Notes under the pieces: model-generated
Databases searched by the model: none
What the model was told of the DNA's origin: nothing
Seen by the model: only the letters and a program-made list of their open reading frames with translations
Program-made: the position numbers and the translations under genes
In this document: positions 1 through 64,000 of the stretch, piece after piece
Numbering within the stretch: the stretch's first letter is position 1
Layout: each line of letters starts with the position of its first letter
Source: Prochlorococcus marinus XMU1419
Lineage (GTDB): Bacteria > Cyanobacteriota > Cyanobacteriia > PCC-6307 > Cyanobiaceae
Reading direction: 5' to 3'
DNA length: 64,000 bases
Assembly (NCBI RefSeq): GCF_017695955.1
Contig: NZ_JAAORO010000001.1
Coordinates: 1 to 64,000 of the forward strand

Positions 1-14
1 AGTATTTTGTTAAA

Positions 15-32
15 ATTTCCACAGTTTCCACA
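15..32. other. Two tandem DnaA-box-like 9-mers, probable edge of oriC
   Basis: ATTTCCACA (15-23) is followed directly by GTTTCCACA (24-32). Each differs by one base from TTTTCCACA, the DnaA-box form I associate with cyanobacteria. They lie about 130 bp before dnaN in an AT-rich leader, where Prochlorococcus origins are usually placed. Only two boxes are visible because the window begins here, so calling this the origin is an inference from position and motif. Confidence 0.5.
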
Positions 33-158
33 ATAACTACTACTACTAAGACATTTATTTATTTGATATTTTTTATATTATTAAGAAGAGAAAAAAAGAA
101 TGATTGAATTTAATTTACGAAAAAAGTATATTGTGAATGTATAAAGTTCCAAATTCCG

Positions 159-1316
159 ATGGAGATTATTTGTAATCAAAATGAGTTGAATAATGCTATA
201 CAACTAGTTAGTAAAGCTGTTTCTTCAAGACCAACTCATCCAATTCTTGCAAATATACTTTTAACAGCTGACCAAAGTACAAATAAGATAAGCCTTACAG
301 GATTCGATCTTAATTTAGGAATTCAAACTTCTTTTGATGGAACTGTAAAAAATAGTGGAGCTATTACTATACCTTCAAAACTTTTATCTGAAATAGTAAA
401 CAAATTACCTAATGAGACACCTGTTTCTCTAAAAGCAGAAGAAGATTCCGATAATATTTTGATAAAAAGTGATAGAGGTTCTTTCAATCTTAAAGGTATT
501 CCATCTGATGATTATCCTAATTTGCCATTTGTCGAAAGTGGTACCTCTCTAAATATTGATCCTAGTTCTTTCTTAAGAGCTTTAAAATCGACAATTTTTG
601 CAAGTAGCAATGACGACGCAAAGCAATTACTTACAGGAGTAAACTTTACCTTTAAGCAAAATTATTTGGAGTCTGCTTCTACAGATGGTCATAGATTGGC
701 TGTTGCTTTAATTGGTAATGAAGAGCACATAGAAAAGAAAGATAATTCTTTTTCAAATGAAGGAGACTTATCCGTAACTATTCCTACTAGATCTTTGAGA
801 GAAATTGAGAAACTAATCTCATTAAGAAGCACAGATAATTCAATAAAGCTTTTCTACGATAAAGGTCAAGTTGTGTTTATTTCTTCTAGTCAAATAATTA
901 CTACAAGAACTCTTGAAGGTACATATCCAAATTATTCTCAATTAATTCCTGATAATTTCTCTAAAATTTTTAATTTTAATACTAAAAAACTAATTGATGC
1001 ATTAGAAAGAATTGCCGTTTTAGCTGATCAGCAGAGTAGTGTAGTAAAGATTAAATTAGAAAATACTGATTTAGCTTCAATAAGTGCTGACGCGCAAGAT
1101 ATTGGAAACGCAAATGAATCTATACCAGTTTCTTACTCTGGTGATGATTTTGATATTGCATTTAATGTTAGATATCTTTTGGAAGGTTTAAAAGTTATTG
1201 GTTCTGAGAATGTACTTTTAAAGTGTAATCTTTCAACTACCCCAGCTATTTTTGTACCAGAAGATAACCTTAATTCTTTTACTTATTTAGTTATGCCTGT
1301 TCAGGTTCGTTCTTAG
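159..1316 (+). CDS. dnaN: DNA polymerase III beta subunit (sliding clamp)
   Basis: The 385-residue product has the normal length of a bacterial beta clamp, which has three similar domains and dimerises into a ring that tethers DNA polymerase III to DNA. The N-terminus (MEIICNQNELNNAIQLVSKA) and the C-terminus (TYLVMPVQVRS) match the family ends. The ATG at 159 gives the full N-terminal strand, so I see no reason for another start. It is the first gene of the window, just downstream of DnaA-box-like sequences, and is followed one base after its stop by the PRC-barrel gene. The two probably share a transcript, possibly continuing into purL. Confidence 0.97.
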   Translation: MEIICNQNELNNAIQLVSKAVSSRPTHPILANILLTADQSTNKISLTGFDLNLGIQTSFDGTVKNSGAITIPSKLLSEIVNKLPNETPVSLKAEEDSDNILIKSDRGSFNLKGIPSDDYPNLPFVESGTSLNIDPSSFLRALKSTIFASSNDDAKQLLTGVNFTFKQNYLESASTDGHRLAVALIGNEEHIEKKDNSFSNEGDLSVTIPTRSLREIEKLISLRSTDNSIKLFYDKGQVVFISSSQIITTRTLEGTYPNYSQLIPDNFSKIFNFNTKKLIDALERIAVLADQQSSVVKIKLENTDLASISADAQDIGNANESIPVSYSGDDFDIAFNVRYLLEGLKVIGSENVLLKCNLSTTPAIFVPEDNLNSFTYLVMPVQVRS

Positions 1317-1317
1317 C

Positions 1318-2025
1318 TTGAAATTACCTAAAGAAATTTTATTAAGTGATTTACTTAAATACAATGTTAAGGGGAACTTGTCTCTTAATTATGGACATGG
1401 TGAAAATGTTTGGATGCATCCTCCAGTTCATCGAATTCTAGGATGGTATTCTCGTCCTTCAAACTTTGATTTAAAAAGAAATGTTTGGCGCTTAAATCAA
1501 ATTAATCAAATAATTGATAATGAAATTTATATTAAAGGTGATCCAGCTATTTCTGATTTAGCAACTTTAAATAGGTTTCCAACTTTAATAGAAGCTAATC
1601 TCATAAATATAAACAACTCAAGAATTGGAGTTATTGCAGATTTTTTGTTTGAAATTAAAACAGGTAAAATTAAATATTATTTAGTATCTAGATCGAATCC
1701 TAAAATTCCTGGTTCTAGTAGATGGAAATTAAATATTGATAATATTAATGATCAACAACCTGGTTTAGTATTTTGCGAAGTTAATTCTTTAGATGATTTA
1801 TATTTAATAAAATCAAGTATAAAAAATGAATTTTTTCAAAAAGGAAGAAAAATAATTGAGAGATTTGATGATATGAAAAATGTTGCATCTAATAGATTAG
1901 AGGATTGGCTCGAAGAAGATGAAGATATAAACCAAAACTTAGATTTTAAACAAAAAAGTTTTTATAATAACAATAGAACATCAAGATCTTTTAGTGAAAA
2001 AAAAGAAGATGACCCTTGGATTTAA
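1318..2025 (+). CDS. PRC-barrel domain protein, function unknown
   Basis: The 235-residue protein starts with TTG one base after the dnaN stop, so translational coupling is likely. Residues about 100-140 (NSRIGVIADFLFEIKTGKIK) have the pattern of a PRC-barrel, a small beta-barrel also found in RimM and photosynthetic reaction-centre H subunits. The C-terminal 50 residues are charged and low-complexity, with an acidic stretch (EDWLEEDEDINQ). There is no signal peptide or membrane span. I recall this gene keeping its place between dnaN and purL in marine picocyanobacteria, but I know of no tested function. The domain call is moderately sure; the role is open. Confidence 0.8.
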   Translation: MKLPKEILLSDLLKYNVKGNLSLNYGHGENVWMHPPVHRILGWYSRPSNFDLKRNVWRLNQINQIIDNEIYIKGDPAISDLATLNRFPTLIEANLININNSRIGVIADFLFEIKTGKIKYYLVSRSNPKIPGSSRWKLNIDNINDQQPGLVFCEVNSLDDLYLIKSSIKNEFFQKGRKIIERFDDMKNVASNRLEDWLEEDEDINQNLDFKQKSFYNNNRTSRSFSEKKEDDPWI

Positions 2026-2028
2026 AGA

Positions 2029-4365
2029 ATGATAAATAAAGAAAATAATGATCCTTTTGATCTAAATAAAATACTAAATGTTGAAAATTTAACAATTAAT
2101 GATTACGAAGAGATTTGTAAAAGATTGAAGAGAAAACCTAATAGAACAGAATTAGGGATGTTTGGTGTTATGTGGTCTGAACATTGTTGTTATAGAAATT
2201 CAAAACCTTTACTTTCTAAGTTTCCTATTAAGGGAAAAAATGTTTTGGTTGGTCCTGGAGAAAATGCAGGTGTTATTGATGTTGGAAATAATCAAAAACT
2301 TGTATTTAAAATAGAAAGTCATAATCATCCCTCTGCCATTGAACCTTTTCAAGGAGCAGCAACAGGTGTTGGAGGAATATTAAGAGATATTTTTACAATG
2401 GGTGCAAGGCCAATTGCAGTATTGAATTCATTGAGATTCGGAAATCTTGATAAGCCATCAAATATTGACTTGCTTAGAGGAGTTGTATCCGGAATAGCAC
2501 ATTATGGAAATTGCGTTGGTGTACCTACTGTCGGAGGTGAAATTGAATTTGATGATAGTTATTCTGGAAACCCTCTAGTCAATGTTATGGCTTTAGGACT
2601 TTTAGAGACTGATGAAATCGTTTGTTCTGGAGCTAAAAATATCGGATCACCAGTATTATATGTTGGCAACACTACTGGAAGAGATGGTGTGGGTGGTGCC
2701 AGTTTTGCTAGTTCAGAATTAACTACCTCTTCATTAGATGACAGGCCTGCAGTGCAAGTAGGTGATCCTTTTATTGAAAAAAGTCTTATAGAGGCATGTT
2801 TAGATGCTTTTAAAACAGGAGATGTAATTGCAGCTCAAGATATGGGTGCAGCCGGTTTAACGTGTAGTAGTGCAGAAATGGCTGCAAATGGAAATTTAGG
2901 TATATCTATTGATTTAGATTTGGTTCCTTCTAGAGAAGAGAATATGTCTGCATACCAATATTTACTTTCTGAATCACAAGAAAGAATGTTGTTTGTTGTG
3001 AAGGAAGAAAAAATTAATAACCTTATTGAAAAATTTACTAAGTGGGGATTACATGCCACTGTTATTGGTGAAGTAATAGAGACTAAGGAGGTAATTATTT
3101 ATCATAAAGACAAAATTGTTGCTCAAATTCCTACTTCTGCTTTATCTGATGATACGCCTGTAAATGTTCACAAAGTGATTAATAATCCACCTGATTATTT
3201 GTTAAAGAAATGGCAATGGCAAGAAAATAATTTACCAGAAATTAATAAGCAAAAAATATTTTCATTGAAATACGATAAGAGTTTTTCTTTATCAGAAATT
3301 ATTTTAAAAATTCTCTCTAATCCTTCAATAGCCTCAAAACGATGGATTTATAAACAATATGATTCTCAAGTATTGGCAAATACAGTTTTCAAACCTGGAG
3401 AATCAGATGCATCTGTAATAAGACTAAGAGAACAAAATGAAAAAAAAAGTAGAGTTTTTTCTGGTATAGCCGCTTCGGTTGATTGTAATACAAGATGGGT
3501 TTCACTTGATCCTTTTAGAGGAGCGATCGCTGCAGTTGCTGAATCTGCAAGAAACGTAAGTTGTGTTGGCGCAGAGCCACTAGCAATTACAAATAACTTA
3601 AATTTTTCTTCTCCTGAAACAGAAACAGGATATTGGCAACTTTCATCTTCGTGTGACGGAATTTCTGAAGCTTGCAAAATTTTAGAGACTCCTGTTACTG
3701 GAGGAAATGTTTCTTTATATAATGAATCAATAAATAAAGATAATAAAATTACTCCTATTAACCCTACACCAGTCATTGGAATGGTTGGGAAAATAGAAAA
3801 CGTTGAGAAAGCTATAAGTAGTGGATGGAAAAATTCTTATGATCAAATATGGATAATTGGCTCTGATAAATCAGAAAAAACAATTGCAGCTAGTTCTTAC
3901 TTGGAGTATTTTCATGGAGAAATTACAGGTCGGCCTCCAAAAATAGATTTACAGGATGAAAAATTTTGCCAAGTTTTTTTAAGGAATGCGATTATAAAAA
4001 ATTTTGTAGTTTCTTCTCATGATGTTAGTGATGGCGGTTTAGCTATTGCTTTAGCAGAATGTTGTATTTTGTCCTCGAAAGGTGCGACCATAGAGTTGCA
4101 GAAAGATGCGAATAGAGATGATAATTTATTGTTTGCAGAGGGAGGGTCAAGAATTATTTTTTCAGTAGATAAAAGGAAAGAAAGAGATTGGCTTAATTAT
4201 TTAAAAAAGATTCAAATAAATTTGAAATCAAGTATTTACGTTAAGAAAATAGGCTATGTTTCGACTCAAACTTTAAACATAAAAATTCAAGATAAAAATA
4301 TCTGCAATATTAGGGTTGAGGAATTAACAGAAAAATTTAATAATAGTATTTCCGGTTATTTTTAA
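2029..4365 (+). CDS. purL: Phosphoribosylformylglycinamidine synthase, PurL subunit
   Basis: The 778-residue protein is the small-type PurL, which works with separate PurQ and PurS subunits to convert FGAR to FGAM using ATP and glutamine-derived ammonia, the fourth step of purine synthesis. Length separates it from the roughly 1,300-residue fused enzyme. Visible family motifs are SEHCC (residues 50-54), the ESHNHPSAIEPFQGAATG region near 96-113 and the C-terminal SSHDVSDGGLAIALAE segment. It starts 3 bp after the PRC-barrel gene and is followed 47 bp later by purF, so two purine genes are adjacent. purQ and purS are not in this window. Confidence 0.96.
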   Translation: MINKENNDPFDLNKILNVENLTINDYEEICKRLKRKPNRTELGMFGVMWSEHCCYRNSKPLLSKFPIKGKNVLVGPGENAGVIDVGNNQKLVFKIESHNHPSAIEPFQGAATGVGGILRDIFTMGARPIAVLNSLRFGNLDKPSNIDLLRGVVSGIAHYGNCVGVPTVGGEIEFDDSYSGNPLVNVMALGLLETDEIVCSGAKNIGSPVLYVGNTTGRDGVGGASFASSELTTSSLDDRPAVQVGDPFIEKSLIEACLDAFKTGDVIAAQDMGAAGLTCSSAEMAANGNLGISIDLDLVPSREENMSAYQYLLSESQERMLFVVKEEKINNLIEKFTKWGLHATVIGEVIETKEVIIYHKDKIVAQIPTSALSDDTPVNVHKVINNPPDYLLKKWQWQENNLPEINKQKIFSLKYDKSFSLSEIILKILSNPSIASKRWIYKQYDSQVLANTVFKPGESDASVIRLREQNEKKSRVFSGIAASVDCNTRWVSLDPFRGAIAAVAESARNVSCVGAEPLAITNNLNFSSPETETGYWQLSSSCDGISEACKILETPVTGGNVSLYNESINKDNKITPINPTPVIGMVGKIENVEKAISSGWKNSYDQIWIIGSDKSEKTIAASSYLEYFHGEITGRPPKIDLQDEKFCQVFLRNAIIKNFVVSSHDVSDGGLAIALAECCILSSKGATIELQKDANRDDNLLFAEGGSRIIFSVDKRKERDWLNYLKKIQINLKSSIYVKKIGYVSTQTLNIKIQDKNICNIRVEELTEKFNNSISGYF

Positions 4366-4412
4366 ATATGAAAAATACTTCTCAAATATTTAAATTTTTA
4401 AGCAATTAAGTT

Positions 4413-5873
4413 ATGTGTGGAATAGTTGGCATTGTTTCTTCAGATGATGTAAATCAACAAATTTACGATAGTCTCTTGCTGTTACAGCATAGGGGTCAAG
4501 ATTCAACAGGTATAGCTACAATGGAAAATACTATTTTCCATATTCATAAAGCTAAAGGGCAGGTTAATACCGCTTATAGAACAAGAGATATGAGGAATTT
4601 AATTGGCAAAATTGGATTAGGTCATGTTAGGTATGCGACAAAAGGATCAGCAGAAAGTGTGGAGGAAGCCCAGCCTTTTTATGTTAATGCTCCTTATGGA
4701 ATTGTTTTGATACATAATGGTAATTTGACGAATACTAGAGATCTAGAAAAACAATTATTTAATATAGATAAAAGGCATACAAATTCTTCAAGTGATACTG
4801 AAATGCTTTTAAATGTATTAGCGACAGAATTGCAAGAACAAATACATAATCAAGAATTAGAACCTGATACCATTTTTGATGCTGTTAAATCTTTACATAA
4901 AAGAATTCAGGGTTCATATGCTTCAATTGCATTAATTTCAGGACATGGTTTATTAGCATTCAGAGATCCTTTTGGTATAAGACCTTTAGTTATCGGGAAA
5001 AGACTTTCATTAACTACAAATAAAGAAGAGTGGATGGTTGCTAGCGAATCTTTAGTGCTTGAAAATAACGATTATCAAGTAGTGAGAGATGTAGATCCTG
5101 GAGAAGCTGTTTTTATAAACCTTAACGGGGAGTTTTTTTCCAAGCAGTGTTCTGTTAACCCAATTTTATGTCCCTGTGCATTTGAATATGTTTATCTGGC
5201 TAGACCTGATTCAATTATGAACGGAATCTCTGTTTATAAAGCTCGTTTAAAAATGGGAGACTACTTGTCTGAAACAATAAAAGAAACAATAAATTCTGGA
5301 GACGTAGATGTTGTAATGCCTATCCCTGATTCTTCTAGGCCTGCTGCTATGCAAGTTGCAAGACAGTTAGGTATTGAATATAGAGAAGGTTTTTTTAAAA
5401 ATAGGTATGTTGGAAGAACATTTATAATGCCTGGTCAGCAAAAACGTAAAAAATCCGTAAGACAAAAATTAAATGCAATGAGTGCAGAGTTTAAAAATAA
5501 AAATGTACTAATTGTTGATGACTCGATAGTAAGAGGAACTACTTCAAAAGAAATTGTTCAGATGGCTAAAGATGCAGGCGCTAATAAAGTTTTTTTTACA
5601 TCGGCAGCACCACCAGTTCGCTTTCCTCATGTTTATGGAATTAATATGCCTAATAGAGATGAATTAATAGCGCATGATAGAACAATACAAGAAATTGCTA
5701 GTAAACTTGAAATCGATAATCTTGTTTATCAAAGTGTTGAAAATTTACGTAAATCTATAATAAAAGATTCGCTTATTAAAGATTTGGAGATGAGTTGCTT
5801 TACTGGTTCATATGTAACAGGAACAGTAAATCAAGAGTACTTAAATTGGGTTGAAAATGAATATAAATCTTAG
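4413..5873 (+). CDS. purF: Amidophosphoribosyltransferase
   Basis: This enzyme makes phosphoribosylamine from PRPP and glutamine, the committed step of purine synthesis. The 486-residue product begins [10 protein letters not shown], placing the N-terminal nucleophile cysteine at residue 2 without the propeptide found in the Bacillus-type enzyme. The PRPP-binding loop [13 protein letters not shown] lies near residues 365-377. Cysteines at [15 protein letters not shown] (about 253-255) and a C-terminal cysteine fit the iron-sulfur-containing class. Its TAG stop overlaps by 4 bp the TAA stop of the convergent topoisomerase gene, leaving no room for a separate terminator. Confidence 0.96.
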
Positions 5874-8314
5874 TTAAGAAACTTTTCGTGTTTAAAACAA
5901 TTTTCGAGATATTCTCCGTTATCTAATTTTAAAAAGTCAATTAAAAAATTTTTATTGTTAGATTTGGAATTTAATTTATCAAAATCTAATCTAGCCGATT
6001 TATTTTTATTAGTTTCAATATCTAGGTAATGGTTACTTGGCAAAATTTTGATAAATAAATCATCGTTTTTAAGTTGAGTTTTTTCATTTAAATATCCTAA
6101 ACTGCATTCATTTGCATAATAAATTTCATTACTATTCAGACAAAAGATTTTTCCTTTTTTTGAAATTATATAAATAATATCTCCATTCTGATATGGACAA
6201 AAAGAAACAATTTTTTCTGTTGGAAAAAGTTTTGCAAGCATTAATCCCTGTGATTGTTTACTGGTGGGCGATAAAAATTCATTTGATAAATTAAATTTGA
6301 ATAGTCTTCCTATTGAGGTTAGTATTATTAAATTTTTTTCATTATTGGCTATAAATGAATCAATTATTTTAATATTATTTTTTAATTTTGCAATTGTGAA
6401 TGATCTATTACTTTTAAGCATATTTTCATCAAATATGATTTTTTTAAATCTTCCATCTGTATTCAAGACACATAAATAATTTTTAGTGCTTTTTTTAAAT
6501 GAATGAAAATTTACAATTTCGTTTGGATCAATATTCCCAAGAATTTTATTATCTAACTTAAAGTCATTATTGATATTTGATTCCCAATCAACGTGAAAAA
6601 CTTTTCCTGAAGAAGTTATTCCAATAATTTTTACATCTTTATCGATCCTACATATAAATTTTTGAATGTTTCTATTATCTATAATTTTATTTATATCTTC
6701 AAACGATTTCTTATAGTTATTAAAAATCATTTTTTTTAAATATAGTCTATTGTCTATAAATAATTTAGTTTTTTTATTAATCAACTCCTCTAATATCTGA
6801 TTATTAATTGTTTTTAATTCTTGATTTTGATCTATATTTCTAAGAAGTTTTGTTTTTCTTTTAACATTATATTTTTTCTTCAAAATTAATAATTCTTCTA
6901 TCAGTAGATTAAGTAATAATTTTCTTTCATTTAATAACTCTTGAAAATAATACTTTTTTTCTTGTAATTTTTTTATATCAATATTTATTTGATGTCTTTC
7001 AAGATTGGTTAATTTTTTAAGAGGCATATCTAATACTGAATTTGCTTGTTTTCCACTTAAGTAAAAACTATCGATCAATTTTGATTTTGCTTCTACTGCA
7101 TTTTCTGAATCTTCAATAATTTCGATAACTTTTTTAATGTCTTTTGTTGCTTTGGATAAACCCTCCAATATTTCAAGCTTTTCAAGAGTGTTTTTGAGAA
7201 AATAATTTGTTCTTTTTCTAATTGTTTCTTCTCTAAATTCAATAAAGTAGTTTAAATATTGTTTTAAGTTTAGCTGTACGGGCTTACCATTAATTAATGC
7301 TAAAAAGATTGCTCCAAAGTTGGTTTGAAGAGTTGTTTTTTTATATAAGTTTGAAATTACAAGTTCATTATTAGAATCTTTTTTTAACTCTATTACAATT
7401 CTCATTCCATCTCTATCGCTTTCATCCCTAATATCAGAAATTCCATTAATTTTGCCTGAATTAACAAGTTCAGCTAGTTTTTCAATCCATCCTGCTTTAC
7501 TGATTTGATAAGGAAGTTCTGTTACGATCAAAGCATTTTTTTTATGCTTTCCTTTGCCTAAATTTAGTTCCTCTGTTTTTATGATACCTCTAATCGTTAT
7601 TGATCCTTTTCCGGTATCGTAAAGTTCTTCTACTGCTTTATTACAAATTAATTCTCCTCCTGTAGGAAAGTCAGGTCCTTTAATAAGGTTAAAAAGTTTT
7701 TTATTGCTTATTTCTTTATTTTCTACTAATGCAATTAAACCATCTATTATTTCTCCTAAGTTGTGAGGGGGAATGTTTGTTGCCATGCCAACAGCAATAC
7801 CAGATGATCCGTTCAACAATAAAAATGGAAGTTGAGCAGGAAGAACATCTGGTTCTTTCTGTGAACCATCAAAGTTATTTGAAAAATTTACTGTTTCTGA
7901 TCCAATTTCTTCAAGAAAGCATTGGTGAGCTATCGGTGCTAATCTGGTTTCAGTGTATCTCATCGCTGCTGGTGGATCATTATCAACAGATCCAAAATTT
8001 CCATGGCCGTCTAAGGTGGGATATTTAGTTGAAAAACTTTGTACTAGCCTTACTAGCGCATCGTAAACTGCTTGATCTCCATGAGGATGGTATTTTCCGA
8101 GTACATCTCCAACTACTCTTGCGCATTTTCTAAATGGCCTATCTGGCGTTAAACCTAATTCGTACATTGCAAATAATATTCTTCTCTGAACAGGTTTAAG
8201 ACCGTCTCTTGCATCGGGAAGAGCTCTTCCAACTATTACACTCATTGCATACTCAAGATAAGAACGTTGCATTTCTTCTTGGAGTGAGATGGAAGTGTAT
8301 TTTTTCTTATACAT
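5870..8314 (-). CDS. Type IIA topoisomerase A subunit (ParC/GyrA family)
   Basis: The 814-residue protein is the DNA-breaking subunit of a gyrase or topoisomerase IV. The N-terminal winged-helix region carries the catalytic tyrosine at Y120 ([10 protein letters not shown]), with the preceding Arg119. A long breakage-reunion and coiled-coil region follows to about residue 500, then a beta-pinwheel-like C-terminal domain rich in Lys, Asn and Ile. I cannot find the GyrA-box (QRRGGKG); the nearest stretch is SKQSQG, which favours a ParC-like or degenerate gyrase role. The residue equivalent to E. coli GyrA Ser83 is Gln81 (HGDQAVYDA). A second A subunit elsewhere in the genome is expected but cannot be seen here. 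Confidence 0.9.
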
Positions 8315-8390
8315 CAGAGTGCAAAATTGAATATGTTTTAATTAACTAAATTAAGATTAGTTCGTAAAAAAATATTTACCAGTATAAAAA

Positions 8391-9257
8391 TCAAGAAGAT
8401 GAACTTATTTTTGATTTTGCCAGTATTACATCTTTTTGTAGCTTTTTATTTTGTAAAAGAATTTCTGTTGAGTTTTGCAATTTTTCTCCCCACAACTGTT
8501 CTTTTCTATATTCGTAATCAACGTAGTTATGATTTTTAGCTAAAGCTTTTTTTGCTAGCTCAATAGCTAAATTAATATTTTTAATTCTTAGACATGCAGC
8601 AAGTCCTAATAATGGTTCAGCATTATCCTGAATTGAGATTGCACTTTCAAAAAGTTTGATTGATAGGTTTATTTTATTTTGCTCGAAATAAGCTAAACCT
8701 TTGTTGTTAATCGCTTGCCAAAAATCAGGCTTAATTTGTATAGATTTATCAAACATGTTGATAGCTTGGGCGTAGTTTTTGTTTAACAAATAAATATTTC
8801 CTAATTGAAAAATAGCTTTGTGGTTATTTGGTTCAATTTTCAATCCTGTTTCTAGAGAATTTTTAGCATTTTTTTGTTGTGAAATTTTCAAGTAAACATT
8901 ACTTTTTGCAAAGTGTATTTCGCTCATATTCGGATTAATTTTTTGTGCTTTATTTAGAGAATTTAATGCGTTTTTGTAGAGTTTATTAGCTATCTGTGCT
9001 TCAGATAATATTAACCAAAGTTTTTCATTTTTTGAATTTATTTTTACAGCTAATTTAGCTAAATTAAGGCTATCTCTATATTGTCCAAAATATAAAAGTT
9101 GATATGCATTTTTGCCAATAGATAAACTGTCCTTTTGTAAATTCTTTATTGTTGGGAAATAATAATAGGGAACAATTGATTTAACTTTTTCTACTTTTAG
9201 AAAGTAAAAGCTTATTAAAGATATGCATATTAACCTTTTTAAAAACTTGTTCATCAT
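8391..9257 (-). CDS. TPR-repeat protein with N-terminal signal or anchor
   Basis: The 288-residue protein begins with a short basic stretch and a hydrophobic segment (LICISLISFYFL, residues 9-20), suggesting export or membrane anchoring. Several tetratricopeptide repeats follow from about residue 50 to 215, visible as recurring A-x-x-x-NPN and A-I-x-x-KPD/N patterns at 34-residue spacing. TPR domains are protein-interaction scaffolds; no catalytic motif is present and the partner cannot be inferred. Its ATG overlaps the last base of the upstream queG stop (TAATG), so the two genes are almost certainly translated from one message. A second ATG follows immediately, so the start is uncertain by one codon. 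Confidence 0.85.
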   Translation of the reverse strand: MMNKFLKRLICISLISFYFLKVEKVKSIVPYYYFPTIKNLQKDSLSIGKNAYQLLYFGQYRDSLNLAKLAVKINSKNEKLWLILSEAQIANKLYKNALNSLNKAQKINPNMSEIHFAKSNVYLKISQQKNAKNSLETGLKIEPNNHKAIFQLGNIYLLNKNYAQAINMFDKSIQIKPDFWQAINNKGLAYFEQNKINLSIKLFESAISIQDNAEPLLGLAACLRIKNINLAIELAKKALAKNHNYVDYEYRKEQLWGEKLQNSTEILLQNKKLQKDVILAKSKISSSS

Positions 9258-10201
9258 TATCCTTTATTCCTTAGATTTGCTTCTATGTTTCGTCTCCACA
9301 TCCATGGTTTTATTCTTTTTAATGTAGTTCCTTTTAGATTTTTTTTCCAAGTATCATCATCCCAATTTAAAGATTCTATATTGAGGTTTTGAATCCAATT
9401 TTTTGGAGTAGTTTCAGAAGTATTGTTATATGGGACTGCCTTGTTCCAAGGACATACATCTTGACAAATGTCACATCCTGCAACCCATCCATTTAAATTT
9501 TCTTCTATTTTTTTTGGAATGGTCTTTTCTCTACTTTCTATAGTGTGATATGCAATACATAGATCTGACTGTATTACAAAGGGTTCAACTATTGCCTTTG
9601 TTGGACAAAGGTCAATACAAATATCACATTTTCCGCAAAGTGATTGATGAGGTTTATCTGGTACTAAATCTTTTGTAAGAATCAAAAAACCCAAAGTAAA
9701 CCAAGAACCATTTTTTTTATTTATTAAATTACTATTTTTACCTATCCAACCTAAACCTGATTCTTCAGCCCATGCTTTTTCAAGAAGCGGCGAGGTGTCA
9801 ACACATATTTTCCAATTGCAATCTGGAACTTCTTGGTTGATCCACTTACCAACATTCTTTAATTTCTTATAAATCACTTTGTGATAATCTTCTCCTTGAC
9901 TAAATTTACCTACCTTGAAGTAGCTGTTGTGGTTTTGTGAATTCTTGTAATTAAATCCAACGCATAAAACACTTTTTGCATTATCTAGGAGTGAGCTTAT
10001 GTTTTTTCTTCTTTCTGCTTCCATCCATTTCATTTCAGCATGGTAGTTATTTGATAACCATCTTTCTAATGCTCTAGTTCTCATTTTTATACGCGAGCTT
10101 CCTGGAATTGAAGCAATTCCAGAAATTGTAAAACCTTCAAAAATTGCTCTTTCTTTTAATTTTTTACTTATTTCTTTTTTGTTTTTAAAATTATCAACCA
10201 T
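9257..10201 (-). CDS. queG: Epoxyqueuosine reductase
   Basis: QueG reduces epoxyqueuosine to queuosine in the tRNA wobble position, using cobalamin and two 4Fe-4S clusters. The 314-residue protein has the expected ligands: CGKCDICIDLCP (C189, C192, C195, C199) and GCDICQDVCPW (C243, C246, C250), with a further Cys215 (DLCIAYHT). The catalytic aspartate region VDTSPLLEKAWAEESGLGW lies at 134-152. The N-terminal half matches the cobalamin-binding fold of the family by motif only. Length is slightly short compared with homologues carrying a C-terminal HEAT repeat. It is co-transcribed with the downstream TPR gene. Cobalamin dependence fits with cbiD elsewhere in this window. Confidence 0.93.
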   Translation of the reverse strand: MVDNFKNKKEISKKLKERAIFEGFTISGIASIPGSSRIKMRTRALERWLSNNYHAEMKWMEAERRKNISSLLDNAKSVLCVGFNYKNSQNHNSYFKVGKFSQGEDYHKVIYKKLKNVGKWINQEVPDCNWKICVDTSPLLEKAWAEESGLGWIGKNSNLINKKNGSWFTLGFLILTKDLVPDKPHQSLCGKCDICIDLCPTKAIVEPFVIQSDLCIAYHTIESREKTIPKKIEENLNGWVAGCDICQDVCPWNKAVPYNNTSETTPKNWIQNLNIESLNWDDDTWKKNLKGTTLKRIKPWMWRRNIEANLRNKG

Positions 10202-10347
10202 TTCTTCATTATGTATGGCATTTCTTTTAAAAGTTAATTTTGGAGAAGAAACTAATAAATTATTTAAATTTATTCAAAATAAATATATCCTAACTAAGTA
10301 AAAACAGTTAAATTATTAGTAAAGTTAATATAGAAAGAGAAGTTATT

Positions 10348-11082
10348 TTGGTTGATTCTAATCAAAATCAGAACACGAACTTAGGTTCTAGGCTCCAACA
10401 GGATCTTAAAAATGATCTTATAGCTGGCTTATTGGTTGTAATTCCTTTGGCAACTACTATCTGGCTCTCATCATTAGTCAGTAAGTTTGTTTTGTCCTTA
10501 GTAACCTCTGTCCCTAAGCAATTAAATCCATTTATTAATTTAAATCCCTTATTACAAGATTTAATTAATCTTACTTTAGGATTAACAGTTCCTTTATTAG
10601 CTATTTTGCTTATAGGCTTGATGGCAAGAAATTTTGTAGGAAGGTGGCTTTTAGAATTTGGTGAAGGTACGTTATCAAAAATTCCTGTAGCAGGTGCAGT
10701 TTATAAAACTCTTAAACAATTACTAGAAACTTTTTTAAGTAATAAATCTAATCGTTTTAGAAGAGTTGTTTTGGTGGAATATCCTCGTGAGGGACTTTTT
10801 AGTATAGGTTTTGTTACAGGCGATGTCGGACCCTCTCTGCAGCCAGAATTGGATGAAAAGTTGTTAAGTGTTTTTATACCAACAGCACCAAACCCAACGA
10901 CTGGTTGGTACACATTAGTTCCAGAGTCTTCAGTAAAAGATTTAGAAATTTCCGTTGAAGATGCCTTTAGAACGATAATTTCAGCTGGTATAGTCAATCC
11001 AGACGAGAAAAACAATACAACAAATCCAACATTTTCAAAATTATTTTCTCAATTACGTGCCTCCACTAATACTTCTTCTTAA
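10348..11082 (+). CDS. DUF502-family membrane protein
   Basis: The 244-residue protein has two clear hydrophobic segments, near residues 25-50 (LIAGLLVVIPLATTIWLSSL) and 72-95 (LTLGLTVPLLAILLIGLMA). A soluble region follows with the family-typical pattern IPVAGAVYKTLKQLLET and, later, PTAPNPTTGWY. These match DUF502, a widespread uncharacterised bacterial membrane family with plant homologues. The TTG at 10348 is preceded by AGAAAGAGAAG (10331-10341), a fair ribosome-binding site, and no upstream ATG fits. nusB follows 3 bp after the stop and ftsY 59 bp beyond that, so it may lead a small operon. Function unknown. Confidence 0.88.
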   Translation: MVDSNQNQNTNLGSRLQQDLKNDLIAGLLVVIPLATTIWLSSLVSKFVLSLVTSVPKQLNPFINLNPLLQDLINLTLGLTVPLLAILLIGLMARNFVGRWLLEFGEGTLSKIPVAGAVYKTLKQLLETFLSNKSNRFRRVVLVEYPREGLFSIGFVTGDVGPSLQPELDEKLLSVFIPTAPNPTTGWYTLVPESSVKDLEISVEDAFRTIISAGIVNPDEKNNTTNPTFSKLFSQLRASTNTSS

Positions 11083-11085
11083 TTA

Positions 11086-11715
11086 ATGCATAATAATAAA
11101 TCCCTCTCTAGAGAATTATCTTTAATTTCTCTAGGCCTTATAAAAGACAAAGGTGATTTTAAATTAAATAAATTTCAAATAGAAGAAATTTTTGAATCTG
11201 CTTTAGATTCCTTAATTAACCATTGCAGAGATGAATTAGATAATTGCGAATCAGAGTTAGAAAATGCATCACAAAAAATATTAGATAGTGAATTGAAGGA
11301 AGGAGTTAACTCCTCTTTTTCAAACATTAGGGACGACTTAAAAAAATCTTTAGCAAAAATTGAAATTGTAATGAATACACTCTCAGTAAGTTTAGATTTT
11401 CCAAAATTGATAATTTCTAGTGGACAAATGGATATTAGAGAGGATGTAAATGATAGGGTAAGTAGTATTATCAATAATCTTAAAATTATTGATTCTGATA
11501 TTGATCAGGTAATGGATGGCTGGAGATTAAAAAGATTACCAAGAATTGATCGAGATATTTTGAGATTAGCCTATGTTGATATGAATTTTTTGAGTACACC
11601 AGTTGCTGTTGCTTGTGATGAAGCGGTTAATCTTGCTAATAAATATAGTGATACTAAAGGAAGAAAATTTATTAATGGAGTTTTAAGGAGATTACAAACA
11701 GTAAAATTGCAATAA
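11086..11715 (+). CDS. nusB: Transcription antitermination factor NusB
   Basis: NusB binds the boxA element of rRNA leaders with NusE (ribosomal protein S10) and supports antitermination and rRNA processing. The C-terminal half shows the family core: MDGWRLKRLPRIDRDILRLAYVD and the ending AVNLANKYSDTKGRKFINGVLR. At 209 residues it is about 60 longer than E. coli NusB; the extra length is a charged helical insertion between residues 35 and 90, which I recall as usual for cyanobacterial NusB. It is 3 bp after the DUF502 gene and upstream of ftsY. Confidence 0.93.
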   Translation: MHNNKSLSRELSLISLGLIKDKGDFKLNKFQIEEIFESALDSLINHCRDELDNCESELENASQKILDSELKEGVNSSFSNIRDDLKKSLAKIEIVMNTLSVSLDFPKLIISSGQMDIREDVNDRVSSIINNLKIIDSDIDQVMDGWRLKRLPRIDRDILRLAYVDMNFLSTPVAVACDEAVNLANKYSDTKGRKFINGVLRRLQTVKLQ

Positions 11716-11774
11716 TTATTTGATATAAATAAATAGTATTTTAAAATTTATTAAAAAAGGACTATAAATATCTA

Positions 11775-13151
11775 ATGACAAATATTGATTCTGATAATTC
11801 TCGAGAATGGGCTGCACAAGCTTATGCATTACTAAAACAACGACAAGAGGAGCAGAAACAAGAATTAAAGAAACAAGAGGAGCAGAAACAAGAATTAAAG
11901 AAACAAGAGGAGCAGAAACAAGAATTAAAGAAACAAGAGGAGCAGAAACAAGAATTAAAGAAACAAGAGGAGCAGAAACAAGAATTAAAGAAACAAGAGG
12001 AGCAGAAACAAGAATTAAAGAAACAAGAGGAGCAGAAACAAGAATTAAAGAAACAAGAGGAGCAGAAACAAAGTTTGATTGATAGTGATACTAAAGAAAA
12101 CCTTCAATCATTTAAAAATATTCCTGAACCTGAATTAGGAGATTTTGATGATAATTTTACTTGGTCGGCAATGGTACTAGCTTCACAAGGAAAAAATATC
12201 AATCAAATTTCGATAGATGAAATCGATTGGTTAACTAAATTAAGAAGAGGTTTAGAAGAAACAAGAAAAGGATTTGTTACTGAATTATTGGATAAATTAG
12301 GAGATGATCCTCTTACTCCGGAATCTCTTGATGATTTAGAGACCCTTTTGATAAGAGCTGATGTTGGTATAGATTCAACTGATAAAGTTATAGGATCTCT
12401 TAGAAAAAAATTAAATGAAGAAGTCGTTGGGGGAGAAGCAGGTATAAAATTTTTAAAAAAAGAATTAAAATTAATCATTGACAAACCAATAAAAAATTCA
12501 GGCACTGATCTTTTAGTTCCTAAAAAGGGTAAGTTAAACGTTTGGTTAGTAGTAGGAGTTAATGGAGTTGGCAAAACTACTACTATTGGAAAGTTAGCAT
12601 TCTTGTCTGCGAGAAGTAATTATAAAACCTTGATAGCTGCTGCAGATACTTTTAGAGCTGCTGCTGTAGAACAACTTAAAGTATGGGGTGAGAGGAGTAA
12701 TGTTGATGTTATATCTAATCAATCAAAGAATGCTGATCCTGCCGCTGTAGTTTTTGATGCTATTAATTCCGCAATACAAAGAAACGTCGATCTTTTATTA
12801 GTTGATACAGCAGGCAGATTGCAAACAAAAAATAATTTGATGGATGAACTAGCAAAAATAAAAAAAATTATTGATAAAAAGGCTCCAAATGCAAGTATTG
12901 AATCATTATTGGTTTTGGATGCCAGTCAAGGTCAAAATGGTTTAAAACAAGCAAAAAGTTTTGCGAAATCGGCAAATTTAAGTGGAGCAATTATTACTAA
13001 ATTGGATGGAACTTCAAGAGGAGGAGTATCTTTAGCTGTTGCAGAAGAAGTTAATTTGCCCATAAGATTTATTGGAGCTGGCGAAGGTATAAAAGATTTG
13101 AGACCCTTTAATAGTTATGAATTTGTCGAGGCTATGCTTGCAGATAAATAA
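11775..13151 (+). CDS. ftsY: Signal recognition particle receptor FtsY
   Basis: FtsY is the membrane-associated receptor that docks SRP-ribosome complexes for co-translational insertion. The NG GTPase module fills the C-terminal 300 residues: P-loop GVNGVGKTTTIGKLA (about 261-275), DTFRAAAVEQL, DTAGR near 344 and TKLDGT near 409. The N-terminal A region is unusual: residues 24-93 are seven perfect copies of QEEQKQELKK plus a partial eighth, encoded by a 30-bp tandem repeat. That gives a long, strongly charged helix, possibly a membrane- or translocon-contacting arm. The ATG at 11775 follows AAAAAGGA (11754-11761). Confidence 0.96.
   Translation: MTNIDSDNSREWAAQAYALLKQRQEEQKQELKKQEEQKQELKKQEEQKQELKKQEEQKQELKKQEEQKQELKKQEEQKQELKKQEEQKQELKKQEEQKQSLIDSDTKENLQSFKNIPEPELGDFDDNFTWSAMVLASQGKNINQISIDEIDWLTKLRRGLEETRKGFVTELLDKLGDDPLTPESLDDLETLLIRADVGIDSTDKVIGSLRKKLNEEVVGGEAGIKFLKKELKLIIDKPIKNSGTDLLVPKKGKLNVWLVVGVNGVGKTTTIGKLAFLSARSNYKTLIAAADTFRAAAVEQLKVWGERSNVDVISNQSKNADPAAVVFDAINSAIQRNVDLLLVDTAGRLQTKNNLMDELAKIKKIIDKKAPNASIESLLVLDASQGQNGLKQAKSFAKSANLSGAIITKLDGTSRGGVSLAVAEEVNLPIRFIGAGEGIKDLRPFNSYEFVEAMLADK
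11844..12071 (+). repeat. 30-bp minisatellite inside ftsY (7 perfect copies plus 18 bp)
   Basis: The unit caagaggagcagaaacaaga + attaaagaaa repeats seven times without a single mismatch from 11844 to 12053, followed by the first 18 bases of an eighth copy. The unit is a multiple of three, so copy-number change keeps the ftsY frame. It also keeps a second frame open, which produces a spurious 91-codon ORF. Perfect identity between copies implies recent expansion by slippage or unequal recombination, so strain-to-strain length variation is expected. Confidence 0.97.
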
Positions 13152-13171
13152 AAATTTAATTAAATTTTTTT
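13150..13171 (+). terminator. AT-only palindrome with T tract after ftsY
   Basis: A 20-bp perfect palindrome (A5 T3 A2 T2 A3 T5) starts within the ftsY stop codon and runs into a T tract. In this AT-rich genome such all-A/T hairpins may serve as weak intrinsic terminators, but palindromes of this composition also arise by chance. It marks the boundary before the phosphatase gene. Confidence 0.35.
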
Positions 13172-13218
13172 AAAAATTAAAATTTAATGTTAAAACATGA
13201 CTAACTAATAAATTTGTT

Positions 13219-14562
13219 GTGACAAATAATCAAAAAGATAAATTATTTTCAAACAAAATTTTAAAAAAATTTTTAGATTATGAATCTACTATTTCTTTAA
13301 AAAATAAATATAAATTTGATGAGATCGCACCTTCGTTAGCATACTATTTAAAAACATTTTCCAATATTAATAAGTTTTTGGATTATGTATGCTTAATTTT
13401 GAAACATATTTTTGATGATAAAATAATACTGATTATACCTATAAATGACGAGGGAGAGATTTGGTATAAAAACATAAAAATTTCTGCCAATGATAAAGAC
13501 TCAATAATAAAAGAAGAAATTAATATTTTTTTTAATCAATTTAATTTTTCGAAAAATTTCAAAATTAAGGATAACTTTATATTTGAAAGTTCACTAAAAA
13601 ATAAATTTAAAGAATATAAGATTGAAAATGAAAAAGTATTATCTAGAGGAAAATGCAGGGGATTTATTTACATTTTTAGCAAAAATAGATCTAGTCAATC
13701 GATCATTGAAGATAATCATTTTAATTTTATTATAAATTGTTTAGCTATTGGACTAGAAAATTACTGCTTAATTAAAACCAAAAAAAAGCATGAAAATGTA
13801 GATAGAGAAATTTCTATTGGAGCTGAAATACAATCCCAATTACTTCCAGACTATTGTCCTATTATTTATGGTGTTGATCTTGCCGCACATTGTAGGCCGG
13901 CGCTGCAATTAGGAGGAGATTACTATGATTTTATGTGTTTAAAGACTAATATCTCAGAAAAAAGAAAAGAAAAAGCAAGATGGGCATTGGTTATTGGTGA
14001 TGTCATGGGTAAGGGGATACCAGCTGGTCTTTTAATGACGATGCTCAGAGGAATGCTGCGTGCAGAGGTTCTTACAGGTTTACCTCCAGATAGAATTTTG
14101 CACGATTTGAATCAACTAGCAATAAATGATCTAGATCAGTCTCATAGATTTGTTACTCTATTTTATTCAGATTATGATCCCAGAACTAGAAAATTAAGAT
14201 TTGCTAATGCAGCCCATAATCCCCCTTTACTTTGGAAAAGTTCAGATCAGAAAATTGTAAAATTAGATGCAGAAGGTTTTGTACTTGGAATACAAAAAGA
14301 TGCTGAATATCATTGTGGTGAAATTAAGCTGAGTGAAAATGATTTAGTTCTGTATTACACCGATGGAGTGATAGATACTTCAAATTCTTTAGGTGAAAGA
14401 TTTGATGAGGGAAGGTTGATTAAAACTTTTTCAAAATTATGTAAGCAATCCTATACATCTCAAGAAATTTTAAATAAATTATTTAAAAAATTAGATGATT
14501 TTACAGGACAAAATAGACACCTGGAGGATGATGCATCTATGGTTGTTTTTCAATTGAAATAG
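13219..14562 (+). CDS. PP2C-type (RsbU/SpoIIE-like) protein phosphatase
   Basis: The 447-residue protein has an N-terminal region (about 1-190) that is weakly GAF-like and a C-terminal SpoIIE/RsbU-type serine phosphatase domain. Metal-binding and core motifs are visible: QLGGDYYDF (about 230-238), IGDVMGKGIPAGLLMTMLRG (259-278), FANAAHNPPLLW and DLVLYYTDGVID, ending with LEDDASMVVFQLK. Such enzymes dephosphorylate anti-sigma-factor antagonists in partner-switching systems. No antagonist or anti-sigma kinase gene lies beside it, so the target is unknown. The GTG start at 13219 has no ATG competitor. The gene sits between ftsY and argH with its own short leader. Confidence 0.88.
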   Translation: MTNNQKDKLFSNKILKKFLDYESTISLKNKYKFDEIAPSLAYYLKTFSNINKFLDYVCLILKHIFDDKIILIIPINDEGEIWYKNIKISANDKDSIIKEEINIFFNQFNFSKNFKIKDNFIFESSLKNKFKEYKIENEKVLSRGKCRGFIYIFSKNRSSQSIIEDNHFNFIINCLAIGLENYCLIKTKKKHENVDREISIGAEIQSQLLPDYCPIIYGVDLAAHCRPALQLGGDYYDFMCLKTNISEKRKEKARWALVIGDVMGKGIPAGLLMTMLRGMLRAEVLTGLPPDRILHDLNQLAINDLDQSHRFVTLFYSDYDPRTRKLRFANAAHNPPLLWKSSDQKIVKLDAEGFVLGIQKDAEYHCGEIKLSENDLVLYYTDGVIDTSNSLGERFDEGRLIKTFSKLCKQSYTSQEILNKLFKKLDDFTGQNRHLEDDASMVVFQLK

Positions 14563-14624
14563 ATATTTTTTGTCACATATATAAAAAAATGCTTTATTAG
14601 AGATATCTAAAGTTTCTTATTGAT

Positions 14625-16010
14625 ATGGCAAAAGTTTGGAGTAAAAGATTTGATAATACACTTAATCCTTTCATTGAAAAGTTTAATGCTTCAATTGGCT
14701 TCGATAGAAAACTTATTTTAGAAGATTTAGAGTGCTCTATTGCTCACGCAAAAATGCTTGGTAAGACGCAAATTCTAACATCTTCTGAAACTTTAAAAAT
14801 TATAAACGGTTTAGAGATAATAAAAGTTGAGTATTTGGAGGGTAAATTTTCTCCTAGCTTGCCTTCTGAAGATATTCACTATTGTATTGAAGAAAAACTA
14901 ATAAGCTTAATTGGTGAAACTGGGAAAAAATTACACACCGGTAGAAGTAGAAATGATCAAGTTGGTACAGATATAAGGTTGTGGTTAAGGAAAGAGATTG
15001 ACAATATTGAAACTCTAATAATTGATTTGCAAAAATCCTTATTAAACGTTGCGAAATCAAATATTTACACCTTAATTCCTGGTTATACTCATATGCAGAG
15101 AGCGCAACCATTATCGTTAGCTCATCATTTATTGGCATATTTAGAAATGTTCCAAAGAGACCGTGAAAGGTTTAAAGAAGTACGATCAAGAGTAAATACT
15201 TCCCCATTAGGCGCTGCAGCATTAGCTGGCACAAAAATAAAAATAGATAGGAACTTTACAGCTGCAGAACTGGGTTTTGATAAGATTTATAAAAACAGTA
15301 TTGATGCTGTGAGTGATAGAGATTTTTGCATAGAGTTTGTTTCTTCATCTTCTTTAGTAATGTCTCATTTGAGTAAAATTTCTGAGGAAATAATTTTGTG
15401 GGTAACTGATGAATTTTCTTTTGCGAAATTAACAGATAAATGTGCTACTGGCAGTAGCTTAATGCCACAGAAAAAAAATCCTGATGTTCCAGAACTGATT
15501 AGAGGTAAAACTGGAAGAGTTTATGGACATCTTCAAGCATTGTTAACGATGGTTAAAGGAGTACCACTTGCATATAATAAGGATTTTCAGGAGGATAAAG
15601 AGCCAATATTTGATACTGCAGAGACTATATCTTCTTGTATTAAAGCGATGACTATTTTAATTGCTGAGGGCATAGAATTTAATATTAAAAATTTATCTGA
15701 TTCTGTCGAAAATGACTTCTCTAATGCAACTGATTTGGCAGATTATCTAGTTAATAAAAAGGTTCCTTTTAGGACTGCTTATCAAGTCGTCGGTGAAATT
15801 GTTAAGTATTGTTTGGAGAGAAAAATTTTGTTTAAAAATATGAAAATTGATGAATTTAAGAAATTTCATCCCGAATTTGATGAGGATTTATTTGTAGATC
15901 TTCAACCTCATAATGTTGTTAAGTCAAGAATTAGTGAAGGTGGAACAGGATTTATCCAAGTAGAAAAAGAGGTAAATAATTGGCAGAAAAAATTGTTACT
16001 CGAAATTTAA
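14625..16010 (+). CDS. argH: Argininosuccinate lyase
   Basis: ArgH splits argininosuccinate into arginine and fumarate, the last step of arginine synthesis. The 461-residue product has the fumarase/aspartase superfamily signature [11 protein letters not shown] (about 276-286), the substrate loop [14 protein letters not shown] (105-118) and [20 protein letters not shown]. Length and ends are normal. The ATG at 14625 follows a 62-bp gap after the phosphatase. A hairpin with a T tract lies 58 bp beyond its stop. Another arginine gene, argJ, is at 54.0-55.3 kb but is not linked. Confidence 0.97.
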
Positions 16011-16067
16011 ATTATTTTTCTACAACAAGGGTATGCTTTGAAGTAGAATAATAAAGTAAAGTTTATC

Positions 16068-16089
16068 AACTACTTTTTGTAGTTTTTTT
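16068..16089 (+). terminator. Hairpin plus T tract between argH and the RRM gene
   Basis: AACTAC (16068-16073), a five-T loop and GTAGTT (16079-16084) form a perfect 6-bp stem followed by five more Ts. This is a reasonable intrinsic terminator for argH. It ends only 10 bases before the GTG start of the RNA-binding protein gene, so it must also lie in that gene's leader and may act as an attenuator or protein-binding element. Confidence 0.5.
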
Positions 16090-16099
16090 AGAGTTTAAA

Positions 16100-16780
16100 G
16101 TGAGTATTTTTGTTGGCAATTTGCCTTTCCGTGCAGAGCGCGAAGATGTTTTACAGTTGTTTGCCCCTTTTGGTGAAGTTTTGAATTGTTCCTTACCTCT
16201 TGAAAGAGATACTGGAAGAAAAAGAGGATTCGCATTTGTTGAGATGGCAGATGAATCTATTGAGTCGACAGCTATTGATGGTTTGCAAGGCACTGAGCTA
16301 ATGGGAAGACCATTAAGAATTAACAAAGCAGAGCCAAGAGGTTCTGGAGGGTCACGAAGAGGAGGAAGAGGTGGCTACGGTGGTGGAAATAATGGCGGCG
16401 GTTATGGCGGCGGTGGCTACAGCGGCAGAAATAATGGCGGCGGTTATGGTGGCGGAAATAATAGCGGCGGTTATGGCGGCGGTTATGGTGGTGGAAATAA
16501 TGGCGGCGGTTATGGAGGCGGTTATGGTGGTGGAAATAATGGCGGCGGTTATGGAGGCGGTTATGGTGGTGGAAATAATGGCGGCGGTTATGGTGGTGGA
16601 AATAATGGCGGTGGCAATTATGACTCCAATTCTTCTTATACCAACAAATCCTCTGGTGCAGAAGGTTGGGAAGATAGAAGTTATGGAAATTCTTCTGAAA
16701 ACTCTGAATATGAAACTGGTAGAAGTAGGAGAAAAAGAAGCGTTACCAATGAGGGTAATACTTCAAAAGAAGAAAACTAG
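16100..16780 (+). CDS. Glycine-rich RRM RNA-binding protein (Rbp-type)
   Basis: Residues 1-80 form one RNA-recognition motif with RNP2 IFVGNL (3-8) and RNP1 KRGFAFVE (41-48), as in the cold-responsive Rbp proteins of cyanobacteria. Residues about 88-175 are a Gly/Tyr/Asn domain built from GGGYGGGNN-type repeats, followed by a charged tail rich in Ser, Arg and Lys. The 226-residue length exceeds typical Rbp proteins of about 100. The protein probably binds mRNA; the low-complexity domain may support multivalent assembly, which is inference. It starts with GTG directly after a hairpin and T tract. Its TAG stop shares the CTAG tetramer with the convergent dus stop. Confidence 0.93.
   Translation: MSIFVGNLPFRAEREDVLQLFAPFGEVLNCSLPLERDTGRKRGFAFVEMADESIESTAIDGLQGTELMGRPLRINKAEPRGSGGSRRGGRGGYGGGNNGGGYGGGGYSGRNNGGGYGGGNNSGGYGGGYGGGNNGGGYGGGYGGGNNGGGYGGGYGGGNNGGGYGGGNNGGGNYDSNSSYTNKSSGAEGWEDRSYGNSSENSEYETGRSRRKRSVTNEGNTSKEEN
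16370..16620 (+). repeat. Glycine-rich coding repeats in the RRM gene
   Basis: Degenerate tandem units encoding GGYGGGNNG-type blocks run through this stretch. Two 39-bp units, each reading gcggcggttatggaggcggt then tatggtggtggaaataatg, are nearly identical, and shorter 27-bp variants flank them. The block is strikingly GC-rich compared with its surroundings because Gly codons dominate. Confidence 0.85.
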
Positions 16781-17781
16781 TAACCCATTTCCTCAAGTTG
16801 AGAAGTTAATTTAATAAGGTACTCTATATCTAATTCTTTTTTTATAGATTTAATTGAAATTTGATTACGCCAAATTTTTGCTTTTGGAATGCCCTCGACT
16901 AAATTTATAAGATGTTTACAAATATCCCAAGATTTTCCTCCTGTATTTAAATGTTCTTCAATGTAAGGAATTAATGAGAAAATGATATTAGAAGCAGATT
17001 TGGGTTTTTTATTGATCCCATAAAATTTTTGATCAATTTCAGACCATCTTAAGGGATATTTATATACAGATCTTCCTATCATTACACCATCGAAATCATT
17101 TAGAGCTTTTAATGATTCATCGATATTTGTGAAACCTCCATTGATTTCTATTAATAATTCAGGATTTAATTTTTTTAATTTTTTCACCACATCATACTTA
17201 AGCGGAGGTATGGTTCTGTTTTGTTTTGGATTAAAGCCTTTTAATATGGCTTTTCTAGCATGAACAGTAAATCTGTCTGCTCCAGCATTTGCAATACATC
17301 TCACAAAATTATTCAAATTTATGAAACTATCATCATCGTCTACACCGATTCTGTGTTTAATCGTAACCGGCAAGTTGCAGCTATTTTTTAGTGTTTCTAT
17401 GCATTTTGCTACTTTCGCAGGGTCTTTCATTAGTAAAGCACCAAAATTTCCAGAACATACTCTTGGACTTGGACATCCAACATTAAAGTTTATTTCGTCA
17501 TAACCCCAATCCTCCGCCATTCGTGCAGCTTCTTTAAGGATTTCAGGTTCATCGCCACCAAATTGAATGGATATCGGGTGTTCTTCATCATTAAAATCTA
17601 AAAATTTTTCTTTTTTATCCGTATGAAATAAACTTTGAGCTACGATCATTTCCGTATATAAAAGAGCTTCAGAACTTATTTTTCTCATTATCATTCTGAA
17701 ATGTTTATCAGTACAATCCATCATTGGAGCAATACTTAATTTATGAATATTTTTAATAGAATCAGGATGTATAAAACTCAT
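16777..17781 (-). CDS. dusA: tRNA-dihydrouridine synthase
   Basis: Dus enzymes are FMN proteins that reduce specific uridines of tRNA to dihydrouridine. The 334-residue product has the FMN-binding N-terminus SIAPMMDCTDKHFR (residues 16-29), the INFNVGCPSPRVCSGNFG region with conserved Cys103, and the DGVMIGRSVYKYPLRW segment near the C-terminal part of the barrel. APMMDxTD and YTEM resemble the DusA subgroup (D-loop U20 enzymes), so I use that symbol cautiously. The gene is convergent with the RRM gene, sharing four bases at the stop codons, and divergent from msrB with only 10 bp between starts. Confidence 0.9.
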   Translation of the reverse strand: MSFIHPDSIKNIHKLSIAPMMDCTDKHFRMIMRKISSEALLYTEMIVAQSLFHTDKKEKFLDFNDEEHPISIQFGGDEPEILKEAARMAEDWGYDEINFNVGCPSPRVCSGNFGALLMKDPAKVAKCIETLKNSCNLPVTIKHRIGVDDDDSFINLNNFVRCIANAGADRFTVHARKAILKGFNPKQNRTIPPLKYDVVKKLKKLNPELLIEINGGFTNIDESLKALNDFDGVMIGRSVYKYPLRWSEIDQKFYGINKKPKSASNIIFSLIPYIEEHLNTGGKSWDICKHLINLVEGIPKAKIWRNQISIKSIKKELDIEYLIKLTSQLEEMGY

Positions 17782-17791
17782 TTCTTTTTAC

Positions 17792-18298
17792 GTGAGTAAA
17801 TATATGAATCAATTTTTATCAAGAAGAACTTTTATTCTAATTCCTACTATGTCAATACTAAAAACTTTTTTTAAGCCTATGCAAGTTTTAGCTTCTTCGC
17901 TTGCTTCTAAAGAGGAGTGGAATTTATCAAAAGAAGAATGGAAATCAAGGCTCAGTCCAGAATCTTTTTATATTTTGAGGGAGGAAGGCACTGAAAGAGC
18001 TTTCAGTAGCGAATTAAATAATGAGAAAAGAAAAGGGGTTTTTCACTGCGCAGGATGTGATTTACCACTTTTTCTCTCAGATAAAAAGTTTGATAGTGGC
18101 ACTGGATGGCCAAGTTTTTGGGATCCAATTCAAGGATCAGTCGAAACAAAGGTTGATTTTAAGTTAATTGTTCCAAGAACCGAATATCATTGCTCTAGAT
18201 GCGGAGGTCATCAAGGACATGTTTTTAATGATGGGCCACTTCCTACAGGTAAAAGATACTGCAATAACGGTTTAGCATTAAGATTTGTTCCTGAGTAA
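17792..18298 (+). CDS. msrB: Peptide methionine-(R)-S-oxide reductase with exported leader
   Basis: MsrB repairs the R-epimer of oxidised methionine in proteins. The 168-residue protein carries the zinc cysteines C86/C89 (CAGC) and C134/C137 (CSRC), the substrate motif SGTGWPSFW and the catalytic Cys157 (RYCNNGLALRF). The N-terminal 40 residues are extra and contain SRRTFILIP (10-18), resembling a twin-arginine or hydrophobic leader ending near VLASSLA. That suggests a periplasmic or thylakoid-lumen location, where oxidative stress is high. A GTG at 17792 and an in-frame ATG at 17804 both retain the leader. A small GC-rich hairpin (TGCGG/CCGCA) follows the stop at about 18306-18319. Confidence 0.94.
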   Translation: MSKYMNQFLSRRTFILIPTMSILKTFFKPMQVLASSLASKEEWNLSKEEWKSRLSPESFYILREEGTERAFSSELNNEKRKGVFHCAGCDLPLFLSDKKFDSGTGWPSFWDPIQGSVETKVDFKLIVPRTEYHCSRCGGHQGHVFNDGPLPTGKRYCNNGLALRFVPE

Positions 18299-18374
18299 AA
18301 AATTTGTGCGGCCTTCCGCAACTTGTTTTGTGCAACACTTTATTGGAAAATAGTTTTATTAAATTTTTAGAAAA

Positions 18375-19094
18375 ATGATTGAAAATCAATCAGACAATAT
18401 TGATATTAAAGAAGATGATGTTTCTAATCAGGATAGTGCCCCTGACGATACTTCATCTGCTGAAGATAAAATCGTTGAAAATGATGATTTATCTTCACAA
18501 AAAACAGAAGAAATAAATACTGAAGAATTAAAAAATACTATCTCCAATAATGATGCACGGTTAGAACAGTTAGAAAAAGAGCACGAAACATTAAAAAATC
18601 AATATGTAAGAATTTCAGCAGATTTTGATAATTTTAGAAAAAGGCAGTCTAGAGATCAGGATGATTTAAAAGTCCAACTTGTTTCTAAAACTTTAACTGC
18701 AATACTTCCAATTGTTGATAATTTTGAAAGAGCAAGACAACAACTAAAACCAGAAAGTGAAGAAGCTCAAGCCCTTCATAGAAGTTATCAAGGATTGTAC
18801 AAACAATTGGTAGAGGTTTTAAAACAACAAGGAGTTGCCCCGATGAGAGTTGTTGGCCAACAATTTGATCCAAATTTGCATGAAGCTGTGTTAAAAGAGC
18901 CGAGTGAAGAGTTTAAAGAAGATTTTATCGTAGAAGAATTGCAGCGAGGATATCACTTAGAGGGAAAGGTTTTGAGACATGCTTTGGTTAAAGTTTCCAT
19001 GGGGCCTGGTAAACAAAATTCACAAGAGGAAGTAGAAAAGGATACAGTTGAAGAGGGTATTGATTCAGAGGAAAATACTTCTGAAGATGTATAA
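18375..19094 (+). CDS. grpE: GrpE nucleotide exchange factor
   Basis: GrpE releases ADP from DnaK. The 239-residue protein has an acidic, disordered N-terminus (about 1-55), a long coiled coil ([19 protein letters not shown]) and the family core [14 protein letters not shown] followed by [14 protein letters not shown] and the beta domain with [13 protein letters not shown]. The acidic C-terminal tail is also low-complexity. It is followed 30 bp downstream by dnaJ, the usual chaperone pairing. I looked for a CIRCE operator (TTAGCACTC-type inverted repeat) upstream and did not find one. Confidence 0.95.
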
Positions 19095-19124
19095 ATTCCA
19101 AATTTTTTACTTGAGCGTTCTTTA

Positions 19125-20246
19125 ATGGCTGATTTTTATCAAATACTTGGAGTTTCACGAGATGCTGATGCTGATACCTTAAAAAGGGCTTATAGAAAAT
19201 TAGCAAGACAATATCATCCTGACGTTAATAAAGAACCTGGTGCTGAAGATAAATTTAAAGAAATTGGGAAAGCTTATGAAGCATTAGCTGATCCTGAAAC
19301 TAGAGCTAGATATGATCAGTTTGGAGAGGCTGGTCTTGGAGGTTCAGCAGGAATGCCTGACATGGGCGATATGGGTGGTTTTGCAGATTTATTTGAAACC
19401 TTTTTTAATGGCTTTGGAGGGCAAACTCCACAAGGAAGAACTCAAAGAAGAGGTCCTCAACAAGGAGATGATTTAAGATATGACCTTAATGTTGATTTTA
19501 AAGATGCAATATTTGGCCAACAAAGAGAAATTACAATTCCTCATCTTGAGACATGTGAAGTCTGTAGGGGAACAGGTGCCAAGCAGGGAACCGGACCAAA
19601 AACTTGCACAACTTGTGGAGGAAGTGGACAAGTTAGAAGAGCTACGAGAACACCATTTGGCAATTTCACACAAGTAGCTGAATGTCCTTCATGTAATGGG
19701 AATGGTCAAATAATCTCAGATCCATGTACAAGTTGCGGCGGTAATGGAGTAAAGCAAGTTAGAAAAAAATTACGAATTAATATTCCTGCAGGAGTTGATA
19801 CTGGTACTAAATTAAGAGTTTCTGGAGAGGGAAATGTTGGTTTGAAGGGAGGTCCATCTGGAGATCTTTATGTTTTTATAAAGGTAAAGAATGATTCGAA
19901 ATTAAAAAGAGATGGTGTGACTATTTATTCAGAAATAGTTGTGAGTTATTTACAGGCGATTTTAGGAGATACTGTTGAAATTACGACAGTTGATGGCAAA
20001 GTTAATTTAAAAATTCCAAGTGGTACGCAACCAAATACAACTCTTTCACTTGAAAATAAAGGGGTACCTAGACTTGGTAATCCAGTTGCCAGAGGAAATC
20101 ATGAAGTTCTAGTAAAGGTAAAATTGCCAACTCGGATAACTGATGAAGAGCGAAATCTTTTAGAGGGCTTAGCTTCTCAGTATTCAGATAAAAATATCAA
20201 TTCCAGTAGTGGACTATTTAGTAAATTATTTGGTAAAGAATCTTAA
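19125..20246 (+). CDS. dnaJ: DnaJ chaperone (type I Hsp40)
   Basis: All type I DnaJ parts are present in 373 residues: a J domain with HPD at 31-33, a Gly/Phe-rich linker ([15 protein letters not shown]), and a zinc-binding domain with four CxxCxGxG-type repeats beginning [24 protein letters not shown] and CTSCGGNG. The C-terminal substrate-binding domain follows. It stimulates the DnaK ATPase and delivers clients. The stop overlaps the start of the TusA-like gene by one base (TAATG), so grpE, dnaJ, the TusA-like gene and rsgA form one tight unit. Confidence 0.96.
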
Positions 20247-20476
20247 TGACTTTTTTAAAGTATTTGGATCTGAAATCTGTTCCATGTCCTTTAAATGTCG
20301 TAAAAATTAAATTGGCTTTAGATAAGTTATCCAAAAATGAACAACTTATTGTTGAATTAGATAAAGGTGAACCAGAAGAAATGGTATTAAAAAATTTAAA
20401 AGAGATGGGATGTTTGTATGAACAAATCAAAGAACATGAAAAATTTTTAAAAATAAAAATTCTGAATGAAAACTAA
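20246..20476 (+). CDS. TusA/SirA-like sulfurtransferase domain protein
   Basis: The 76-residue protein has the size and fold pattern of TusA-family sulfur carriers: a beta strand leading to an invariant cysteine (Cys14 in SVPCPLNVVK), then an alternating beta-alpha pattern with LKEMGCLYEQI. In the family the motif is CPxP; here the second proline is Asn17, so sulfur-relay activity is not assured. It overlaps dnaJ by one base and rsgA by 11 bases, indicating coupled translation. The cytoplasmic role, perhaps in tRNA thiolation or molybdopterin sulfur supply, is inferred from family membership only. Confidence 0.78.
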   Translation: MTFLKYLDLKSVPCPLNVVKIKLALDKLSKNEQLIVELDKGEPEEMVLKNLKEMGCLYEQIKEHEKFLKIKILNEN

Positions 20477-21383
20477 TATTAAAAGTTTAGGCTTAGTTAC
20501 GAAAAAATTTAATGAATTTTTCCTTGTTGACCAAAAAAATAAAGAAAACTTGGGAAATAGCGAAAGATTTTTATGTAAGGTAAGAAAATCTATAAATTTC
20601 AAAGATCAATTTATTTATGTTGGAGATGAAGTAGAAATTGATAATATTGATTTAACAAGCAAACGGGCAGTAATAACAAGTCTAAAAAAAAGACAAAATT
20701 TATTAAATAGACCATCAGTTGCAAATATTTCTAATATTTACATAACTTTTTCAGTTGAAGAGCCAAAGTTAAATTTATCTCAAGTTAATAGGTTTTTGAT
20801 ATCAGCAGAATCTATGGGGGTAGAAGTCTCATTAGTTTTGACAAAGTGTGATTTAATATCAGATAAAAAACAGATTTTTTTACTTGATAAATTTAAGAAA
20901 TGGGGTTATCAAGCAATTACTTTAAATTTACATAAATCTAATCACTTTGAAGATTTATTAGCTCAGTTAAAGAAAAAAAGGTGTTCGATTTTTATGGGCC
21001 CATCCGGAGTTGGTAAAACTACTTTGCTTAATAAGATAATTCCAGGTCTTCAAAATAGTACTGCTCCAGTTTCCAATAAAATTAAGAGGGGCAAAAACAC
21101 TACTCGAAATGTTGAGTTATTTTCCATATCTAATCAAAGTTATATTGTTGATACACCAGGTTTTAATATGCAACCTTTAGAGGTTGATATCAGATTGTTA
21201 CCAAATCTCTTTTCGGAAATAAATAAACAAGTAATTAATGAAGGAATTAGGTGTAAATTTCGGGACTGCTTACATTTGAATGATGAGGGCTGTAATTTAA
21301 ACAAATCTTTTGAAAGATATCCTTTTTATAAAGAAATGATAGAGTCTTCTAAGAGTCACTATTATCAAAACCCGGAAGATTAA
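20466..21383 (+). CDS. rsgA: Small ribosomal subunit biogenesis GTPase RsgA
   Basis: RsgA is a circularly permuted GTPase that matures the 30S subunit. The motif order G4-G1-G3 is visible: LTKCDLI (about 121-127), [11 protein letters not shown] (178-188) and VDTPGFN (about 235-241). An N-terminal OB-fold precedes them and a zinc-binding tail follows, with [16 protein letters not shown]. The 305-residue length is normal. The start lies 11 bp inside the TusA-like gene. The 3' end overlaps the convergent ybaB gene by 35 bp, so the two messages are mutually antisense at their ends. Confidence 0.95.
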
Positions 21384-21699
21384 GATTTAATCCACCAGTT
21401 AAATCATTCATTCTTTCTTTCATAGTGGTGGTAGATAATTCATGAGCTTTTTGAATGGCTTGTAATATGTTTTGCTCAATTTTTTCTTTATCTGAATTTA
21501 AAATATTGTCTTGCACTTCTACCTTTAAGGGAACTTGGTTCCCACTTATCCAGACTTTTACCATTTCATCATCACTTTTACCCTCAATTTCCATATTTTC
21601 CAGTTCATCTTGCAATTTTTGAGCATCTTGTTGAATTTGTTTAGCTTTTTTAAAAGCTTCTGTAAGTTGTCCAAAATTAGGAAGTCCAAAACCAGCCAT
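21349..21699 (-). CDS. YbaB/EbfC nucleoid-associated protein
   Basis: The 116-residue protein matches the YbaB/EbfC family, small dimeric DNA-binding proteins. It has the helix [26 protein letters not shown] followed by the beta segment [21 protein letters not shown] and the C-terminal helix with [20 protein letters not shown]. The N-terminal [12 protein letters not shown] extension is the cyanobacterial form as I recall it. It ends inside rsgA, overlapping by 35 bp on the opposite strand, and lies 18 bp downstream of murB on the same strand. Confidence 0.93.
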
Positions 21700-21717
21700 T
21701 TGATAAAAAAAGTTTCT

Positions 21718-22611
21718 TTAATTAGGATAGTCAAAACCAATCATTCTTACTTCCGGTTGCAAATAAATACCTTTGTTTTGTAGTACTTTTTGTTGAATTG
21801 CAGTTATTAATTCATAAATATCTTTTGAACTTGCTGAAGAATTGTTAACTATAAAATTTGAATGCATTGTTGAAATTTCTGCACCACCAATTTTAAAACC
21901 TTTTAAACCCATATCATCAATTATTTTTGCTGCATAATTATTTTCAGGATTTTTAAAAACGCTACCAAAACTTGGTAAATGATATGGCTGTGTTTTTGTT
22001 TTAAATTTAAGGTTATTTTTGGTTGTTTGAATTAATTTATCGAGATTCCCATTAGGTTCAAAATGTAGTTTTGCACTAATAATTGCCAAATCATTTTTTT
22101 GAAAAGAGCTTGATCTATACTCAAAATTGATATCTTTTTTGTCAATTTCAAGTTTTTCATGAGTTTTATTATTTATAACTTTTACAGATATAAGATTTTT
22201 TGCTAACGATAAATCACCAGTCCCGGCATTCATATAAATTGCTCCTCCCAAAGTTCCTGGAATTCCGACAGCCCATTCCCCTCCTTGCAATCCATTTTTA
22301 GCGAGAGAATTAGATAATGTTGGGAGCATCACACCTGCTTCTGCTTCAACAATTCCTGAATATTTTTCTATTTTTAATGACTTCATTTTTTTTGTACATA
22401 TAACTAAACCTTTAATGAAAATATTGTTTATTAAAAGATTTGATCCTGCTCCAATTATTTGGCATCTTTTATTTCTGGAATTACACCATTTTATTAAATA
22501 AGAAAGTTCTTTTACATTTCTTGGTTCAGCAAAATATTCAGCTATTCCACCAACTTTTATAGTTGTATGATTACTTAGATTACAGTTTTCAGAAAAAATT
22601 TTTTTATTCAT
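21718..22611 (-). CDS. murB: UDP-N-acetylenolpyruvoylglucosamine reductase
   Basis: MurB is the FAD enzyme that reduces UDP-GlcNAc-enolpyruvate to UDP-MurNAc. FAD-binding motifs GAGSNLL (54-60) and WAVGIPGTLGGAIYMNAG (113-130) are present. So are FEYRSSSF (163-170) and the catalytic serine region PSFGSVFKNP (213-222), with Ser217 as the likely proton donor. At 297 residues it is close to the Bacillus-type (type II) MurB. It lies 16 bp downstream of murC on the same strand, a conserved cell-wall pair, and is followed by ybaB. Confidence 0.95.
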   Translation of the reverse strand: MNKKIFSENCNLSNHTTIKVGGIAEYFAEPRNVKELSYLIKWCNSRNKRCQIIGAGSNLLINNIFIKGLVICTKKMKSLKIEKYSGIVEAEAGVMLPTLSNSLAKNGLQGGEWAVGIPGTLGGAIYMNAGTGDLSLAKNLISVKVINNKTHEKLEIDKKDINFEYRSSSFQKNDLAIISAKLHFEPNGNLDKLIQTTKNNLKFKTKTQPYHLPSFGSVFKNPENNYAAKIIDDMGLKGFKIGGAEISTMHSNFIVNNSSASSKDIYELITAIQQKVLQNKGIYLQPEVRMIGFDYPN

Positions 22612-22627
22612 AAATTAAGTAAAAATT

Positions 22628-24037
22628 TTAGTTATCTTTTCTTTTTAAAATTGACCAAAAATTATGACAATTTCCAGCTCCCATATTCAAAATTAAATCT
22701 CCTTTTTGAGTTAATTTGTAAAAGTTTTTTGCTATTTCATGATAATTATTTAAGTAACAAACATTTTTGTTTCTTTTATATATCAAATCGGTAATAATTT
22801 TTGAAGTAATTTTATCTTTGTTTACTTCTCCTGCAGAATAAATACTAGTTAAATAAATAACATCTGCTTTTGATAATTCTTCAGCAAAATCTTTAGCAAA
22901 TTGTTTGACTCTAGAATATCTGTGAGGTTGAAATATGGCTATTAATCTACTTTTTTGAAATTCATTATTGAGTGTTTGCTTAACAAATAGTCTTCCTAAT
23001 TTAATTGTTTCTTTTATTTCGTTTGGGTGATGTGCATAGTCATCATAAAAGCTTCTTCCATCTATTTTGCCCCTGAATTCAAATCTTTTTTTTGGTAGTT
23101 TGAGGTATTTAATATTTTTCTTAATTTCTATAAAATCTACACCTATCATTCTTGAAGCTGCAATTGCGGCGGTGATATTAGATAAGTTGTGTAGTCCTGG
23201 AATTGGAATATTTAAATTACTAATGAAATTTCCATTTTCAAAATACTCCCCAACCGTGTGACTTTCGGAAATCTCAGTAGGGATTATGGCATAATCAACG
23301 TTTTTTGCTGTTGTGTTTGACCACTTAATATCAGAATAAAAATTATTTCTCGTGGTAACACAGTCAAAATTAAGTAATAATTTTTTTGAGTTTGCAGCGA
23401 ATTCTTTAAAAGAAGATATAACTTTACCTAAATCAGAAAAATGATCGCAATGATCAAAGTCAATGTTATTAATTATTCCAATATCAGGTTTATATTTATT
23501 AATTGTCCCATCAGATTCATCAACTTCAGCTACTAAGAATTTTGTATCTTCCAAATGACAATTAGAGTTGTAGATAGGAATTATACCTCCTGTTATTGAA
23601 GAACAATTTTCTGTACATAACTCAAGAAGTGTTGAGAGAAATGTACTGGTTGAAGTTTTTCCATGACTGCCTGCTACTGCCAATGAGATATAAGTTTGCA
23701 TTAGCATTGACAGTATTTCTGAACGATGTTTTATTAAAAATTTTTTTTCTCTGCAGTATGAAAATTCTTCATTTTCTTGTTTGATTGCGGAGCTTACAAC
23801 AAAATAAATCAATTTGTTGGTAAATTTTGAAATTACAAATTCAATATTTTGTCGAGCTTGAGAAGTAAAGATTACTGCACCTAATTGTTCTAATTTATTA
23901 GTTTCATTGTTTTTCACTAGATCAGAGCCTGAAACTGAACAACCTTTTTTAAGTAAACCCATTGCTAATGCTGACATTCCAATACCTCCGATCCCAATAA
24001 AATGAAAATGACTTTTCAACATTAATTCTTTATCCAA
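22628..24037 (-). CDS. murC: UDP-N-acetylmuramate--L-alanine ligase
   Basis: MurC adds the first amino acid of the peptidoglycan stem. The 469-residue protein has the N-terminal Rossmann motif HFIGIGGIGMS (12-22), the ATP loop VAGSHGKTSTS (121-131) and the later VDESDGTINKYKPDIGIINNIDFDHCDHF segment typical of the Mur ligases. It is transcribed away from gap2, with a 194-bp divergent promoter region between them, and leads the murC-murB-ybaB group. Length and start (ATG at 24037) are as expected. Confidence 0.96.
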   Translation of the reverse strand: MDKELMLKSHFHFIGIGGIGMSALAMGLLKKGCSVSGSDLVKNNETNKLEQLGAVIFTSQARQNIEFVISKFTNKLIYFVVSSAIKQENEEFSYCREKKFLIKHRSEILSMLMQTYISLAVAGSHGKTSTSTFLSTLLELCTENCSSITGGIIPIYNSNCHLEDTKFLVAEVDESDGTINKYKPDIGIINNIDFDHCDHFSDLGKVISSFKEFAANSKKLLLNFDCVTTRNNFYSDIKWSNTTAKNVDYAIIPTEISESHTVGEYFENGNFISNLNIPIPGLHNLSNITAAIAASRMIGVDFIEIKKNIKYLKLPKKRFEFRGKIDGRSFYDDYAHHPNEIKETIKLGRLFVKQTLNNEFQKSRLIAIFQPHRYSRVKQFAKDFAEELSKADVIYLTSIYSAGEVNKDKITSKIITDLIYKRNKNVCYLNNYHEIAKNFYKLTQKGDLILNMGAGNCHNFWSILKRKDN

Positions 24038-24165
24038 TGTGTATCTTTTACTTAAATTAAAATAACTTCTAGGTAAAATTTTGCTATTTTTTTTAAAAAA
24101 AAAAAAGTTTTTTCTCCTTGAATTAATACAAAACTAGACTTATTTGCTTAATAAATCAAAAAAAC

Positions 24166-24195
24166 CTTACGTTATTGCACAAAATTCAGTATGAT
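24166..24195 (+). promoter_or_regulatory. Candidate gap2 promoter
   Basis: A good -10 hexamer, TATGAT, is at 24190-24195. A weak -35, CTTACG, lies 18 bp upstream at 24166-24171. The start of transcription would be near 24202, about 30 bases before the gap2 ATG. Upstream of it lies a T8-A12-G-T6 homopolymer block (24087-24113) in the murC/gap2 divergent region. This is based on motif matching only. Confidence 0.35.
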
Positions 24196-24231
24196 CAGCA
24201 ACTTAGGTTAATCATTTAGAAATTATTAGTT

Positions 24232-25254
24232 ATGACTTTGCGTGTTGCAATTAACGGCTTTGGCAGAATTGGTCGAAACTTTATGCGTTGTTGGCTTAGT
24301 AGAGGGGCTTACACCAATATTGAAGTAGTAGGAATTAATGTTACCTCTGATCCCAAGACTAATGCTCATCTATTAAAGTACGACTCAGTCCTTGGGCAAC
24401 TTGATGGTGTTGATATTCAATATACTGATGACACTTTTGTAATTAATAACAAGACAATTAAGTGTTTCTCTGATAGGAACCCACTTAATCTTCCTTGGAA
24501 AGACTGGGGTGTAGATTTGGTTATTGAATCTACTGGAGTTTTTAATACAGATGTAGGTGCAAGTAAGCACTTAGAAGTTGGAGCAAAAAAGGTAATTTTA
24601 ACTGCTCCTGGTAAAGGCGATGGGGTTGGTACTTATGTAGTTGGAGTTAATGCTGATACATATAAACATAAAGATTATGATATTTTGAGTAATGCAAGTT
24701 GTACAACAAACTGTTTAGCTCCAGTTGTAAAAGTTTTAGACCAAACTTTTGGTATTAACAAAGGTTTGATGACCACAATACATAGTTATACAGGCGACCA
24801 AAGAATTCTAGATAATAGTCATAGAGATTTAAGAAGGGCTAGAGCTGCTGCTACAAATATCGTTCCTACTTCTACAGGTGCTGCAAAAGCAGTAGCACTT
24901 GTGTATCCAGAAATGAAAGGCAAATTAACAGGAATTGCAATGAGAGTCCCAACTCCTAATGTTTCAGCAGTAGATTTCGTTTTTGAATCTTCTAAGTCTG
25001 TCACAACCGAAGAAGTCAATAATGCTCTTAAGGAAGCATCTTTAGGTTCAATGAAAGGCATTATTAAGTATGGAGATGAACCATTAGTGTCAAGCGATTA
25101 TGCAGGTACTAACGAATCATCAATTGTAGACAGCGACCTCACTATGTGTATTGGTGATAATCTTGTTAAAGTCCTTGCTTGGTATGATAACGAGTGGGGC
25201 TATAGTCAAAGGGTTGTTGATCTAGCAGAGATTGTTGCTAAAAATTGGGAATAA
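24232..25254 (+). CDS. gap2: Glyceraldehyde-3-phosphate dehydrogenase, Calvin-cycle type (Gap2)
   Basis: The 340-residue enzyme has the NAD(P)-binding motif [10 protein letters not shown] (7-16) and the catalytic Cys157 in [12 protein letters not shown]. The coenzyme region [18 protein letters not shown] (35-52) is like chloroplast and cyanobacterial Gap2, which uses NADPH as well as NADH, rather than the glycolytic Gap1. It would reduce 1,3-bisphosphoglycerate in carbon fixation. The gene stands alone, with murC divergent upstream and thiL convergent directly at its 3' end with no gap. Confidence 0.95.
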
Positions 25255-26241
25255 TTAAAAGTGCTTATAAGGAGTCTTCTTCAATAATTTATTTTTACTT
25301 TTATCTTTAAATTCTATTGATGGTACACCTTTAGCAAGATAACCGATTGCGTAAATGCTTTTATCTAATTTAGATAAATTATTGGCCCATTTTTTGGGTA
25401 ATGAGAAAACTAACTCGTAATCTTCACCTCCAAAAAAATAATACTCATCCCATTTATCTCCTTGGGGCCAATCTTTATCTTTGGGTATTTTTTCATAATT
25501 CATTATTGCTTTACAGTTACTAGCTACTGTTAAATCTTGTATAGCTTGAAAAAGACCATCGCTACTATCGGTACATCCTATTCTCTTTATTTTTTTATTG
25601 GATCGAGTTTTTAGGAGATTTTTTAGAAAATTTGGGTAAACTTGAGGGCGACAAAAATGTTTAATAGATTTACTGATTAATCTTTTATTAAGAGAAACAT
25701 TGTTATCGAAATTAATTTTATTTTGTATCAAAAATCCTAGTTTGCTAAGTCCATGAATTCCTGTGGTTAAGATAATATCTCCTGGTTTACAAGCATTTCT
25801 TCGTAATTCAAGTTCACCTTGAATCCCAAAAGCTGTAATTGAAATAATTTTTTTATCTCCTTTTGAGCAATCTCCCCCAAGAATCACCCCGCCATATTTT
25901 TTTAATGCTTTATTTATTCCTATGTATAATTCTTCAACCCAAATCCACTCAGTTCTAGCAGGCAGAATTAGACTTATTGTAATGCCTATAGTTTTTTTGC
26001 TTCCGCTGGATAATAAGTCAGAGATGTTGCAAACAACAGCTTTCCATCCAAGGTCTTGAGAGCAAATTGTATTGTCATTGAAATGAACATTTTCTACCAA
26101 AGAATCAGTATTAACAAGTAAATTTTCTTTTTTAGTTTTGATTAAAGCGCAATCATCTGAAATTTGATTTTTAGGCATAAATTTTTCTAGCCTTTTTATT
26201 AATTCTTTTTCCCCTATGTCTTTTAGTACTTCTTTATGCAT
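25255..26241 (-). CDS. thiL: Thiamine-monophosphate kinase
   Basis: ThiL phosphorylates thiamine monophosphate to the active diphosphate. The 328-residue protein fits the PurM/AIR-synthase-like kinase fold, with ISDDCALIKTKKENLLVNTDSLVENVHF near the N-terminus, GGVILGGDCSKGDKKIISITAFG in the middle and IGCTDSSDGLFQAIQDL plus FFGGEDYELVFSLP toward the C-terminus. It overlaps the upstream cyclophilin gene by 8 bp. The stop abuts the gap2 stop on the other strand. ThiO, also for thiamine, is encoded at 50.7-51.8 kb. Confidence 0.94.
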   Translation of the reverse strand: MHKEVLKDIGEKELIKRLEKFMPKNQISDDCALIKTKKENLLVNTDSLVENVHFNDNTICSQDLGWKAVVCNISDLLSSGSKKTIGITISLILPARTEWIWVEELYIGINKALKKYGGVILGGDCSKGDKKIISITAFGIQGELELRRNACKPGDIILTTGIHGLSKLGFLIQNKINFDNNVSLNKRLISKSIKHFCRPQVYPNFLKNLLKTRSNKKIKRIGCTDSSDGLFQAIQDLTVASNCKAIMNYEKIPKDKDWPQGDKWDEYYFFGGEDYELVFSLPKKWANNLSKLDKSIYAIGYLAKGVPSIEFKDKSKNKLLKKTPYKHF

Positions 26242-27325
26242 TTAATTTGAGATTTTCAATCCCTTCTAAAACATCAACTGAGATTATTGTGTCATCTTTA
26301 CTAAGCTGTTCTAGTACATCAAATCCATCTATGACGTAACCAAAGGCAGCATTCCTCCCGTCAATTAAATTTCGACCTGCAGGATTTAATTCTGCTTCAT
26401 ATAAAAAGAAGAAAAATTGCGATGAGCCATCATCAACTGAGGTATTGGAATGGGACCATCCTAGAGTGCCAAGTGTTGCAAAAGGTAATGTTGGGGTCTC
26501 TGTGTACAGACCTAAATCTTCAAAAGTTTGATTATAAAAAGTATCTTTTTGATCAGGAATTCTAATTTCTAATGGAACGTGACGTTCTTCGTTTGTTTCA
26601 GGATCTATATATCCAATAGCTTCACCAATAGGATCACCTGTTTGCAATACAAAAAATTCTTCTGCTCTGTTAATAGGTAAATCTTTGTAGAAGTTTTTTG
26701 AAGCTAAATCTACAAATGCTCCCGCTGTAAGTGGAGCGTTGAATCCATCCACAATAGCTTGCATATCTCCTTTGGAGGTCTTTATATTGACTTTTGCTCT
26801 GCCCAGTAATCTTGGTAAATTATCAAACTCCTTGGGAATAGCGTAGGGAAATTCATTTGGCAGAAAATATTCTTCTAATCCACCTATTTTATCTAAAGCA
26901 TTTCTGCGGGTCGCTATAAATGAGTATTTATCCTTTGATTTTGAATATTCTTGAAGACTATCAAAATTTTCTTTTAGTTCTAAAAATGTTTGTTCAGCAA
27001 TTTTCTTATTATCGTTTGGTAATTCTTGAATAATCCGGCTTTGGTATTTTTTTAGTAAAGATTGACATTTTGTAACAGTTTTCGTAAGGGCGGGCCATCT
27101 TCCTCCTCTTACAAGGTCACTAGTTTCTTCCAATTTGTGTTGAATTTCTTGTAACTCAACTTGCTTGATAGGTAGTGCGTTCCTGAGGATTGCACTAGGG
27201 TCTTTTACTGCATTTCCAGTGGGCAAATCAGCCAGTACTTCAATCGGTTTAAAGAGAAAAACCTCAAAAATTATGATTAATAGAATTAATAAAAGTTTGT
27301 TCTGATTTGATAAGAATTTTTGCAT
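26234..27325 (-). CDS. Exported cyclophilin-type peptidyl-prolyl isomerase (CYP38/TLP40-like)
   Basis: The 363-residue protein starts with a signal peptide (hydrophobic LLLILLIIIFEVFLF, residues 11-25, then LADLPTG). A helical region (about 40-165) precedes a cyclophilin domain from about 170 to 355, with segments ATLGTLGWSHSNTSVDDGSSQFFFFLY and GRNAAFGYVIDGFDVLEQL. This layout matches the thylakoid-lumen protein CYP38/TLP40, which assists photosystem II assembly. Lumenal location is inferred from the leader. It overlaps thiL by 8 bp and is divergent from efp, with 43 bp between the starts. Confidence 0.88.
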   Translation of the reverse strand: MQKFLSNQNKLLLILLIIIFEVFLFKPIEVLADLPTGNAVKDPSAILRNALPIKQVELQEIQHKLEETSDLVRGGRWPALTKTVTKCQSLLKKYQSRIIQELPNDNKKIAEQTFLELKENFDSLQEYSKSKDKYSFIATRRNALDKIGGLEEYFLPNEFPYAIPKEFDNLPRLLGRAKVNIKTSKGDMQAIVDGFNAPLTAGAFVDLASKNFYKDLPINRAEEFFVLQTGDPIGEAIGYIDPETNEERHVPLEIRIPDQKDTFYNQTFEDLGLYTETPTLPFATLGTLGWSHSNTSVDDGSSQFFFFLYEAELNPAGRNLIDGRNAAFGYVIDGFDVLEQLSKDDTIISVDVLEGIENLKLNA

Positions 27326-27368
27326 AGCACTCTTGCAGGTTTATGATCCATGAGGATTTAATACAGGA

Positions 27369-27929
27369 ATGATTTCCAGTAACGATTTTCGCACAGGTAC
27401 CACCATCGAATTAGATGGACAAGTTTGGCGTGTTGTAGAATTTCTACATGTCAAGCCTGGTAAGGGTTCTGCTTTCGTGCGAACAAAATTAAAATCAGTT
27501 CAAAGCGGCAACGTGGTTGAAAAAACTTTTCGAGCCGGAGAATCTGTACAACAGGCTATCCTTGAGAAGTCTAACCTGCAACATACTTATGTGGAGTCTG
27601 AAGATTATGTTTTTATGGATATGACAAGTTTTGAAGAGACAAGACTTTCCTCTGAACAAATAGGTAAAGGCGCTAAGTATTTGAAAGAGGGAATGGAGGT
27701 TAATGTAATTTTCCACAATGGTAGAGTTTTAGAGGTAGAACTTCCAATATCTATCACTTTGAAAGTAACAGAGACTGATCCTGGAGTTAAAGGTGATACT
27801 GCTAGTGGGGGTACGAAACCAGCTATCCTAGAAACAGGTGCTCAAGTTATGGTTCCTTTATTTATTTCAGTAGGTGAAATGATTAAAGTTGACACTCGTA
27901 ATGATAGTTATCTTGGACGTGAAAATTAA
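27369..27929 (+). CDS. efp: Translation elongation factor P
   Basis: EF-P relieves ribosome stalling at polyproline. The 186-residue protein has the N-terminal KOW-like domain with the tip loop [15 protein letters not shown], where Lys32 is the position of the usual post-translational modification, then two OB-like domains ending [12 protein letters not shown]. It shares one base (TAATG) with accB. The efp-accB arrangement is common in cyanobacteria and suggests one transcript. No EpmA or EarP gene lies nearby. Confidence 0.97.
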
Positions 27930-28435
27930 TGGCTATGAAATTAGATCATGAAGACTTAAATCGCCTAATAGAGAAAATCTCTACAAGCGATATTCAAGAA
28001 TTCTCGCTTGAGGGAGAAGATTTTAAGCTAGAAATAAAAAGAAATTTATTTGATCAAAACCAAGTTACTAATAATTTAGTTTCTAATACTTCGTTTGATA
28101 AGCAAAAAATTGTTAATCAAAAATCCATCAATGATAATGCTTCAATAGTTAGCGAACCTGAAGTACAACAGGTAGCCCCTCCTGGGCGTTCAGGCCTCAC
28201 TGAAATCACTTCGCCTATGGTAGGAACGTTTTATAGGGCTGCAGCGCCCGGAGAGGATCCATTCGTCGAAGTAGGAAATAAAGTTAATGTCGGTCAAACT
28301 ATATGTATTTTGGAAGCTATGAAGTTAATGAATGAAATTGAATCTGAATTTAATGCTGAAATAGTTGAGATTCTCGTTGAGAATGGAACGCCAGTTGAAT
28401 TTGGCCAAGTTTTAATGCGTGTTAAGCAGTTTTGA
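27929..28435 (+). CDS. accB: Acetyl-CoA carboxylase biotin carboxyl carrier protein
   Basis: BCCP carries carboxybiotin between the two half-reactions of acetyl-CoA carboxylase. The 168-residue protein has an N-terminal helical domain, a flexible linker (APPGRSGLT) and the C-terminal biotinyl domain with SPMVGTFYRAAAPG and the biotinylation motif EAMKLMNE (Lys132). It is translationally coupled to efp. The last 24 bp overlap the 3' end of pdxA on the opposite strand. The other acc subunits are not in the window. Confidence 0.97.
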   Translation: MAMKLDHEDLNRLIEKISTSDIQEFSLEGEDFKLEIKRNLFDQNQVTNNLVSNTSFDKQKIVNQKSINDNASIVSEPEVQQVAPPGRSGLTEITSPMVGTFYRAAAPGEDPFVEVGNKVNVGQTICILEAMKLMNEIESEFNAEIVEILVENGTPVEFGQVLMRVKQF

Positions 28436-29446
28436 ATTTTTAGTCATTTCTGCAGCAGCTTTTATAGCTTCAATCATGCTTTGAGATTGAGCTATTCCTT
28501 TGCCAGCAATATCAAAACCCGTTCCATGATCAGGAGATGTTCTTATAAAAGGTAAACCTATTGTGGTATTTACTGAGTAATTAAAAGCTATAATTTTCAT
28601 TGGTATTAAACCTTGATCATGATACATGGCAAGAATGCCATCATGTTTTTCGGAATCTTTATTTGTCCAAGCTTTGGCGGAAGAATTCCAGCAACTATCT
28701 GGAGATAAAGGTCCTAACAATTCAATATTTTTATTCCTCTCATTCCAAGCTATCAATGCATCAGTGAGCCAATCTTGTTCTTCATTACCCAAAACCCCCT
28801 CTTCGCCAGCATGAGGGTTTAATCCGGCAACTTTTAAAATAGGTTTATCATTATAGGTACAACAAAAATCTTTAAAAAGATCTAATTTTGAATGGATTAA
28901 TTTTGTTGTTAATTTTTTTGGAACCTCACAAAGAGCTATATGGGTTGTAGCTAGTAAAGTATTGAATCTCCATCCTGTAATTGGTGATTTTGCTGTAAAT
29001 AACATTCCAACATTTTTAACTCCACACATTTTTGCTAATACTTCAGTTTGACCAGAGAAGAAATGACCTGCAATGGACCATGATTTCTTGCAAATTGGTC
29101 CAGTTACAAGTGCTGAATTAGGATTTTGTTGTACAATTTCAATTGCTTTTTTTAAGTAATAGAAACTTGAATTACCATAACTTGATTTATCGTTTTCGTC
29201 AGATGAAGAAATTTCGAGATCATGAATTTTTAAATTTTCAGGATTTGCGAGGTTTTTTAATCCTAATGTTCTTAGGTGTTTATATGTATTTTGTAGATTC
29301 TTTTTTGAACCAACTAAAATAAAGTCGGTATTTTCGGGAATCTCATTAGAACCAAGAGCCTTTAAGATTATTTCAGGCCCAATTCCAGACTCATCTCCGA
29401 CGCTTAAAACTATTTTTAATTTATTATTAGTATTCTGAAAGTCCAT
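28412..29446 (-). CDS. pdxA: 4-hydroxythreonine-4-phosphate dehydrogenase
   Basis: PdxA oxidises phosphohydroxythreonine on the DXP-dependent route to pyridoxal phosphate. The 344-residue product has VGDESGIGPEIILKAL near the N-terminus, the TGPICKKSW loop, the metal-binding histidines in TTHIALCEVP and MYHDQGLIPMK, and the ending LPFIRTSPDHGTGFDIAGKG. It is 17 bp downstream of an SDR-type gene and convergent with accB, overlapping it by 24 bp. Confidence 0.94.
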   Translation of the reverse strand: MDFQNTNNKLKIVLSVGDESGIGPEIILKALGSNEIPENTDFILVGSKKNLQNTYKHLRTLGLKNLANPENLKIHDLEISSSDENDKSSYGNSSFYYLKKAIEIVQQNPNSALVTGPICKKSWSIAGHFFSGQTEVLAKMCGVKNVGMLFTAKSPITGWRFNTLLATTHIALCEVPKKLTTKLIHSKLDLFKDFCCTYNDKPILKVAGLNPHAGEEGVLGNEEQDWLTDALIAWNERNKNIELLGPLSPDSCWNSSAKAWTNKDSEKHDGILAMYHDQGLIPMKIIAFNYSVNTTIGLPFIRTSPDHGTGFDIAGKGIAQSQSMIEAIKAAAEMTKNSKLLNTH

Positions 29447-29463
29447 AAAAAGTTTTTTTATTT

Positions 29464-30342
29464 TTAACTATTCAAATAGCAATTCTTTAAACCTATTTTA
29501 TAGTTTTTATAAATTAGTTTATATCCAAGTGTTTCACATAAAAGTTTATTAGAAACTCTTCTATTTTCCATCCAAAAAGATTTAGCGATAGGTGATAATT
29601 CCTCTTTTGCATCCTCAAATATTATTGGCTTTGGCATTTTTAAACCTAATAAATCGTAGCAATATTGAATAACTTCAACTTGAGAGCAGGGTTCATCATC
29701 TGCAATATTAATAATCTGGTAAAACTTTAAAGAATTCTTATTTTTTAATAAATAGATAATTGCATTTGCAATATCGGCTACATGAATCCTTGAAAATACC
29801 TGATTTTTTTTTGAGATAACGCGTATTTTTTTATTTTTTATTGCTTCAAAGGTGGATCTTCCAGGGCCATAGATACCCGGTAGCCTAAAAATTTGTACGG
29901 GTAAACCTGATTCAATCCATTCTTTTTCACAATTTAACCTCTTATGACTCCTTTTTTGAAAAGGGTTAGGTTGATCAATTTCAGAAACCCATTCACCTTT
30001 TGTGTTCCCATATACTCCTGTGGTAGATAAATACCCAACCCATTCAAGTGATAAACTTTTGAGCTTATGTCTAAGACTTTCTAAAACTGGATCTTTACCA
30101 TTGTTGTCCGGAGGTATGCAACTAAGAATATGTGTAACTCCATCAAAAATTTTTTTATTAGGGATCATACCGTTTTCACTGTTAAAAACGAAACTATTTG
30201 GATCATTTTTTTCAGATCTCGAACTTGTTAAGGCTGTACAACCTAATTGCCTTATTTTTTTTGCAAAGAAACTACCGCTAAACCCACACCCTAAGATTAA
30301 AAATTTATTTTTATTATTTAGTGAGCTTGCGGGATTTTTCAT
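29464..30342 (-). CDS. NAD(P)-binding SDR/epimerase-like protein
   Basis: The 292-residue protein has an N-terminal dinucleotide-binding motif LGCGFSGSFFAKKI (about 18-31) and the extended-SDR pattern: GYLSTTGVYGNTKGEWV containing the STTGVYG active-site serine and tyrosine region, RLPGIYGPGRS, and RIHVADIAN. The catalytic YxxxK is not obvious, as in the atypical YeeZ-like members of this superfamily, so the substrate cannot be named. It lies upstream of pdxA on the same strand. Its 5' end is divergent from a small membrane protein gene. Confidence 0.83.
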   Translation of the reverse strand: MKNPASSLNNKNKFLILGCGFSGSFFAKKIRQLGCTALTSSRSEKNDPNSFVFNSENGMIPNKKIFDGVTHILSCIPPDNNGKDPVLESLRHKLKSLSLEWVGYLSTTGVYGNTKGEWVSEIDQPNPFQKRSHKRLNCEKEWIESGLPVQIFRLPGIYGPGRSTFEAIKNKKIRVISKKNQVFSRIHVADIANAIIYLLKNKNSLKFYQIINIADDEPCSQVEVIQYCYDLLGLKMPKPIIFEDAKEELSPIAKSFWMENRRVSNKLLCETLGYKLIYKNYKIGLKNCYLNS

Positions 30343-30374
30343 GTGACGCTAGGATAGTACATATGTATTATATA

Positions 30375-30605
30375 ATGATGAAAACAGTTGTTAGGCCTGA
30401 TTTAAAATCAAAAACTTTCTGCATTAACAAAAGTTATTTGCGTCCGATAGAAAAAGAAGCCAGTTTTGTTAGTTATAGATTCTACCAAAAATTTTTTGTC
30501 ATTCTCATTTCATTTTCGACAATTTTAATATTCCCAGAATCGCCAAGAGATTTGGAAAAGTTATGTGAGAGCTATAACTCTAAAAATATTTGTAATGTTT
30601 GGTAG
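30375..30605 (+). CDS. Small single-span membrane protein, unknown
   Basis: From the ATGATG at 30375 this encodes 76 residues with one hydrophobic span (FFVILISFSTILIF, about residues 40-53). A short tail follows with two cysteines (KLCESYNSKNICNVW). The reading frame stays open upstream to 30321, but that would overlap the divergent SDR gene's start, so I prefer 30375; ATG 30363 is also possible. The Cys pair could form a disulphide or bind a metal if the tail is periplasmic. The stop codon abuts the stop of the convergent HNH gene with no gap, which supports it being a real gene. I do not recognise the family. Confidence 0.6.
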   Translation: MMKTVVRPDLKSKTFCINKSYLRPIEKEASFVSYRFYQKFFVILISFSTILIFPESPRDLEKLCESYNSKNICNVW

Positions 30606-31007
30606 TCAAGCTGCTTTATATGTTGAATCTTTTTTTTTGTAATTTATATTATTTGTATTAAAATTAGGATTTGCCCATTGCAGTAATCTTATTGCTAATC
30701 TTAGATCACCTTCCAACCAAGCTCTAATAGCCATTGCTCTGCGAGGATCATAAAATTTTTGTCTTCTATACCAATACAAAGCATTTTCATCTGATTTATC
30801 CCCGTTACATGAGAGACATGCAGGCACACAGTTTTCTGTTGTGCTTAAGCCGCCTTGGCTTCGTGGTAATACGTGATCAATAGATTCTGATGGCTTTCCG
30901 CAATATATACAACTTTTTCCTGTAAATCTATGAATAGACTTTCGCCATTGTCTCAATCTGAACTTAGGACATAAATCCTCTAGAAACACCGCATCATTAG
31001 TATGCAT
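30606..31007 (-). CDS. HNH-family nuclease
   Basis: The 133-residue protein has a compact HNH domain: CIYCGKPSESIDHVLPRSQGG (from about residue 35), where the Asp-His pair is catalytic, and the second CxxC zinc knuckle in CVPACLSCNGDKSDENALYWYRRQ. Small stand-alone HNH proteins of this type are common and conserved in cyanobacteria; they need not be mobile. Nothing around it suggests an intron, intein or phage. The C-terminal 40 residues (AMAIRAWLEGDLRLAIRLLQWA) are helical. The target is unknown. Confidence 0.87.
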   Translation of the reverse strand: MHTNDAVFLEDLCPKFRLRQWRKSIHRFTGKSCIYCGKPSESIDHVLPRSQGGLSTTENCVPACLSCNGDKSDENALYWYRRQKFYDPRRAMAIRAWLEGDLRLAIRLLQWANPNFNTNNINYKKKDSTYKAA

Positions 31008-31170
31008 TCAGATTTTTTAATTAAATAAATAATGGCTTGAATATATCAAAAGTCAATATTTATTTATTATGTTTTAGGCTGAATTTGAGTGCAAAACTAT
31101 AATTTAGTGTTGATAGATACAAAATAAAGTGTGTTGAAAAATCTATTTAATCGTTCTAACTTAATATTTT

Positions 31171-31572
31171 TTAATAGCTATATCTTTCAAGGGTTTCTTC
31201 TGAAAATTCTTCATTAGATTCTTTTTCTTTTCTTTTTTTTTCTTTTTGTAACTCTCTTTGTAGTTTCCTATCAGGATGTAAATTATCTAAGTATTCAATA
31301 CAGTAACTAAATTTTTCTCGTTCTCTAATAACTGTTTCAGTGATTTGCGATGCTGCTTGCCTAGGTGAGACTTTAAAAATTCCTCCTCTTTGTTTTTTGA
31401 TATAGGTATAAGCAGCTTCCCAGCTACTTCTATGGTCATTTCCGCTGTCTCGCATGCTGCAAAAAATTTCAGCTCCAAATGAGCCTGCATGAACTTTTGA
31501 TGTTGTAAAAGCTAAAGGTGTAAATATACCTAAAGTTATAAATATCAGTTTTTTCTGCTTTAATCTTTGCAT
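31171..31572 (-). CDS. Secreted small protein of unknown function
   Basis: The 133-residue product has a clear signal peptide: basic MQRLKQKK, a hydrophobic core (LIFITLGIFTPLAF), and a probable cleavage after VHA (about residue 29). The mature part has two cysteines (FCSM and SYCIEY) about 57 residues apart, which could form a disulphide, and an AAYTYIKKQRGGIFKVSPRQAASQI segment. The tail is very rich in Lys and Glu. I recall similar proteins in other cyanobacteria annotated only as conserved hypotheticals. It stands between the HNH gene and a membrane protein gene on the same strand. Confidence 0.75.
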   Translation of the reverse strand: MQRLKQKKLIFITLGIFTPLAFTTSKVHAGSFGAEIFCSMRDSGNDHRSSWEAAYTYIKKQRGGIFKVSPRQAASQITETVIREREKFSYCIEYLDNLHPDRKLQRELQKEKKRKEKESNEEFSEETLERYSY

Positions 31573-31628
31573 TAAACTTTTTTCTTCTATTTAAAAATAT
31601 CTTTTATTAACAATATGTCTATAGAAAT

Positions 31629-32141
31629 TTAAGATTTTATTATTCCAAATAAGTTTAAACACTTCACTACAAGAGGAAGAATTAAAAGCACAGTAATTAA
31701 CCTTACTGCGTGCAGAGTTGCGACTGCAGCACCAACTCCATATTCTGAACCTACAAGACTCATCCCGCTTATACCTCCAGGTGCGGCCCCAAGAATAGTT
31801 GTAATCACATCTATATTAAGTAATCTGCTTGTCCATAATCCAATTGCTAACCCCGTAATAACTAAAGTAAAGGTTATCAATATCGCAGGCCTCCACAAGC
31901 TTTGAAGATCAATTAAAGAGTCTTTAGTTAACGATGTTCCAATTACTGTCCCGATGCCAATCTCTAATATTGTTCTTGTTCCAGTAGGCCACTCTGCAAT
32001 ATCCACTTTGCCACTGATGCTCAGTAAACTTGCGCCTAATAAAGCTCCTGCAAGTGGAGCTGCAGGAATACCCGTTTTGAGGGCTAAAGTTCCAAAGATT
32101 CCACCAGCAATTAGATAATAGATTAGATTAATGTTTGGCAT
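31629..32141 (-). CDS. AbrB-type (AbrB_dup) membrane protein, half length
   Basis: The 170-residue protein is almost entirely hydrophobic with about five spans. It carries the family hallmark GAAPGGISGMSLVGSEYGVG, followed by AVATLHAVRLITVLLILPL. Full-length members (E. coli AbrB, the family once called ammonia-monooxygenase-like) hold two such repeats in about 350 residues. Here there is one, so it would need to dimerise or pair with another half encoded elsewhere. It is not the AbrB transcription regulator. Function is unproven. Both ends look natural, so I do not call it a pseudogene. Confidence 0.8.
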   Translation of the reverse strand: MPNINLIYYLIAGGIFGTLALKTGIPAAPLAGALLGASLLSISGKVDIAEWPTGTRTILEIGIGTVIGTSLTKDSLIDLQSLWRPAILITFTLVITGLAIGLWTSRLLNIDVITTILGAAPGGISGMSLVGSEYGVGAAVATLHAVRLITVLLILPLVVKCLNLFGIIKS

Positions 32142-32233
32142 AAAATTTAAAGGAGTTCGGAATAATATTAGAAAAAATTTTTTTTTCTTGGGTTGATAGT
32201 CGAATTATATTTCTCCAACCCTCCCATAATGAC

Positions 32234-32263
32234 CCCTTTTATTGGCATAATATTATAAAAGGG
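32234..32263 (+). promoter_or_regulatory. 9-bp inverted repeat covering the ribosome-binding site of the next ORF
   Basis: CCCTTTTAT (32234-32242) and ATAAAAGGG (32255-32263) pair perfectly across a 12-base loop. The right arm contains the AAGGG part of the AAGGGTGA Shine-Dalgarno sequence, which sits 6 bases before the ATG at 32272. Folding in RNA would hide the ribosome-binding site. The loop also contains TATTAT (32251-32256), which could be a -10 element. In that case the hairpin would not be transcribed, so the role is open. Confidence 0.45.
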
Positions 32264-32271
32264 TGAATTTT

Positions 32272-32469
32272 ATGTCTTCACAGATTTCATACAGAGCTAA
32301 TAAAAGCCGTATAAAGAAAAAACTATCTTTTTTCGAGGGGGGCCATCAGCTAGAAAAATTAGAGTTTGCTCTTGCAATTGCTCAAACTAAGGGGGATGAA
32401 AAAAAATCAATTTCTCTAAGAAAAAAAATTGTCGAATTAGGTGGAAATGTTGAGGAGCCAGGAACTTAA
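32272..32469 (+). CDS. Small basic protein, unknown
   Basis: Starting at the ATG at 32272 this encodes 65 residues, hydrophilic and mostly helical: MSSQISYRANKSRIKKKLSF, then LEKLEFALAIAQTKGDEKKS. I chose this ATG over the GTG at 32263 because AAGGGTGA is well spaced before it and the GTG lies inside the ribosome-binding site. There is no signal peptide, membrane span or recognised domain. It faces the aminotransferase gene tail to tail with one base between. The basic helix could bind nucleic acid or ribosomes, but that is a guess. Confidence 0.6.
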   Translation: MSSQISYRANKSRIKKKLSFFEGGHQLEKLEFALAIAQTKGDEKKSISLRKKIVELGGNVEEPGT

Positions 32470-32470
32470 C

Positions 32471-33634
32471 TTATTTTGATTCAAGACAATTAGTTGCCAA
32501 CATTAATGCATCGCCTGCTTGTTGTGTTGTTATCTTGCCAAGCTCAAGAAGAACATAGCTGATAGCAGAAATGACAGTAATTATATCTCTATCGTTTACA
32601 TAGCCCAAGTGACCAACTCTAAATATTTTTCCTTTCAAATGATCTTGACCACCAGCAAGTAAAATATCAAACTTACTTTTTATTAACTTTCTGAATTCTT
32701 CAGCATCCATTTCTCCAGTTTTTATCGCAGTAATTGAAGGACTTAAATAATTCTCATCAGCAAATAATTTGAGATTTAAAGCTTTCATGGCTGTGCTCAT
32801 TGCCAATTTGTGCCTATTATGTCTGAGAAAAATGTTTTCTAAGCCCTCATCTCGCATCATTTTTAAAGCTTCATCTAAAGCAAAAAATAAATTAACTGCT
32901 GGAGTATATGGGTTGCTATTACTTAGAAGACTTTTTTTGTATGATTTTAAATCTAAATAAAATTTAGGTAAATTAGATTCTTCTGTAGCTGCCCATGCTT
33001 TTTCGCTCATTGATATAAAACTTAGGCCTGGGGGAATCATATATCCTTTTTGTGATCCTGAAGCAACGATATCTAGTTGCCACTCATCTATTGGTACATT
33101 GCAGGCCCCAAGACTTGTGACGCAGTCAACAATAGATAATGCTTTTTTGTGTTCTTTAATATATGAGCTAATAGTTTTTAGATCATTAATTACACCTGTT
33201 GAGGTTTCAGAGTGGGTTAATATGACGGCTTTTATTTCTTTTTGTTTATCCTCTTCTAATATTTTTTTGAATTCATCTGGATTAAGGGCAGTACCCCATT
33301 CCGAATTAATTTTTATTACCTCTAATCCAAATGTTTTAGCTACTTTTACCCATCTTTCACCAAATTTTCCATTTTCTCCACAAATTACTTTGTCACCTTT
33401 ACTTAAAGTATTAATTATTCCAGCTTCCATAGCGGCAGTTCCGCTTCCAGTAATTGTGAGAATATCATTTTGAGTTTGATGAAGCCATTGTAAATTTTTA
33501 GTGGTAATTTCTACCAACTCTTGAAATTCCTTACTTCGATGGCCAATAGGATGCTTGCTTAATGCTTGTAAAACTTTTTCTGGAACTGGTGTGGGCCCAG
33601 GAATCATCAATGATAATTTTTGTTGTATGGCCAC
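32471..33634 (-). CDS. Class V PLP aminotransferase (serine/alanine-glyoxylate type)
   Basis: The 387-residue enzyme fits the alanine-glyoxylate / serine-pyruvate aminotransferase group, once annotated in cyanobacteria as a soluble hydrogenase small subunit. Visible features are MIPGPTPVPEKVLQALSKHPIGHRS at the N-terminus, the glycine-rich TGSGTAAMEA, SIVDCVTSLGACNVPIDEW, and the PLP lysine in VASGSQKGYMIPPG. The C-terminal part has FRVGHLGYVNDRDI. A role in photorespiratory glyoxylate-to-glycine conversion is plausible; the exact amino donor cannot be read from sequence. It is divergent from cbiD, with 60 bp between the starts. Confidence 0.9.
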   Translation of the reverse strand: MAIQQKLSLMIPGPTPVPEKVLQALSKHPIGHRSKEFQELVEITTKNLQWLHQTQNDILTITGSGTAAMEAGIINTLSKGDKVICGENGKFGERWVKVAKTFGLEVIKINSEWGTALNPDEFKKILEEDKQKEIKAVILTHSETSTGVINDLKTISSYIKEHKKALSIVDCVTSLGACNVPIDEWQLDIVASGSQKGYMIPPGLSFISMSEKAWAATEESNLPKFYLDLKSYKKSLLSNSNPYTPAVNLFFALDEALKMMRDEGLENIFLRHNRHKLAMSTAMKALNLKLFADENYLSPSITAIKTGEMDAEEFRKLIKSKFDILLAGGQDHLKGKIFRVGHLGYVNDRDIITVISAISYVLLELGKITTQQAGDALMLATNCLESK

Positions 33635-33694
33635 TTTTTATTAAATAGGTCATTCTTAGATTAGTTCTCATTATATATTTTTCAATTACTTGAT

Positions 33695-34819
33695 TTGAAA
33701 AAAGGATTTTCTTTACCTCTATGGGTTGCCGGGTCTGCAAAGGCAGCATTAAAAAAACTTGTAGGGTCTTCTTTTGAAAATTATGAATTAATAAAAATTC
33801 CTAATGAAGAAAAAAGAATCAAAATAGAAATTCATTCTGTTGGTCTGTTCAAAGATGACTCGCATGCGTTAGGAATTTCATTTGCAAAGTCTGGTTTAGA
33901 TCTTGACATTACACAGAATTTAGAAATATGGACAATAGCTTCTTTAGAAAAAATTTCTTTGAATAATCCTGTTCAAACAAATCCAATAAACATTATTCCA
34001 GGATCTGGTGTTGGTATCAAAGAAAATACTTCAGAAATATGTATTTCTGATTTTGCTAAAGAACTTTTATATGAAAATTTATTGGAAATTATTCCCGCGG
34101 GTTTTTATTTAAATTTAGAAATAATTTTTCCAAAAGGGGAGTTTCTAGCTGAAAGAACCAGTAATAAGTCATTTGGTATTGTAGCCGGGTTATCTATTAT
34201 TGGTACTTCTGCTGAGACTTATTCGAGTGCTTCACCTGATCAATTAGAAGAAGCTAAAACAAAGCTATCAAAATTAATGAAAAATGATTTTAAAGGAAAG
34301 GTTGTTTTTGTTATTGGTGAAAATGGCTTAAATTTAGCAAAAACTTGTAATGTTAATTTGCCAATTATAAAGGTTGGTAATTGGATAGGGCCATTAATAG
34401 TTGATGCTGCAATAAAAAATGTAAAAACTGTAATCCTTTTTGGTTATCATGGGAAATTAATAAAATTAGCAGGCGGCATTTTTCATACACATAATCATTT
34501 AGCTGATGGAAGAATTGAAATTCTTGTTTATTTAGCTGTTCAAGAAAAAGTACCACCTGAAATCGTAGTTAAATTATCTTATTTAAATACTCTTGAAGAT
34601 GCCTTATTACTTCTTGAAAGATTTGATAAATCTACAGCTGAAAAATTATTCAAACACTTATCAAATACGATTGAGAAGCGTTCTTTTGCATATGTTAATA
34701 GGTATGTTAAAACTGATATGGAAATTGCAGCAATTATTTTTGATAGAAAAAGGGAAATAAGGTGGACTGGAACTATAGGTAGTGATTATATTTCTTATTT
34801 TCAATCCAATAAATTTTAA
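33695..34819 (+). CDS. cbiD: Cobalt-precorrin-5B (C1)-methyltransferase
   Basis: CbiD methylates C1 of the corrin ring on the early-cobalt-insertion route to cobalamin. The 374-residue protein starts at TTG 33695 (MKKGFSLPLWVAGSAKAALK) and shows the family segments IIPGSGVGIKENTSEIC, FPKGEFLAERTSNKSFGIVAGLSIIGTS and KLAGGIFHTHNHLADGR. No cofactor motif of canonical SAM methyltransferases is expected in this family. Its presence fits with cyanobacterial pseudocobalamin synthesis and with the cobalamin-dependent QueG here. guaA follows 42 bp downstream on the same strand. Confidence 0.92.
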   Translation: MKKGFSLPLWVAGSAKAALKKLVGSSFENYELIKIPNEEKRIKIEIHSVGLFKDDSHALGISFAKSGLDLDITQNLEIWTIASLEKISLNNPVQTNPINIIPGSGVGIKENTSEICISDFAKELLYENLLEIIPAGFYLNLEIIFPKGEFLAERTSNKSFGIVAGLSIIGTSAETYSSASPDQLEEAKTKLSKLMKNDFKGKVVFVIGENGLNLAKTCNVNLPIIKVGNWIGPLIVDAAIKNVKTVILFGYHGKLIKLAGGIFHTHNHLADGRIEILVYLAVQEKVPPEIVVKLSYLNTLEDALLLLERFDKSTAEKLFKHLSNTIEKRSFAYVNRYVKTDMEIAAIIFDRKREIRWTGTIGSDYISYFQSNKF

Positions 34820-34861
34820 ATTGATTCTGCTTTTGTAAAAAAATTGAGCTAACTTTTATAC

Positions 34862-36448
34862 ATGAGTCAAAAATCATTAAAAAAAGAACGAGAGCCTTCA
34901 ATATTAATTTTAGATTTCGGATCTCAATATTCTGAATTGATTGCTAGAAGGATTCGAGAAATTAATGTTTTTTCACTTGTTGTTAGTAACTATATTTCAA
35001 TTGAGGATATTCAAGATATTAATCCTAAGGGCATAATTTTGAGTGGAGGTCCTAATTCTGTATATGCTCAAAATGCTCCTAAATGTGATAAAAAAATTTT
35101 TGATTTAGGAATTCCTATTCTTGGCATTTGCTATGGAATGCAACTAATAGTCAAAGAACTTGGAGGATCTGTAACTTCAGCCACTAAAAAAGCTGAGTAC
35201 GGTAAAGCACCAATAAATATTGATCTAGAATGTGACCTTCTTTCTAACGTAGTAGATAAATCTATAATGTGGATGAGTCATGGGGATTCAATTAATTGTT
35301 TGCCTGACGGATTTAATAAAATTGCTCATACGGAGAATACAGTCCATGCAGCAATTTCACATGATAATAAGAAATTATTTGGGGTACAATTCCATCCTGA
35401 AGTGGTTCATTCAGAGTTTGGAATGACAGTAATTAAAAATTTTGTTCATAATATTTCTTGTTGTGCAGCTGATTGGACAACCGAAACTTTTTTAGAGGAG
35501 ACGATTCCTAGGATAAGAGAACAAGTTGGCAATAAGAAAGTTCTGCTTGCCTTGTCAGGAGGAGTTGATTCTTCAACCCTTGCCTTCTTGCTTAATAAAG
35601 CAATTGGAAATCAGTTAACATGCATGTTTATAGACCAAGGTTTCATGAGAAAAGGTGAACCTGAGTTTTTAATGAATTTTTTTGATAAAAAATTTCATAT
35701 AAAAGTTGAATACATTAATGCTAGGGAAAGGTTTATTGCAAAATTAAAAGGGATTACTGATCCGGAACAAAAAAGGAAAATTATTGGTGGAGAATTTATA
35801 AGAGTTTTTGAAGAAGAAAGTAACAAGCTGGGACCTTTTCAGTACTTAGCGCAAGGTACTCTTTATCCTGATGTAATTGAAAGTGCTGGTACTAATGTTG
35901 ACCCTAATACAGGGGAGAGAATAGCCGTAAAAATAAAGAGTCATCATAATGTTGGCGGATTACCAAAAGATTTACAGTTTAAATTAGTTGAGCCATTAAG
36001 AAAACTTTTTAAAGATGAAGTTCGAAAATTAGGAGCTGCTTTAGGTTTGCCGGATGAAATCATAAAAAGGCATCCATTTCCAGGCCCAGGTTTAGCAATA
36101 AGAATTTTGGGAGAAGTGACTAATGAAAAACTTGATTGTCTAAGAGATGCAGACTGGATAGTGAGAGACGAAATTAAAAAAGCAGGTCTATATGATGATA
36201 TTTGGCAAGCTTTCGCAGTATTGTTACCAGTTAAAACTGTTGGTGTTATGGGTGATAAAAGAACTTATGCCTGGCCAATAGTTTTACGTTGTGTATCTAG
36301 TGAAGACGGAATGACAGCAGACTGGTCAAAAATTCCTTTGGAGATTTTGGAAAGAATTTCAAATAGAATCGTAAATGAAGTAGTTTTAGTTAATAGAGTC
36401 GTTTACGATATTACAAGTAAACCCCCTGGAACTATTGAGTGGGAGTAA
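34862..36448 (+). CDS. guaA: GMP synthase (glutamine-hydrolysing)
   Basis: GuaA turns XMP into GMP. The 528-residue protein has an N-terminal class I glutamine amidotransferase domain with nucleophile Cys90 (GICYGMQL) and the HPE motif (FHPEVVHS). An ATP-pyrophosphatase domain follows with SGGVDSS (about 233-239). The C-terminal dimerisation part ends [16 protein letters not shown], the standard family terminus. It is 42 bp after cbiD and is followed by an AT-only hairpin that probably ends the transcript. Confidence 0.97.
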
Positions 36449-36463
36449 TTTAAGAAATGTTCT

Positions 36464-36489
36464 AAAAAATTAAAGTCTTTTAATTTTTT
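36464..36489 (+). terminator. AT-only hairpin after guaA
   Basis: AAAAAATTAAA (36464-36474), loop GTCT, and TTTAATTTTTT (36479-36489) form a perfect 11-bp stem ending in six Ts. It lies 15 bp after the guaA stop and reads as an intrinsic terminator or at least a pause site. It overlaps a TTG at 36488 that could otherwise start the next gene, which argues for the later ATG at 36521. Confidence 0.5.
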
Positions 36490-36520
36490 GAACAAATTTT
36501 TTAATGACAATAAAAATGCA

Positions 36521-37234
36521 ATGAGCCAGATTATTAAATTAAGTCGTTCTACTGTTGAGAAATACCTTAGTTGTCCAAGATGTTGTGTACTTGATAAAAA
36601 ATATCAAATAAAACCTCCATCATTACCATTTACTCTAAATATAGCTGTAGATAATTTATGTAAAAATGAATTTGATTACTACAGAAGCATTCAGAAACCA
36701 CATCCATTGTTTATTGAACATGGTATTGATGCTGTTCCTTTTAAACACGAAGATTTAGAACGTTGGAGAAGTAATTTTCAAGGGATTAGATATAAGTCAA
36801 TTGAACATAATTATGATTTTGGTGGAGCTGTCGATGATATTTGGCAGAAAAAGAATGGTGATCTTATCATTATTGATGTAAAAGCAACTTCTAGAAATAA
36901 TTTTGATTGGTCTGAAACTTTTAATAAATACGAATATGCAAAAGCTTATAAGAGGCAATTGGAAATGTATCAGTGGTTATTTAAAAAAAATGGTTTTCAA
37001 GTTGCTAAGGAAGCTTATCTTTTGTACTTTAATGGAAAGAAAAATGAAGAGCTATTTAATAATCAATTAAATTTTGATGTGCATTTAATTAGATTAGATT
37101 GTTCTACATCATGGGTAGAGAATAAGATTATAGATACTGTAAATTTATTACGGTCAGAAATTTTCCCTAAACCTTCATTAAATTGTGAATACTGTAATTA
37201 TTTAAAAAAGCGTTGGCAGTTATCAGTAACTTAG
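36521..37234 (+). CDS. PD-(D/E)XK nuclease-superfamily protein, Cas4/RecB-like
   Basis: Starting at ATG 36521 the protein has 237 residues. Motifs of the PD-(D/E)XK nuclease fold are clear: GGAVDDIW (D105), DLIIIDVKATS (D119, K121) and the RecB/Cas4-type QLEMY (Q146, Y150). Cysteines C18, C21 and C22 near the N-terminus and C222 and C225 near the C-terminus resemble the 4Fe-4S-binding layout of Cas4/AddB-like nucleases, though the spacing is not exact. No cas genes or CRISPR repeats are present, so a housekeeping DNA-repair role is more likely. The frame is open back to a TTG at 36488, which falls in the guaA terminator. Confidence 0.78.
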   Translation: MSQIIKLSRSTVEKYLSCPRCCVLDKKYQIKPPSLPFTLNIAVDNLCKNEFDYYRSIQKPHPLFIEHGIDAVPFKHEDLERWRSNFQGIRYKSIEHNYDFGGAVDDIWQKKNGDLIIIDVKATSRNNFDWSETFNKYEYAKAYKRQLEMYQWLFKKNGFQVAKEAYLLYFNGKKNEELFNNQLNFDVHLIRLDCSTSWVENKIIDTVNLLRSEIFPKPSLNCEYCNYLKKRWQLSVT

Positions 37235-37315
37235 TACTCATAAAAAATTATCTGATATTCCTGGAAAATTAGTAAATAAAAGATAACCTTTAATTAGATT
37301 ATAAAATTTTGGCTT

Positions 37316-37924
37316 TTGATAAATTCTAAAGAAACTGAAAAAAAGATAACTAATCATCTTCAAAAAGATGTAGTAAAAATATCTGGTAAAACAATTTTTA
37401 TCAATCCTTTTTTGTATTGGCGGAGGTTTGATGAAAATACAAATAGATGGCTGAGAGAACCTGGTCAAATGTCAGAGGCTCAAATTCAACCTAATAGGAA
37501 TCGTTTTTATCCGGAAATAGAGTGGGCTGATTTAAGTCATGAGCAAAAGCTCATAAAAGATGGGACTGTAGAGATGTTTTTAAAAACTCTTGAATTGATA
37601 AGTACGTTTCACCCTTATCTTAATTCCGGGCATTTATTAGAGGTTGAGAGAAAAATGACGATAATAAAAAAAATACCATTTGAAAAGTGGGTTACAAAAT
37701 CCTTCGCCAAAAAAGCAAAATTATTAGAAAATGAAAAAAGAAAATTTCAAAGAGAAAGGTTTTTTAGTAGCTGGAAGGAATGGTTCAGTCTTGAAAATAC
37801 ACAACAAGCTATTCTGCCATTAATAGTTACTATATTCATATCATCATTCATTGGCTGGACTCTAGGGATATCTAAAAATAGTTGTAATCCTTATTTTGAA
37901 CAAAACTTAGATCAAATAAATTAA
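37316..37924 (+). CDS. Conserved cyanobacterial protein with C-terminal membrane span
   Basis: The 202-residue protein starts at TTG 37316 (no earlier ATG fits). It has a mostly polar N-terminal body with NPFLYWRRFDENTNRWLREPGQM and a charged helix (FAKKAKLLENEKRKFQRERFF). One hydrophobic span near the C-terminus (ILPLIVTIFISSFIGWTLGIS, about 163-183) is followed by a short tail, so it is probably tail-anchored in a membrane. I cannot assign it to a family. It lies between the nuclease-like gene and the PBP2-type gene on the same strand. Start confidence is lower than gene confidence. Confidence 0.72.
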   Translation: MINSKETEKKITNHLQKDVVKISGKTIFINPFLYWRRFDENTNRWLREPGQMSEAQIQPNRNRFYPEIEWADLSHEQKLIKDGTVEMFLKTLELISTFHPYLNSGHLLEVERKMTIIKKIPFEKWVTKSFAKKAKLLENEKRKFQRERFFSSWKEWFSLENTQQAILPLIVTIFISSFIGWTLGISKNSCNPYFEQNLDQIN

Positions 37925-38033
37925 TTTCTCTGCTATGTTTCTCAGTATGGTACTTAATATTTTTTTGAAAAAATAAATTTTTTTATTTAGAATTAAGATG
38001 AAATAAACAATTAATCTTAAAAATAAAATTTTT

Positions 38034-38177
38034 ATGAATGAAAATTTTACTTCAAATTATATTAAAAATGATGAGTTCACACTGAATACTGAAGAAAGTG
38101 ACTATAAACATTTAATTACTGTTCTAAAAGAGATAAGGGAAACCATTTCTTTACTGGAAAAAAAGATATCTAAATAA
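38034..38177 (+). CDS. Small hydrophilic ORF (47 aa), possible gene
   Basis: An ATG at 38034 opens 47 codons ending at TAA 38177, just 11 bp before the PBP2 start. The product is acidic at the N-terminus and ends in a short helical heptad-like segment (LITVLKEIRETISLLEKKIS) that could form a coiled coil. There is no Shine-Dalgarno sequence, signal or known domain. Placement directly upstream of PBP2 in the same direction and the amphipathic pattern make it more than random, but at this AT content 47 codons is not decisive. Confidence 0.45.
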   Translation: MNENFTSNYIKNDEFTLNTEESDYKHLITVLKEIRETISLLEKKISK

Positions 38178-38188
38178 TTTTAAAATTT

Positions 38189-39979
38189 TTGATAAAAAAT
38201 AACTCTAATAAAAAAATTATTTCATTAAAAAGGCAACCTTTAGTCTTACTAATTTTTTCTTCTATTTCGTTTTTGTTGATTTTATTAAGGTTAATTTTTT
38301 TACAGCTATTAAATCATGAATCTTTTAAAACAATGTCTGATGAAAATAGGATTAGGCTCATTGCTGCTCAACCAATACGGGGAAGAATACTTGATAAAAA
38401 TGGTTATATTTTAGCCGATAGTAGAGTTAAATATTCTTTAATAATTAAGCCTCAATCTGTAAATCAAAGCAATTGGGAAAAACATAAATTACTAATCTCT
38501 GATTTATTAAAAGTTGATAGTAATTTAATACAAAAAAAATTTTTTAATGGTTTAAAAAATCAAAAACTTTCAGTAACTATTCTTGAAGATTTAAATGTGG
38601 ATCAATTAATAAAATTTAAAGAAAATGAAGATAATCTACTTAGTTTTGAAATAGCTTCGAAATTAATTAGAAATTATCCTTATAAATCAGTTGCTGCACA
38701 TGTTATTGGGTATACTCAGCCAATCACAGATTCAGAATATAGTTTTTTATCCAAAAAGGGTTATAAATTTAATGATTTAATAGGAAGAACTGGAATTGAA
38801 TATGTTTACGAAGACTTTATAAGGGGTGAATGGGGTGGAGAAATGATTGAAGTAAATTCTTTAGGGAAATTTCAAAAATCATTGGGTATTAAACCTCCAT
38901 TACAAGGTAATGATATTGAATTGACAATTGATATGAATTTGCAATTAGTTGCTGAGGAAGCACTTAAAAATAAAAAAGCTGGAGCAATAATTGTGATGGA
39001 TCCTAGAGATGGTGCAATAAGAGCAATGGCCAGTAAACCGACTTTCGATTTGAATTTTTTTTCAAAGGATTTTAAGCCTCAAAAAGAATATAATGAGCTT
39101 TTTGATTCTCCTGATAAACCTCTTTTTAATAGGGCATTAAATGCTTATGATCCAGGAAGTGTTTGGAAAATAGTAACAGCTTTAGCTGGCTTAGAAAGTG
39201 GTATATTTCCTAGTAATACTTTGTTAGAGACAAAACCATGTATCACTTATGGGAGTCAATGTTTTCGCGAACACAATGATTTAGGTTTTGGTGTTATAGG
39301 TTATGAAGATGCTTTACGAGTTTCAAGTAATACATTCTTTTATCAAGTCGGATATGGTGTAGGAGTCGATAAAATTTACGAGATATCTAGAAAACTTGGT
39401 TTTAATTCTTTTTCTGGCATTGAAATTTCTGAACAAGAAAATGTAGGATTCATAGCTAATAGTAAATGGGCTAATGAAGGTAGAGGATGGGGCAAACCAG
39501 GTAGAACTCCTTGGGTTCCAGAAGATATTGCAAGTATGTCTATTGGCCAATTTGTTGTCCAAGTTACTCCTATTCAAATTGCTAGAGCATATGCTGCCAT
39601 AGCAAACGGAGGATATTTAGTTACTCCTCATTTAGCTAAAAATGATGGGGAATATTTTTCAGATAAAAAACGTATTAAATTAGATTTAGATCCAAAAAAT
39701 ATTGAGTTGATAAAACGAGGTCTTAGAAAAGTAGTTGAGTCAGGTACTGGTGTATCAATTAACTATGGGGTTTCAAATTTACCTCCAGTTTCAGGTAAAA
39801 CTGGAACTGCTGAAGATGGTGAAGGCGGATTAGATCATGCTTGGTTCGTTTGCTTTACTCCCTCTGAAAAGAGTGAGCTGCTAGTGGTTGCTTTTGCTCA
39901 AAATACACCTGGTGGAGGCTCTGTACATGCACTTCCAATGGCCAGACAAATTTTAAAAGTTTGGAATGAACAAAAGTGA
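38189..39979 (+). CDS. mrdA: Penicillin-binding protein 2 (elongasome transpeptidase)
   Basis: The 596-residue class B PBP has an N-terminal span (PLVLLIFSSISFLLILLRLIF, about 17-37), a dimerisation domain with RGRILDKNG, and a transpeptidase domain. The catalytic serine is Ser324 in SVWK, with the second motif SSN in RVSSNTFFYQVG and KTG at 537-539 (SGKTGTAED). It crosslinks peptidoglycan in the periplasm during cell elongation; FtsI is the alternative, but GRTGIEYVYEDFIRG and overall length fit PBP2 better. The TTG start at 38189 keeps the positively charged lead before the span. Confidence 0.9.
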   Translation: MIKNNSNKKIISLKRQPLVLLIFSSISFLLILLRLIFLQLLNHESFKTMSDENRIRLIAAQPIRGRILDKNGYILADSRVKYSLIIKPQSVNQSNWEKHKLLISDLLKVDSNLIQKKFFNGLKNQKLSVTILEDLNVDQLIKFKENEDNLLSFEIASKLIRNYPYKSVAAHVIGYTQPITDSEYSFLSKKGYKFNDLIGRTGIEYVYEDFIRGEWGGEMIEVNSLGKFQKSLGIKPPLQGNDIELTIDMNLQLVAEEALKNKKAGAIIVMDPRDGAIRAMASKPTFDLNFFSKDFKPQKEYNELFDSPDKPLFNRALNAYDPGSVWKIVTALAGLESGIFPSNTLLETKPCITYGSQCFREHNDLGFGVIGYEDALRVSSNTFFYQVGYGVGVDKIYEISRKLGFNSFSGIEISEQENVGFIANSKWANEGRGWGKPGRTPWVPEDIASMSIGQFVVQVTPIQIARAYAAIANGGYLVTPHLAKNDGEYFSDKKRIKLDLDPKNIELIKRGLRKVVESGTGVSINYGVSNLPPVSGKTGTAEDGEGGLDHAWFVCFTPSEKSELLVVAFAQNTPGGGSVHALPMARQILKVWNEQK

Positions 39980-40002
39980 TATTTATTGTAACGATTAAGT
40001 GT

Positions 40003-40527
40003 TTATGTTTTTAATTTTTTCATTTGTAAAAGTCTTTTAATAATATCTTCAACAGTTTTGGTATCTATGGGTTTACTATATGATGACAACATTTGTCTCC
40101 CTAATACTTGACTACCTAAATGGACTAATTGTATCCGTAAAGAGGTTAGTAGTTCTAATCCTATACCCCCTGAAAATGTTGCAATTGCAATTGGTTGACC
40201 ATTAAATAAATTCCTAAAATCATCTCCAGAAATTGAAAGCCATGCGATGAAATTGGAGAGAATTGGAGGTATAGATCCATTATATTCTGGAGCACAAATA
40301 ACCCACTTTTCTATTGCGAAAAGCTTTTTTTTAATTTCTTCTATTTCAACTGGAATATTGTCTTTGTTATGAATTCGTGGATTAAATAGAGGTATGTCAA
40401 GAGTGGTTAGATCTAATATCTCAGAATTTATTTTAAGCTCAATACTTTTTGCAAGAAACTTTTTAGAAAGTTCTAGATTTTTCCCACAACTAGCTGAGAT
40501 GATTATTAAATCTTTAGATTCAGTCAT
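40003..40527 (-). CDS. NADPH-dependent FMN reductase family protein
   Basis: The 174-residue protein has a flavodoxin-like fold: the phosphate-binding start LIIISASCGKNLELSK, the segment EKWVICAPEYNGSIPPILSNFIAWLS with the PEYNGS signature, and AIATFSGGIGLELL. Such enzymes reduce FMN or quinones with NADPH. It lies 17 bp downstream of flv1 on the same strand, so it may be co-transcribed and could help supply reduced flavin or relieve redox stress beside the flavodiiron protein, which is inference from position only. Confidence 0.86.
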   Translation of the reverse strand: MTESKDLIIISASCGKNLELSKKFLAKSIELKINSEILDLTTLDIPLFNPRIHNKDNIPVEIEEIKKKLFAIEKWVICAPEYNGSIPPILSNFIAWLSISGDDFRNLFNGQPIAIATFSGGIGLELLTSLRIQLVHLGSQVLGRQMLSSYSKPIDTKTVEDIIKRLLQMKKLKT

Positions 40528-40544
40528 AAATTAGATAAACAAAT

Positions 40545-42347
40545 TTAATAGTTAGCACCAGTTTTGCGGTGGTGAACTGCTGTTAGACTATCGGATTTAA
40601 CTATATTACCGTGTAGCACTTCGGCGTAAATCACCCAATGATCTCCACATTCCATTCTCTCTTTTACAGAAGCATCTAACCATGCTAATGACTCAGGAAT
40701 TATTATCTGTTCGTTAGGAGTCAATTCAATGTTTAATCCTTCAAATCTATTTTCTCCAGGCGCAAAGGGTCTTGTAAATCTTTTCAAAGGTTCTTTAAAA
40801 TCTTTTTCACTTAGAATATTTAATGCGAATGAATCTCCAATTTGAAGCAAAGATTCTACTGATCTATCTTTTGCTACTGCGATACTTAATCCAGGAGGAG
40901 AAAAACTTGCTTGACTAACCCATGATGCAAGCATCGCTCCTTTTATATTGTTTTCATCTTTTCCTTTGGAAGCAGTAAGAACGCAAAGTGAACCAATTAC
41001 TCTTCCAAGAGCTTGTAGCTTTGGATCTGTTTTGCTTGTTATCATTCCTGTATCAGATTTTCTAGGTTTTTTCTTTGTTTTTTTTATGATTGTTCTTCCA
41101 AAGTGAGTTCCTATTTCTTCTAGTTCTTTAATCTTTGGTTTATTAGGGCTAAATTTAATTCTTATAGGATCAAAATTAAACTTAAAACCACCGTCTTTCA
41201 ATTTTGATTCAAGTAAATCTATTGCTTCACCGCTCCAGCCAAAACTACCAAAAATTCCTACTGGTTTATCTCTATTTCCCTCTGATAACAATGTTCCAAG
41301 TGCACTTACTATAGGAGTTGGAGCATGACCCCCTAGTGTGGGAGACCCTATTAAATATCCATCAGCATTTTGAATGGATTTTACAAGTACATCATTAGGG
41401 GTAAATTCACAATTAATACTGTCTACCTCAACTGAAGTTCTATTGATCCCTTTAGCTAATGCGTCACCAATGGATGCTGTATTTCCATATGCACTTGCAT
41501 AAATTAAAACGATTTTAGGATTATTTGTTATGAGATTTTCACCCCATCTGATGTAGTCAATTAGAAAGCTTTTTAAGCTGTATTCAATAGCTGGACCATG
41601 TAATGGTGCGATAGTTTTTATATCATACTCTGCAATTTTTTCAGTTATTGTTATCACTTGATTAGACATTGGTGCCATAAGGCAATCATAAAAATGCTTT
41701 CTATCAATTTCTGTACATAATCGATTTTTTTCAGACCAATATTTAGATGAAATGTGTGCTGAAAAGATCTTTTCACTTAGAAGGAGTTCTTGATTTCTTT
41801 CATATACTATTAGGCCTCCAGGCCAACGGGCTGTTGGTATAGGAATTAAATCTAGTGAAATATGATCTAATTCTAAATGATGTTCTTTTTTGACTACTTT
41901 TAATTTGGGTAATTGAATTTCAATAAAGTTTTTTAAGTTAGGATTTCTTTGATTCCAAAGTTCGGTAATAAGTTTAAAACCAGGATTTGAGCAAATAATA
42001 GTTAAGTTTTGAAAATGCGTACTAATTTTTTTTATGGTTTCTATGATTTGTGGATTAATATGACCAGTAATTATATTGATTTTATGTAATTTGAATTGAC
42101 CATAAAAACTAGATATTTCCTCAAAAAATTTATCTAAATATTGTTTTTCAGGAGGATGAATAATAAAAAGTTCCTCATTACTTCTCATTAAAAAAGTATT
42201 AAAAGAGGACCCTTGTTCAAGACTAAACTCAAGTTCAAATCTTTCTTTATTTTGATCTAGAAATCTGATGCAAATAATATTTTCGGTAATTTCAAATTTT
42301 GATAATTTTTGATTTTTTGAAAGTAAGTTTTTATTAATTTCTGACAT
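40545..42347 (-). CDS. flv1: Flavodiiron protein, Flv1-type (degenerate metal site)
   Basis: The 600-residue protein has the three-domain cyanobacterial layout: a beta-lactamase-like diiron domain (about 1-265), a flavodoxin domain (about 275-415, starting IVLIYASAYGNTASIGDAL) and a C-terminal flavin-reductase domain (about 445-600). The diiron ligand motif is degenerate: GHINPQII stands where the Flv3-type partner has SHTEPDHSG, and TARWPGG replaces a HWPD-type segment. That pattern is the Flv1 side of the Flv1/Flv3 pair, which reduces oxygen to water at the acceptor side of photosystem I. The partner gene is 1.25 kb upstream on the same strand. Confidence 0.9.
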   Translation of the reverse strand: MSEINKNLLSKNQKLSKFEITENIICIRFLDQNKERFELEFSLEQGSSFNTFLMRSNEELFIIHPPEKQYLDKFFEEISSFYGQFKLHKINIITGHINPQIIETIKKISTHFQNLTIICSNPGFKLITELWNQRNPNLKNFIEIQLPKLKVVKKEHHLELDHISLDLIPIPTARWPGGLIVYERNQELLLSEKIFSAHISSKYWSEKNRLCTEIDRKHFYDCLMAPMSNQVITITEKIAEYDIKTIAPLHGPAIEYSLKSFLIDYIRWGENLITNNPKIVLIYASAYGNTASIGDALAKGINRTSVEVDSINCEFTPNDVLVKSIQNADGYLIGSPTLGGHAPTPIVSALGTLLSEGNRDKPVGIFGSFGWSGEAIDLLESKLKDGGFKFNFDPIRIKFSPNKPKIKELEEIGTHFGRTIIKKTKKKPRKSDTGMITSKTDPKLQALGRVIGSLCVLTASKGKDENNIKGAMLASWVSQASFSPPGLSIAVAKDRSVESLLQIGDSFALNILSEKDFKEPLKRFTRPFAPGENRFEGLNIELTPNEQIIIPESLAWLDASVKERMECGDHWVIYAEVLHGNIVKSDSLTAVHHRKTGANY

Positions 42348-42719
42348 TTTAAAATTTATTTTTAGTTTTAATTTGTGGTAGGCATGCTTATGATTGACGT
42401 CATATTTATCTTTAATGAAGATTCAACTATCGACCTGCACATGAAATTCTTTTTAAAATCGTTTAATATCAGTAAATTATACCTACAAAGTAGCTAATAC
42501 GTTTATATTGCTTGTACGTTTTCCATGTCGTACTATTAATTTTCAATACCTTCACTAGAGTATTCCTGTTTCGGATTTTTTATTATTATCACTATCCATA
42601 TAGCTAGAATATAAAAAAGGGATTCCAAAGGGACTCTTCTACATTGTTTTCAGTAAGGGATAAAAGACTTGAAGATGAAAAAAGATTCTCTAATTTTTGT
42701 TTAAATTTTATTTATACAT

Positions 42720-42750
42720 AAAAAAGGATCCCTATAACTAGAGATCCTTT
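42720..42750 (-). terminator. Rho-independent terminator of the small RNA
   Basis: Read on the minus strand, AAAGGATCTCT (42750-42740), loop AGTTAT and AGGGATCCTTT (42733-42723) form an 11-bp stem with one U-G pair, running into six Us (42725-42720). On the plus strand the pairing is worse and no T tract follows, so it works for leftward transcripts only. Confidence 0.8.
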
Positions 42751-42816
42751 AATAGATTTACTAAATCTAGTGTTTCCTTGTTACCACTATTTTAGTAAAC
42801 CACTCCTACACACGTA
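42720..42816 (-). ncRNA. Probable Yfr2-family small RNA (Cyano-1 type)
   Basis: On the minus strand, GGTTTACTA (42801-42793) pairs with TAGTAAATC (42763-42755) over nine pairs including one G-U. Inside, TAGTG (42789-42785) pairs with CACTA (42772-42768), leaving a 12-base loop. The loop region reads GGTAACAAGGAAACA, the doubled GG[A/T]AACA element I recall for the Yfr2-Yfr5 RNAs of Prochlorococcus. Downstream is an 11-bp terminator stem with a six-U tract. Both helices contain G-U pairs that would be C-A mismatches on the plus strand, which fixes the orientation. The 5' end is estimated from a TAATAT -10 at 42828-42823. Target unknown. Confidence 0.72.
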
Positions 42817-42874
42817 TTTACAATATTACAGATATTTCTTTTCCGTGGATGCAGGTAAAGGAATGTTATTTAAT

Positions 42875-42888
42875 TGTCACATGTGACA
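42875..42888. promoter_or_regulatory. Perfect 14-bp palindrome, candidate operator
   Basis: TGTCACATGTGACA is a perfect inverted repeat. Its half-sites resemble those of CRP-family regulators (TGTGA/TCACA) but in the opposite order, so it is not a standard CRP or NtcA site. Its centre is about 60 bp upstream of the start predicted for the -35 TTGGAC / -10 TAATTT pair, the distance typical for class I activator sites. The binding protein is unknown. Confidence 0.45.
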
Positions 42889-42906
42889 GTTGGCAAAGAA
42901 TAATAT

Positions 42907-42935
42907 TTGGACTTTAAACTTTAATCAAATAATTT
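42907..42935 (+). promoter_or_regulatory. Candidate promoter of the glycine-zipper gene
   Basis: TTGGAC (42907-42912) and TAATTT (42930-42935) are separated by 17 bp and lie about 49 bp before the ATG at 42984. This is a reasonable sigma-70-type match in AT-rich DNA, but not strong evidence by itself. Confidence 0.35.
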
Positions 42936-42983
42936 ATTCTTTAGATGTGTGAGTGAGTTGTTGAAAATATCTTAATTTTTAAA

Positions 42984-43427
42984 ATGAAAATTCTTATCAC
43001 AACTCTTATATTAGGCGCTTCTTTTCCAGTTAATGCTCATGAGAGCATTGGAGATCACATTTATCAAGAAGCATATGAGTCACAAAAAGGATACGCATAT
43101 GAGAACAAGTGCTTCAGTTATGAATATAGGGAAAAATATATTCCAGGTACTTCAACGTCTCCAGGCTATGTCAAATCTTATAGTGAGAAAGTTTCTATCC
43201 CATGCAATAGTCATCGCAAGGTATTTAACCATTATCATCATAAGACTGAACCACAAACTGCGTATGTGAAATATAAACCTGCTCCAAAATGCACTGGAAG
43301 TACAGCTTTAGGTGGATTAATCGGTGGTGGAATTGCAGCATCTTTATCAAAAAGTGATGCATATAGCTGGAGTATTCCTTTAGGTGCAGTTTTAGGTGCA
43401 GGAATTGGAAATGCCGAATGTCAATAA
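42984..43427 (+). CDS. Secreted protein with glycine-zipper region
   Basis: The 147-residue product has a signal peptide (KILITTLILGASFPVNA, cleavage probably after residue 18), then a His/Tyr-rich middle with four cysteines (KCFSYEY, IPCNSH, PKCTGS and the C-terminal AECQ). Near the C-terminus is a glycine-zipper pattern (ALGGLIGGGIAASL, then IPLGAVLGAGIGN), as in outer-membrane or cell-envelope proteins with paired short helices. The HRKVFNHYHHKTE stretch could bind metal. It is the only plus-strand gene inside the flv1-flv3 interval, so it looks inserted. I cannot name a family or function. Confidence 0.78.
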   Translation: MKILITTLILGASFPVNAHESIGDHIYQEAYESQKGYAYENKCFSYEYREKYIPGTSTSPGYVKSYSEKVSIPCNSHRKVFNHYHHKTEPQTAYVKYKPAPKCTGSTALGGLIGGGIAASLSKSDAYSWSIPLGAVLGAGIGNAECQ

Positions 43428-43601
43428 TTATGGTTTTCATTTAATATGGGGGCCAATTTTCAACGGATTTTAAACTATAAATCAAAAAAACCTAGTTATA
43501 ACTTCAATCTATATTTTCTTCAACTGGATTTCAAAGTATATTTTTTCTATCTGATTGTATTGATACCAACGGTTTATAAATACTCTAAGTCCAAAGACTG
43601 G

Positions 43602-45377
43602 TCAATAGTGATTACCAACTTTTCTATGATGAACAGCGGTTTTGCATGATAAGTCTGATACATTACCATTTTCAACAATTCCGTATATTATCCAATGATC
43701 AGGAGTTTCTAATCTTGAACTAACTTTGCAATCTAAAAAAGCGAGTGAATCTGATAGAACAGGTCCACCGATTGCAATGTTTTTAATTACATCTACATCT
43801 GCAAATCTATCAGCTCCAGGAGCAAATCTCTTTAAAAAATGTCTAAACATTTTTTGATAGTTGTCTTCTCGCAAGATATTTACAACAAATCCTTTCCCAA
43901 CTTGCATAAATGATTCAATAGCTCTATCTTTTGCAACCGCAACTGTAATACCTGGAGGAGAAAAACTTGCTTGACTGACCCAACTTGCAACCATTGCACT
44001 TTGTCTAAATGTCGAACCTTCTCCTTGGCTAGCTGTAACTACATATAATCCCCCACTTAACCTACCTAAAGCTTTATCTAAATTTGAATCCAGACTCTTC
44101 ATTGAAGCTATATTTTTCTTCTTATTTATCAATTGACCCAAGTCAGTTCCGGCTTCTTCGAATTGTTGATAAATAATAGGATCTGGAATGTTTTTAACTC
44201 TTAAAGGAGAGAAAGCTTCTTTTTGACCAAGTTCTCTTAATTTATTAGCTAAGGAATCTATTGGCTCATCATTGCCACCAAACGCATCATAGACAGCTGT
44301 AAATTGTTTTGATTTTAGTGCTGCAAATAAAGTACCAAAAGATTCTTTTAATTCATTATCTGAATTTACTGGCCAAGTGGGGATTACTACTGCTTTGGAT
44401 TCCGAAATTAAACTTGTTAATTCTTGAGGGTCGGAAGATCTTAAATCAATTAATTGAACCTGTGCATCTGCTTTACTTATTCCATGAGAGATCGCCTGAC
44501 TTAGTCGATCACAATAACCATAGTCGCTTATATAGCAGACTGATACAAAATCATTACCTTTGCTTTTATTGCTACTCCATTCTAGATATTTTCCTTTCCA
44601 AAAATTGACTTGATTTTGAAGTAAAGGCCCATGACCTACAGCTATTGTTTTTAATTCAGGTAGCTTATCTATTCTTTTAATTGCCTGCAGAACACTTCTA
44701 GCGTTTGGACCCATTAGGCAATCGTAATAAAAACGAAAATCATCATATATTTCTTTTTGATCAGCATCATAAAATTCATCAGAACAATAATGGAGTCCAA
44801 ATGCATCACATGTGTACAGAACTTGAGTGCTGTGGTCATATGAAAAAATTGTATCTGGCCAGTGTAAATTTGGGGCGCTTATAAATTCAATATTATGCTC
44901 TAAACCGCTATTAGGATTAGTTCCGAGATTTAAAAACTCTCCACTCTTAACCTCTAGACGTTTAAAGGGAATATGTATTTGATCTTCAATAAATTTAAGA
45001 GCTAATTTGGATCCTACGACTGTGATATTTTGATTTAATTCTAAAAGATTACCTATTAAACCAGAATGATCAGGTTCTGTATGGCTTGTAATTAGATAAT
45101 TAACTTCTTGTGGATTTACATTTTTCAGTAATTCTTTAAACCATAATTCTTCGAACTTTGCGTGACTAGTATCAATAATTGCTAGTTTCTCGCCTTTAAT
45201 AATAAAACTATTGTAAGTAGTTCCATTTCTTAAACCAAATTCAATATCAAATCTACTACGATCCCAATCCAAAGATCTTATGGCACAAGAATCATCAGCA
45301 AAGTTTTGAGATTGAACCGACAACTTGTTATTAGTTTTTGCCAATTTAGAATTACTTGTCTGGGCAGAGGCTATCAT
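43602..45377 (-). CDS. flv3: Flavodiiron protein, Flv3-type (canonical metal site)
   Basis: The 591-residue protein has the diiron, flavodoxin and C-terminal flavin-reductase domains. The metal-ligand set is intact: SHTEPDHSG (H-x-E-x-D-H), NLHWPDT, CDAFGLHYC and AVGHGPLL. This is the canonical pattern of Flv3, the partner of Flv1 in the Mehler-like reduction of oxygen with electrons from photosystem I. Residues 415-591 are the reductase domain, with MVASWVSQASFSPPG shared with flv1 (LASWVSQASFSPPG), showing their common origin. It is divergent from alaS with 119 bp between starts. flv1 is the next minus-strand protein gene downstream. Confidence 0.92.
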   Translation of the reverse strand: MIASAQTSNSKLAKTNNKLSVQSQNFADDSCAIRSLDWDRSRFDIEFGLRNGTTYNSFIIKGEKLAIIDTSHAKFEELWFKELLKNVNPQEVNYLITSHTEPDHSGLIGNLLELNQNITVVGSKLALKFIEDQIHIPFKRLEVKSGEFLNLGTNPNSGLEHNIEFISAPNLHWPDTIFSYDHSTQVLYTCDAFGLHYCSDEFYDADQKEIYDDFRFYYDCLMGPNARSVLQAIKRIDKLPELKTIAVGHGPLLQNQVNFWKGKYLEWSSNKSKGNDFVSVCYISDYGYCDRLSQAISHGISKADAQVQLIDLRSSDPQELTSLISESKAVVIPTWPVNSDNELKESFGTLFAALKSKQFTAVYDAFGGNDEPIDSLANKLRELGQKEAFSPLRVKNIPDPIIYQQFEEAGTDLGQLINKKKNIASMKSLDSNLDKALGRLSGGLYVVTASQGEGSTFRQSAMVASWVSQASFSPPGITVAVAKDRAIESFMQVGKGFVVNILREDNYQKMFRHFLKRFAPGADRFADVDVIKNIAIGGPVLSDSLAFLDCKVSSRLETPDHWIIYGIVENGNVSDLSCKTAVHHRKVGNHY

Positions 45378-45496
45378 AGAATAATTAGCTTTATAAATTA
45401 ACTTTAGTTATATAGAATATAAATTCGCGTGATTATTTTTGCGAAATAACCGAAATTACGCTTTTATTTAATTTTTAATCTTCTTATTCTGGATAA

Positions 45497-48157
45497 ATGA
45501 CATCTCAACTTATTAAAAAAATAGTTACTGGAGATGAGATAAGAAATGCTTTTTTAAAATTTTACAGTGAAAAATTACATAAAATCATTCCAAGTGCATC
45601 TTTGATTCCAGATGACCCTACGGTTATGCTCACAATTGCTGGAATGCTACCTTTTAAACCAGTTTTTTTAGGTTTAAAAGAAAGACCATCAAAAAGGGCT
45701 ACATCTAGCCAAAAGTGCATCAGAACAAACGATATAGAAAATGTTGGAGTTACAGCTAGACATCATACTTTTTTTGAAATGCTTGGTAATTTCTCTTTTG
45801 GTGATTATTTTAAACGAGAGGCTATTCAATGGGCTTGGGAATTAGTTACTAATATTTATCAACTTTCTGTTGAAAATATAATTGTGAGTGTTTTTCACGA
45901 AGACGATGAGTCTGCAAAAATTTGGAGAGATGAGATTGGCATTCATCCAGATCGGATAGTAAAACTAGGTGAGGAAGATAATTTTTGGTCATCTGGCAAA
46001 ACAGGTCCATGTGGACCTTGTTCAGAACTTTATTATGATTTTCATCCTGAAAAGGGTCTGAAGAATATTGATTTAGAAGATGGAGATCGTTTTATTGAAT
46101 TTTATAATCTTGTTTTTATGCAATATAATCGTGATCCTAATGGAAAATTGACAGATTTAAAATTTAAAAATATTGATACAGGAATGGGTCTTGAAAGGAT
46201 GGCTCAAATACTACAAAAAAAGCAAAATAATTATGAGACAGATTTAATTTTTCCTATTATTCAAAAAATTTGTGAGATTGCAAATATTGATTATTTTTCT
46301 TCAGATGATAAAAACAAAATTTCTTTAAAAATCATTGGTGATCATACAAGAGCTGTTATTCATTTAATTTCTGATGGAGTAGCAGCAAGTAATCTCGGTA
46401 GGGGATATATATTAAGGAGGCTTATTAGAAGAATGGTCAGACATGGCAGATTATTAGGTATAACAAATGAATTTTTACCTCATATTGCTACTGTCGGGAT
46501 CAATTTAATGCAAAATAATTATCCTGATTTAAAAAATAATATTGATTTAATTTTGAATGAGATAAAAATTGAAGAAATAAGATTTAGGGAAACTCTTGAA
46601 AGAGGAGAGAAATTGCTAGATGAGTTAATTTCTTCAGGGCAGAAATTAATTTCTGGTTTTAAAGCTTTTGAACTTTATGATACTTATGGATTTCCTCTAG
46701 AACTTACTGTAGAAATTGCCGAAGAAAATAATATCAGCGTTGATGTAAAGGGTTTTGAAGAAGAAATGAATGGACAAAAAGAGAGAGCTAAAGCCGCTTC
46801 AAGTAATATTGATTTAACGTTAGAGGGATCATTAGAGCGAGAAATAGATCTTTTTAGCAAAACTGTTTTTAATGGTTATAATTCACTCCTTTCGGAAGCT
46901 GAAATCAAGGGTATATTCCTGGATTCAACATTAGTTAAGCAAGCAAGTGAAGGTCAGAAAGTTTTAATTGTTCTTGATCAGACATCTTTTTATGGAGAAT
47001 CTGGCGGACAAGTTGGTGATATTGGAACGATATTTTCAAAAGATGTAGAGGTCTTGGTAGATAATGTTATTCGAAAGAAAAATGTTTTTTTACATTATGG
47101 AAAGATTAAAAAAGGAATATTAACTATTGGACAAAAAGTTACGACTAATGTTAGCCCCTCTAATAGAGCTAAGGCTTCTGCAAATCATACAGCTACTCAT
47201 TTATTACAATCTGCACTTAAATCAGTTGTTAATGAAAGTGTTGGACAAAAAGGTTCATTAGTAGCCTTTAATAAATTACGATTTGACTTTAATTCCTCTA
47301 ATCCTATTTCTAAAGATCAAATTTCTAAGATTGAGACTTTAGTTAACTCTTGGATTATGGAAAACCATGCCCTAGAAATAAAAAATATGTCTAAGAGTGA
47401 GGCTCTTGAAAAGGGCGCAGTCGCCATGTTTGGAGAAAAATATGATGATGAAGTGCGCGTTGTTAATGTACCAGGAGTTTCAATGGAACTTTGTGGTGGC
47501 ACTCATGTTCTAACGACATCCGAATTAGGTTCTTTCAAAATAATTAGTGAAGAAGGAATCTCAGCTGGAGTAAGAAGGATCGAAGCATTATCAGGCCAAT
47601 CAGCATTAGACTTTTTCAGTGATAGAAATGCTTTAGTAAATCAACTAAGTGATTTGTTAAAAGCAAATCCTAACCAACTTTTTGAAAGGGTTAATAATTT
47701 GCAAGTAGAGCTTATTAATAAGAACAAAGAGATACAAAAAATGAAAGATGAAATTGCATATTTTAAATACTCTTCTATAAAATCATCCGCAGAAATAGTA
47801 AATTCTTTTTCAATTTTAGTAAATCAGATTGATGGCTTAGATGGTAATTCTTTGCAATCTGCAGCACTTAATTTAACTTCTCATTTAGGTAACAAAGCAA
47901 TAGTGATTCTTGGGGGAATACCAAATCCAGAAAATAGAAAGTTGTTATTTGTAGTTTCTTTAGGTGATGATGTAGTAAAAATAGGATTGCATGCAGGTAA
48001 ATTAATTGATGAGATTGCAAGAATGTGTTCGGGAGGTGGAGGAGGAAAGCCTAACTTTGCTCAAGCAGGTGCTAAAGATATTGATAAGTTAAGTGATGCT
48101 CTAGATTATGCTAAAAATCATTTACAAAAAAAATTAGATAGTCATTCTGATAAATAA
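45497..48157 (+). CDS. alaS: Alanyl-tRNA synthetase
   Basis: The 886-residue enzyme charges tRNA-Ala and also the tmRNA encoded in this window. The class II motif 2 region [21 protein letters not shown], the editing-domain HTATHLL segment ([12 protein letters not shown]) and the zinc site with Cys666 (ELCGGTHV) are present. The C-terminal oligomerisation domain ends with [18 protein letters not shown]. Length is normal. Its 3' end overlaps speA on the opposite strand by 16 bp. Confidence 0.97.
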
Positions 48158-50088
48158 CTACTTTTTCTGAGACTAATTTCGATTTGATCTATTAATTTCC
48201 TTGCTTCTTCAATAGTTAATTTTTTTTGATCAATTGCTGATTCAGTATTAAGTCTTATAGATTCAACCAAAGAAGCTGAACTGTAATCTAATAATTGTAA
48301 AATTTCAGATTTACTTTCCTCTTTAATAATATTTTTGACCTTATATGAATCATCTTGATTTATGTCTATATGAACAACGTTTGTACTTCCAAATAAATTG
48401 TGCAAGTTTCCTAATGCTTCTTGATAGGCTCCAGTCATAAAAATTCCAATTAAATAATCTTTATCTGCCTCTGGCTTATGTAAATTTAGTAATGATTTAA
48501 TTTTTCCATCATCAATAAAATTATTTAGTTTCCCATCTGAATCACAGGTTAAATCTGCAAAGTTGCCTTTGCAGAACGGCTCCTCTAAGTGCCTATGTAT
48601 TGGTACAATTGGAAAAATCTGATTTATTGCCCAGCTATCGGGAATAGATTTAAAGATAGATAAATTTGCATAATAAGTTGATGCAAGAGTTTCTGTAATT
48701 TCAGATAAATTAGGGTGATTGATTTCATCATTATTCAGGTTATTAGAAATTTCTTTTGCGCAAGCCCAAGTAAGTTCTTCGGCATAAGCTCTTTCTGCCA
48801 AACTTAAAAATCCTAATCTAAAAGCGACTAAGCAATCTTCTTTAAACTTTTTTGCATCATTCCATAGTTCAATTATTTGAGATAAATTTATTTTTTTATT
48901 TTTAAGTTTTTTTAATTCATAGTAAGTTTCAAGTAAATTTGAAATTATTAATTGTTGATTTTTTTTATCAAAAATTTGTAGTTTGGAACTGACATTGCTT
49001 GTTCCTAGGACATTAAAAATTAAAACTGAACAATGACTAATTATTGCTCTTCCACTTTCTGAGATTATGGTTGGATGCTTGATATTATTTAATTCACATG
49101 AATCCTTAATAGTTGCAATTACATCGTTCGCATAATTTTGAAGAGAATAATTAGTGGAGGTGTTTGAGGAGGTTTTAGTTCCATCAAAATCTATTCCTAA
49201 TCCTCCCCCAACGTCGATATATTGCATTGGAGCTCCTAGTTTGCATAGTTCAACATATATTTGACTCGCTTCTTGTAATGCGTCTTTGATTACAGCAATA
49301 TCACTTATTTGACTGCCTATATGAAAATGGAGCAATTTCATTTCGTTGATAAGATTTGCTTCTTTTAGTTCTTTTATCGTCAACATAATTTCTGGGATTG
49401 ATAATCCAAATTTGGAATTATCTCCAATAGATTTACTCCACCTACCACTACTTTTACTTGATAACTTTGCTCTAATTCCTATCAATGGAGTTGCGTTAAG
49501 TTCCTGAACTGCTTGAATAATTCTTCTTACCTCATCTCGTTGTTCAATAACTATTATTGGATTTTTACCGAGTTTTCTTGCCAAAGTAGCAATCTCAATA
49601 TATTTTTTATCTTTATATCCGTTGCATATTAATAATGCATTTTGGTTTTCAAGAAGTGCAAGGCCAATTAATAGTTCTGATTTACTTCCTACTTCTAAAC
49701 CAAAATTCCATTGGCTACCAAACTCTATTATCTTTTCTAGGACATTTTTCTGTTGATTACATTTGACAGGAAAAACGCCTTGATAAATGTTCTCATATTT
49801 ATAGGTTTTTATTGCTTTTAAAAAAGAGTCATGTAATGCATTTATGCGATCTTTCAAGATATCATTAAATCTGATTATTAATGGAGGATTTATTTCTCTA
49901 CTCTTGAGTTCTTTGACAAGCTTAAAAAGATCAATCTTATTTTCAGATTTCATATCTTTAGTTACTGATATATTTCCTTTGGAATTTATAGAAAAATATT
50001 TATCTCCCCATTTGTCTATGTTATAAGTCGAAATACTATCTTCAATAGTCCAAATATTCTTTAATTTTTTCGGCTCAAAATTGGTCAA
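48142..50088 (-). CDS. speA: Biosynthetic arginine decarboxylase
   Basis: SpeA decarboxylates arginine to agmatine, the first step to putrescine and spermidine. The 648-residue length is typical of the fold-III PLP enzyme. The PLP lysine is Lys109 ([13 protein letters not shown]). Further family segments are [46 protein letters not shown] and ISESGRAI. The allosteric C-terminal helical part is present. It is convergent with alaS with a 16-bp overlap, and divergent from ndk. Confidence 0.95.
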
Positions 50089-50210
50089 TTTATGTCTTAG
50101 TGATTAATAAATGTTTTTGAAAATAACTCAAAACAATATCTTTTATTTTAATGATTACTTGCCAAGTTACCACCCAAAAGTTGAATATACATAGAGTGAT
50201 TATTAACTAA

Positions 50211-50669
50211 ATGACCAAAGAGAGAACTTTTATTGCAATTAAACCAGATGGAGTTCAAAGAGGATATGTTTCTGAGATTATTGGCAGATTTGAAAAAAAA
50301 GGATTTAAATTGGTTGGATTAAAGCAATTAATTCCTTCAAAAGAAATTGCTCAAAATCATTATGGAGTACATAGAGAAAGACCCTTTTTTGATGATTTAG
50401 TAGACTTTATTTCAAGTGGGCCTGTTGTAGCAATGGTGTGGGAAGGCGAAGGAGTAATTTTGAGTGCTAGAAAACTAATAGGGGCAACAAAACCTCTGGA
50501 AGCAGAGCCTGGAACAATTAGAGGTGACTTAGCTATTGATATTGGGAGGAATATTATTCATGGTTCTGATGGAGAAGATACAGCAAAATTTGAAATTGAT
50601 CTATGGTTTAACGAAGAGGAATTATGTGAGTGGGAAACTTCTGATTCGAAATGGCGATCTGAAAATTAA
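50211..50669 (+). CDS. ndk: Nucleoside diphosphate kinase
   Basis: Ndk balances nucleoside triphosphate pools by moving the gamma phosphate. The 152-residue protein has the catalytic His117 in NIIHGSDG and the opening [20 protein letters not shown] with the conserved lysine. Length is that of the small hexameric form. It ends 3 bp before the stop of the convergent thiO gene. No shared operon is visible. Confidence 0.97.
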
Positions 50670-50672
50670 AAT

Positions 50673-51782
50673 TTAAATCGCAAATCTATCTAAACTAAAT
50701 TTTTCTAAAAAGTTTTTTTCTATTTCTTTGAGATTTTTATTTTGAACTATTTTCAAAAGAAGATCACTTGTTATTGCAGAAAATAAAACTCCATTTCTGT
50801 AATGTCCTGTAGCTATAAAAAGATTTTCAATTTTTGATTTTCCAATTATTGGTTTTAGATCTGGTGTGCAAGGTCTAAATCCCCACCAATGTTCCATTTG
50901 TGGCCAATTAATAGCTTCTGGTAATAAGGTGAGAATGCCTTCTTGCAATTGTTTTATTCCATTAGGAGTATTACCCTGATTAAATTTTGAATCTTTTTCA
51001 ACTGTCGCTCCAACTATAATAAGGCCATCATCACGGGGAACTAGATAAGTTTTTGGACCAAAAATAACTCTTTTCAAAAAATTTGCTGGACCTTGTATTG
51101 ATAGCATTTGTCCCTTTACAGGAAAGACTGGAATTTTATTAAAAATTTTTTTACTCCAAGCACCGCTGCATATAATTGCTTTTTCGCAGTTAATTTTTTT
51201 TATTTCCCCAGTGGCACATACAACTGTTGCACCTATAACTTTGTTTTTTTCGAATGTCAAATCTTCTACTTCTGATCCCTCTTGAAATTCGACTCCATGC
51301 AAGGAGCATGCTCTCTCAAGAGCACGCATCAATCTTCTTCGGTTATCTATTTGCCCATCTTGTTCAAAAAGTAAACCATGTTTCCAAATAGAATTCATTC
51401 CATTAATTTCTGTTTGAAGATCTTTGTGATTTAAATATTTTCCATATTCATAAGTGGGAAACTCTTCAAGATCTTCTTTGTTTTTAAATGGAACTACTAT
51501 GCCACATTTTCTTAAACCGCATTTAATATTACTATCTTGTTCTATACTTTTTATCCACTTTGGAATTAGATTTTGACTTTCTTGGCCAAATTTTAGTAAT
51601 TCATCTTCGAGCCCTTCGGCATGAGTAGCTAACATTCCTGCAGCAACAAATCCAGCTGATTCATTTCTGTTTTTGCTTAAAACTAAAACTTTGAAGTTAT
51701 TTCTAGAAAATTCATAAGCAATAGATAAACCCAAAAGTCCACCCCCAATGATTAATATTGAATTTTTGGTTTCTTGTGACAT
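50673..51782 (-). CDS. thiO: Glycine oxidase-like FAD enzyme ThiO
   Basis: The 369-residue protein has the N-terminal FAD motif ILIIGGGLLGLSIAYEFSR (about 9-27) and matches D-amino-acid-oxidase-type ThiO, with VAAGMLATHAEG, IICSGAWSKKIF and the C-terminal GHYRNGVLFSAITSDLL. ThiO oxidises glycine to iminoglycine for the thiazole half of thiamine in organisms lacking ThiH. It is separated by 77 bp from the divergent gatB start and is convergent with ndk. Other glycine or sarcosine oxidases look alike, so the substrate is inferred from family size and the cyanobacterial context. Confidence 0.85.
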   Translation of the reverse strand: MSQETKNSILIIGGGLLGLSIAYEFSRNNFKVLVLSKNRNESAGFVAAGMLATHAEGLEDELLKFGQESQNLIPKWIKSIEQDSNIKCGLRKCGIVVPFKNKEDLEEFPTYEYGKYLNHKDLQTEINGMNSIWKHGLLFEQDGQIDNRRRLMRALERACSLHGVEFQEGSEVEDLTFEKNKVIGATVVCATGEIKKINCEKAIICSGAWSKKIFNKIPVFPVKGQMLSIQGPANFLKRVIFGPKTYLVPRDDGLIIVGATVEKDSKFNQGNTPNGIKQLQEGILTLLPEAINWPQMEHWWGFRPCTPDLKPIIGKSKIENLFIATGHYRNGVLFSAITSDLLLKIVQNKNLKEIEKNFLEKFSLDRFAI

Positions 51783-51859
51783 TTAAAAATTAATATTTTT
51801 TTGTGTTTTGGTCCTCTTTTCCTTTATATCCAATAATATTAATAAAGAGACTTTTGATA

Positions 51860-53332
51860 ATGAACAATTTGGATTCTTGGGAAGCTGTGATTGGTTTGGA
51901 AACTCATGTACAGCTTAATACGAAAAGTAAAATATTCACATCTGCGTCAACAGCTTTTGGTGATGCACCTAATACGCATATAGATCCTGTAGTTTGTGGG
52001 TTACCAGGAACCCTTCCAGTTTTGAATGAGACTGTTCTTGAGTATGCTGTAAAAACTTCGTTAGCATTAAATTTAAACGTTGCAGAACATTGTAAATTTG
52101 ATAGAAAACAATATTTTTATCCTGATCTGCCTAAAAATTATCAAATTTCACAATTTGATGAGCCATTAGCTGAAAATGGTTGGTTAGAGGTTGAAATAAT
52201 TGAAAATGACAAAGATCCTTATATCAAAAAAATTGGTATAGAAAGGCTACATATGGAAGAAGACGCCGGAAAACTAGTCCATTCAGGAAGTGATAGATTA
52301 GCTGGCTCTAAGTATTCTTTAGTTGATTACAATCGTGCCGGAATAGCGCTTTGTGAGATTGTAAGTAAACCAGATATTAGATCAGGTAAAGAGGCATCTG
52401 AATATGCTTCAGAGATTAGAAGAACAGTTAGGTATCTAGGGGTATCAGACGGAAATATGCAAGAGGGTTCATTACGCTGTGATGTCAATATTTCAGTTAG
52501 AAAAGGACCTAATGCTCCTTTTGGTACCAAAGTGGAAATAAAAAACATGAATTCATTTTCTGCAATTCAAAAGGCTTGTGATTATGAAATAGCCAGACAA
52601 ATAGAAGTTTATGAAAATGGAGGGAAAATTGTTCAAGAAACAAGGTTATGGGATGAAGCTAAGCAATTAACGAAAAGTATGAGATTAAAAGAAGGTAGCA
52701 GTGACTATAGATATTTTCCTGATCCTGACTTAGGTCCAATTGAAATAACAAAAGCCCAACAAGAAATATGGTTTAAAGAACTACCAGAATTACCTTCAAA
52801 AAAAAGAAATAAATACGTAAGTCAATTTGGGTTGTCTGCATATGATGCAAGGGTAATTTCTGATGAAATAACCATGGCAAACTTTTTTGAAGAAACAGTA
52901 GCAAATGGTGCTGAGGCCAAACTAGCTTCAAATTGGGTAACAAGTGATATTGTGGGCTATTTAAAATCAAACAAACTAAGTTTTAGTCAATTAAAGCTTA
53001 GTCCTGAAAATCTTGCTGAAATGATAAACATGATTTCAAAAAATATTATAAGTGGAAAAATTGCAAAAGAAATTTTACCTGAACTTATTCAAAAAAATAT
53101 TCCTCCGAAAAAATTAGTCGAAGAAAAAGGGTTGGCAATGATATCTGATTCTTCAAGTATTTTACCAATAATTGATGAACTGATAAATGAACATCCAAAT
53201 GAAGTTCAAGCATTTAAAAATGGCAAAACTAAGTTACTTGGTTTTTTTGTTGGTCAACTTATGAAAAGAACAAAAGGTAAAGCTGACCCGAAACTTGCAA
53301 ATAAACTTCTTATGGAAAAATTGAATAGCTAA
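51860..53332 (+). CDS. gatB: Aspartyl/glutamyl-tRNA(Asn/Gln) amidotransferase subunit B
   Basis: GatB is the tRNA-binding and kinase subunit of the GatCAB complex that converts Glu-tRNA-Gln to Gln-tRNA-Gln. From ATG 51860 it has 490 residues, the normal family length, and begins MNNLDSWEAVIGLETHVQL. The frame stays open upstream to 51803 but the extra 19 residues are not family-like, and AAAGAG (51844-51849) sits well before the ATG. Key segments are KNYQISQFDEPL, RLHMEEDAGKL and GSLRCDVNISVR. The GatA and GatC genes are not in the window. Confidence 0.96.
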   Translation: MNNLDSWEAVIGLETHVQLNTKSKIFTSASTAFGDAPNTHIDPVVCGLPGTLPVLNETVLEYAVKTSLALNLNVAEHCKFDRKQYFYPDLPKNYQISQFDEPLAENGWLEVEIIENDKDPYIKKIGIERLHMEEDAGKLVHSGSDRLAGSKYSLVDYNRAGIALCEIVSKPDIRSGKEASEYASEIRRTVRYLGVSDGNMQEGSLRCDVNISVRKGPNAPFGTKVEIKNMNSFSAIQKACDYEIARQIEVYENGGKIVQETRLWDEAKQLTKSMRLKEGSSDYRYFPDPDLGPIEITKAQQEIWFKELPELPSKKRNKYVSQFGLSAYDARVISDEITMANFFEETVANGAEAKLASNWVTSDIVGYLKSNKLSFSQLKLSPENLAEMINMISKNIISGKIAKEILPELIQKNIPPKKLVEEKGLAMISDSSSILPIIDELINEHPNEVQAFKNGKTKLLGFFVGQLMKRTKGKADPKLANKLLMEKLNS

Positions 53333-53335
53333 AGT

Positions 53336-53953
53336 TTAAAGAAGCTCTTTTATCGTATTGATCCATTTATTTTCATCATCTGAATTATCTAAAATAATAT
53401 CTGAAAATTTTCTTTTTTCTTCAAAACTTAATTGACAATTTATCAATTCATATGCCTCTTTTTCGCTAATTTTATCTCTTGTGGTAAGTCTTTTTTTTTG
53501 TAGTTCTTTAGGACATTTAACTAACCATATTTCAGTGCAAATATCTTCAAATTTTGCTTCAAATAATAATGGAATAACCAATATTATAGTTTGATTATTT
53601 CTGTATTGACTGCATTCTTCTATCATTCTTTCTTTAATTAAGGGGTGAAGCAGTTTTTCAATCCATTCCTTGCTTGCTGAATGTTTAAAAATAATGTTCC
53701 TTAAAAGTTTTCTGTTTATTTCCCTTTCTGAATTGCTTTTATTATCAATAATTTTATTTCCAAAATAATTTAAAATTTTCTTATATCCATATGTATTTGG
53801 TTTGATTAATTCTCTTGAAAAATGATCTGCATCTAATATTGGTAGGTTTTTATTTTTTCTAATGTAATTAGTTATGGTTGTCTTCCCACTTGCAATACCT
53901 CCTGTTAAACCAATTCTTCTTTGGTTGTTTTTTAATTTTTGAAGAATATCCAT
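53336..53953 (-). CDS. coaE: Dephospho-CoA kinase
   Basis: CoaE makes the final phosphorylation in CoA synthesis. The 205-residue protein has the P-loop GLTGGIASGKTT (about 16-27), the DADHFSREL motif and the VIPLLFEAKFEDICTEIWLV segment of the family. It is convergent with gatB, with 3 bp between the stops, and divergent from argJ, whose start is 77 bp away. Length and start are as expected. Confidence 0.95.
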   Translation of the reverse strand: MDILQKLKNNQRRIGLTGGIASGKTTITNYIRKNKNLPILDADHFSRELIKPNTYGYKKILNYFGNKIIDNKSNSEREINRKLLRNIIFKHSASKEWIEKLLHPLIKERMIEECSQYRNNQTIILVIPLLFEAKFEDICTEIWLVKCPKELQKKRLTTRDKISEKEAYELINCQLSFEEKRKFSDIILDNSDDENKWINTIKELL

Positions 53954-54029
53954 ATAATTAATAATAATCTAATTACTTAGTTTCTTTAGTATTAAAGAGT
54001 AGTTAGTATGAATTAAAATACCAAAAAGT

Positions 54030-55268
54030 TTGAGCCAGTTAGATTCCAATTGGTCGTTTGTTGATGACAGTAAGGTAACACCTAAGGGGTTTCTTTTTGC
54101 TGGGATATCTGCTGGTTTAAAAGCTTCTAATAAAAAAGATTTAGCACTAATCCTCGCTCCAGAAGGAAGTATTTTTAGTGGGATGTTTACTCAATCAGTA
54201 GTCCGCGCTTCTTGTGTGGATATTTGTGAGGAAAGGATTAAAACAACTTCAGGTTTTGTAAGAGCAATACTAATTAATTCTGGTCAAGCAAATGCCTGTA
54301 CAGGAAGTCTTGGCATTCAACATTTTCAAATTGCTACAGGAAAGATTGCGGAACTTTTAGGAATAAAAGAAGAAGAAGTTTTAATGTGCTCAACTGGTGT
54401 AATTGGTGTTCCAATACAAATAAATGATTTAGTAAAAAATCTACCGAATTTAGTTAGTGATTTAAAGGATAATAATTTTGAAAATGCAGCAGAAGCAATT
54501 TTGACTACTGATTTGACTTTGAAAAAAGTGTCAATAGAGACGATTATTCAAGGTAGAAAAATAAAAATAGCAGGATTTGCAAAAGGTTCAGGAATGATTT
54601 ATCCCAATATGGCTACAATGCTTGCTTTTCTAACCTGTGACGCGGGTATTGAAAAAGAAGAATGGGATAATATGATTGCTATTGCTGTTAAAAAATCTTT
54701 TAATGCAATATCAGTTGATGGAGAGACAAGCACAAACGATTCTTTTGTTGGAATAAATTCAGGAGAGAAAATTGACAAAAGATTTTTTCCAATAATCCAA
54801 AAAGGGATTGATATTGTGTGTCAAAATTTGGCAAAAAATATTGCAAGGGATGGAGAGGGAGCAAATTGCTTATTAGAAGTTTTAGTTCAAGGGGCAAAAA
54901 ATACTGATGATGCAATTATGGTTGCTAAATCTATTTGTAATTCCGCATTGGTAAAAACTGCGATCCATGGCTGTGATCCTAATTGGGGAAGAATCATTTC
55001 CGCTGCAGGTAATGCTGGAGTTAAATTCAACTTAAATTACGTTGATTTGTATATAGGTAATTATCAGATTTTGGAAAAGGGAAAGTTAAATAAATTTGAT
55101 CCACAAAAAGTCACAGATTACATTGAATCCAGAATGAAAGGTAGATATTTAGTTGATGATATTGTAAAAATTATGATTAACCTCAATTCTGGCGAATCGG
55201 AAGGTGCAGCTTGGGGATGCGATCTTTCTAAAAAGTATGTTGAAATAAATAGTGAATATACTACTTAA
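54030..55268 (+). CDS. argJ: Bifunctional ornithine acetyltransferase / N-acetylglutamate synthase
   Basis: ArgJ transfers the acetyl group from N-acetylornithine to glutamate, and the bifunctional form also uses acetyl-CoA. The 412-residue precursor is cut autocatalytically before Thr196 in GMIYPNMATMLAF, giving alpha and beta chains; the surrounding KGSGM motif is intact. The end NSEYTT is family-like. TTG 54030 is the only suitable start for MSQLDSNWSF. The last 8 bp overlap the convergent small membrane gene. Together with argH at 14.6-16.0 kb it belongs to arginine synthesis, but not in one operon. Confidence 0.95.
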   Translation: MSQLDSNWSFVDDSKVTPKGFLFAGISAGLKASNKKDLALILAPEGSIFSGMFTQSVVRASCVDICEERIKTTSGFVRAILINSGQANACTGSLGIQHFQIATGKIAELLGIKEEEVLMCSTGVIGVPIQINDLVKNLPNLVSDLKDNNFENAAEAILTTDLTLKKVSIETIIQGRKIKIAGFAKGSGMIYPNMATMLAFLTCDAGIEKEEWDNMIAIAVKKSFNAISVDGETSTNDSFVGINSGEKIDKRFFPIIQKGIDIVCQNLAKNIARDGEGANCLLEVLVQGAKNTDDAIMVAKSICNSALVKTAIHGCDPNWGRIISAAGNAGVKFNLNYVDLYIGNYQILEKGKLNKFDPQKVTDYIESRMKGRYLVDDIVKIMINLNSGESEGAAWGCDLSKKYVEINSEYTT

Positions 55269-55503
55269 GCCTTAGTAAATCCATTGGTATATATTCATTT
55301 ATACAAAGAAACAGTATTGTTAAAGTTCCAATTACAGAACCTATCAAACCTCCAAAAAAATTAACTAATAATCTAGATTGTGGAATTTTTGTTTCTTCAC
55401 TTTTTTCTTCTTCAAAATCAGAAGAATCAACTACTTTTAAGCGCTGATTGGTTGTTGGTTGTTTAAGTTGTTGGTGTCGGATGAGGGCTTCGAAATCAGG
55501 CAT
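55261..55503 (-). CDS. Small membrane protein overlapping parA, unknown
   Basis: From ATG 55503 this encodes 80 residues: a polar N-terminus (MPDFEALIRHQQLKQ, then an acidic FEEEKSEET) and one or two membrane passes (LLVNFFGGLIGSVIGTLTILFLCI, about 45-68), with a short tail. The frame is open up to 55527. Its first 67 bp also encode the C-terminal tail of the upstream ParA ATPase in another frame. Since no later start would keep the protein, the overlap appears real. The function may be tied to ParA by coupled translation, but that is inference. Confidence 0.62.
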   Translation of the reverse strand: MPDFEALIRHQQLKQPTTNQRLKVVDSSDFEEEKSEETKIPQSRLLVNFFGGLIGSVIGTLTILFLCINEYIPMDLLRLK

Positions 55504-56108
55504 GGAATTTGTGAGGCAATTGAACAATAAGCAGACCAGCCCGTCATTCGACGAGGATCTGATCTACCTAAATCGTCTACAGCTTCAAATACAGCATTAC
55601 CCGCGGCTTCTGCTTTATCAAAAGCTGAAAGTAAGGGTATAAATGTATCAAATACATATAAACCAAAATTTTCTAGAGCTGCTTTGGCTTGTTGCGCTGC
55701 TTTTTGCTGTCTAAAATCAACTTTTACTATCACTACAGCATGGTTTACTTTTAAGTTGCTTAATAAATTAGCTAGTTCAACAGTTAATTCTACTGATCTC
55801 GCTTTTGCAGTTGTAGGTAAGATAACTAAATCTGAACCATATGCTAAGTGTTTAAGTTCTTCTTGATCACTGCTAGCCTGTCCATCAGTTATTACGATTT
55901 CTGATGATCTTGATGCTTTAGCAGCTGAACTGACTGGGAAAACTGGAAATGGAAGATTGCCTCTTGATGAGTAAGCTAATGCAGATCTATTCTTATCGGC
56001 ATCTACTATGCAAACTTTTTTACCTTCAGAATGCCAAACACTAGCTAGGTGAATACTTGTGCAGGTCTTCGCCACACCCCCTTTTTGTCCGCAAACGGTA
56101 ATGAACAA
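55437..56108 (-). CDS. ParA/Soj-type ATPase
   Basis: The 223-residue protein has the deviant Walker A motif QKGGVAKTCTS (about 8-18, Lys9 and Lys14), with Ala where many ParA proteins have Gly. VDADKNRSALAYSSRG is the Walker-A' region, and there is a DLVILPTTAKARS segment in place of the usual Walker B context. Such ATPases position DNA or protein cargo. No parB or parS is adjacent, and the gene lies far from dnaN, so chromosome segregation is possible but not shown; it may place another cargo. The C-terminal 22 codons overlap a small membrane protein gene. The product is short for the family. Confidence 0.82.
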   Translation of the reverse strand: MFITVCGQKGGVAKTCTSIHLASVWHSEGKKVCIVDADKNRSALAYSSRGNLPFPVFPVSSAAKASRSSEIVITDGQASSDQEELKHLAYGSDLVILPTTAKARSVELTVELANLLSNLKVNHAVVIVKVDFRQQKAAQQAKAALENFGLYVFDTFIPLLSAFDKAEAAGNAVFEAVDDLGRSDPRRMTGWSAYCSIASQIPCLISKPSSDTNNLNNQQPISA

Positions 56109-56237
56109 TTTTTTCTTTTTATTTCTCTTACTTTGGAGAATAATTTCTTAATGTCAAGAGAAATTGATTTTTAATGCTTTAAAACTTATTTTTTGAAATA
56201 TTTAAAAGAGGATAATATTTTTAGATAACCTTAAAAA

Positions 56238-57221
56238 GTGCTTTATTTAAATAGTTTAGTGAAGAAAAGAATTGGATTAGGTACTTGGTCGTGGGGGAAT
56301 AAGTTTTTTTGGAATTATCAATCTAAAAATGACGATGATCTACGTGAGACATATAATGAAGCTTTACAAAGGGGTTTTAATCTAATTGATACTGCAGATT
56401 CTTACGGAACTGGGAATCTTCAGGGTAGAAGTGAATTTTTGATAGGCAAATTTTTACTAAATACTCCCTCTGCAAAGAAAAAAAGAATTCAAGTAGCAAC
56501 TAAACTTGCGCCTTATCCTTGGAGAATCGGTGAAAGAGGTTTTAATAAACCTTTTTTGAAAAGTTTAGAAAGACTCAATAACAAATTAGATATAGTGCAA
56601 TTACATTGGTCAACTGCAAAATATTATCCTTGGCAGGAATTAGGGCTTTTGAATAATCTTTGCGATTTAAAAGATCAAGGCTTTGATTTTCAAATCGGCT
56701 TATCAAATATAGGCCCTAAAAGATTGAAGAAATTAATAAATTTCTTAGCCAAAAGAGATCAGAGCATAAAAAGTGTTCAGATACAGTTTTCTTTGCTTGC
56801 TCCCGATTTAGGAAAACAATATCAGGTAAAAAAAATTTGCGAAGAACATAATATTGATTTCTTTGCTTATAGTCCTTTGTCTTTTGGAATACTTTGTATT
56901 GATCCAGATCAAGAAGAAGATAAAGAAAAAAGTTTTATTCGTAATGCTTTATTTGAAAACTATAAAAAACCAACATATGAATTGCGGAGGTGTCTAAAAA
57001 GAATTGCGTATCAAAGATCAGTTTCCCAAGCGCAAGTAGCAATTAATTGGTGTTGTTATCAAGGAACTATTCCAATCGTTGGAATGCGCAATAAATCTCA
57101 AGTCATAGATATATCGAATGTATTTAATTGGAATTTAAATAAAAATGAATTTAAAGTACTTCAGGAATCTTCAAAAAAATGTTTAAAAAAAATGCCGAAA
57201 AATCCTTTTTCGAGTAATTAA
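56238..57221 (+). CDS. Aldo/keto reductase
   Basis: The 327-residue protein fits the NADPH-dependent aldo/keto reductase barrel. It has RIGLGTWSWGN at the N-terminus, NLIDTADSYGTGNLQGRSEFLIGKFL with the catalytic Asp and Tyr, ATKLAPYPWRIG with the lysine, and LDIVQLHWS with the histidine. The C-terminal coenzyme part includes IPIVGMRNKSQVIDI. Homologues are common in cyanobacteria and plants; the physiological substrate is not known. A GTG at 56238 gives MLYLNSLVKKRIG; a GTG at 56259 is a less complete alternative. Its stop is followed by a 45-codon minus-strand ORF. Confidence 0.9.
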   Translation: MLYLNSLVKKRIGLGTWSWGNKFFWNYQSKNDDDLRETYNEALQRGFNLIDTADSYGTGNLQGRSEFLIGKFLLNTPSAKKKRIQVATKLAPYPWRIGERGFNKPFLKSLERLNNKLDIVQLHWSTAKYYPWQELGLLNNLCDLKDQGFDFQIGLSNIGPKRLKKLINFLAKRDQSIKSVQIQFSLLAPDLGKQYQVKKICEEHNIDFFAYSPLSFGILCIDPDQEEDKEKSFIRNALFENYKKPTYELRRCLKRIAYQRSVSQAQVAINWCCYQGTIPIVGMRNKSQVIDISNVFNWNLNKNEFKVLQESSKKCLKKMPKNPFSSN

Positions 57222-57228
57222 TTAATTT

Positions 57229-57366
57229 TTAGCTAGATGTTTTCTTATTTTTTTTTATTTGAAAACTATTATTCCATAGTTCATTAGGAAATTTTTCACC
57301 AGTGAATCTAATAACTTTTGGTTTGAGATTTATTATCAAGTAATTTAAATTTTTTTTAGATTCCAT
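57229..57366 (-). CDS. Small basic ORF (45 aa), possible gene
   Basis: On the minus strand an ATG at 57366 opens 45 codons ending at 57229: MESKKNLNYLIINLKPKVIR, then FTGEKFPNELWNNSFQIKK and a basic end. The composition (Trp, Gly, Pro, Phe in a plausible mix) is more protein-like than the flanking AT-rich DNA. No ribosome-binding site or domain is seen. It lies downstream of ssrA on the same strand, past the ssrA terminator. It is weakly supported without conservation data. Confidence 0.4.
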   Translation of the reverse strand: MESKKNLNYLIINLKPKVIRFTGEKFPNELWNNSFQIKKNKKTSS

Positions 57367-57522
57367 TTTGCAAGATTGAATTTTTTTTATAAGATAAAAT
57401 AATTTAAAACTTATCTTCGCAGTATTTATACTTAAAAAATTAAAAAAATTCTTTTTAATACAAGTAATTGCAGCAATATTTACAAACTAATAAATTATCT
57501 ACTACAACTTCTTAGTTATTTA

Positions 57523-57547
57523 AAAAAGTGGAGTCCTTCCAGACTCC
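57523..57547 (-). terminator. Terminator of ssrA
   Basis: On the minus strand GGAGTC (57547-57542), loop TGGAAG, and GACTCC (57535-57530) form a 6-bp stem followed by ACTTTTTT (57529-57522). It lies at the 3' end of the tmRNA coding piece. Confidence 0.75.
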
Positions 57548-57549
57548 TT

Positions 57550-57800
57550 GTATCATTTGGTTGATAAGGCTGATATAACCCCATCTCCTTTAGGATCAAG
57601 CAGCAACTGGTGCTGTTTGACGGGAGAAACTAACGATTTTGTTAGCATTTGTGTTTTTGCTCTAACCGAGCAGGCTTCAGTCACCTTCCTTATGCCCCGT
57701 CGAAACCATTACAACCCCAAATAGTGGAGTTGAGCGGAATCGAACCGCTGTCCGAAACATCGGTTGAGATCACCTAGTCCAATTGGACATTTATATTCTG
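57550..57800 (-). ncRNA. ssrA: tmRNA, permuted two-piece form
   Basis: tmRNA rescues stalled ribosomes and tags the product. Read on the minus strand, the acceptor piece comes first: T-loop GGTTCGATTCC then CAACTCCA, ending at discriminator A57725. After a six-base spacer (57724-57719) the coding piece begins GGGGTTGTAATGG (from 57718). Bases GGGGTTG pair with CAACTCC with a G-U at the third pair, the alanine identity element. The tag frame runs 57646-57596 and gives ANKIVSFSRQTAPVAA then TGA. The CCA end is not encoded. The outer boundaries are estimates. This permuted order is known for Prochlorococcus and marine Synechococcus. Confidence 0.93.
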
Positions 57801-57846
57801 ACAGGCAAAATGAGTATTGAATAGTTTTTTTAAGTTTTTATCTTAT

Positions 57847-58971
57847 ATGAATGTAGTGGCATCAGCTCCAGAGGGACTAGAGAAATATTTAGCTAAAGAA
57901 ATTTCAAATTTAGGCGGCTTTAATATTAATACTCATAAAAGATTTGTTAATTTTGAATGTGATTTTGAAACTTTCTATAGAGTTCATTTTTATTGCAGAT
58001 TAGCGTTTCGTTTTTATAGAGAAATTACCAGTTTTAATTGCTATGACAAGCAATCTTTATACGAAGGGGTTAGAGATTCATTTGATTGGTTAAGTTGGTT
58101 GCATTATAAAAAAACGTTTAATGTTCAAGTAACAGGGAGAACATCTTCTTTAAGTCATACACATTTCACTGCTCTTGAAGTTAAAAATTCCATAACTGAT
58201 TTACAAAAGGCAGTTTGGAATAAAAGATCCAATATTTCCTTAGAAAATCCTGATTTTATCATTCACCTTCATTTAAATAATCATAAAGCAATTATCAGTC
58301 TTCAAAGCACTGTGGAAAGCTTACACAAAAGAGGATATAGACCCGCAGTTGGAAATGCCCCATTAAAAGAAAATTTAGCTTCTGGATTGATAAATATGAC
58401 TCAATGGAATGGCAAAGTCCCTTTAATTGATTTTATGTGCGGCTCAGGAACTTTTTTAATTGAGGCAGTTAACCAATTTCTTGAAGTTCCTATTAATATG
58501 GATCAAGTATATCTTTTTGAGAATTGGTTGGACTTTAGGAGGGATATTTATCTTAATGAAAAAAGTAAGGCAAAAAATAAAATTATAGATTATGACAAAT
58601 TACCAACAATCATAGGCTGTGAAATTAATAAAAAGGTTTTTGAACAGGCGAAAGTAAATATATCATTGGCTGGACTTGAAAATTATATTGAACTTATAAA
58701 TAATGATTTTTTAGAACTAAAATTAAAATGTAAACCAGGGATCATACTGTGTAATCCTCCATATGGCAAAAAATTAGGCGATGAAAATGAATTGATCTGT
58801 TTGTATGAGCAAATGGGAGTCTTCTTAAAGAATAATTTTTCAGGTTGGGAATTTTGGTTGCTAAGTGGAAATCCAAAACTAACAAAATATTTGAAAATGA
58901 AATCTTCATTGAAAATTCCTGTTAGCAATGGTGGAATAGATTGTAGATGGATAAAGTATTTAATAAGATAA
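57847..58971 (+). CDS. RNA (guanine-N2) methyltransferase, RlmL/YpsC type
   Basis: From ATG 57847 this is 374 residues: an N-terminal THUMP-containing region (residues about 1-160, with FYRVHFYCRLAFRFYREI) and a SAM-dependent methyltransferase domain. The SAM motif is IDFMCGSGTFLIEA, and the catalytic motif IILCNPPYGKKLGDE contains NPPY. The architecture matches RlmL N-terminal and YpsC proteins, which make m2G in 23S rRNA; an equivalent tRNA enzyme cannot be ruled out. The frame is open back to TTG 57817, but the ATG gives the family-like start MNVVASAPEGLEKYL. It is divergent from ssrA. Confidence 0.88.
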   Translation: MNVVASAPEGLEKYLAKEISNLGGFNINTHKRFVNFECDFETFYRVHFYCRLAFRFYREITSFNCYDKQSLYEGVRDSFDWLSWLHYKKTFNVQVTGRTSSLSHTHFTALEVKNSITDLQKAVWNKRSNISLENPDFIIHLHLNNHKAIISLQSTVESLHKRGYRPAVGNAPLKENLASGLINMTQWNGKVPLIDFMCGSGTFLIEAVNQFLEVPINMDQVYLFENWLDFRRDIYLNEKSKAKNKIIDYDKLPTIIGCEINKKVFEQAKVNISLAGLENYIELINNDFLELKLKCKPGIILCNPPYGKKLGDENELICLYEQMGVFLKNNFSGWEFWLLSGNPKLTKYLKMKSSLKIPVSNGGIDCRWIKYLIR

Positions 58972-58972
58972 T

Positions 58973-59374
58973 TTATTTTTTGCCTAAAACAGCCTTTGTT
59001 GTCTTGCCTAAACCCTCTAATGTTTGAGGAAGGTAAGGTCCTTTAGCTAATTTTCCTCCAAGCTTCAAACTTAAGCCTGCAAGAAATAAATCGATAAATA
59101 TTATCAGTAATAAATTATATTCAATATTCCAGTTATTATATTTCGTAAGAAAAAGATAAAAAATAATATGGATGCAAATTAGTACTGATAATAATAATGT
59201 GCTGCCAATTGCCAAAAATATTCCACCACTAATTAATCTTCTTTTTTCTCTATCTACTTCTTGAAGAGCTATTCTTACATGCAGATCCATTACTGAACTT
59301 GCGATCGCTGAAATTCTTGAAGCAGTATTTGCAAAGTTTTTACTTTTTGGTTTTTCCATATTATTTTCTGCCAC
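58973..59374 (-). CDS. Phage-holin-III / YqjE-like membrane protein
   Basis: The 133-residue protein has a helical N-terminal part (SRISAIASSVMDLHVRIALQEVDREKRRL) and two spans (about 50-74 and 85-107), the pattern of the Phage_holin_3_6 family, which includes E. coli YqjE. Despite the name it is not phage-derived here. It overlaps by 14 bp the upstream YqjD-like gene; the pairing of YqjD- and YqjE-like genes is common in bacteria. E. coli YqjD is a ribosome-associated inner-membrane protein, so a link to stress or ribosome anchoring is possible. Confidence 0.72.
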   Translation of the reverse strand: MAENNMEKPKSKNFANTASRISAIASSVMDLHVRIALQEVDREKRRLISGGIFLAIGSTLLLSVLICIHIIFYLFLTKYNNWNIEYNLLLIIFIDLFLAGLSLKLGGKLAKGPYLPQTLEGLGKTTKAVLGKK

Positions 59375-59822
59375 TATTTAGGAGAGTACCTATTAGTAAA
59401 CCAATACCAGCTGCAATAGCAATAGATAATAGTGGTTTTTTTCTTATTGGACTTTCTATTTTTGGTCTAAGAGTATTGTTAAGTTCTTCTAATAACTCTT
59501 CTAATTGACTTTCGATAGGTTCAATTTTTTCTGATATCTCCCAATTGTTTTCTCTTATTGAATCAATGATTTCAAATAGTTGGCGTTTTGTTCCAATTGC
59601 AGAGGTTCCACTATGGCTAGAAATTACTTCAACTAAATCATCAATACTCCCTTTTGTGGCGTCAAGGGTTTGTTGTGCAATGGTAGGCCACTTTTCTTTT
59701 ATTAAAGGTATTAAACTATCAATTTTTTCAAGTAACCATTTTTCAGAGATAACTTCTTGTTCAGGAAGTTCAGAGTTATCTTCTTTCTCTTCTACTTCTT
59801 TGGGAGGATGGTAAGTCTCCAT
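59361..59822 (-). CDS. DUF883/YqjD-like tail-anchored protein
   Basis: The 153-residue protein is acidic and helical for most of its length (PKEVEEKEDNSELPEQ, then DSIRENNWEISEKIEPIESQ) and ends in a short membrane anchor with a glycine pattern (SIAIAAGIGLLIGTLL, about 131-147). This resembles the YqjD/ElaB/DUF883 type, though those are usually shorter and basic at the end. It overlaps the YqjE-like gene by 14 bp on the same strand, so the two are probably translated together. The start at 59822 is an ATG. Function not established. Confidence 0.68.
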   Translation of the reverse strand: METYHPPKEVEEKEDNSELPEQEVISEKWLLEKIDSLIPLIKEKWPTIAQQTLDATKGSIDDLVEVISSHSGTSAIGTKRQLFEIIDSIRENNWEISEKIEPIESQLEELLEELNNTLRPKIESPIRKKPLLSIAIAAGIGLLIGTLLNSGRK

Positions 59823-60009
59823 TTTTTATACTTGTTTATTTAAGATTAGACCCTATTTTATTGATTTGGAACCCTTATCTAAAGAATTGTGCGATTTATA
59901 TAAAATAAAAACATATAAAAGTTTATTTACATTTTATTTATCTACGCTGTTCTGCAAGAAGGTTTTGTTAAGCTATTACTGAATTTATTAAAAGAGTTTA
60001 AATTTCATC

Positions 60010-60147
60010 ATGAATATTACATTTGCATCATTAATTTTTGCATCTCGCACAATCCCTACAGATTTTGGATTAATAGCTGCTGCTATCGCTGGAGCTGGAA
60101 GTTTGCTATTCATTGCTTTAAGATTTGTTCCTGACGCAAGTAATTAA
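60010..60147 (+). CDS. Single-span membrane peptide (45 aa), unknown
   Basis: ATG 60010 opens 45 codons: a polar lead (MNITFASLIFASRTIPTDFG), then one strong span (LIAAAIAGAGSLLFIALRFV, residues 21-40) and a short tail PDASN. The size and form resemble the very small subunits of photosystem or NDH-1 complexes. I compared it in memory with PsaM, PsbX, PsbZ, Psb30, PetM and PetN and found no match. The alanine/glycine-rich span and clean start make it likely to be a real gene. It is separated by 82 bp from the next gene. Confidence 0.65.
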   Translation: MNITFASLIFASRTIPTDFGLIAAAIAGAGSLLFIALRFVPDASN

Positions 60148-60229
60148 ATAACGGGAACATCTTTGAGAAGATATATCTTTATCTCAACTATGTTTTGAAA
60201 ATAGATTCGATTTATTTATCAATTAAATA

Positions 60230-60592
60230 ATGAATAAATGGGTTTTGCTTGAACATAAAGTTTATTCTGATAACTCTTTTGATATTCATTTTGATTTTCT
60301 TGTTGAAAATGGAATAGATTGTTTAACTTGGAAATTTTTAAAACTACCTTTATTAAATCAAGCTCCTATAGAAATTTCTAAGCAGCCAAACCATAGACTT
60401 GTTTGGCTGTCCAGGATAGACCATGAACTTTCTGACAATAGAGGGTTTGTAAAAAGAATTGATCATGGAATATTTAAAAACGTTTCTAATAAATTGGATC
60501 CTGAATTTTATCGTTTCATATTGGATGGTAAACTTCTTTCTGGTTTATTTGAAATTTCGGCTAATTCTTGTAAATTGAGCAAAAATTATTAA
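60230..60592 (+). CDS. LigD 3'-phosphoesterase-like domain protein
   Basis: The 120-residue protein resembles the DNA ligase D phosphoesterase domain. WVLLEHKVYSDNSFDIHFDFL corresponds to the family's EHxx...HYDFRLE start, with the His-Phe-Asp-Phe pattern (HFDF) kept but the following Arg replaced. DCLTWKFLKLP matches the LKSWAVPKGP segment, and NRGFVKRIDHGIF resembles the GxVxIWDxGxY strand. Loss of the conserved arginine suggests weak or changed catalysis. No ligase or Ku gene is near. It lies directly upstream of smc, a chromosome-maintenance gene, with an 84-bp gap. Confidence 0.55.
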   Translation: MNKWVLLEHKVYSDNSFDIHFDFLVENGIDCLTWKFLKLPLLNQAPIEISKQPNHRLVWLSRIDHELSDNRGFVKRIDHGIFKNVSNKLDPEFYRFILDGKLLSGLFEISANSCKLSKNY

Positions 60593-60676
60593 TATTCTTT
60601 TTATAAATAAACGTAATATTTCTATTGAGAATTTTTGCGAATTAGTTATGCTTACTTAGCTATATGAGACTTTAGA

Positions 60677-63600
60677 TTGGTACATATCAATCAGGTCGAG
60701 TTTGAAAATTTTAAATCTTTTGGGGGAAATGTAAAAATTCCTCTTGAAGAGGGTTTTACAGTGGTTACAGGTCCTAATGGTTCTGGGAAAAGTAATATTT
60801 TAGATGGAATTTTATTCTGTTTAGGTTTAGCTAATAGTAGAGGGATGAGGGCTGAAAGATTACCAGATCTAATAAATAACTCAAAAGTTAAAGAGGGTAA
60901 GTCATCAGAAACATCTGTATCGGTAAAATTTAATATTCAAGATTGGTCTCCCAGAGAGGACCTTCCGCCTTTGGAACTAGAAGAAGAAGAAATTGCCCTT
61001 AATAAAGCTCAAAAAGAATGGGTAGTTTCTAGAAAATTAAGGCTTATGCCAGGTGGTTCTTATGCTTCTACTTATACTTCTGATGGAAAACAATGTACCT
61101 TGCAACAAATACAGAGAATATTAAGAGATATTAGTGTTGATCCTGAGGGCAGCAATGTAGTTATGCAGGGTGATGTCACAAGAATAGTATCAATGAATAA
61201 TAAGGAGAGGAGAAATCTTATTGATGAATTAGCTGGAGTCGCACTTTTTGATACAAGAATAGAACAAACTAATTCAAAATTAAATGACGTTTTCGAAAGA
61301 CAAGAAAGATGTGAAATTTTAGAAAATGAATTGCAATCTAATAAGAATAAGCTTGAAAAAGAATGTGAAAAAGCAAAGCGATATAAAGAGTTAAAGGCAA
61401 AACTACTTCAAATAATAGAATTAGAGAAAGTTCTTATTTTTGATAAACAAGTTAAGTATGTTGAATCTATAGAAAAAAAAGAAAGTGAAATTGAAAAAAA
61501 TAAAATATTATTTAATAAACAAAAAGAATCTATTCATAAAGAAATATCAGTCTTAGAAGATGCTTTGAAAATACTGGTTGATGAGCTTAAGGAGAAAGGA
61601 GAGGATAAATTGATTAAAGTGAATTCTGATATTGGAAGTATTAACTCTAGCTTGCGAGAACTTGATAGGATATCAAGTTTGAATAAAGAAGAAGGTATTA
61701 ATTTACAAAAGCAGAGAGATGAAATTGCAATTTCTAAAAGGAATATTGAGACAGAAAAGATGAGACAAGAAAATTTTGATGATAATTTTTTAAATCAATT
61801 GAACTTGCAAATTGATGATTTAACTTTAAAACATAAACTATCCAGAAAAAAACTTTCTGATGCGGCTGGAGAATCTGGAGAATTCTCAAAACAAAGCATT
61901 AAATTAAATTCTGAGCTTGAAAGTATAAAAAATCAAATTAATCCTTTGGAAATAAAAAAAAGGAAAGTTGAAGAAGAAACTATTCAAAATAATATTCAAA
62001 AAGATGAGATATTATCTCAGATTGACGCCTTAGAGTTAGAAAAGCAGAAACTTTTTGAGGGAAATCAAAGAAAAAAAGAGATATCCGATACAAAGAATAA
62101 AAATTTGGCAAGTAATAGCTCAGACATTAATTCTTTGAAAAATGAAATTGATTTATTAAATAAAACTAAAATAAGGCTAAACGATGAGCAATTAAGGCTT
62201 GAAAAGAATTTATCTAGATCTGAAAGTAGAAAGGAGGCTTTAAATGAATCCAGAGGATCGTATGCTCTCAGAATTCTTTTAGAGGGAGGGTTAGAGGGTA
62301 TACATGGTTATGTAGCTCAACTTGGAGAGGTCAGTGAGAAAAATAGATATGCATTAGAAATTGCTGCTGGAAATAGGCTTGGACAAATTGTTGTTGATAA
62401 TGATCATATTGCAGCAAAAGCAATTGAAATTCTTAAAAAAAAGAAAGCAGGAAGATTAACTTTCTTACCTTTAAATAGAATTAAAAGTCAAAATAAGAAT
62501 TATGCAATTTCAAGATTTGAAAATAATAGGGAGAATGGATTTATTGATAAAGCTATTAATCTAATTACTTTTGATGAAGTCTACTCAGATGTTTTTCGAT
62601 ATGTTTTTGGAGATACTTTGGTTTTTTCAGACTTATCCTCAGCTAGGCTATCCAAACAAAAAAATAGGTTGGTAACCTTAAGTGGTGAATTATTAGAAGC
62701 AAGTGGTGCTATTACAGGAGGCAGTAAGTTAAATAAAGATTTGGCTTATAGGTTTGGAATTAATAATGATATTGATGATTCAAGTCCTATAAAAGAAAGA
62801 TTATTAATTATCGAAGAAGCTTTAAAAGAGTCAAATAATGATTTGATAATAAAAAATAATAGACTTAGTAAATTAAATTCTTACCGCAGTCAAATAATTG
62901 AGGATTGTGCCTCAATTAATAAAGAAATTGAAGTAAATCAGGATTCTCTTAAGGCTTTCTCGCAAAGAATTGAGGATTGTAAATCGAGATTAAATAAACT
63001 TGATACTGCTAATAATTTATTAGTTAAAGAATTAGATCATTTAAAAAAAGAATTGAAGCCTTACCACGATAAGTTTGATCAACTGCAAACCATTCAAAAG
63101 GCTTATTGTGAAAAAAATAAAAAATCATCATTAATAGATTTCAATAATGATTTTAATAATCTTGATAAGAAACTTGAATTACTTATTAAGGAGAAAGACA
63201 CATTACTAGAAAAGAAAAATCAATTTGCTTTAAATAAAGAGCGTATTAAAAATTCATTAGAAATTATATTATTACAAGAAAAAAACTTGCAGGAATCTAT
63301 CAAAGAACTTGCAATCGCTCATAGTCAATGGATAGAGAAAAGAGATAAATTTACAAAAGAGCTTTTAGTTCTCGATAATCAAAAAAAATCTCTTGAGAAT
63401 GATCTAGGTTTGTTGAGAAGGAAAAGAGATGAATTAAATACTTCAATTTCAAATAAAAGACAAGAATATAACAACTATTTACTGAAGCTTGAATATCTTG
63501 AAAGGGATATGCATACTCTTAAAGAAGAGATGAGAAGTGAAAAAATAAAATTAGAAAATTATAAAAAAGATCTTCCTAACCCTGCCCCTAAGTTTGGAGA

Positions 63601-64000
63601 ACATGAAGGGAAGACTCTTGAATCTTTGCAATCAGAAATATCGATCATAAATGGAAACTTACAAAGCTTAGAACCGGTTAATATGTTAGCTCTTGATGAA
63701 TTAGAAGAATTAATTGAGAGATTAAATGGTCTGAGAGAAAAATTAGAAATTTTATCTAATGAAAGATCTGAATTATTACTGAGAATAGAAACTGTATCGA
63801 CTATGCGTCAGGAGGCTTTTATGCAAGCATTTGTAGAAGTTGATAAACACTTTAGAGAAATTTTTGCAAATCTATCTGATGGAGATGGCTTCCTCCAACT
63901 TGAAAATCCTAATTCTCCTTTGGAAGGAGGATTAACTTTAGTAGCCCATCCTAAGGGGAAAAATGTTAGAAGATTAGCCTCTATGTCAGGTGGTGAAAAA
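60677..64000 (+). CDS. smc: Chromosome partition protein SMC (3' end beyond window)
   Basis: The first 1,108 codons are present and the frame is still open at the window edge. TTG 60677 starts MVHINQVEFENFKSFGG, followed by Walker A GPNGSGKSN (32-40). Long heptad coiled coils flank a hinge near residues 515-690 (GSYALRILLEGGLEGIHGYV, then ALEIAAGNRLGQIVVDN, then TGGSKL). The ABC signature MSGGEK is at the very end (1103-1108), so only the Walker B region and the tail, perhaps 80-90 residues, are missing. SMC condenses and segregates the chromosome. The protein is about the usual 1,190 residues. Confidence 0.96.
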   Translation, partial: MVHINQVEFENFKSFGGNVKIPLEEGFTVVTGPNGSGKSNILDGILFCLGLANSRGMRAERLPDLINNSKVKEGKSSETSVSVKFNIQDWSPREDLPPLELEEEEIALNKAQKEWVVSRKLRLMPGGSYASTYTSDGKQCTLQQIQRILRDISVDPEGSNVVMQGDVTRIVSMNNKERRNLIDELAGVALFDTRIEQTNSKLNDVFERQERCEILENELQSNKNKLEKECEKAKRYKELKAKLLQIIELEKVLIFDKQVKYVESIEKKESEIEKNKILFNKQKESIHKEISVLEDALKILVDELKEKGEDKLIKVNSDIGSINSSLRELDRISSLNKEEGINLQKQRDEIAISKRNIETEKMRQENFDDNFLNQLNLQIDDLTLKHKLSRKKLSDAAGESGEFSKQSIKLNSELESIKNQINPLEIKKRKVEEETIQNNIQKDEILSQIDALELEKQKLFEGNQRKKEISDTKNKNLASNSSDINSLKNEIDLLNKTKIRLNDEQLRLEKNLSRSESRKEALNESRGSYALRILLEGGLEGIHGYVAQLGEVSEKNRYALEIAAGNRLGQIVVDNDHIAAKAIEILKKKKAGRLTFLPLNRIKSQNKNYAISRFENNRENGFIDKAINLITFDEVYSDVFRYVFGDTLVFSDLSSARLSKQKNRLVTLSGELLEASGAITGGSKLNKDLAYRFGINNDIDDSSPIKERLLIIEEALKESNNDLIIKNNRLSKLNSYRSQIIEDCASINKEIEVNQDSLKAFSQRIEDCKSRLNKLDTANNLLVKELDHLKKELKPYHDKFDQLQTIQKAYCEKNKKSSLIDFNNDFNNLDKKLELLIKEKDTLLEKKNQFALNKERIKNSLEIILLQEKNLQESIKELAIAHSQWIEKRDKFTKELLVLDNQKKSLENDLGLLRRKRDELNTSISNKRQEYNNYLLKLEYLERDMHTLKEEMRSEKIKLENYKKDLPNPAPKFGEHEGKTLESLQSEISIINGNLQSLEPVNMLALDELEELIERLNGLREKLEILSNERSELLLRIETVSTMRQEAFMQAFVEVDKHFREIFANLSDGDGFLQLENPNSPLEGGLTLVAHPKGKNVRRLASMSGGEK

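Follow-up and report, generated by a model that had tools for sequence, protein, structure and literature searches.

A Yfr2-family RNA gene between flv3 and flv1 of Prochlorococcus marinus XMU1419 and a divergent protein gene that share a palindrome, a probable GntR site

The closest described relatives of the RNA considered here are Yfr2 to Yfr5 of Prochlorococcus MED4 (RF01701), which have in common with it a 5' GUGUG-AGGAG tail, a long stem, a 12-nt loop of the GGAAACA type and a terminator, within a published length range of 89–95 nt for Yfr2-type RNAs (PMC1242208). The yfr2 genes were described as multicopy and located at unconserved loci (PMC2518516; PMC6778093), so that a further copy at a new site is to be expected. 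A tandem arrangement, Yfr10-CGRE1-Yfr2, was reported for high-light Prochlorococcus (PMC2518516; PMC6778093), and the GntR regulator PMM1637 was found to bind yfr2 promoters bearing CGRE1, an element that, as stated in the same report, is absent from the MED4 genome except at the yfr2 homologs, which is why the GntR regulon was sought via Yfr2 (PMC6778093). An interaction between the Yfr2 tail and Yfr1, whose targets in MED4 include PMM1119 and PMM1121, was described for this strain (PMC2518516; PMC6778093); in E. coli, repression of a PMM1121 reporter by Yfr1 amounted to 4.7-fold, and Yfr2 restored the reporter (PMC6778093).

We analysed a window of 64,000 nt from Prochlorococcus marinus XMU1419 (contig NZ_JAAORO010000001.1, positions 1–64,000), in which a structured minus-strand RNA had been predicted and likened to the Yfr2-Yfr5 family. 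This assignment is borne out by the covariance model RF01701 (Cyano-1, Yfr2 family), which matches the minus strand directly at 42815–42749 over its full length (model positions 1–69) with 48.5 bits, above the cut-off of 41 (cmscan). The minus strand of 42816–42720 folds with a minimum free energy of −31.9 kcal/mol (z −5.15, equalled by 0 of 200 shuffles) and the plus strand of the same stretch with −21.2 kcal/mol (z −3.97, equalled by 1 of 200); since the minus-strand fold is the better one, the earlier argument for a minus-strand orientation holds. Two nested helices, a 12-nt loop and a terminator are all present where they had been placed: the outer helix (42801–42791 with 42765–42755), which has 11 pairs and not the nine originally counted, the inner helix (42789–42785 with 42772–42768) and the loop (42784–42773), each given by the fold, lie in a stem-loop with GGUAACA (AGGAAACA) in its 12-nt loop region (42755–42801; fold and covariation), and the intrinsic terminator, of 12 pairs, stands at 42723–42750 (fold and terminator scan). 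The loop carries the doubled GGAAACA of the family on a long stem, with one substitution (first repeat GGUAACA), and the unpaired 5' tail GUGUGUAGGAG (42803–42813, minus strand) has the GUGUG-AGGAG that is predicted to pair with Yfr1/Yfr10.

The four mapped 5' ends of MED4 yfr2, yfr3, yfr4 and yfr5 (Table 2 of PMC1242208) all coincide with the first G of GTGTG (L151–L154; genome G032, taken as MED4), and we therefore predict the start of the window RNA at 42813, not 42816, which shortens the ~97-nt RNA of the original prediction (42720–42816), itself real, to about 94 nt. Judged by its sequence, 42720–42813 (minus strand) is a true Yfr2-family sRNA gene, with a start set by homology to MED4 and an end set by the terminator and its T run. 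A probable −10 element of the RNA, TAATATT (42822–42828, minus strand), was recognized by eye against the MED4 copies; it is absent from the promoter-scan list.

The RNA gene was correctly placed between flv1 (flv1-type flavodiiron gene, 40545–42347, minus strand; ORF with ODP, Flavodoxin_1 and Flavin_Reduct domains) and flv3 (flv3-type flavodiiron gene, 43602–45377, minus strand; ORF and domains), whose 3' end borders the insert separating the two genes (42348–43601). A divergent gene for a 147-aa protein, however, also lies between them; we call it gz (42984–43427, plus strand). What is new here is this neighbour and not the RNA, which belongs to a published family. The gz ORF has a signal-peptide-like start, recognized by eye, and a weak match to the glycine zipper PF05433 (E 0.0015, 18.8 bits, below the cut-off of 24.2). 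Its predicted mRNA leader (42947–42983, plus strand), with a putative start placed by spacing and conservation, begins with GUGUGAGUGAGUU and resembles Yfr2's own 5' end.

A perfect 14-bp palindrome, TGTCACATGTGACA (42875–42888), which would serve both directions, has its centre 68.5 nt from the GTGTG on the Yfr2 side and 65.5 nt from that on the gz side. The block common to Yfr2 units is present at this palindrome, as seen by comparison among the units collected here. The genome has a single GntR-domain gene, 84% identical to one MED4 gene, which we infer to be the counterpart of PMM1637, and the palindrome is probably the site of this single GntR-type regulator, that is, an operator that may be equated with CGRE1. 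At 27 of the 29 gz loci that we found, the palindrome is exact and its centre lies 63.5–66.5 nt from GTGTG in all 27; in the remaining two it is off by one base. The Yfr2-side half-site, TGTGACA, occurs in 72 of 81 Yfr2 units (a set that skips four loci repeating the window), its centre being 65.5–69.5 nt from GTGTG in 72 of 72, and the full palindrome in 4 of the 81, the window included. In MED4, a palindrome-half block likewise stands upstream of three of the four copies. The genome contains CTGTCACATG three times, once in the window, once by the second Yfr2 copy and once within a long coding sequence. Among the matches listed, the Yfr2 side from palindrome to terminator (query 710–885) is a standard unit shared elsewhere in many genomes, and the gz side (query 1–742) is common to gz loci; the two shared stretches overlap at the palindrome, and the simplest account would be that a Yfr2 unit and gz were joined there.

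Full-length gz relatives (at least 58% identity) were found in 29 of 265 genomes searched; of 29 gz loci from a DNA search, 21 have flv3 in their 1.5-kb flanks and eight have neither flv gene there. GTGTG stands 35–40 nt before the start codon at every one of the 29 loci of the genome search. As observed directly in the 28 distinct sequences of these loci, the palindrome (majority identity 0.99) and the leader motif (0.97) are the best-conserved blocks upstream of gz, next to 0.88 for both the spacer and the remaining leader sequence and 0.69 for sequence beyond the palindrome; in the lowest column of the leader motif (0.71), an A is replaced by G or T, or missing, in some genomes. Four loci (L224, L227, L230 and L238) have different sequence farther upstream and no flv gene nearby, with gz retaining the palindrome and the tagged leader, as if gene and operator travel together. 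A gz-related glycine-zipper-type protein is encoded elsewhere in this genome (G000:C2:173714–173968; 47% identity over 100 aa), with neither palindrome nor GTGTG leader seen upstream by eye; the weaker gz matches, among those listed, look like a distinct conserved paralogue, also at C2:173714.

This genome has a Yfr1-type sequence flanked by a thioredoxin-like gene and an IMP-dehydrogenase-like gene, which by eye are trxA and guaB. Scanned against 6392 overlapping 80-nt stretches from both strands of the window, its motif is predicted to pair best with the region upstream of gz (−21.2 kcal/mol), which also ranked first for Yfr1 pairing among the 80-nt leaders of 60 mechanical ORFs of at least 100 aa (runner-up −12.8). 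Counting only the transcript from 42947, the gz value is −16.9 and not −21.2, and 21 of the 6392 stretches equal or beat it: eight are gz or Yfr2, and 13 fall in four unrelated places, all on the plus strand with −17.2 to −19.1 (49101–49220, 12621–12760, 4601–4720 and 7701–7800), none of them among the best of the 60 ORF leaders. The Yfr2 5' tail gave −18.8 in the 80-nt stretch scan, and the first 16 nt of Yfr2 gave −18.6 kcal/mol with the single-stranded segment of Yfr1. For the leader variants with G and with T the predicted energies are −16.0 and −15.5 kcal/mol, next to −16.9 for gz of the window, and weaker pairing was found for the gz relative L221 (−13.1) and for the shortened form L239 (−11.7).

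Two homologous porin-type ORFs of MED4, taken as PMM1119 and PMM1121 (names assigned from the ORF pair), gave −17.3 and −15.1 and thus resemble gz in the GUGUGAG leader and in predicted energy. Unlike them, gz does not encode a porin, and its site, at the predicted 5' end, begins 37 nt before the start codon, whereas GTGTGAG begins 14 nt before the start codons in the porin leaders, so that Yfr1 might do nothing to gz or might stabilise its mRNA. Pairing energies alone are not specific, since the best Yfr1 site in a 7.5-kb MED4 control stretch (−17.6) lay at neither porin leader.

We propose, on sequence grounds and giving the proposal about an even chance, that Yfr2 and the divergent gz share one GntR palindrome, that Yfr2 titrates Yfr1 off gz and that flv1 is a bystander. 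Transcription of the RNA would run leftwards, starting 68.5 nt from the palindrome centre, and GntR bound at the palindrome would raise gz mRNA and Yfr2 together. The gz product would be a small exported or envelope protein, translated from an mRNA that begins with a Yfr2-like tag predicted to pair with Yfr1; Yfr1 would pair with this leader as it does with the 5' UTR of the PMM1121 porin gene, and Yfr2, by titrating Yfr1, would free gz, so that a single divergent promoter would hold a feed-forward loop; flv1 would run from a promoter of its own. More tentatively, and with rather less than even confidence, we extend this to a general picture in which one GntR operator would drive gz and Yfr2 divergently, the sRNA would shield its partner from Yfr1, gz with palindrome and leader would be a travelling unit and a new regulon member, and the flv3 3' end would be one of its landing places. 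A protein gene seems to have joined the Yfr2/GntR circuit in about one-tenth of the genomes (29 of 265), and gz offers a direct target for testing control by GntR, Yfr1 and Yfr2 with a reporter assay of the PMM1121 type. Neither an flv3-flv1 Yfr2 locus nor a protein-coding gene that shares its operator is described in the literature titles and abstract openings that we searched.

A different reading takes the RNA for an ordinary extra Yfr2 copy that acts in trans only, through titration of Yfr1/Yfr10 and on many mRNAs, with a gz neighbourhood that means nothing. It is a serious possibility, if one that we would back at clearly less than evens: it agrees with the report of multicopy yfr2 genes at unconserved loci (PMC6778093), and a divergent gz/Yfr2 pair occurs at only 4 of the 29 gz loci (the window, G061, G139 and G062; the gz locus of G259 has a Cyano-1 match too, but otherwise positioned), so that gz needs no Yfr2 in cis. 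Nevertheless, neither a palindrome common to both sides with matched spacing nor a gz leader tagged like Yfr2 is easily called coincidence.

Compared with the Yfr10-CGRE1-Yfr2 tandem, the window agrees in the site-to-start spacing and in the Yfr2 half, but has a divergent protein gene in place of Yfr10 and a full palindrome. Compared with MED4 Yfr2-Yfr5, it differs in the GGUAACA first repeat, in its flv3-flv1 site and in having no Yfr10-type RNA upstream. The motif ACTCACTCACACAT (42945–42958, minus strand) was considered as a Yfr10/Yfr18 homologue and rejected: RF02362, which does match the units of two relatives, gave no match there even at E 10, and there is neither a TCAGAA/TTCTGA stem nor a terminator of the tandem-unit kind. 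A Yfr10 would have the motif ACUCCUCACAC in a hairpin and a terminator of its own; here the motif is ACTCACTCACACAT, with no terminator found, and read on the plus strand it is the gz leader.

It is unlikely, in our view, that the RNA is a decaying or silent Yfr2 copy. The genome (1.64 Mb, three contigs) holds a second Cyano-1 copy (C2:333523–333590) of 77.9 bits, next to which the window copy, with 48.5 bits, is the weaker. Its first loop repeat is GGTAACA, where 47 of the 50 copies of our alignment A1 have GGAAACA (in these copies, as in the 81 Yfr2 units, the loop and a large part of the tail were set by the collecting pattern, which accounts for their conservation). A gathering-level Cyano-1 match is missing from 24 of the 29 gz loci, and one relative, L033, retains, by eye, just a terminator-like stretch. 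These observations would fit decay, but both helices, the 5' tail, the loop, the terminator and the palindrome of the window copy are intact, and its stem has diverged from relatives yet retained pairing.

A comparison among Prochlorococcus strains, which the original prediction had called for, gave direct evidence of covariation, the helices keeping their pairing through compensatory change. Over the 50 distinct copies of A1 (out of 76, with 26 similar copies, L003–L031, left out), 92.9% of the helix cells are paired, and the terminator helix (helix 2) reaches 98.2%. Changes on both sides occur at 16 of the 25 pairs and in 44 cells, compared with 9.0 ± 2.5 in shuffled alignments, which ignore relatedness, and slid controls never exceeded 21; three loop-adjacent pairs are fixed by the collecting pattern and count for nothing here. 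The pair of columns 31/52 fails in 41 of the 50 copies and is U-A in the window RNA. Collection by pattern misses the more divergent copies, for example the one in G139; with the covariance model, at least one Cyano-1 match was found in 230 of the 266 genomes of the genus searched.

The original prediction had also raised an effect of the RNA on flv1 expression, which finds no support in our results. A probable flv1 promoter element, GGTATAAT (42476–42483, minus strand), lies 136 nt before flv1 and recurs about 137 nt (135–140) upstream of flv1 in 21 of the 23 inserts found at this junction, with or without Yfr2, most of the 21 having no Yfr2 copy; chance would give ~0.013 per 300 nt for sequence of this composition, although the loci are related. 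It is missing only from the two integrase-bearing inserts, L062 and L089. A generic promoter scan of the window did not list GGTATAAT, probably because a −35 match is wanting. Pairing with the flv1 leader is modest both for the RNA tail (−13.0, rank 2 of 60 ORF leaders) and for the loop (−9.5, rank 7 of 60). As GGTATAAT is independent of Yfr2, no action of the RNA on flv1 is called for, and the conservation of GGTATAAT at flv1 speaks against the RNA as a cis leader; for this reason we rejected the view that the RNA mainly works on flv1 in cis. That the RNA is a leader or attenuator of flv1 acting through terminator read-through, as its position upstream on the same strand and the possible read-through reported from Synechocystis Yfr2b/Yfr2c into the next gene (PMC2662882) might suggest, is very improbable in view of the strong terminator between RNA and flv1, of an element kept whether or not Yfr2 is present and of the absence of the insert from most relatives (56 of the 80 loci described below).

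Among the best 80 of 397 flv1 loci, flv1 directly follows flv3 in 56, with a stop-to-start gap of 15–17 nt, an insert of 303–4386 nt separates them in 23 (within L033–L112) and one locus (L100) is without flv3. The two genes are adjacent, without insert, in MED4, and of 12 Prochlorococcus rows examined in a published table, 11 have them adjacent, MED4 included, with genes between them in two Synechococcus rows (PMC4390876). The cargo of the inserts scanned is varied (HNH nuclease, rhomboid, TPR, MORN and integrase-like proteins), and, to judge from these loci, the flv3-flv1 junction takes up insertions of many kinds and marks no conserved functional link. In 10 of the 23 inserts, the 60 nt before flv1 are closer to the flv3 3' end than any sampled stretch of insert, an imperfect repeat of the kind expected for integration at the flv3 3' end. 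The locus suggests a way for sRNA genes to move with insertions at this end. The insert of L089 contains a phage-integrase-like gene (3132–4571; 27.6 bits, cut-off 27.1), and that of L062 a similar one below the same cut-off (1506–3011; 22.8 bits). For the insert in the window itself, a clear target-site repeat was rejected (score 5, matched by 113 of 114 control stretches); inserts of similar content have a clear repeat at L106 and none at L108. The sequence AGTTGAAAATCCGTTGAAA was likewise discarded as a genome-wide cassette end, with one copy at one mismatch (43458–43476) and one at three mismatches, next to four matches of the reversed control.

Complete Yfr10-Yfr2 tandems are present in two other junction inserts (L035:5556–5813 and L082:5553–5813), with the tandem motif and the loop ~440 and 249 nt before flv1, so that Yfr2 reached the flv3-flv1 junction in more than one layout. 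Three pattern matches to Yfr2 in phage contigs were taken as chance: those of L248 and L249 fall in sequence coding for WWKQGNTEQ, and that of L247 lies opposite a 532-aa ORF and gave no Cyano-1 match up to E 1. The viral contigs also contained one gz relative; its contig is 6 kb long and showed no flv match in the portion examined. Genome G051 carries two Yfr2 copies on opposite strands, ~1.2 kb apart (L181:1576–1667 and 2870–2961). Besides RF01701, the sole Rfam match in the 64-kb window at gathering thresholds is the tmRNA gene, an ordinary permuted cyanobacterial tmRNA (57531–57804, minus strand, 304 bits).
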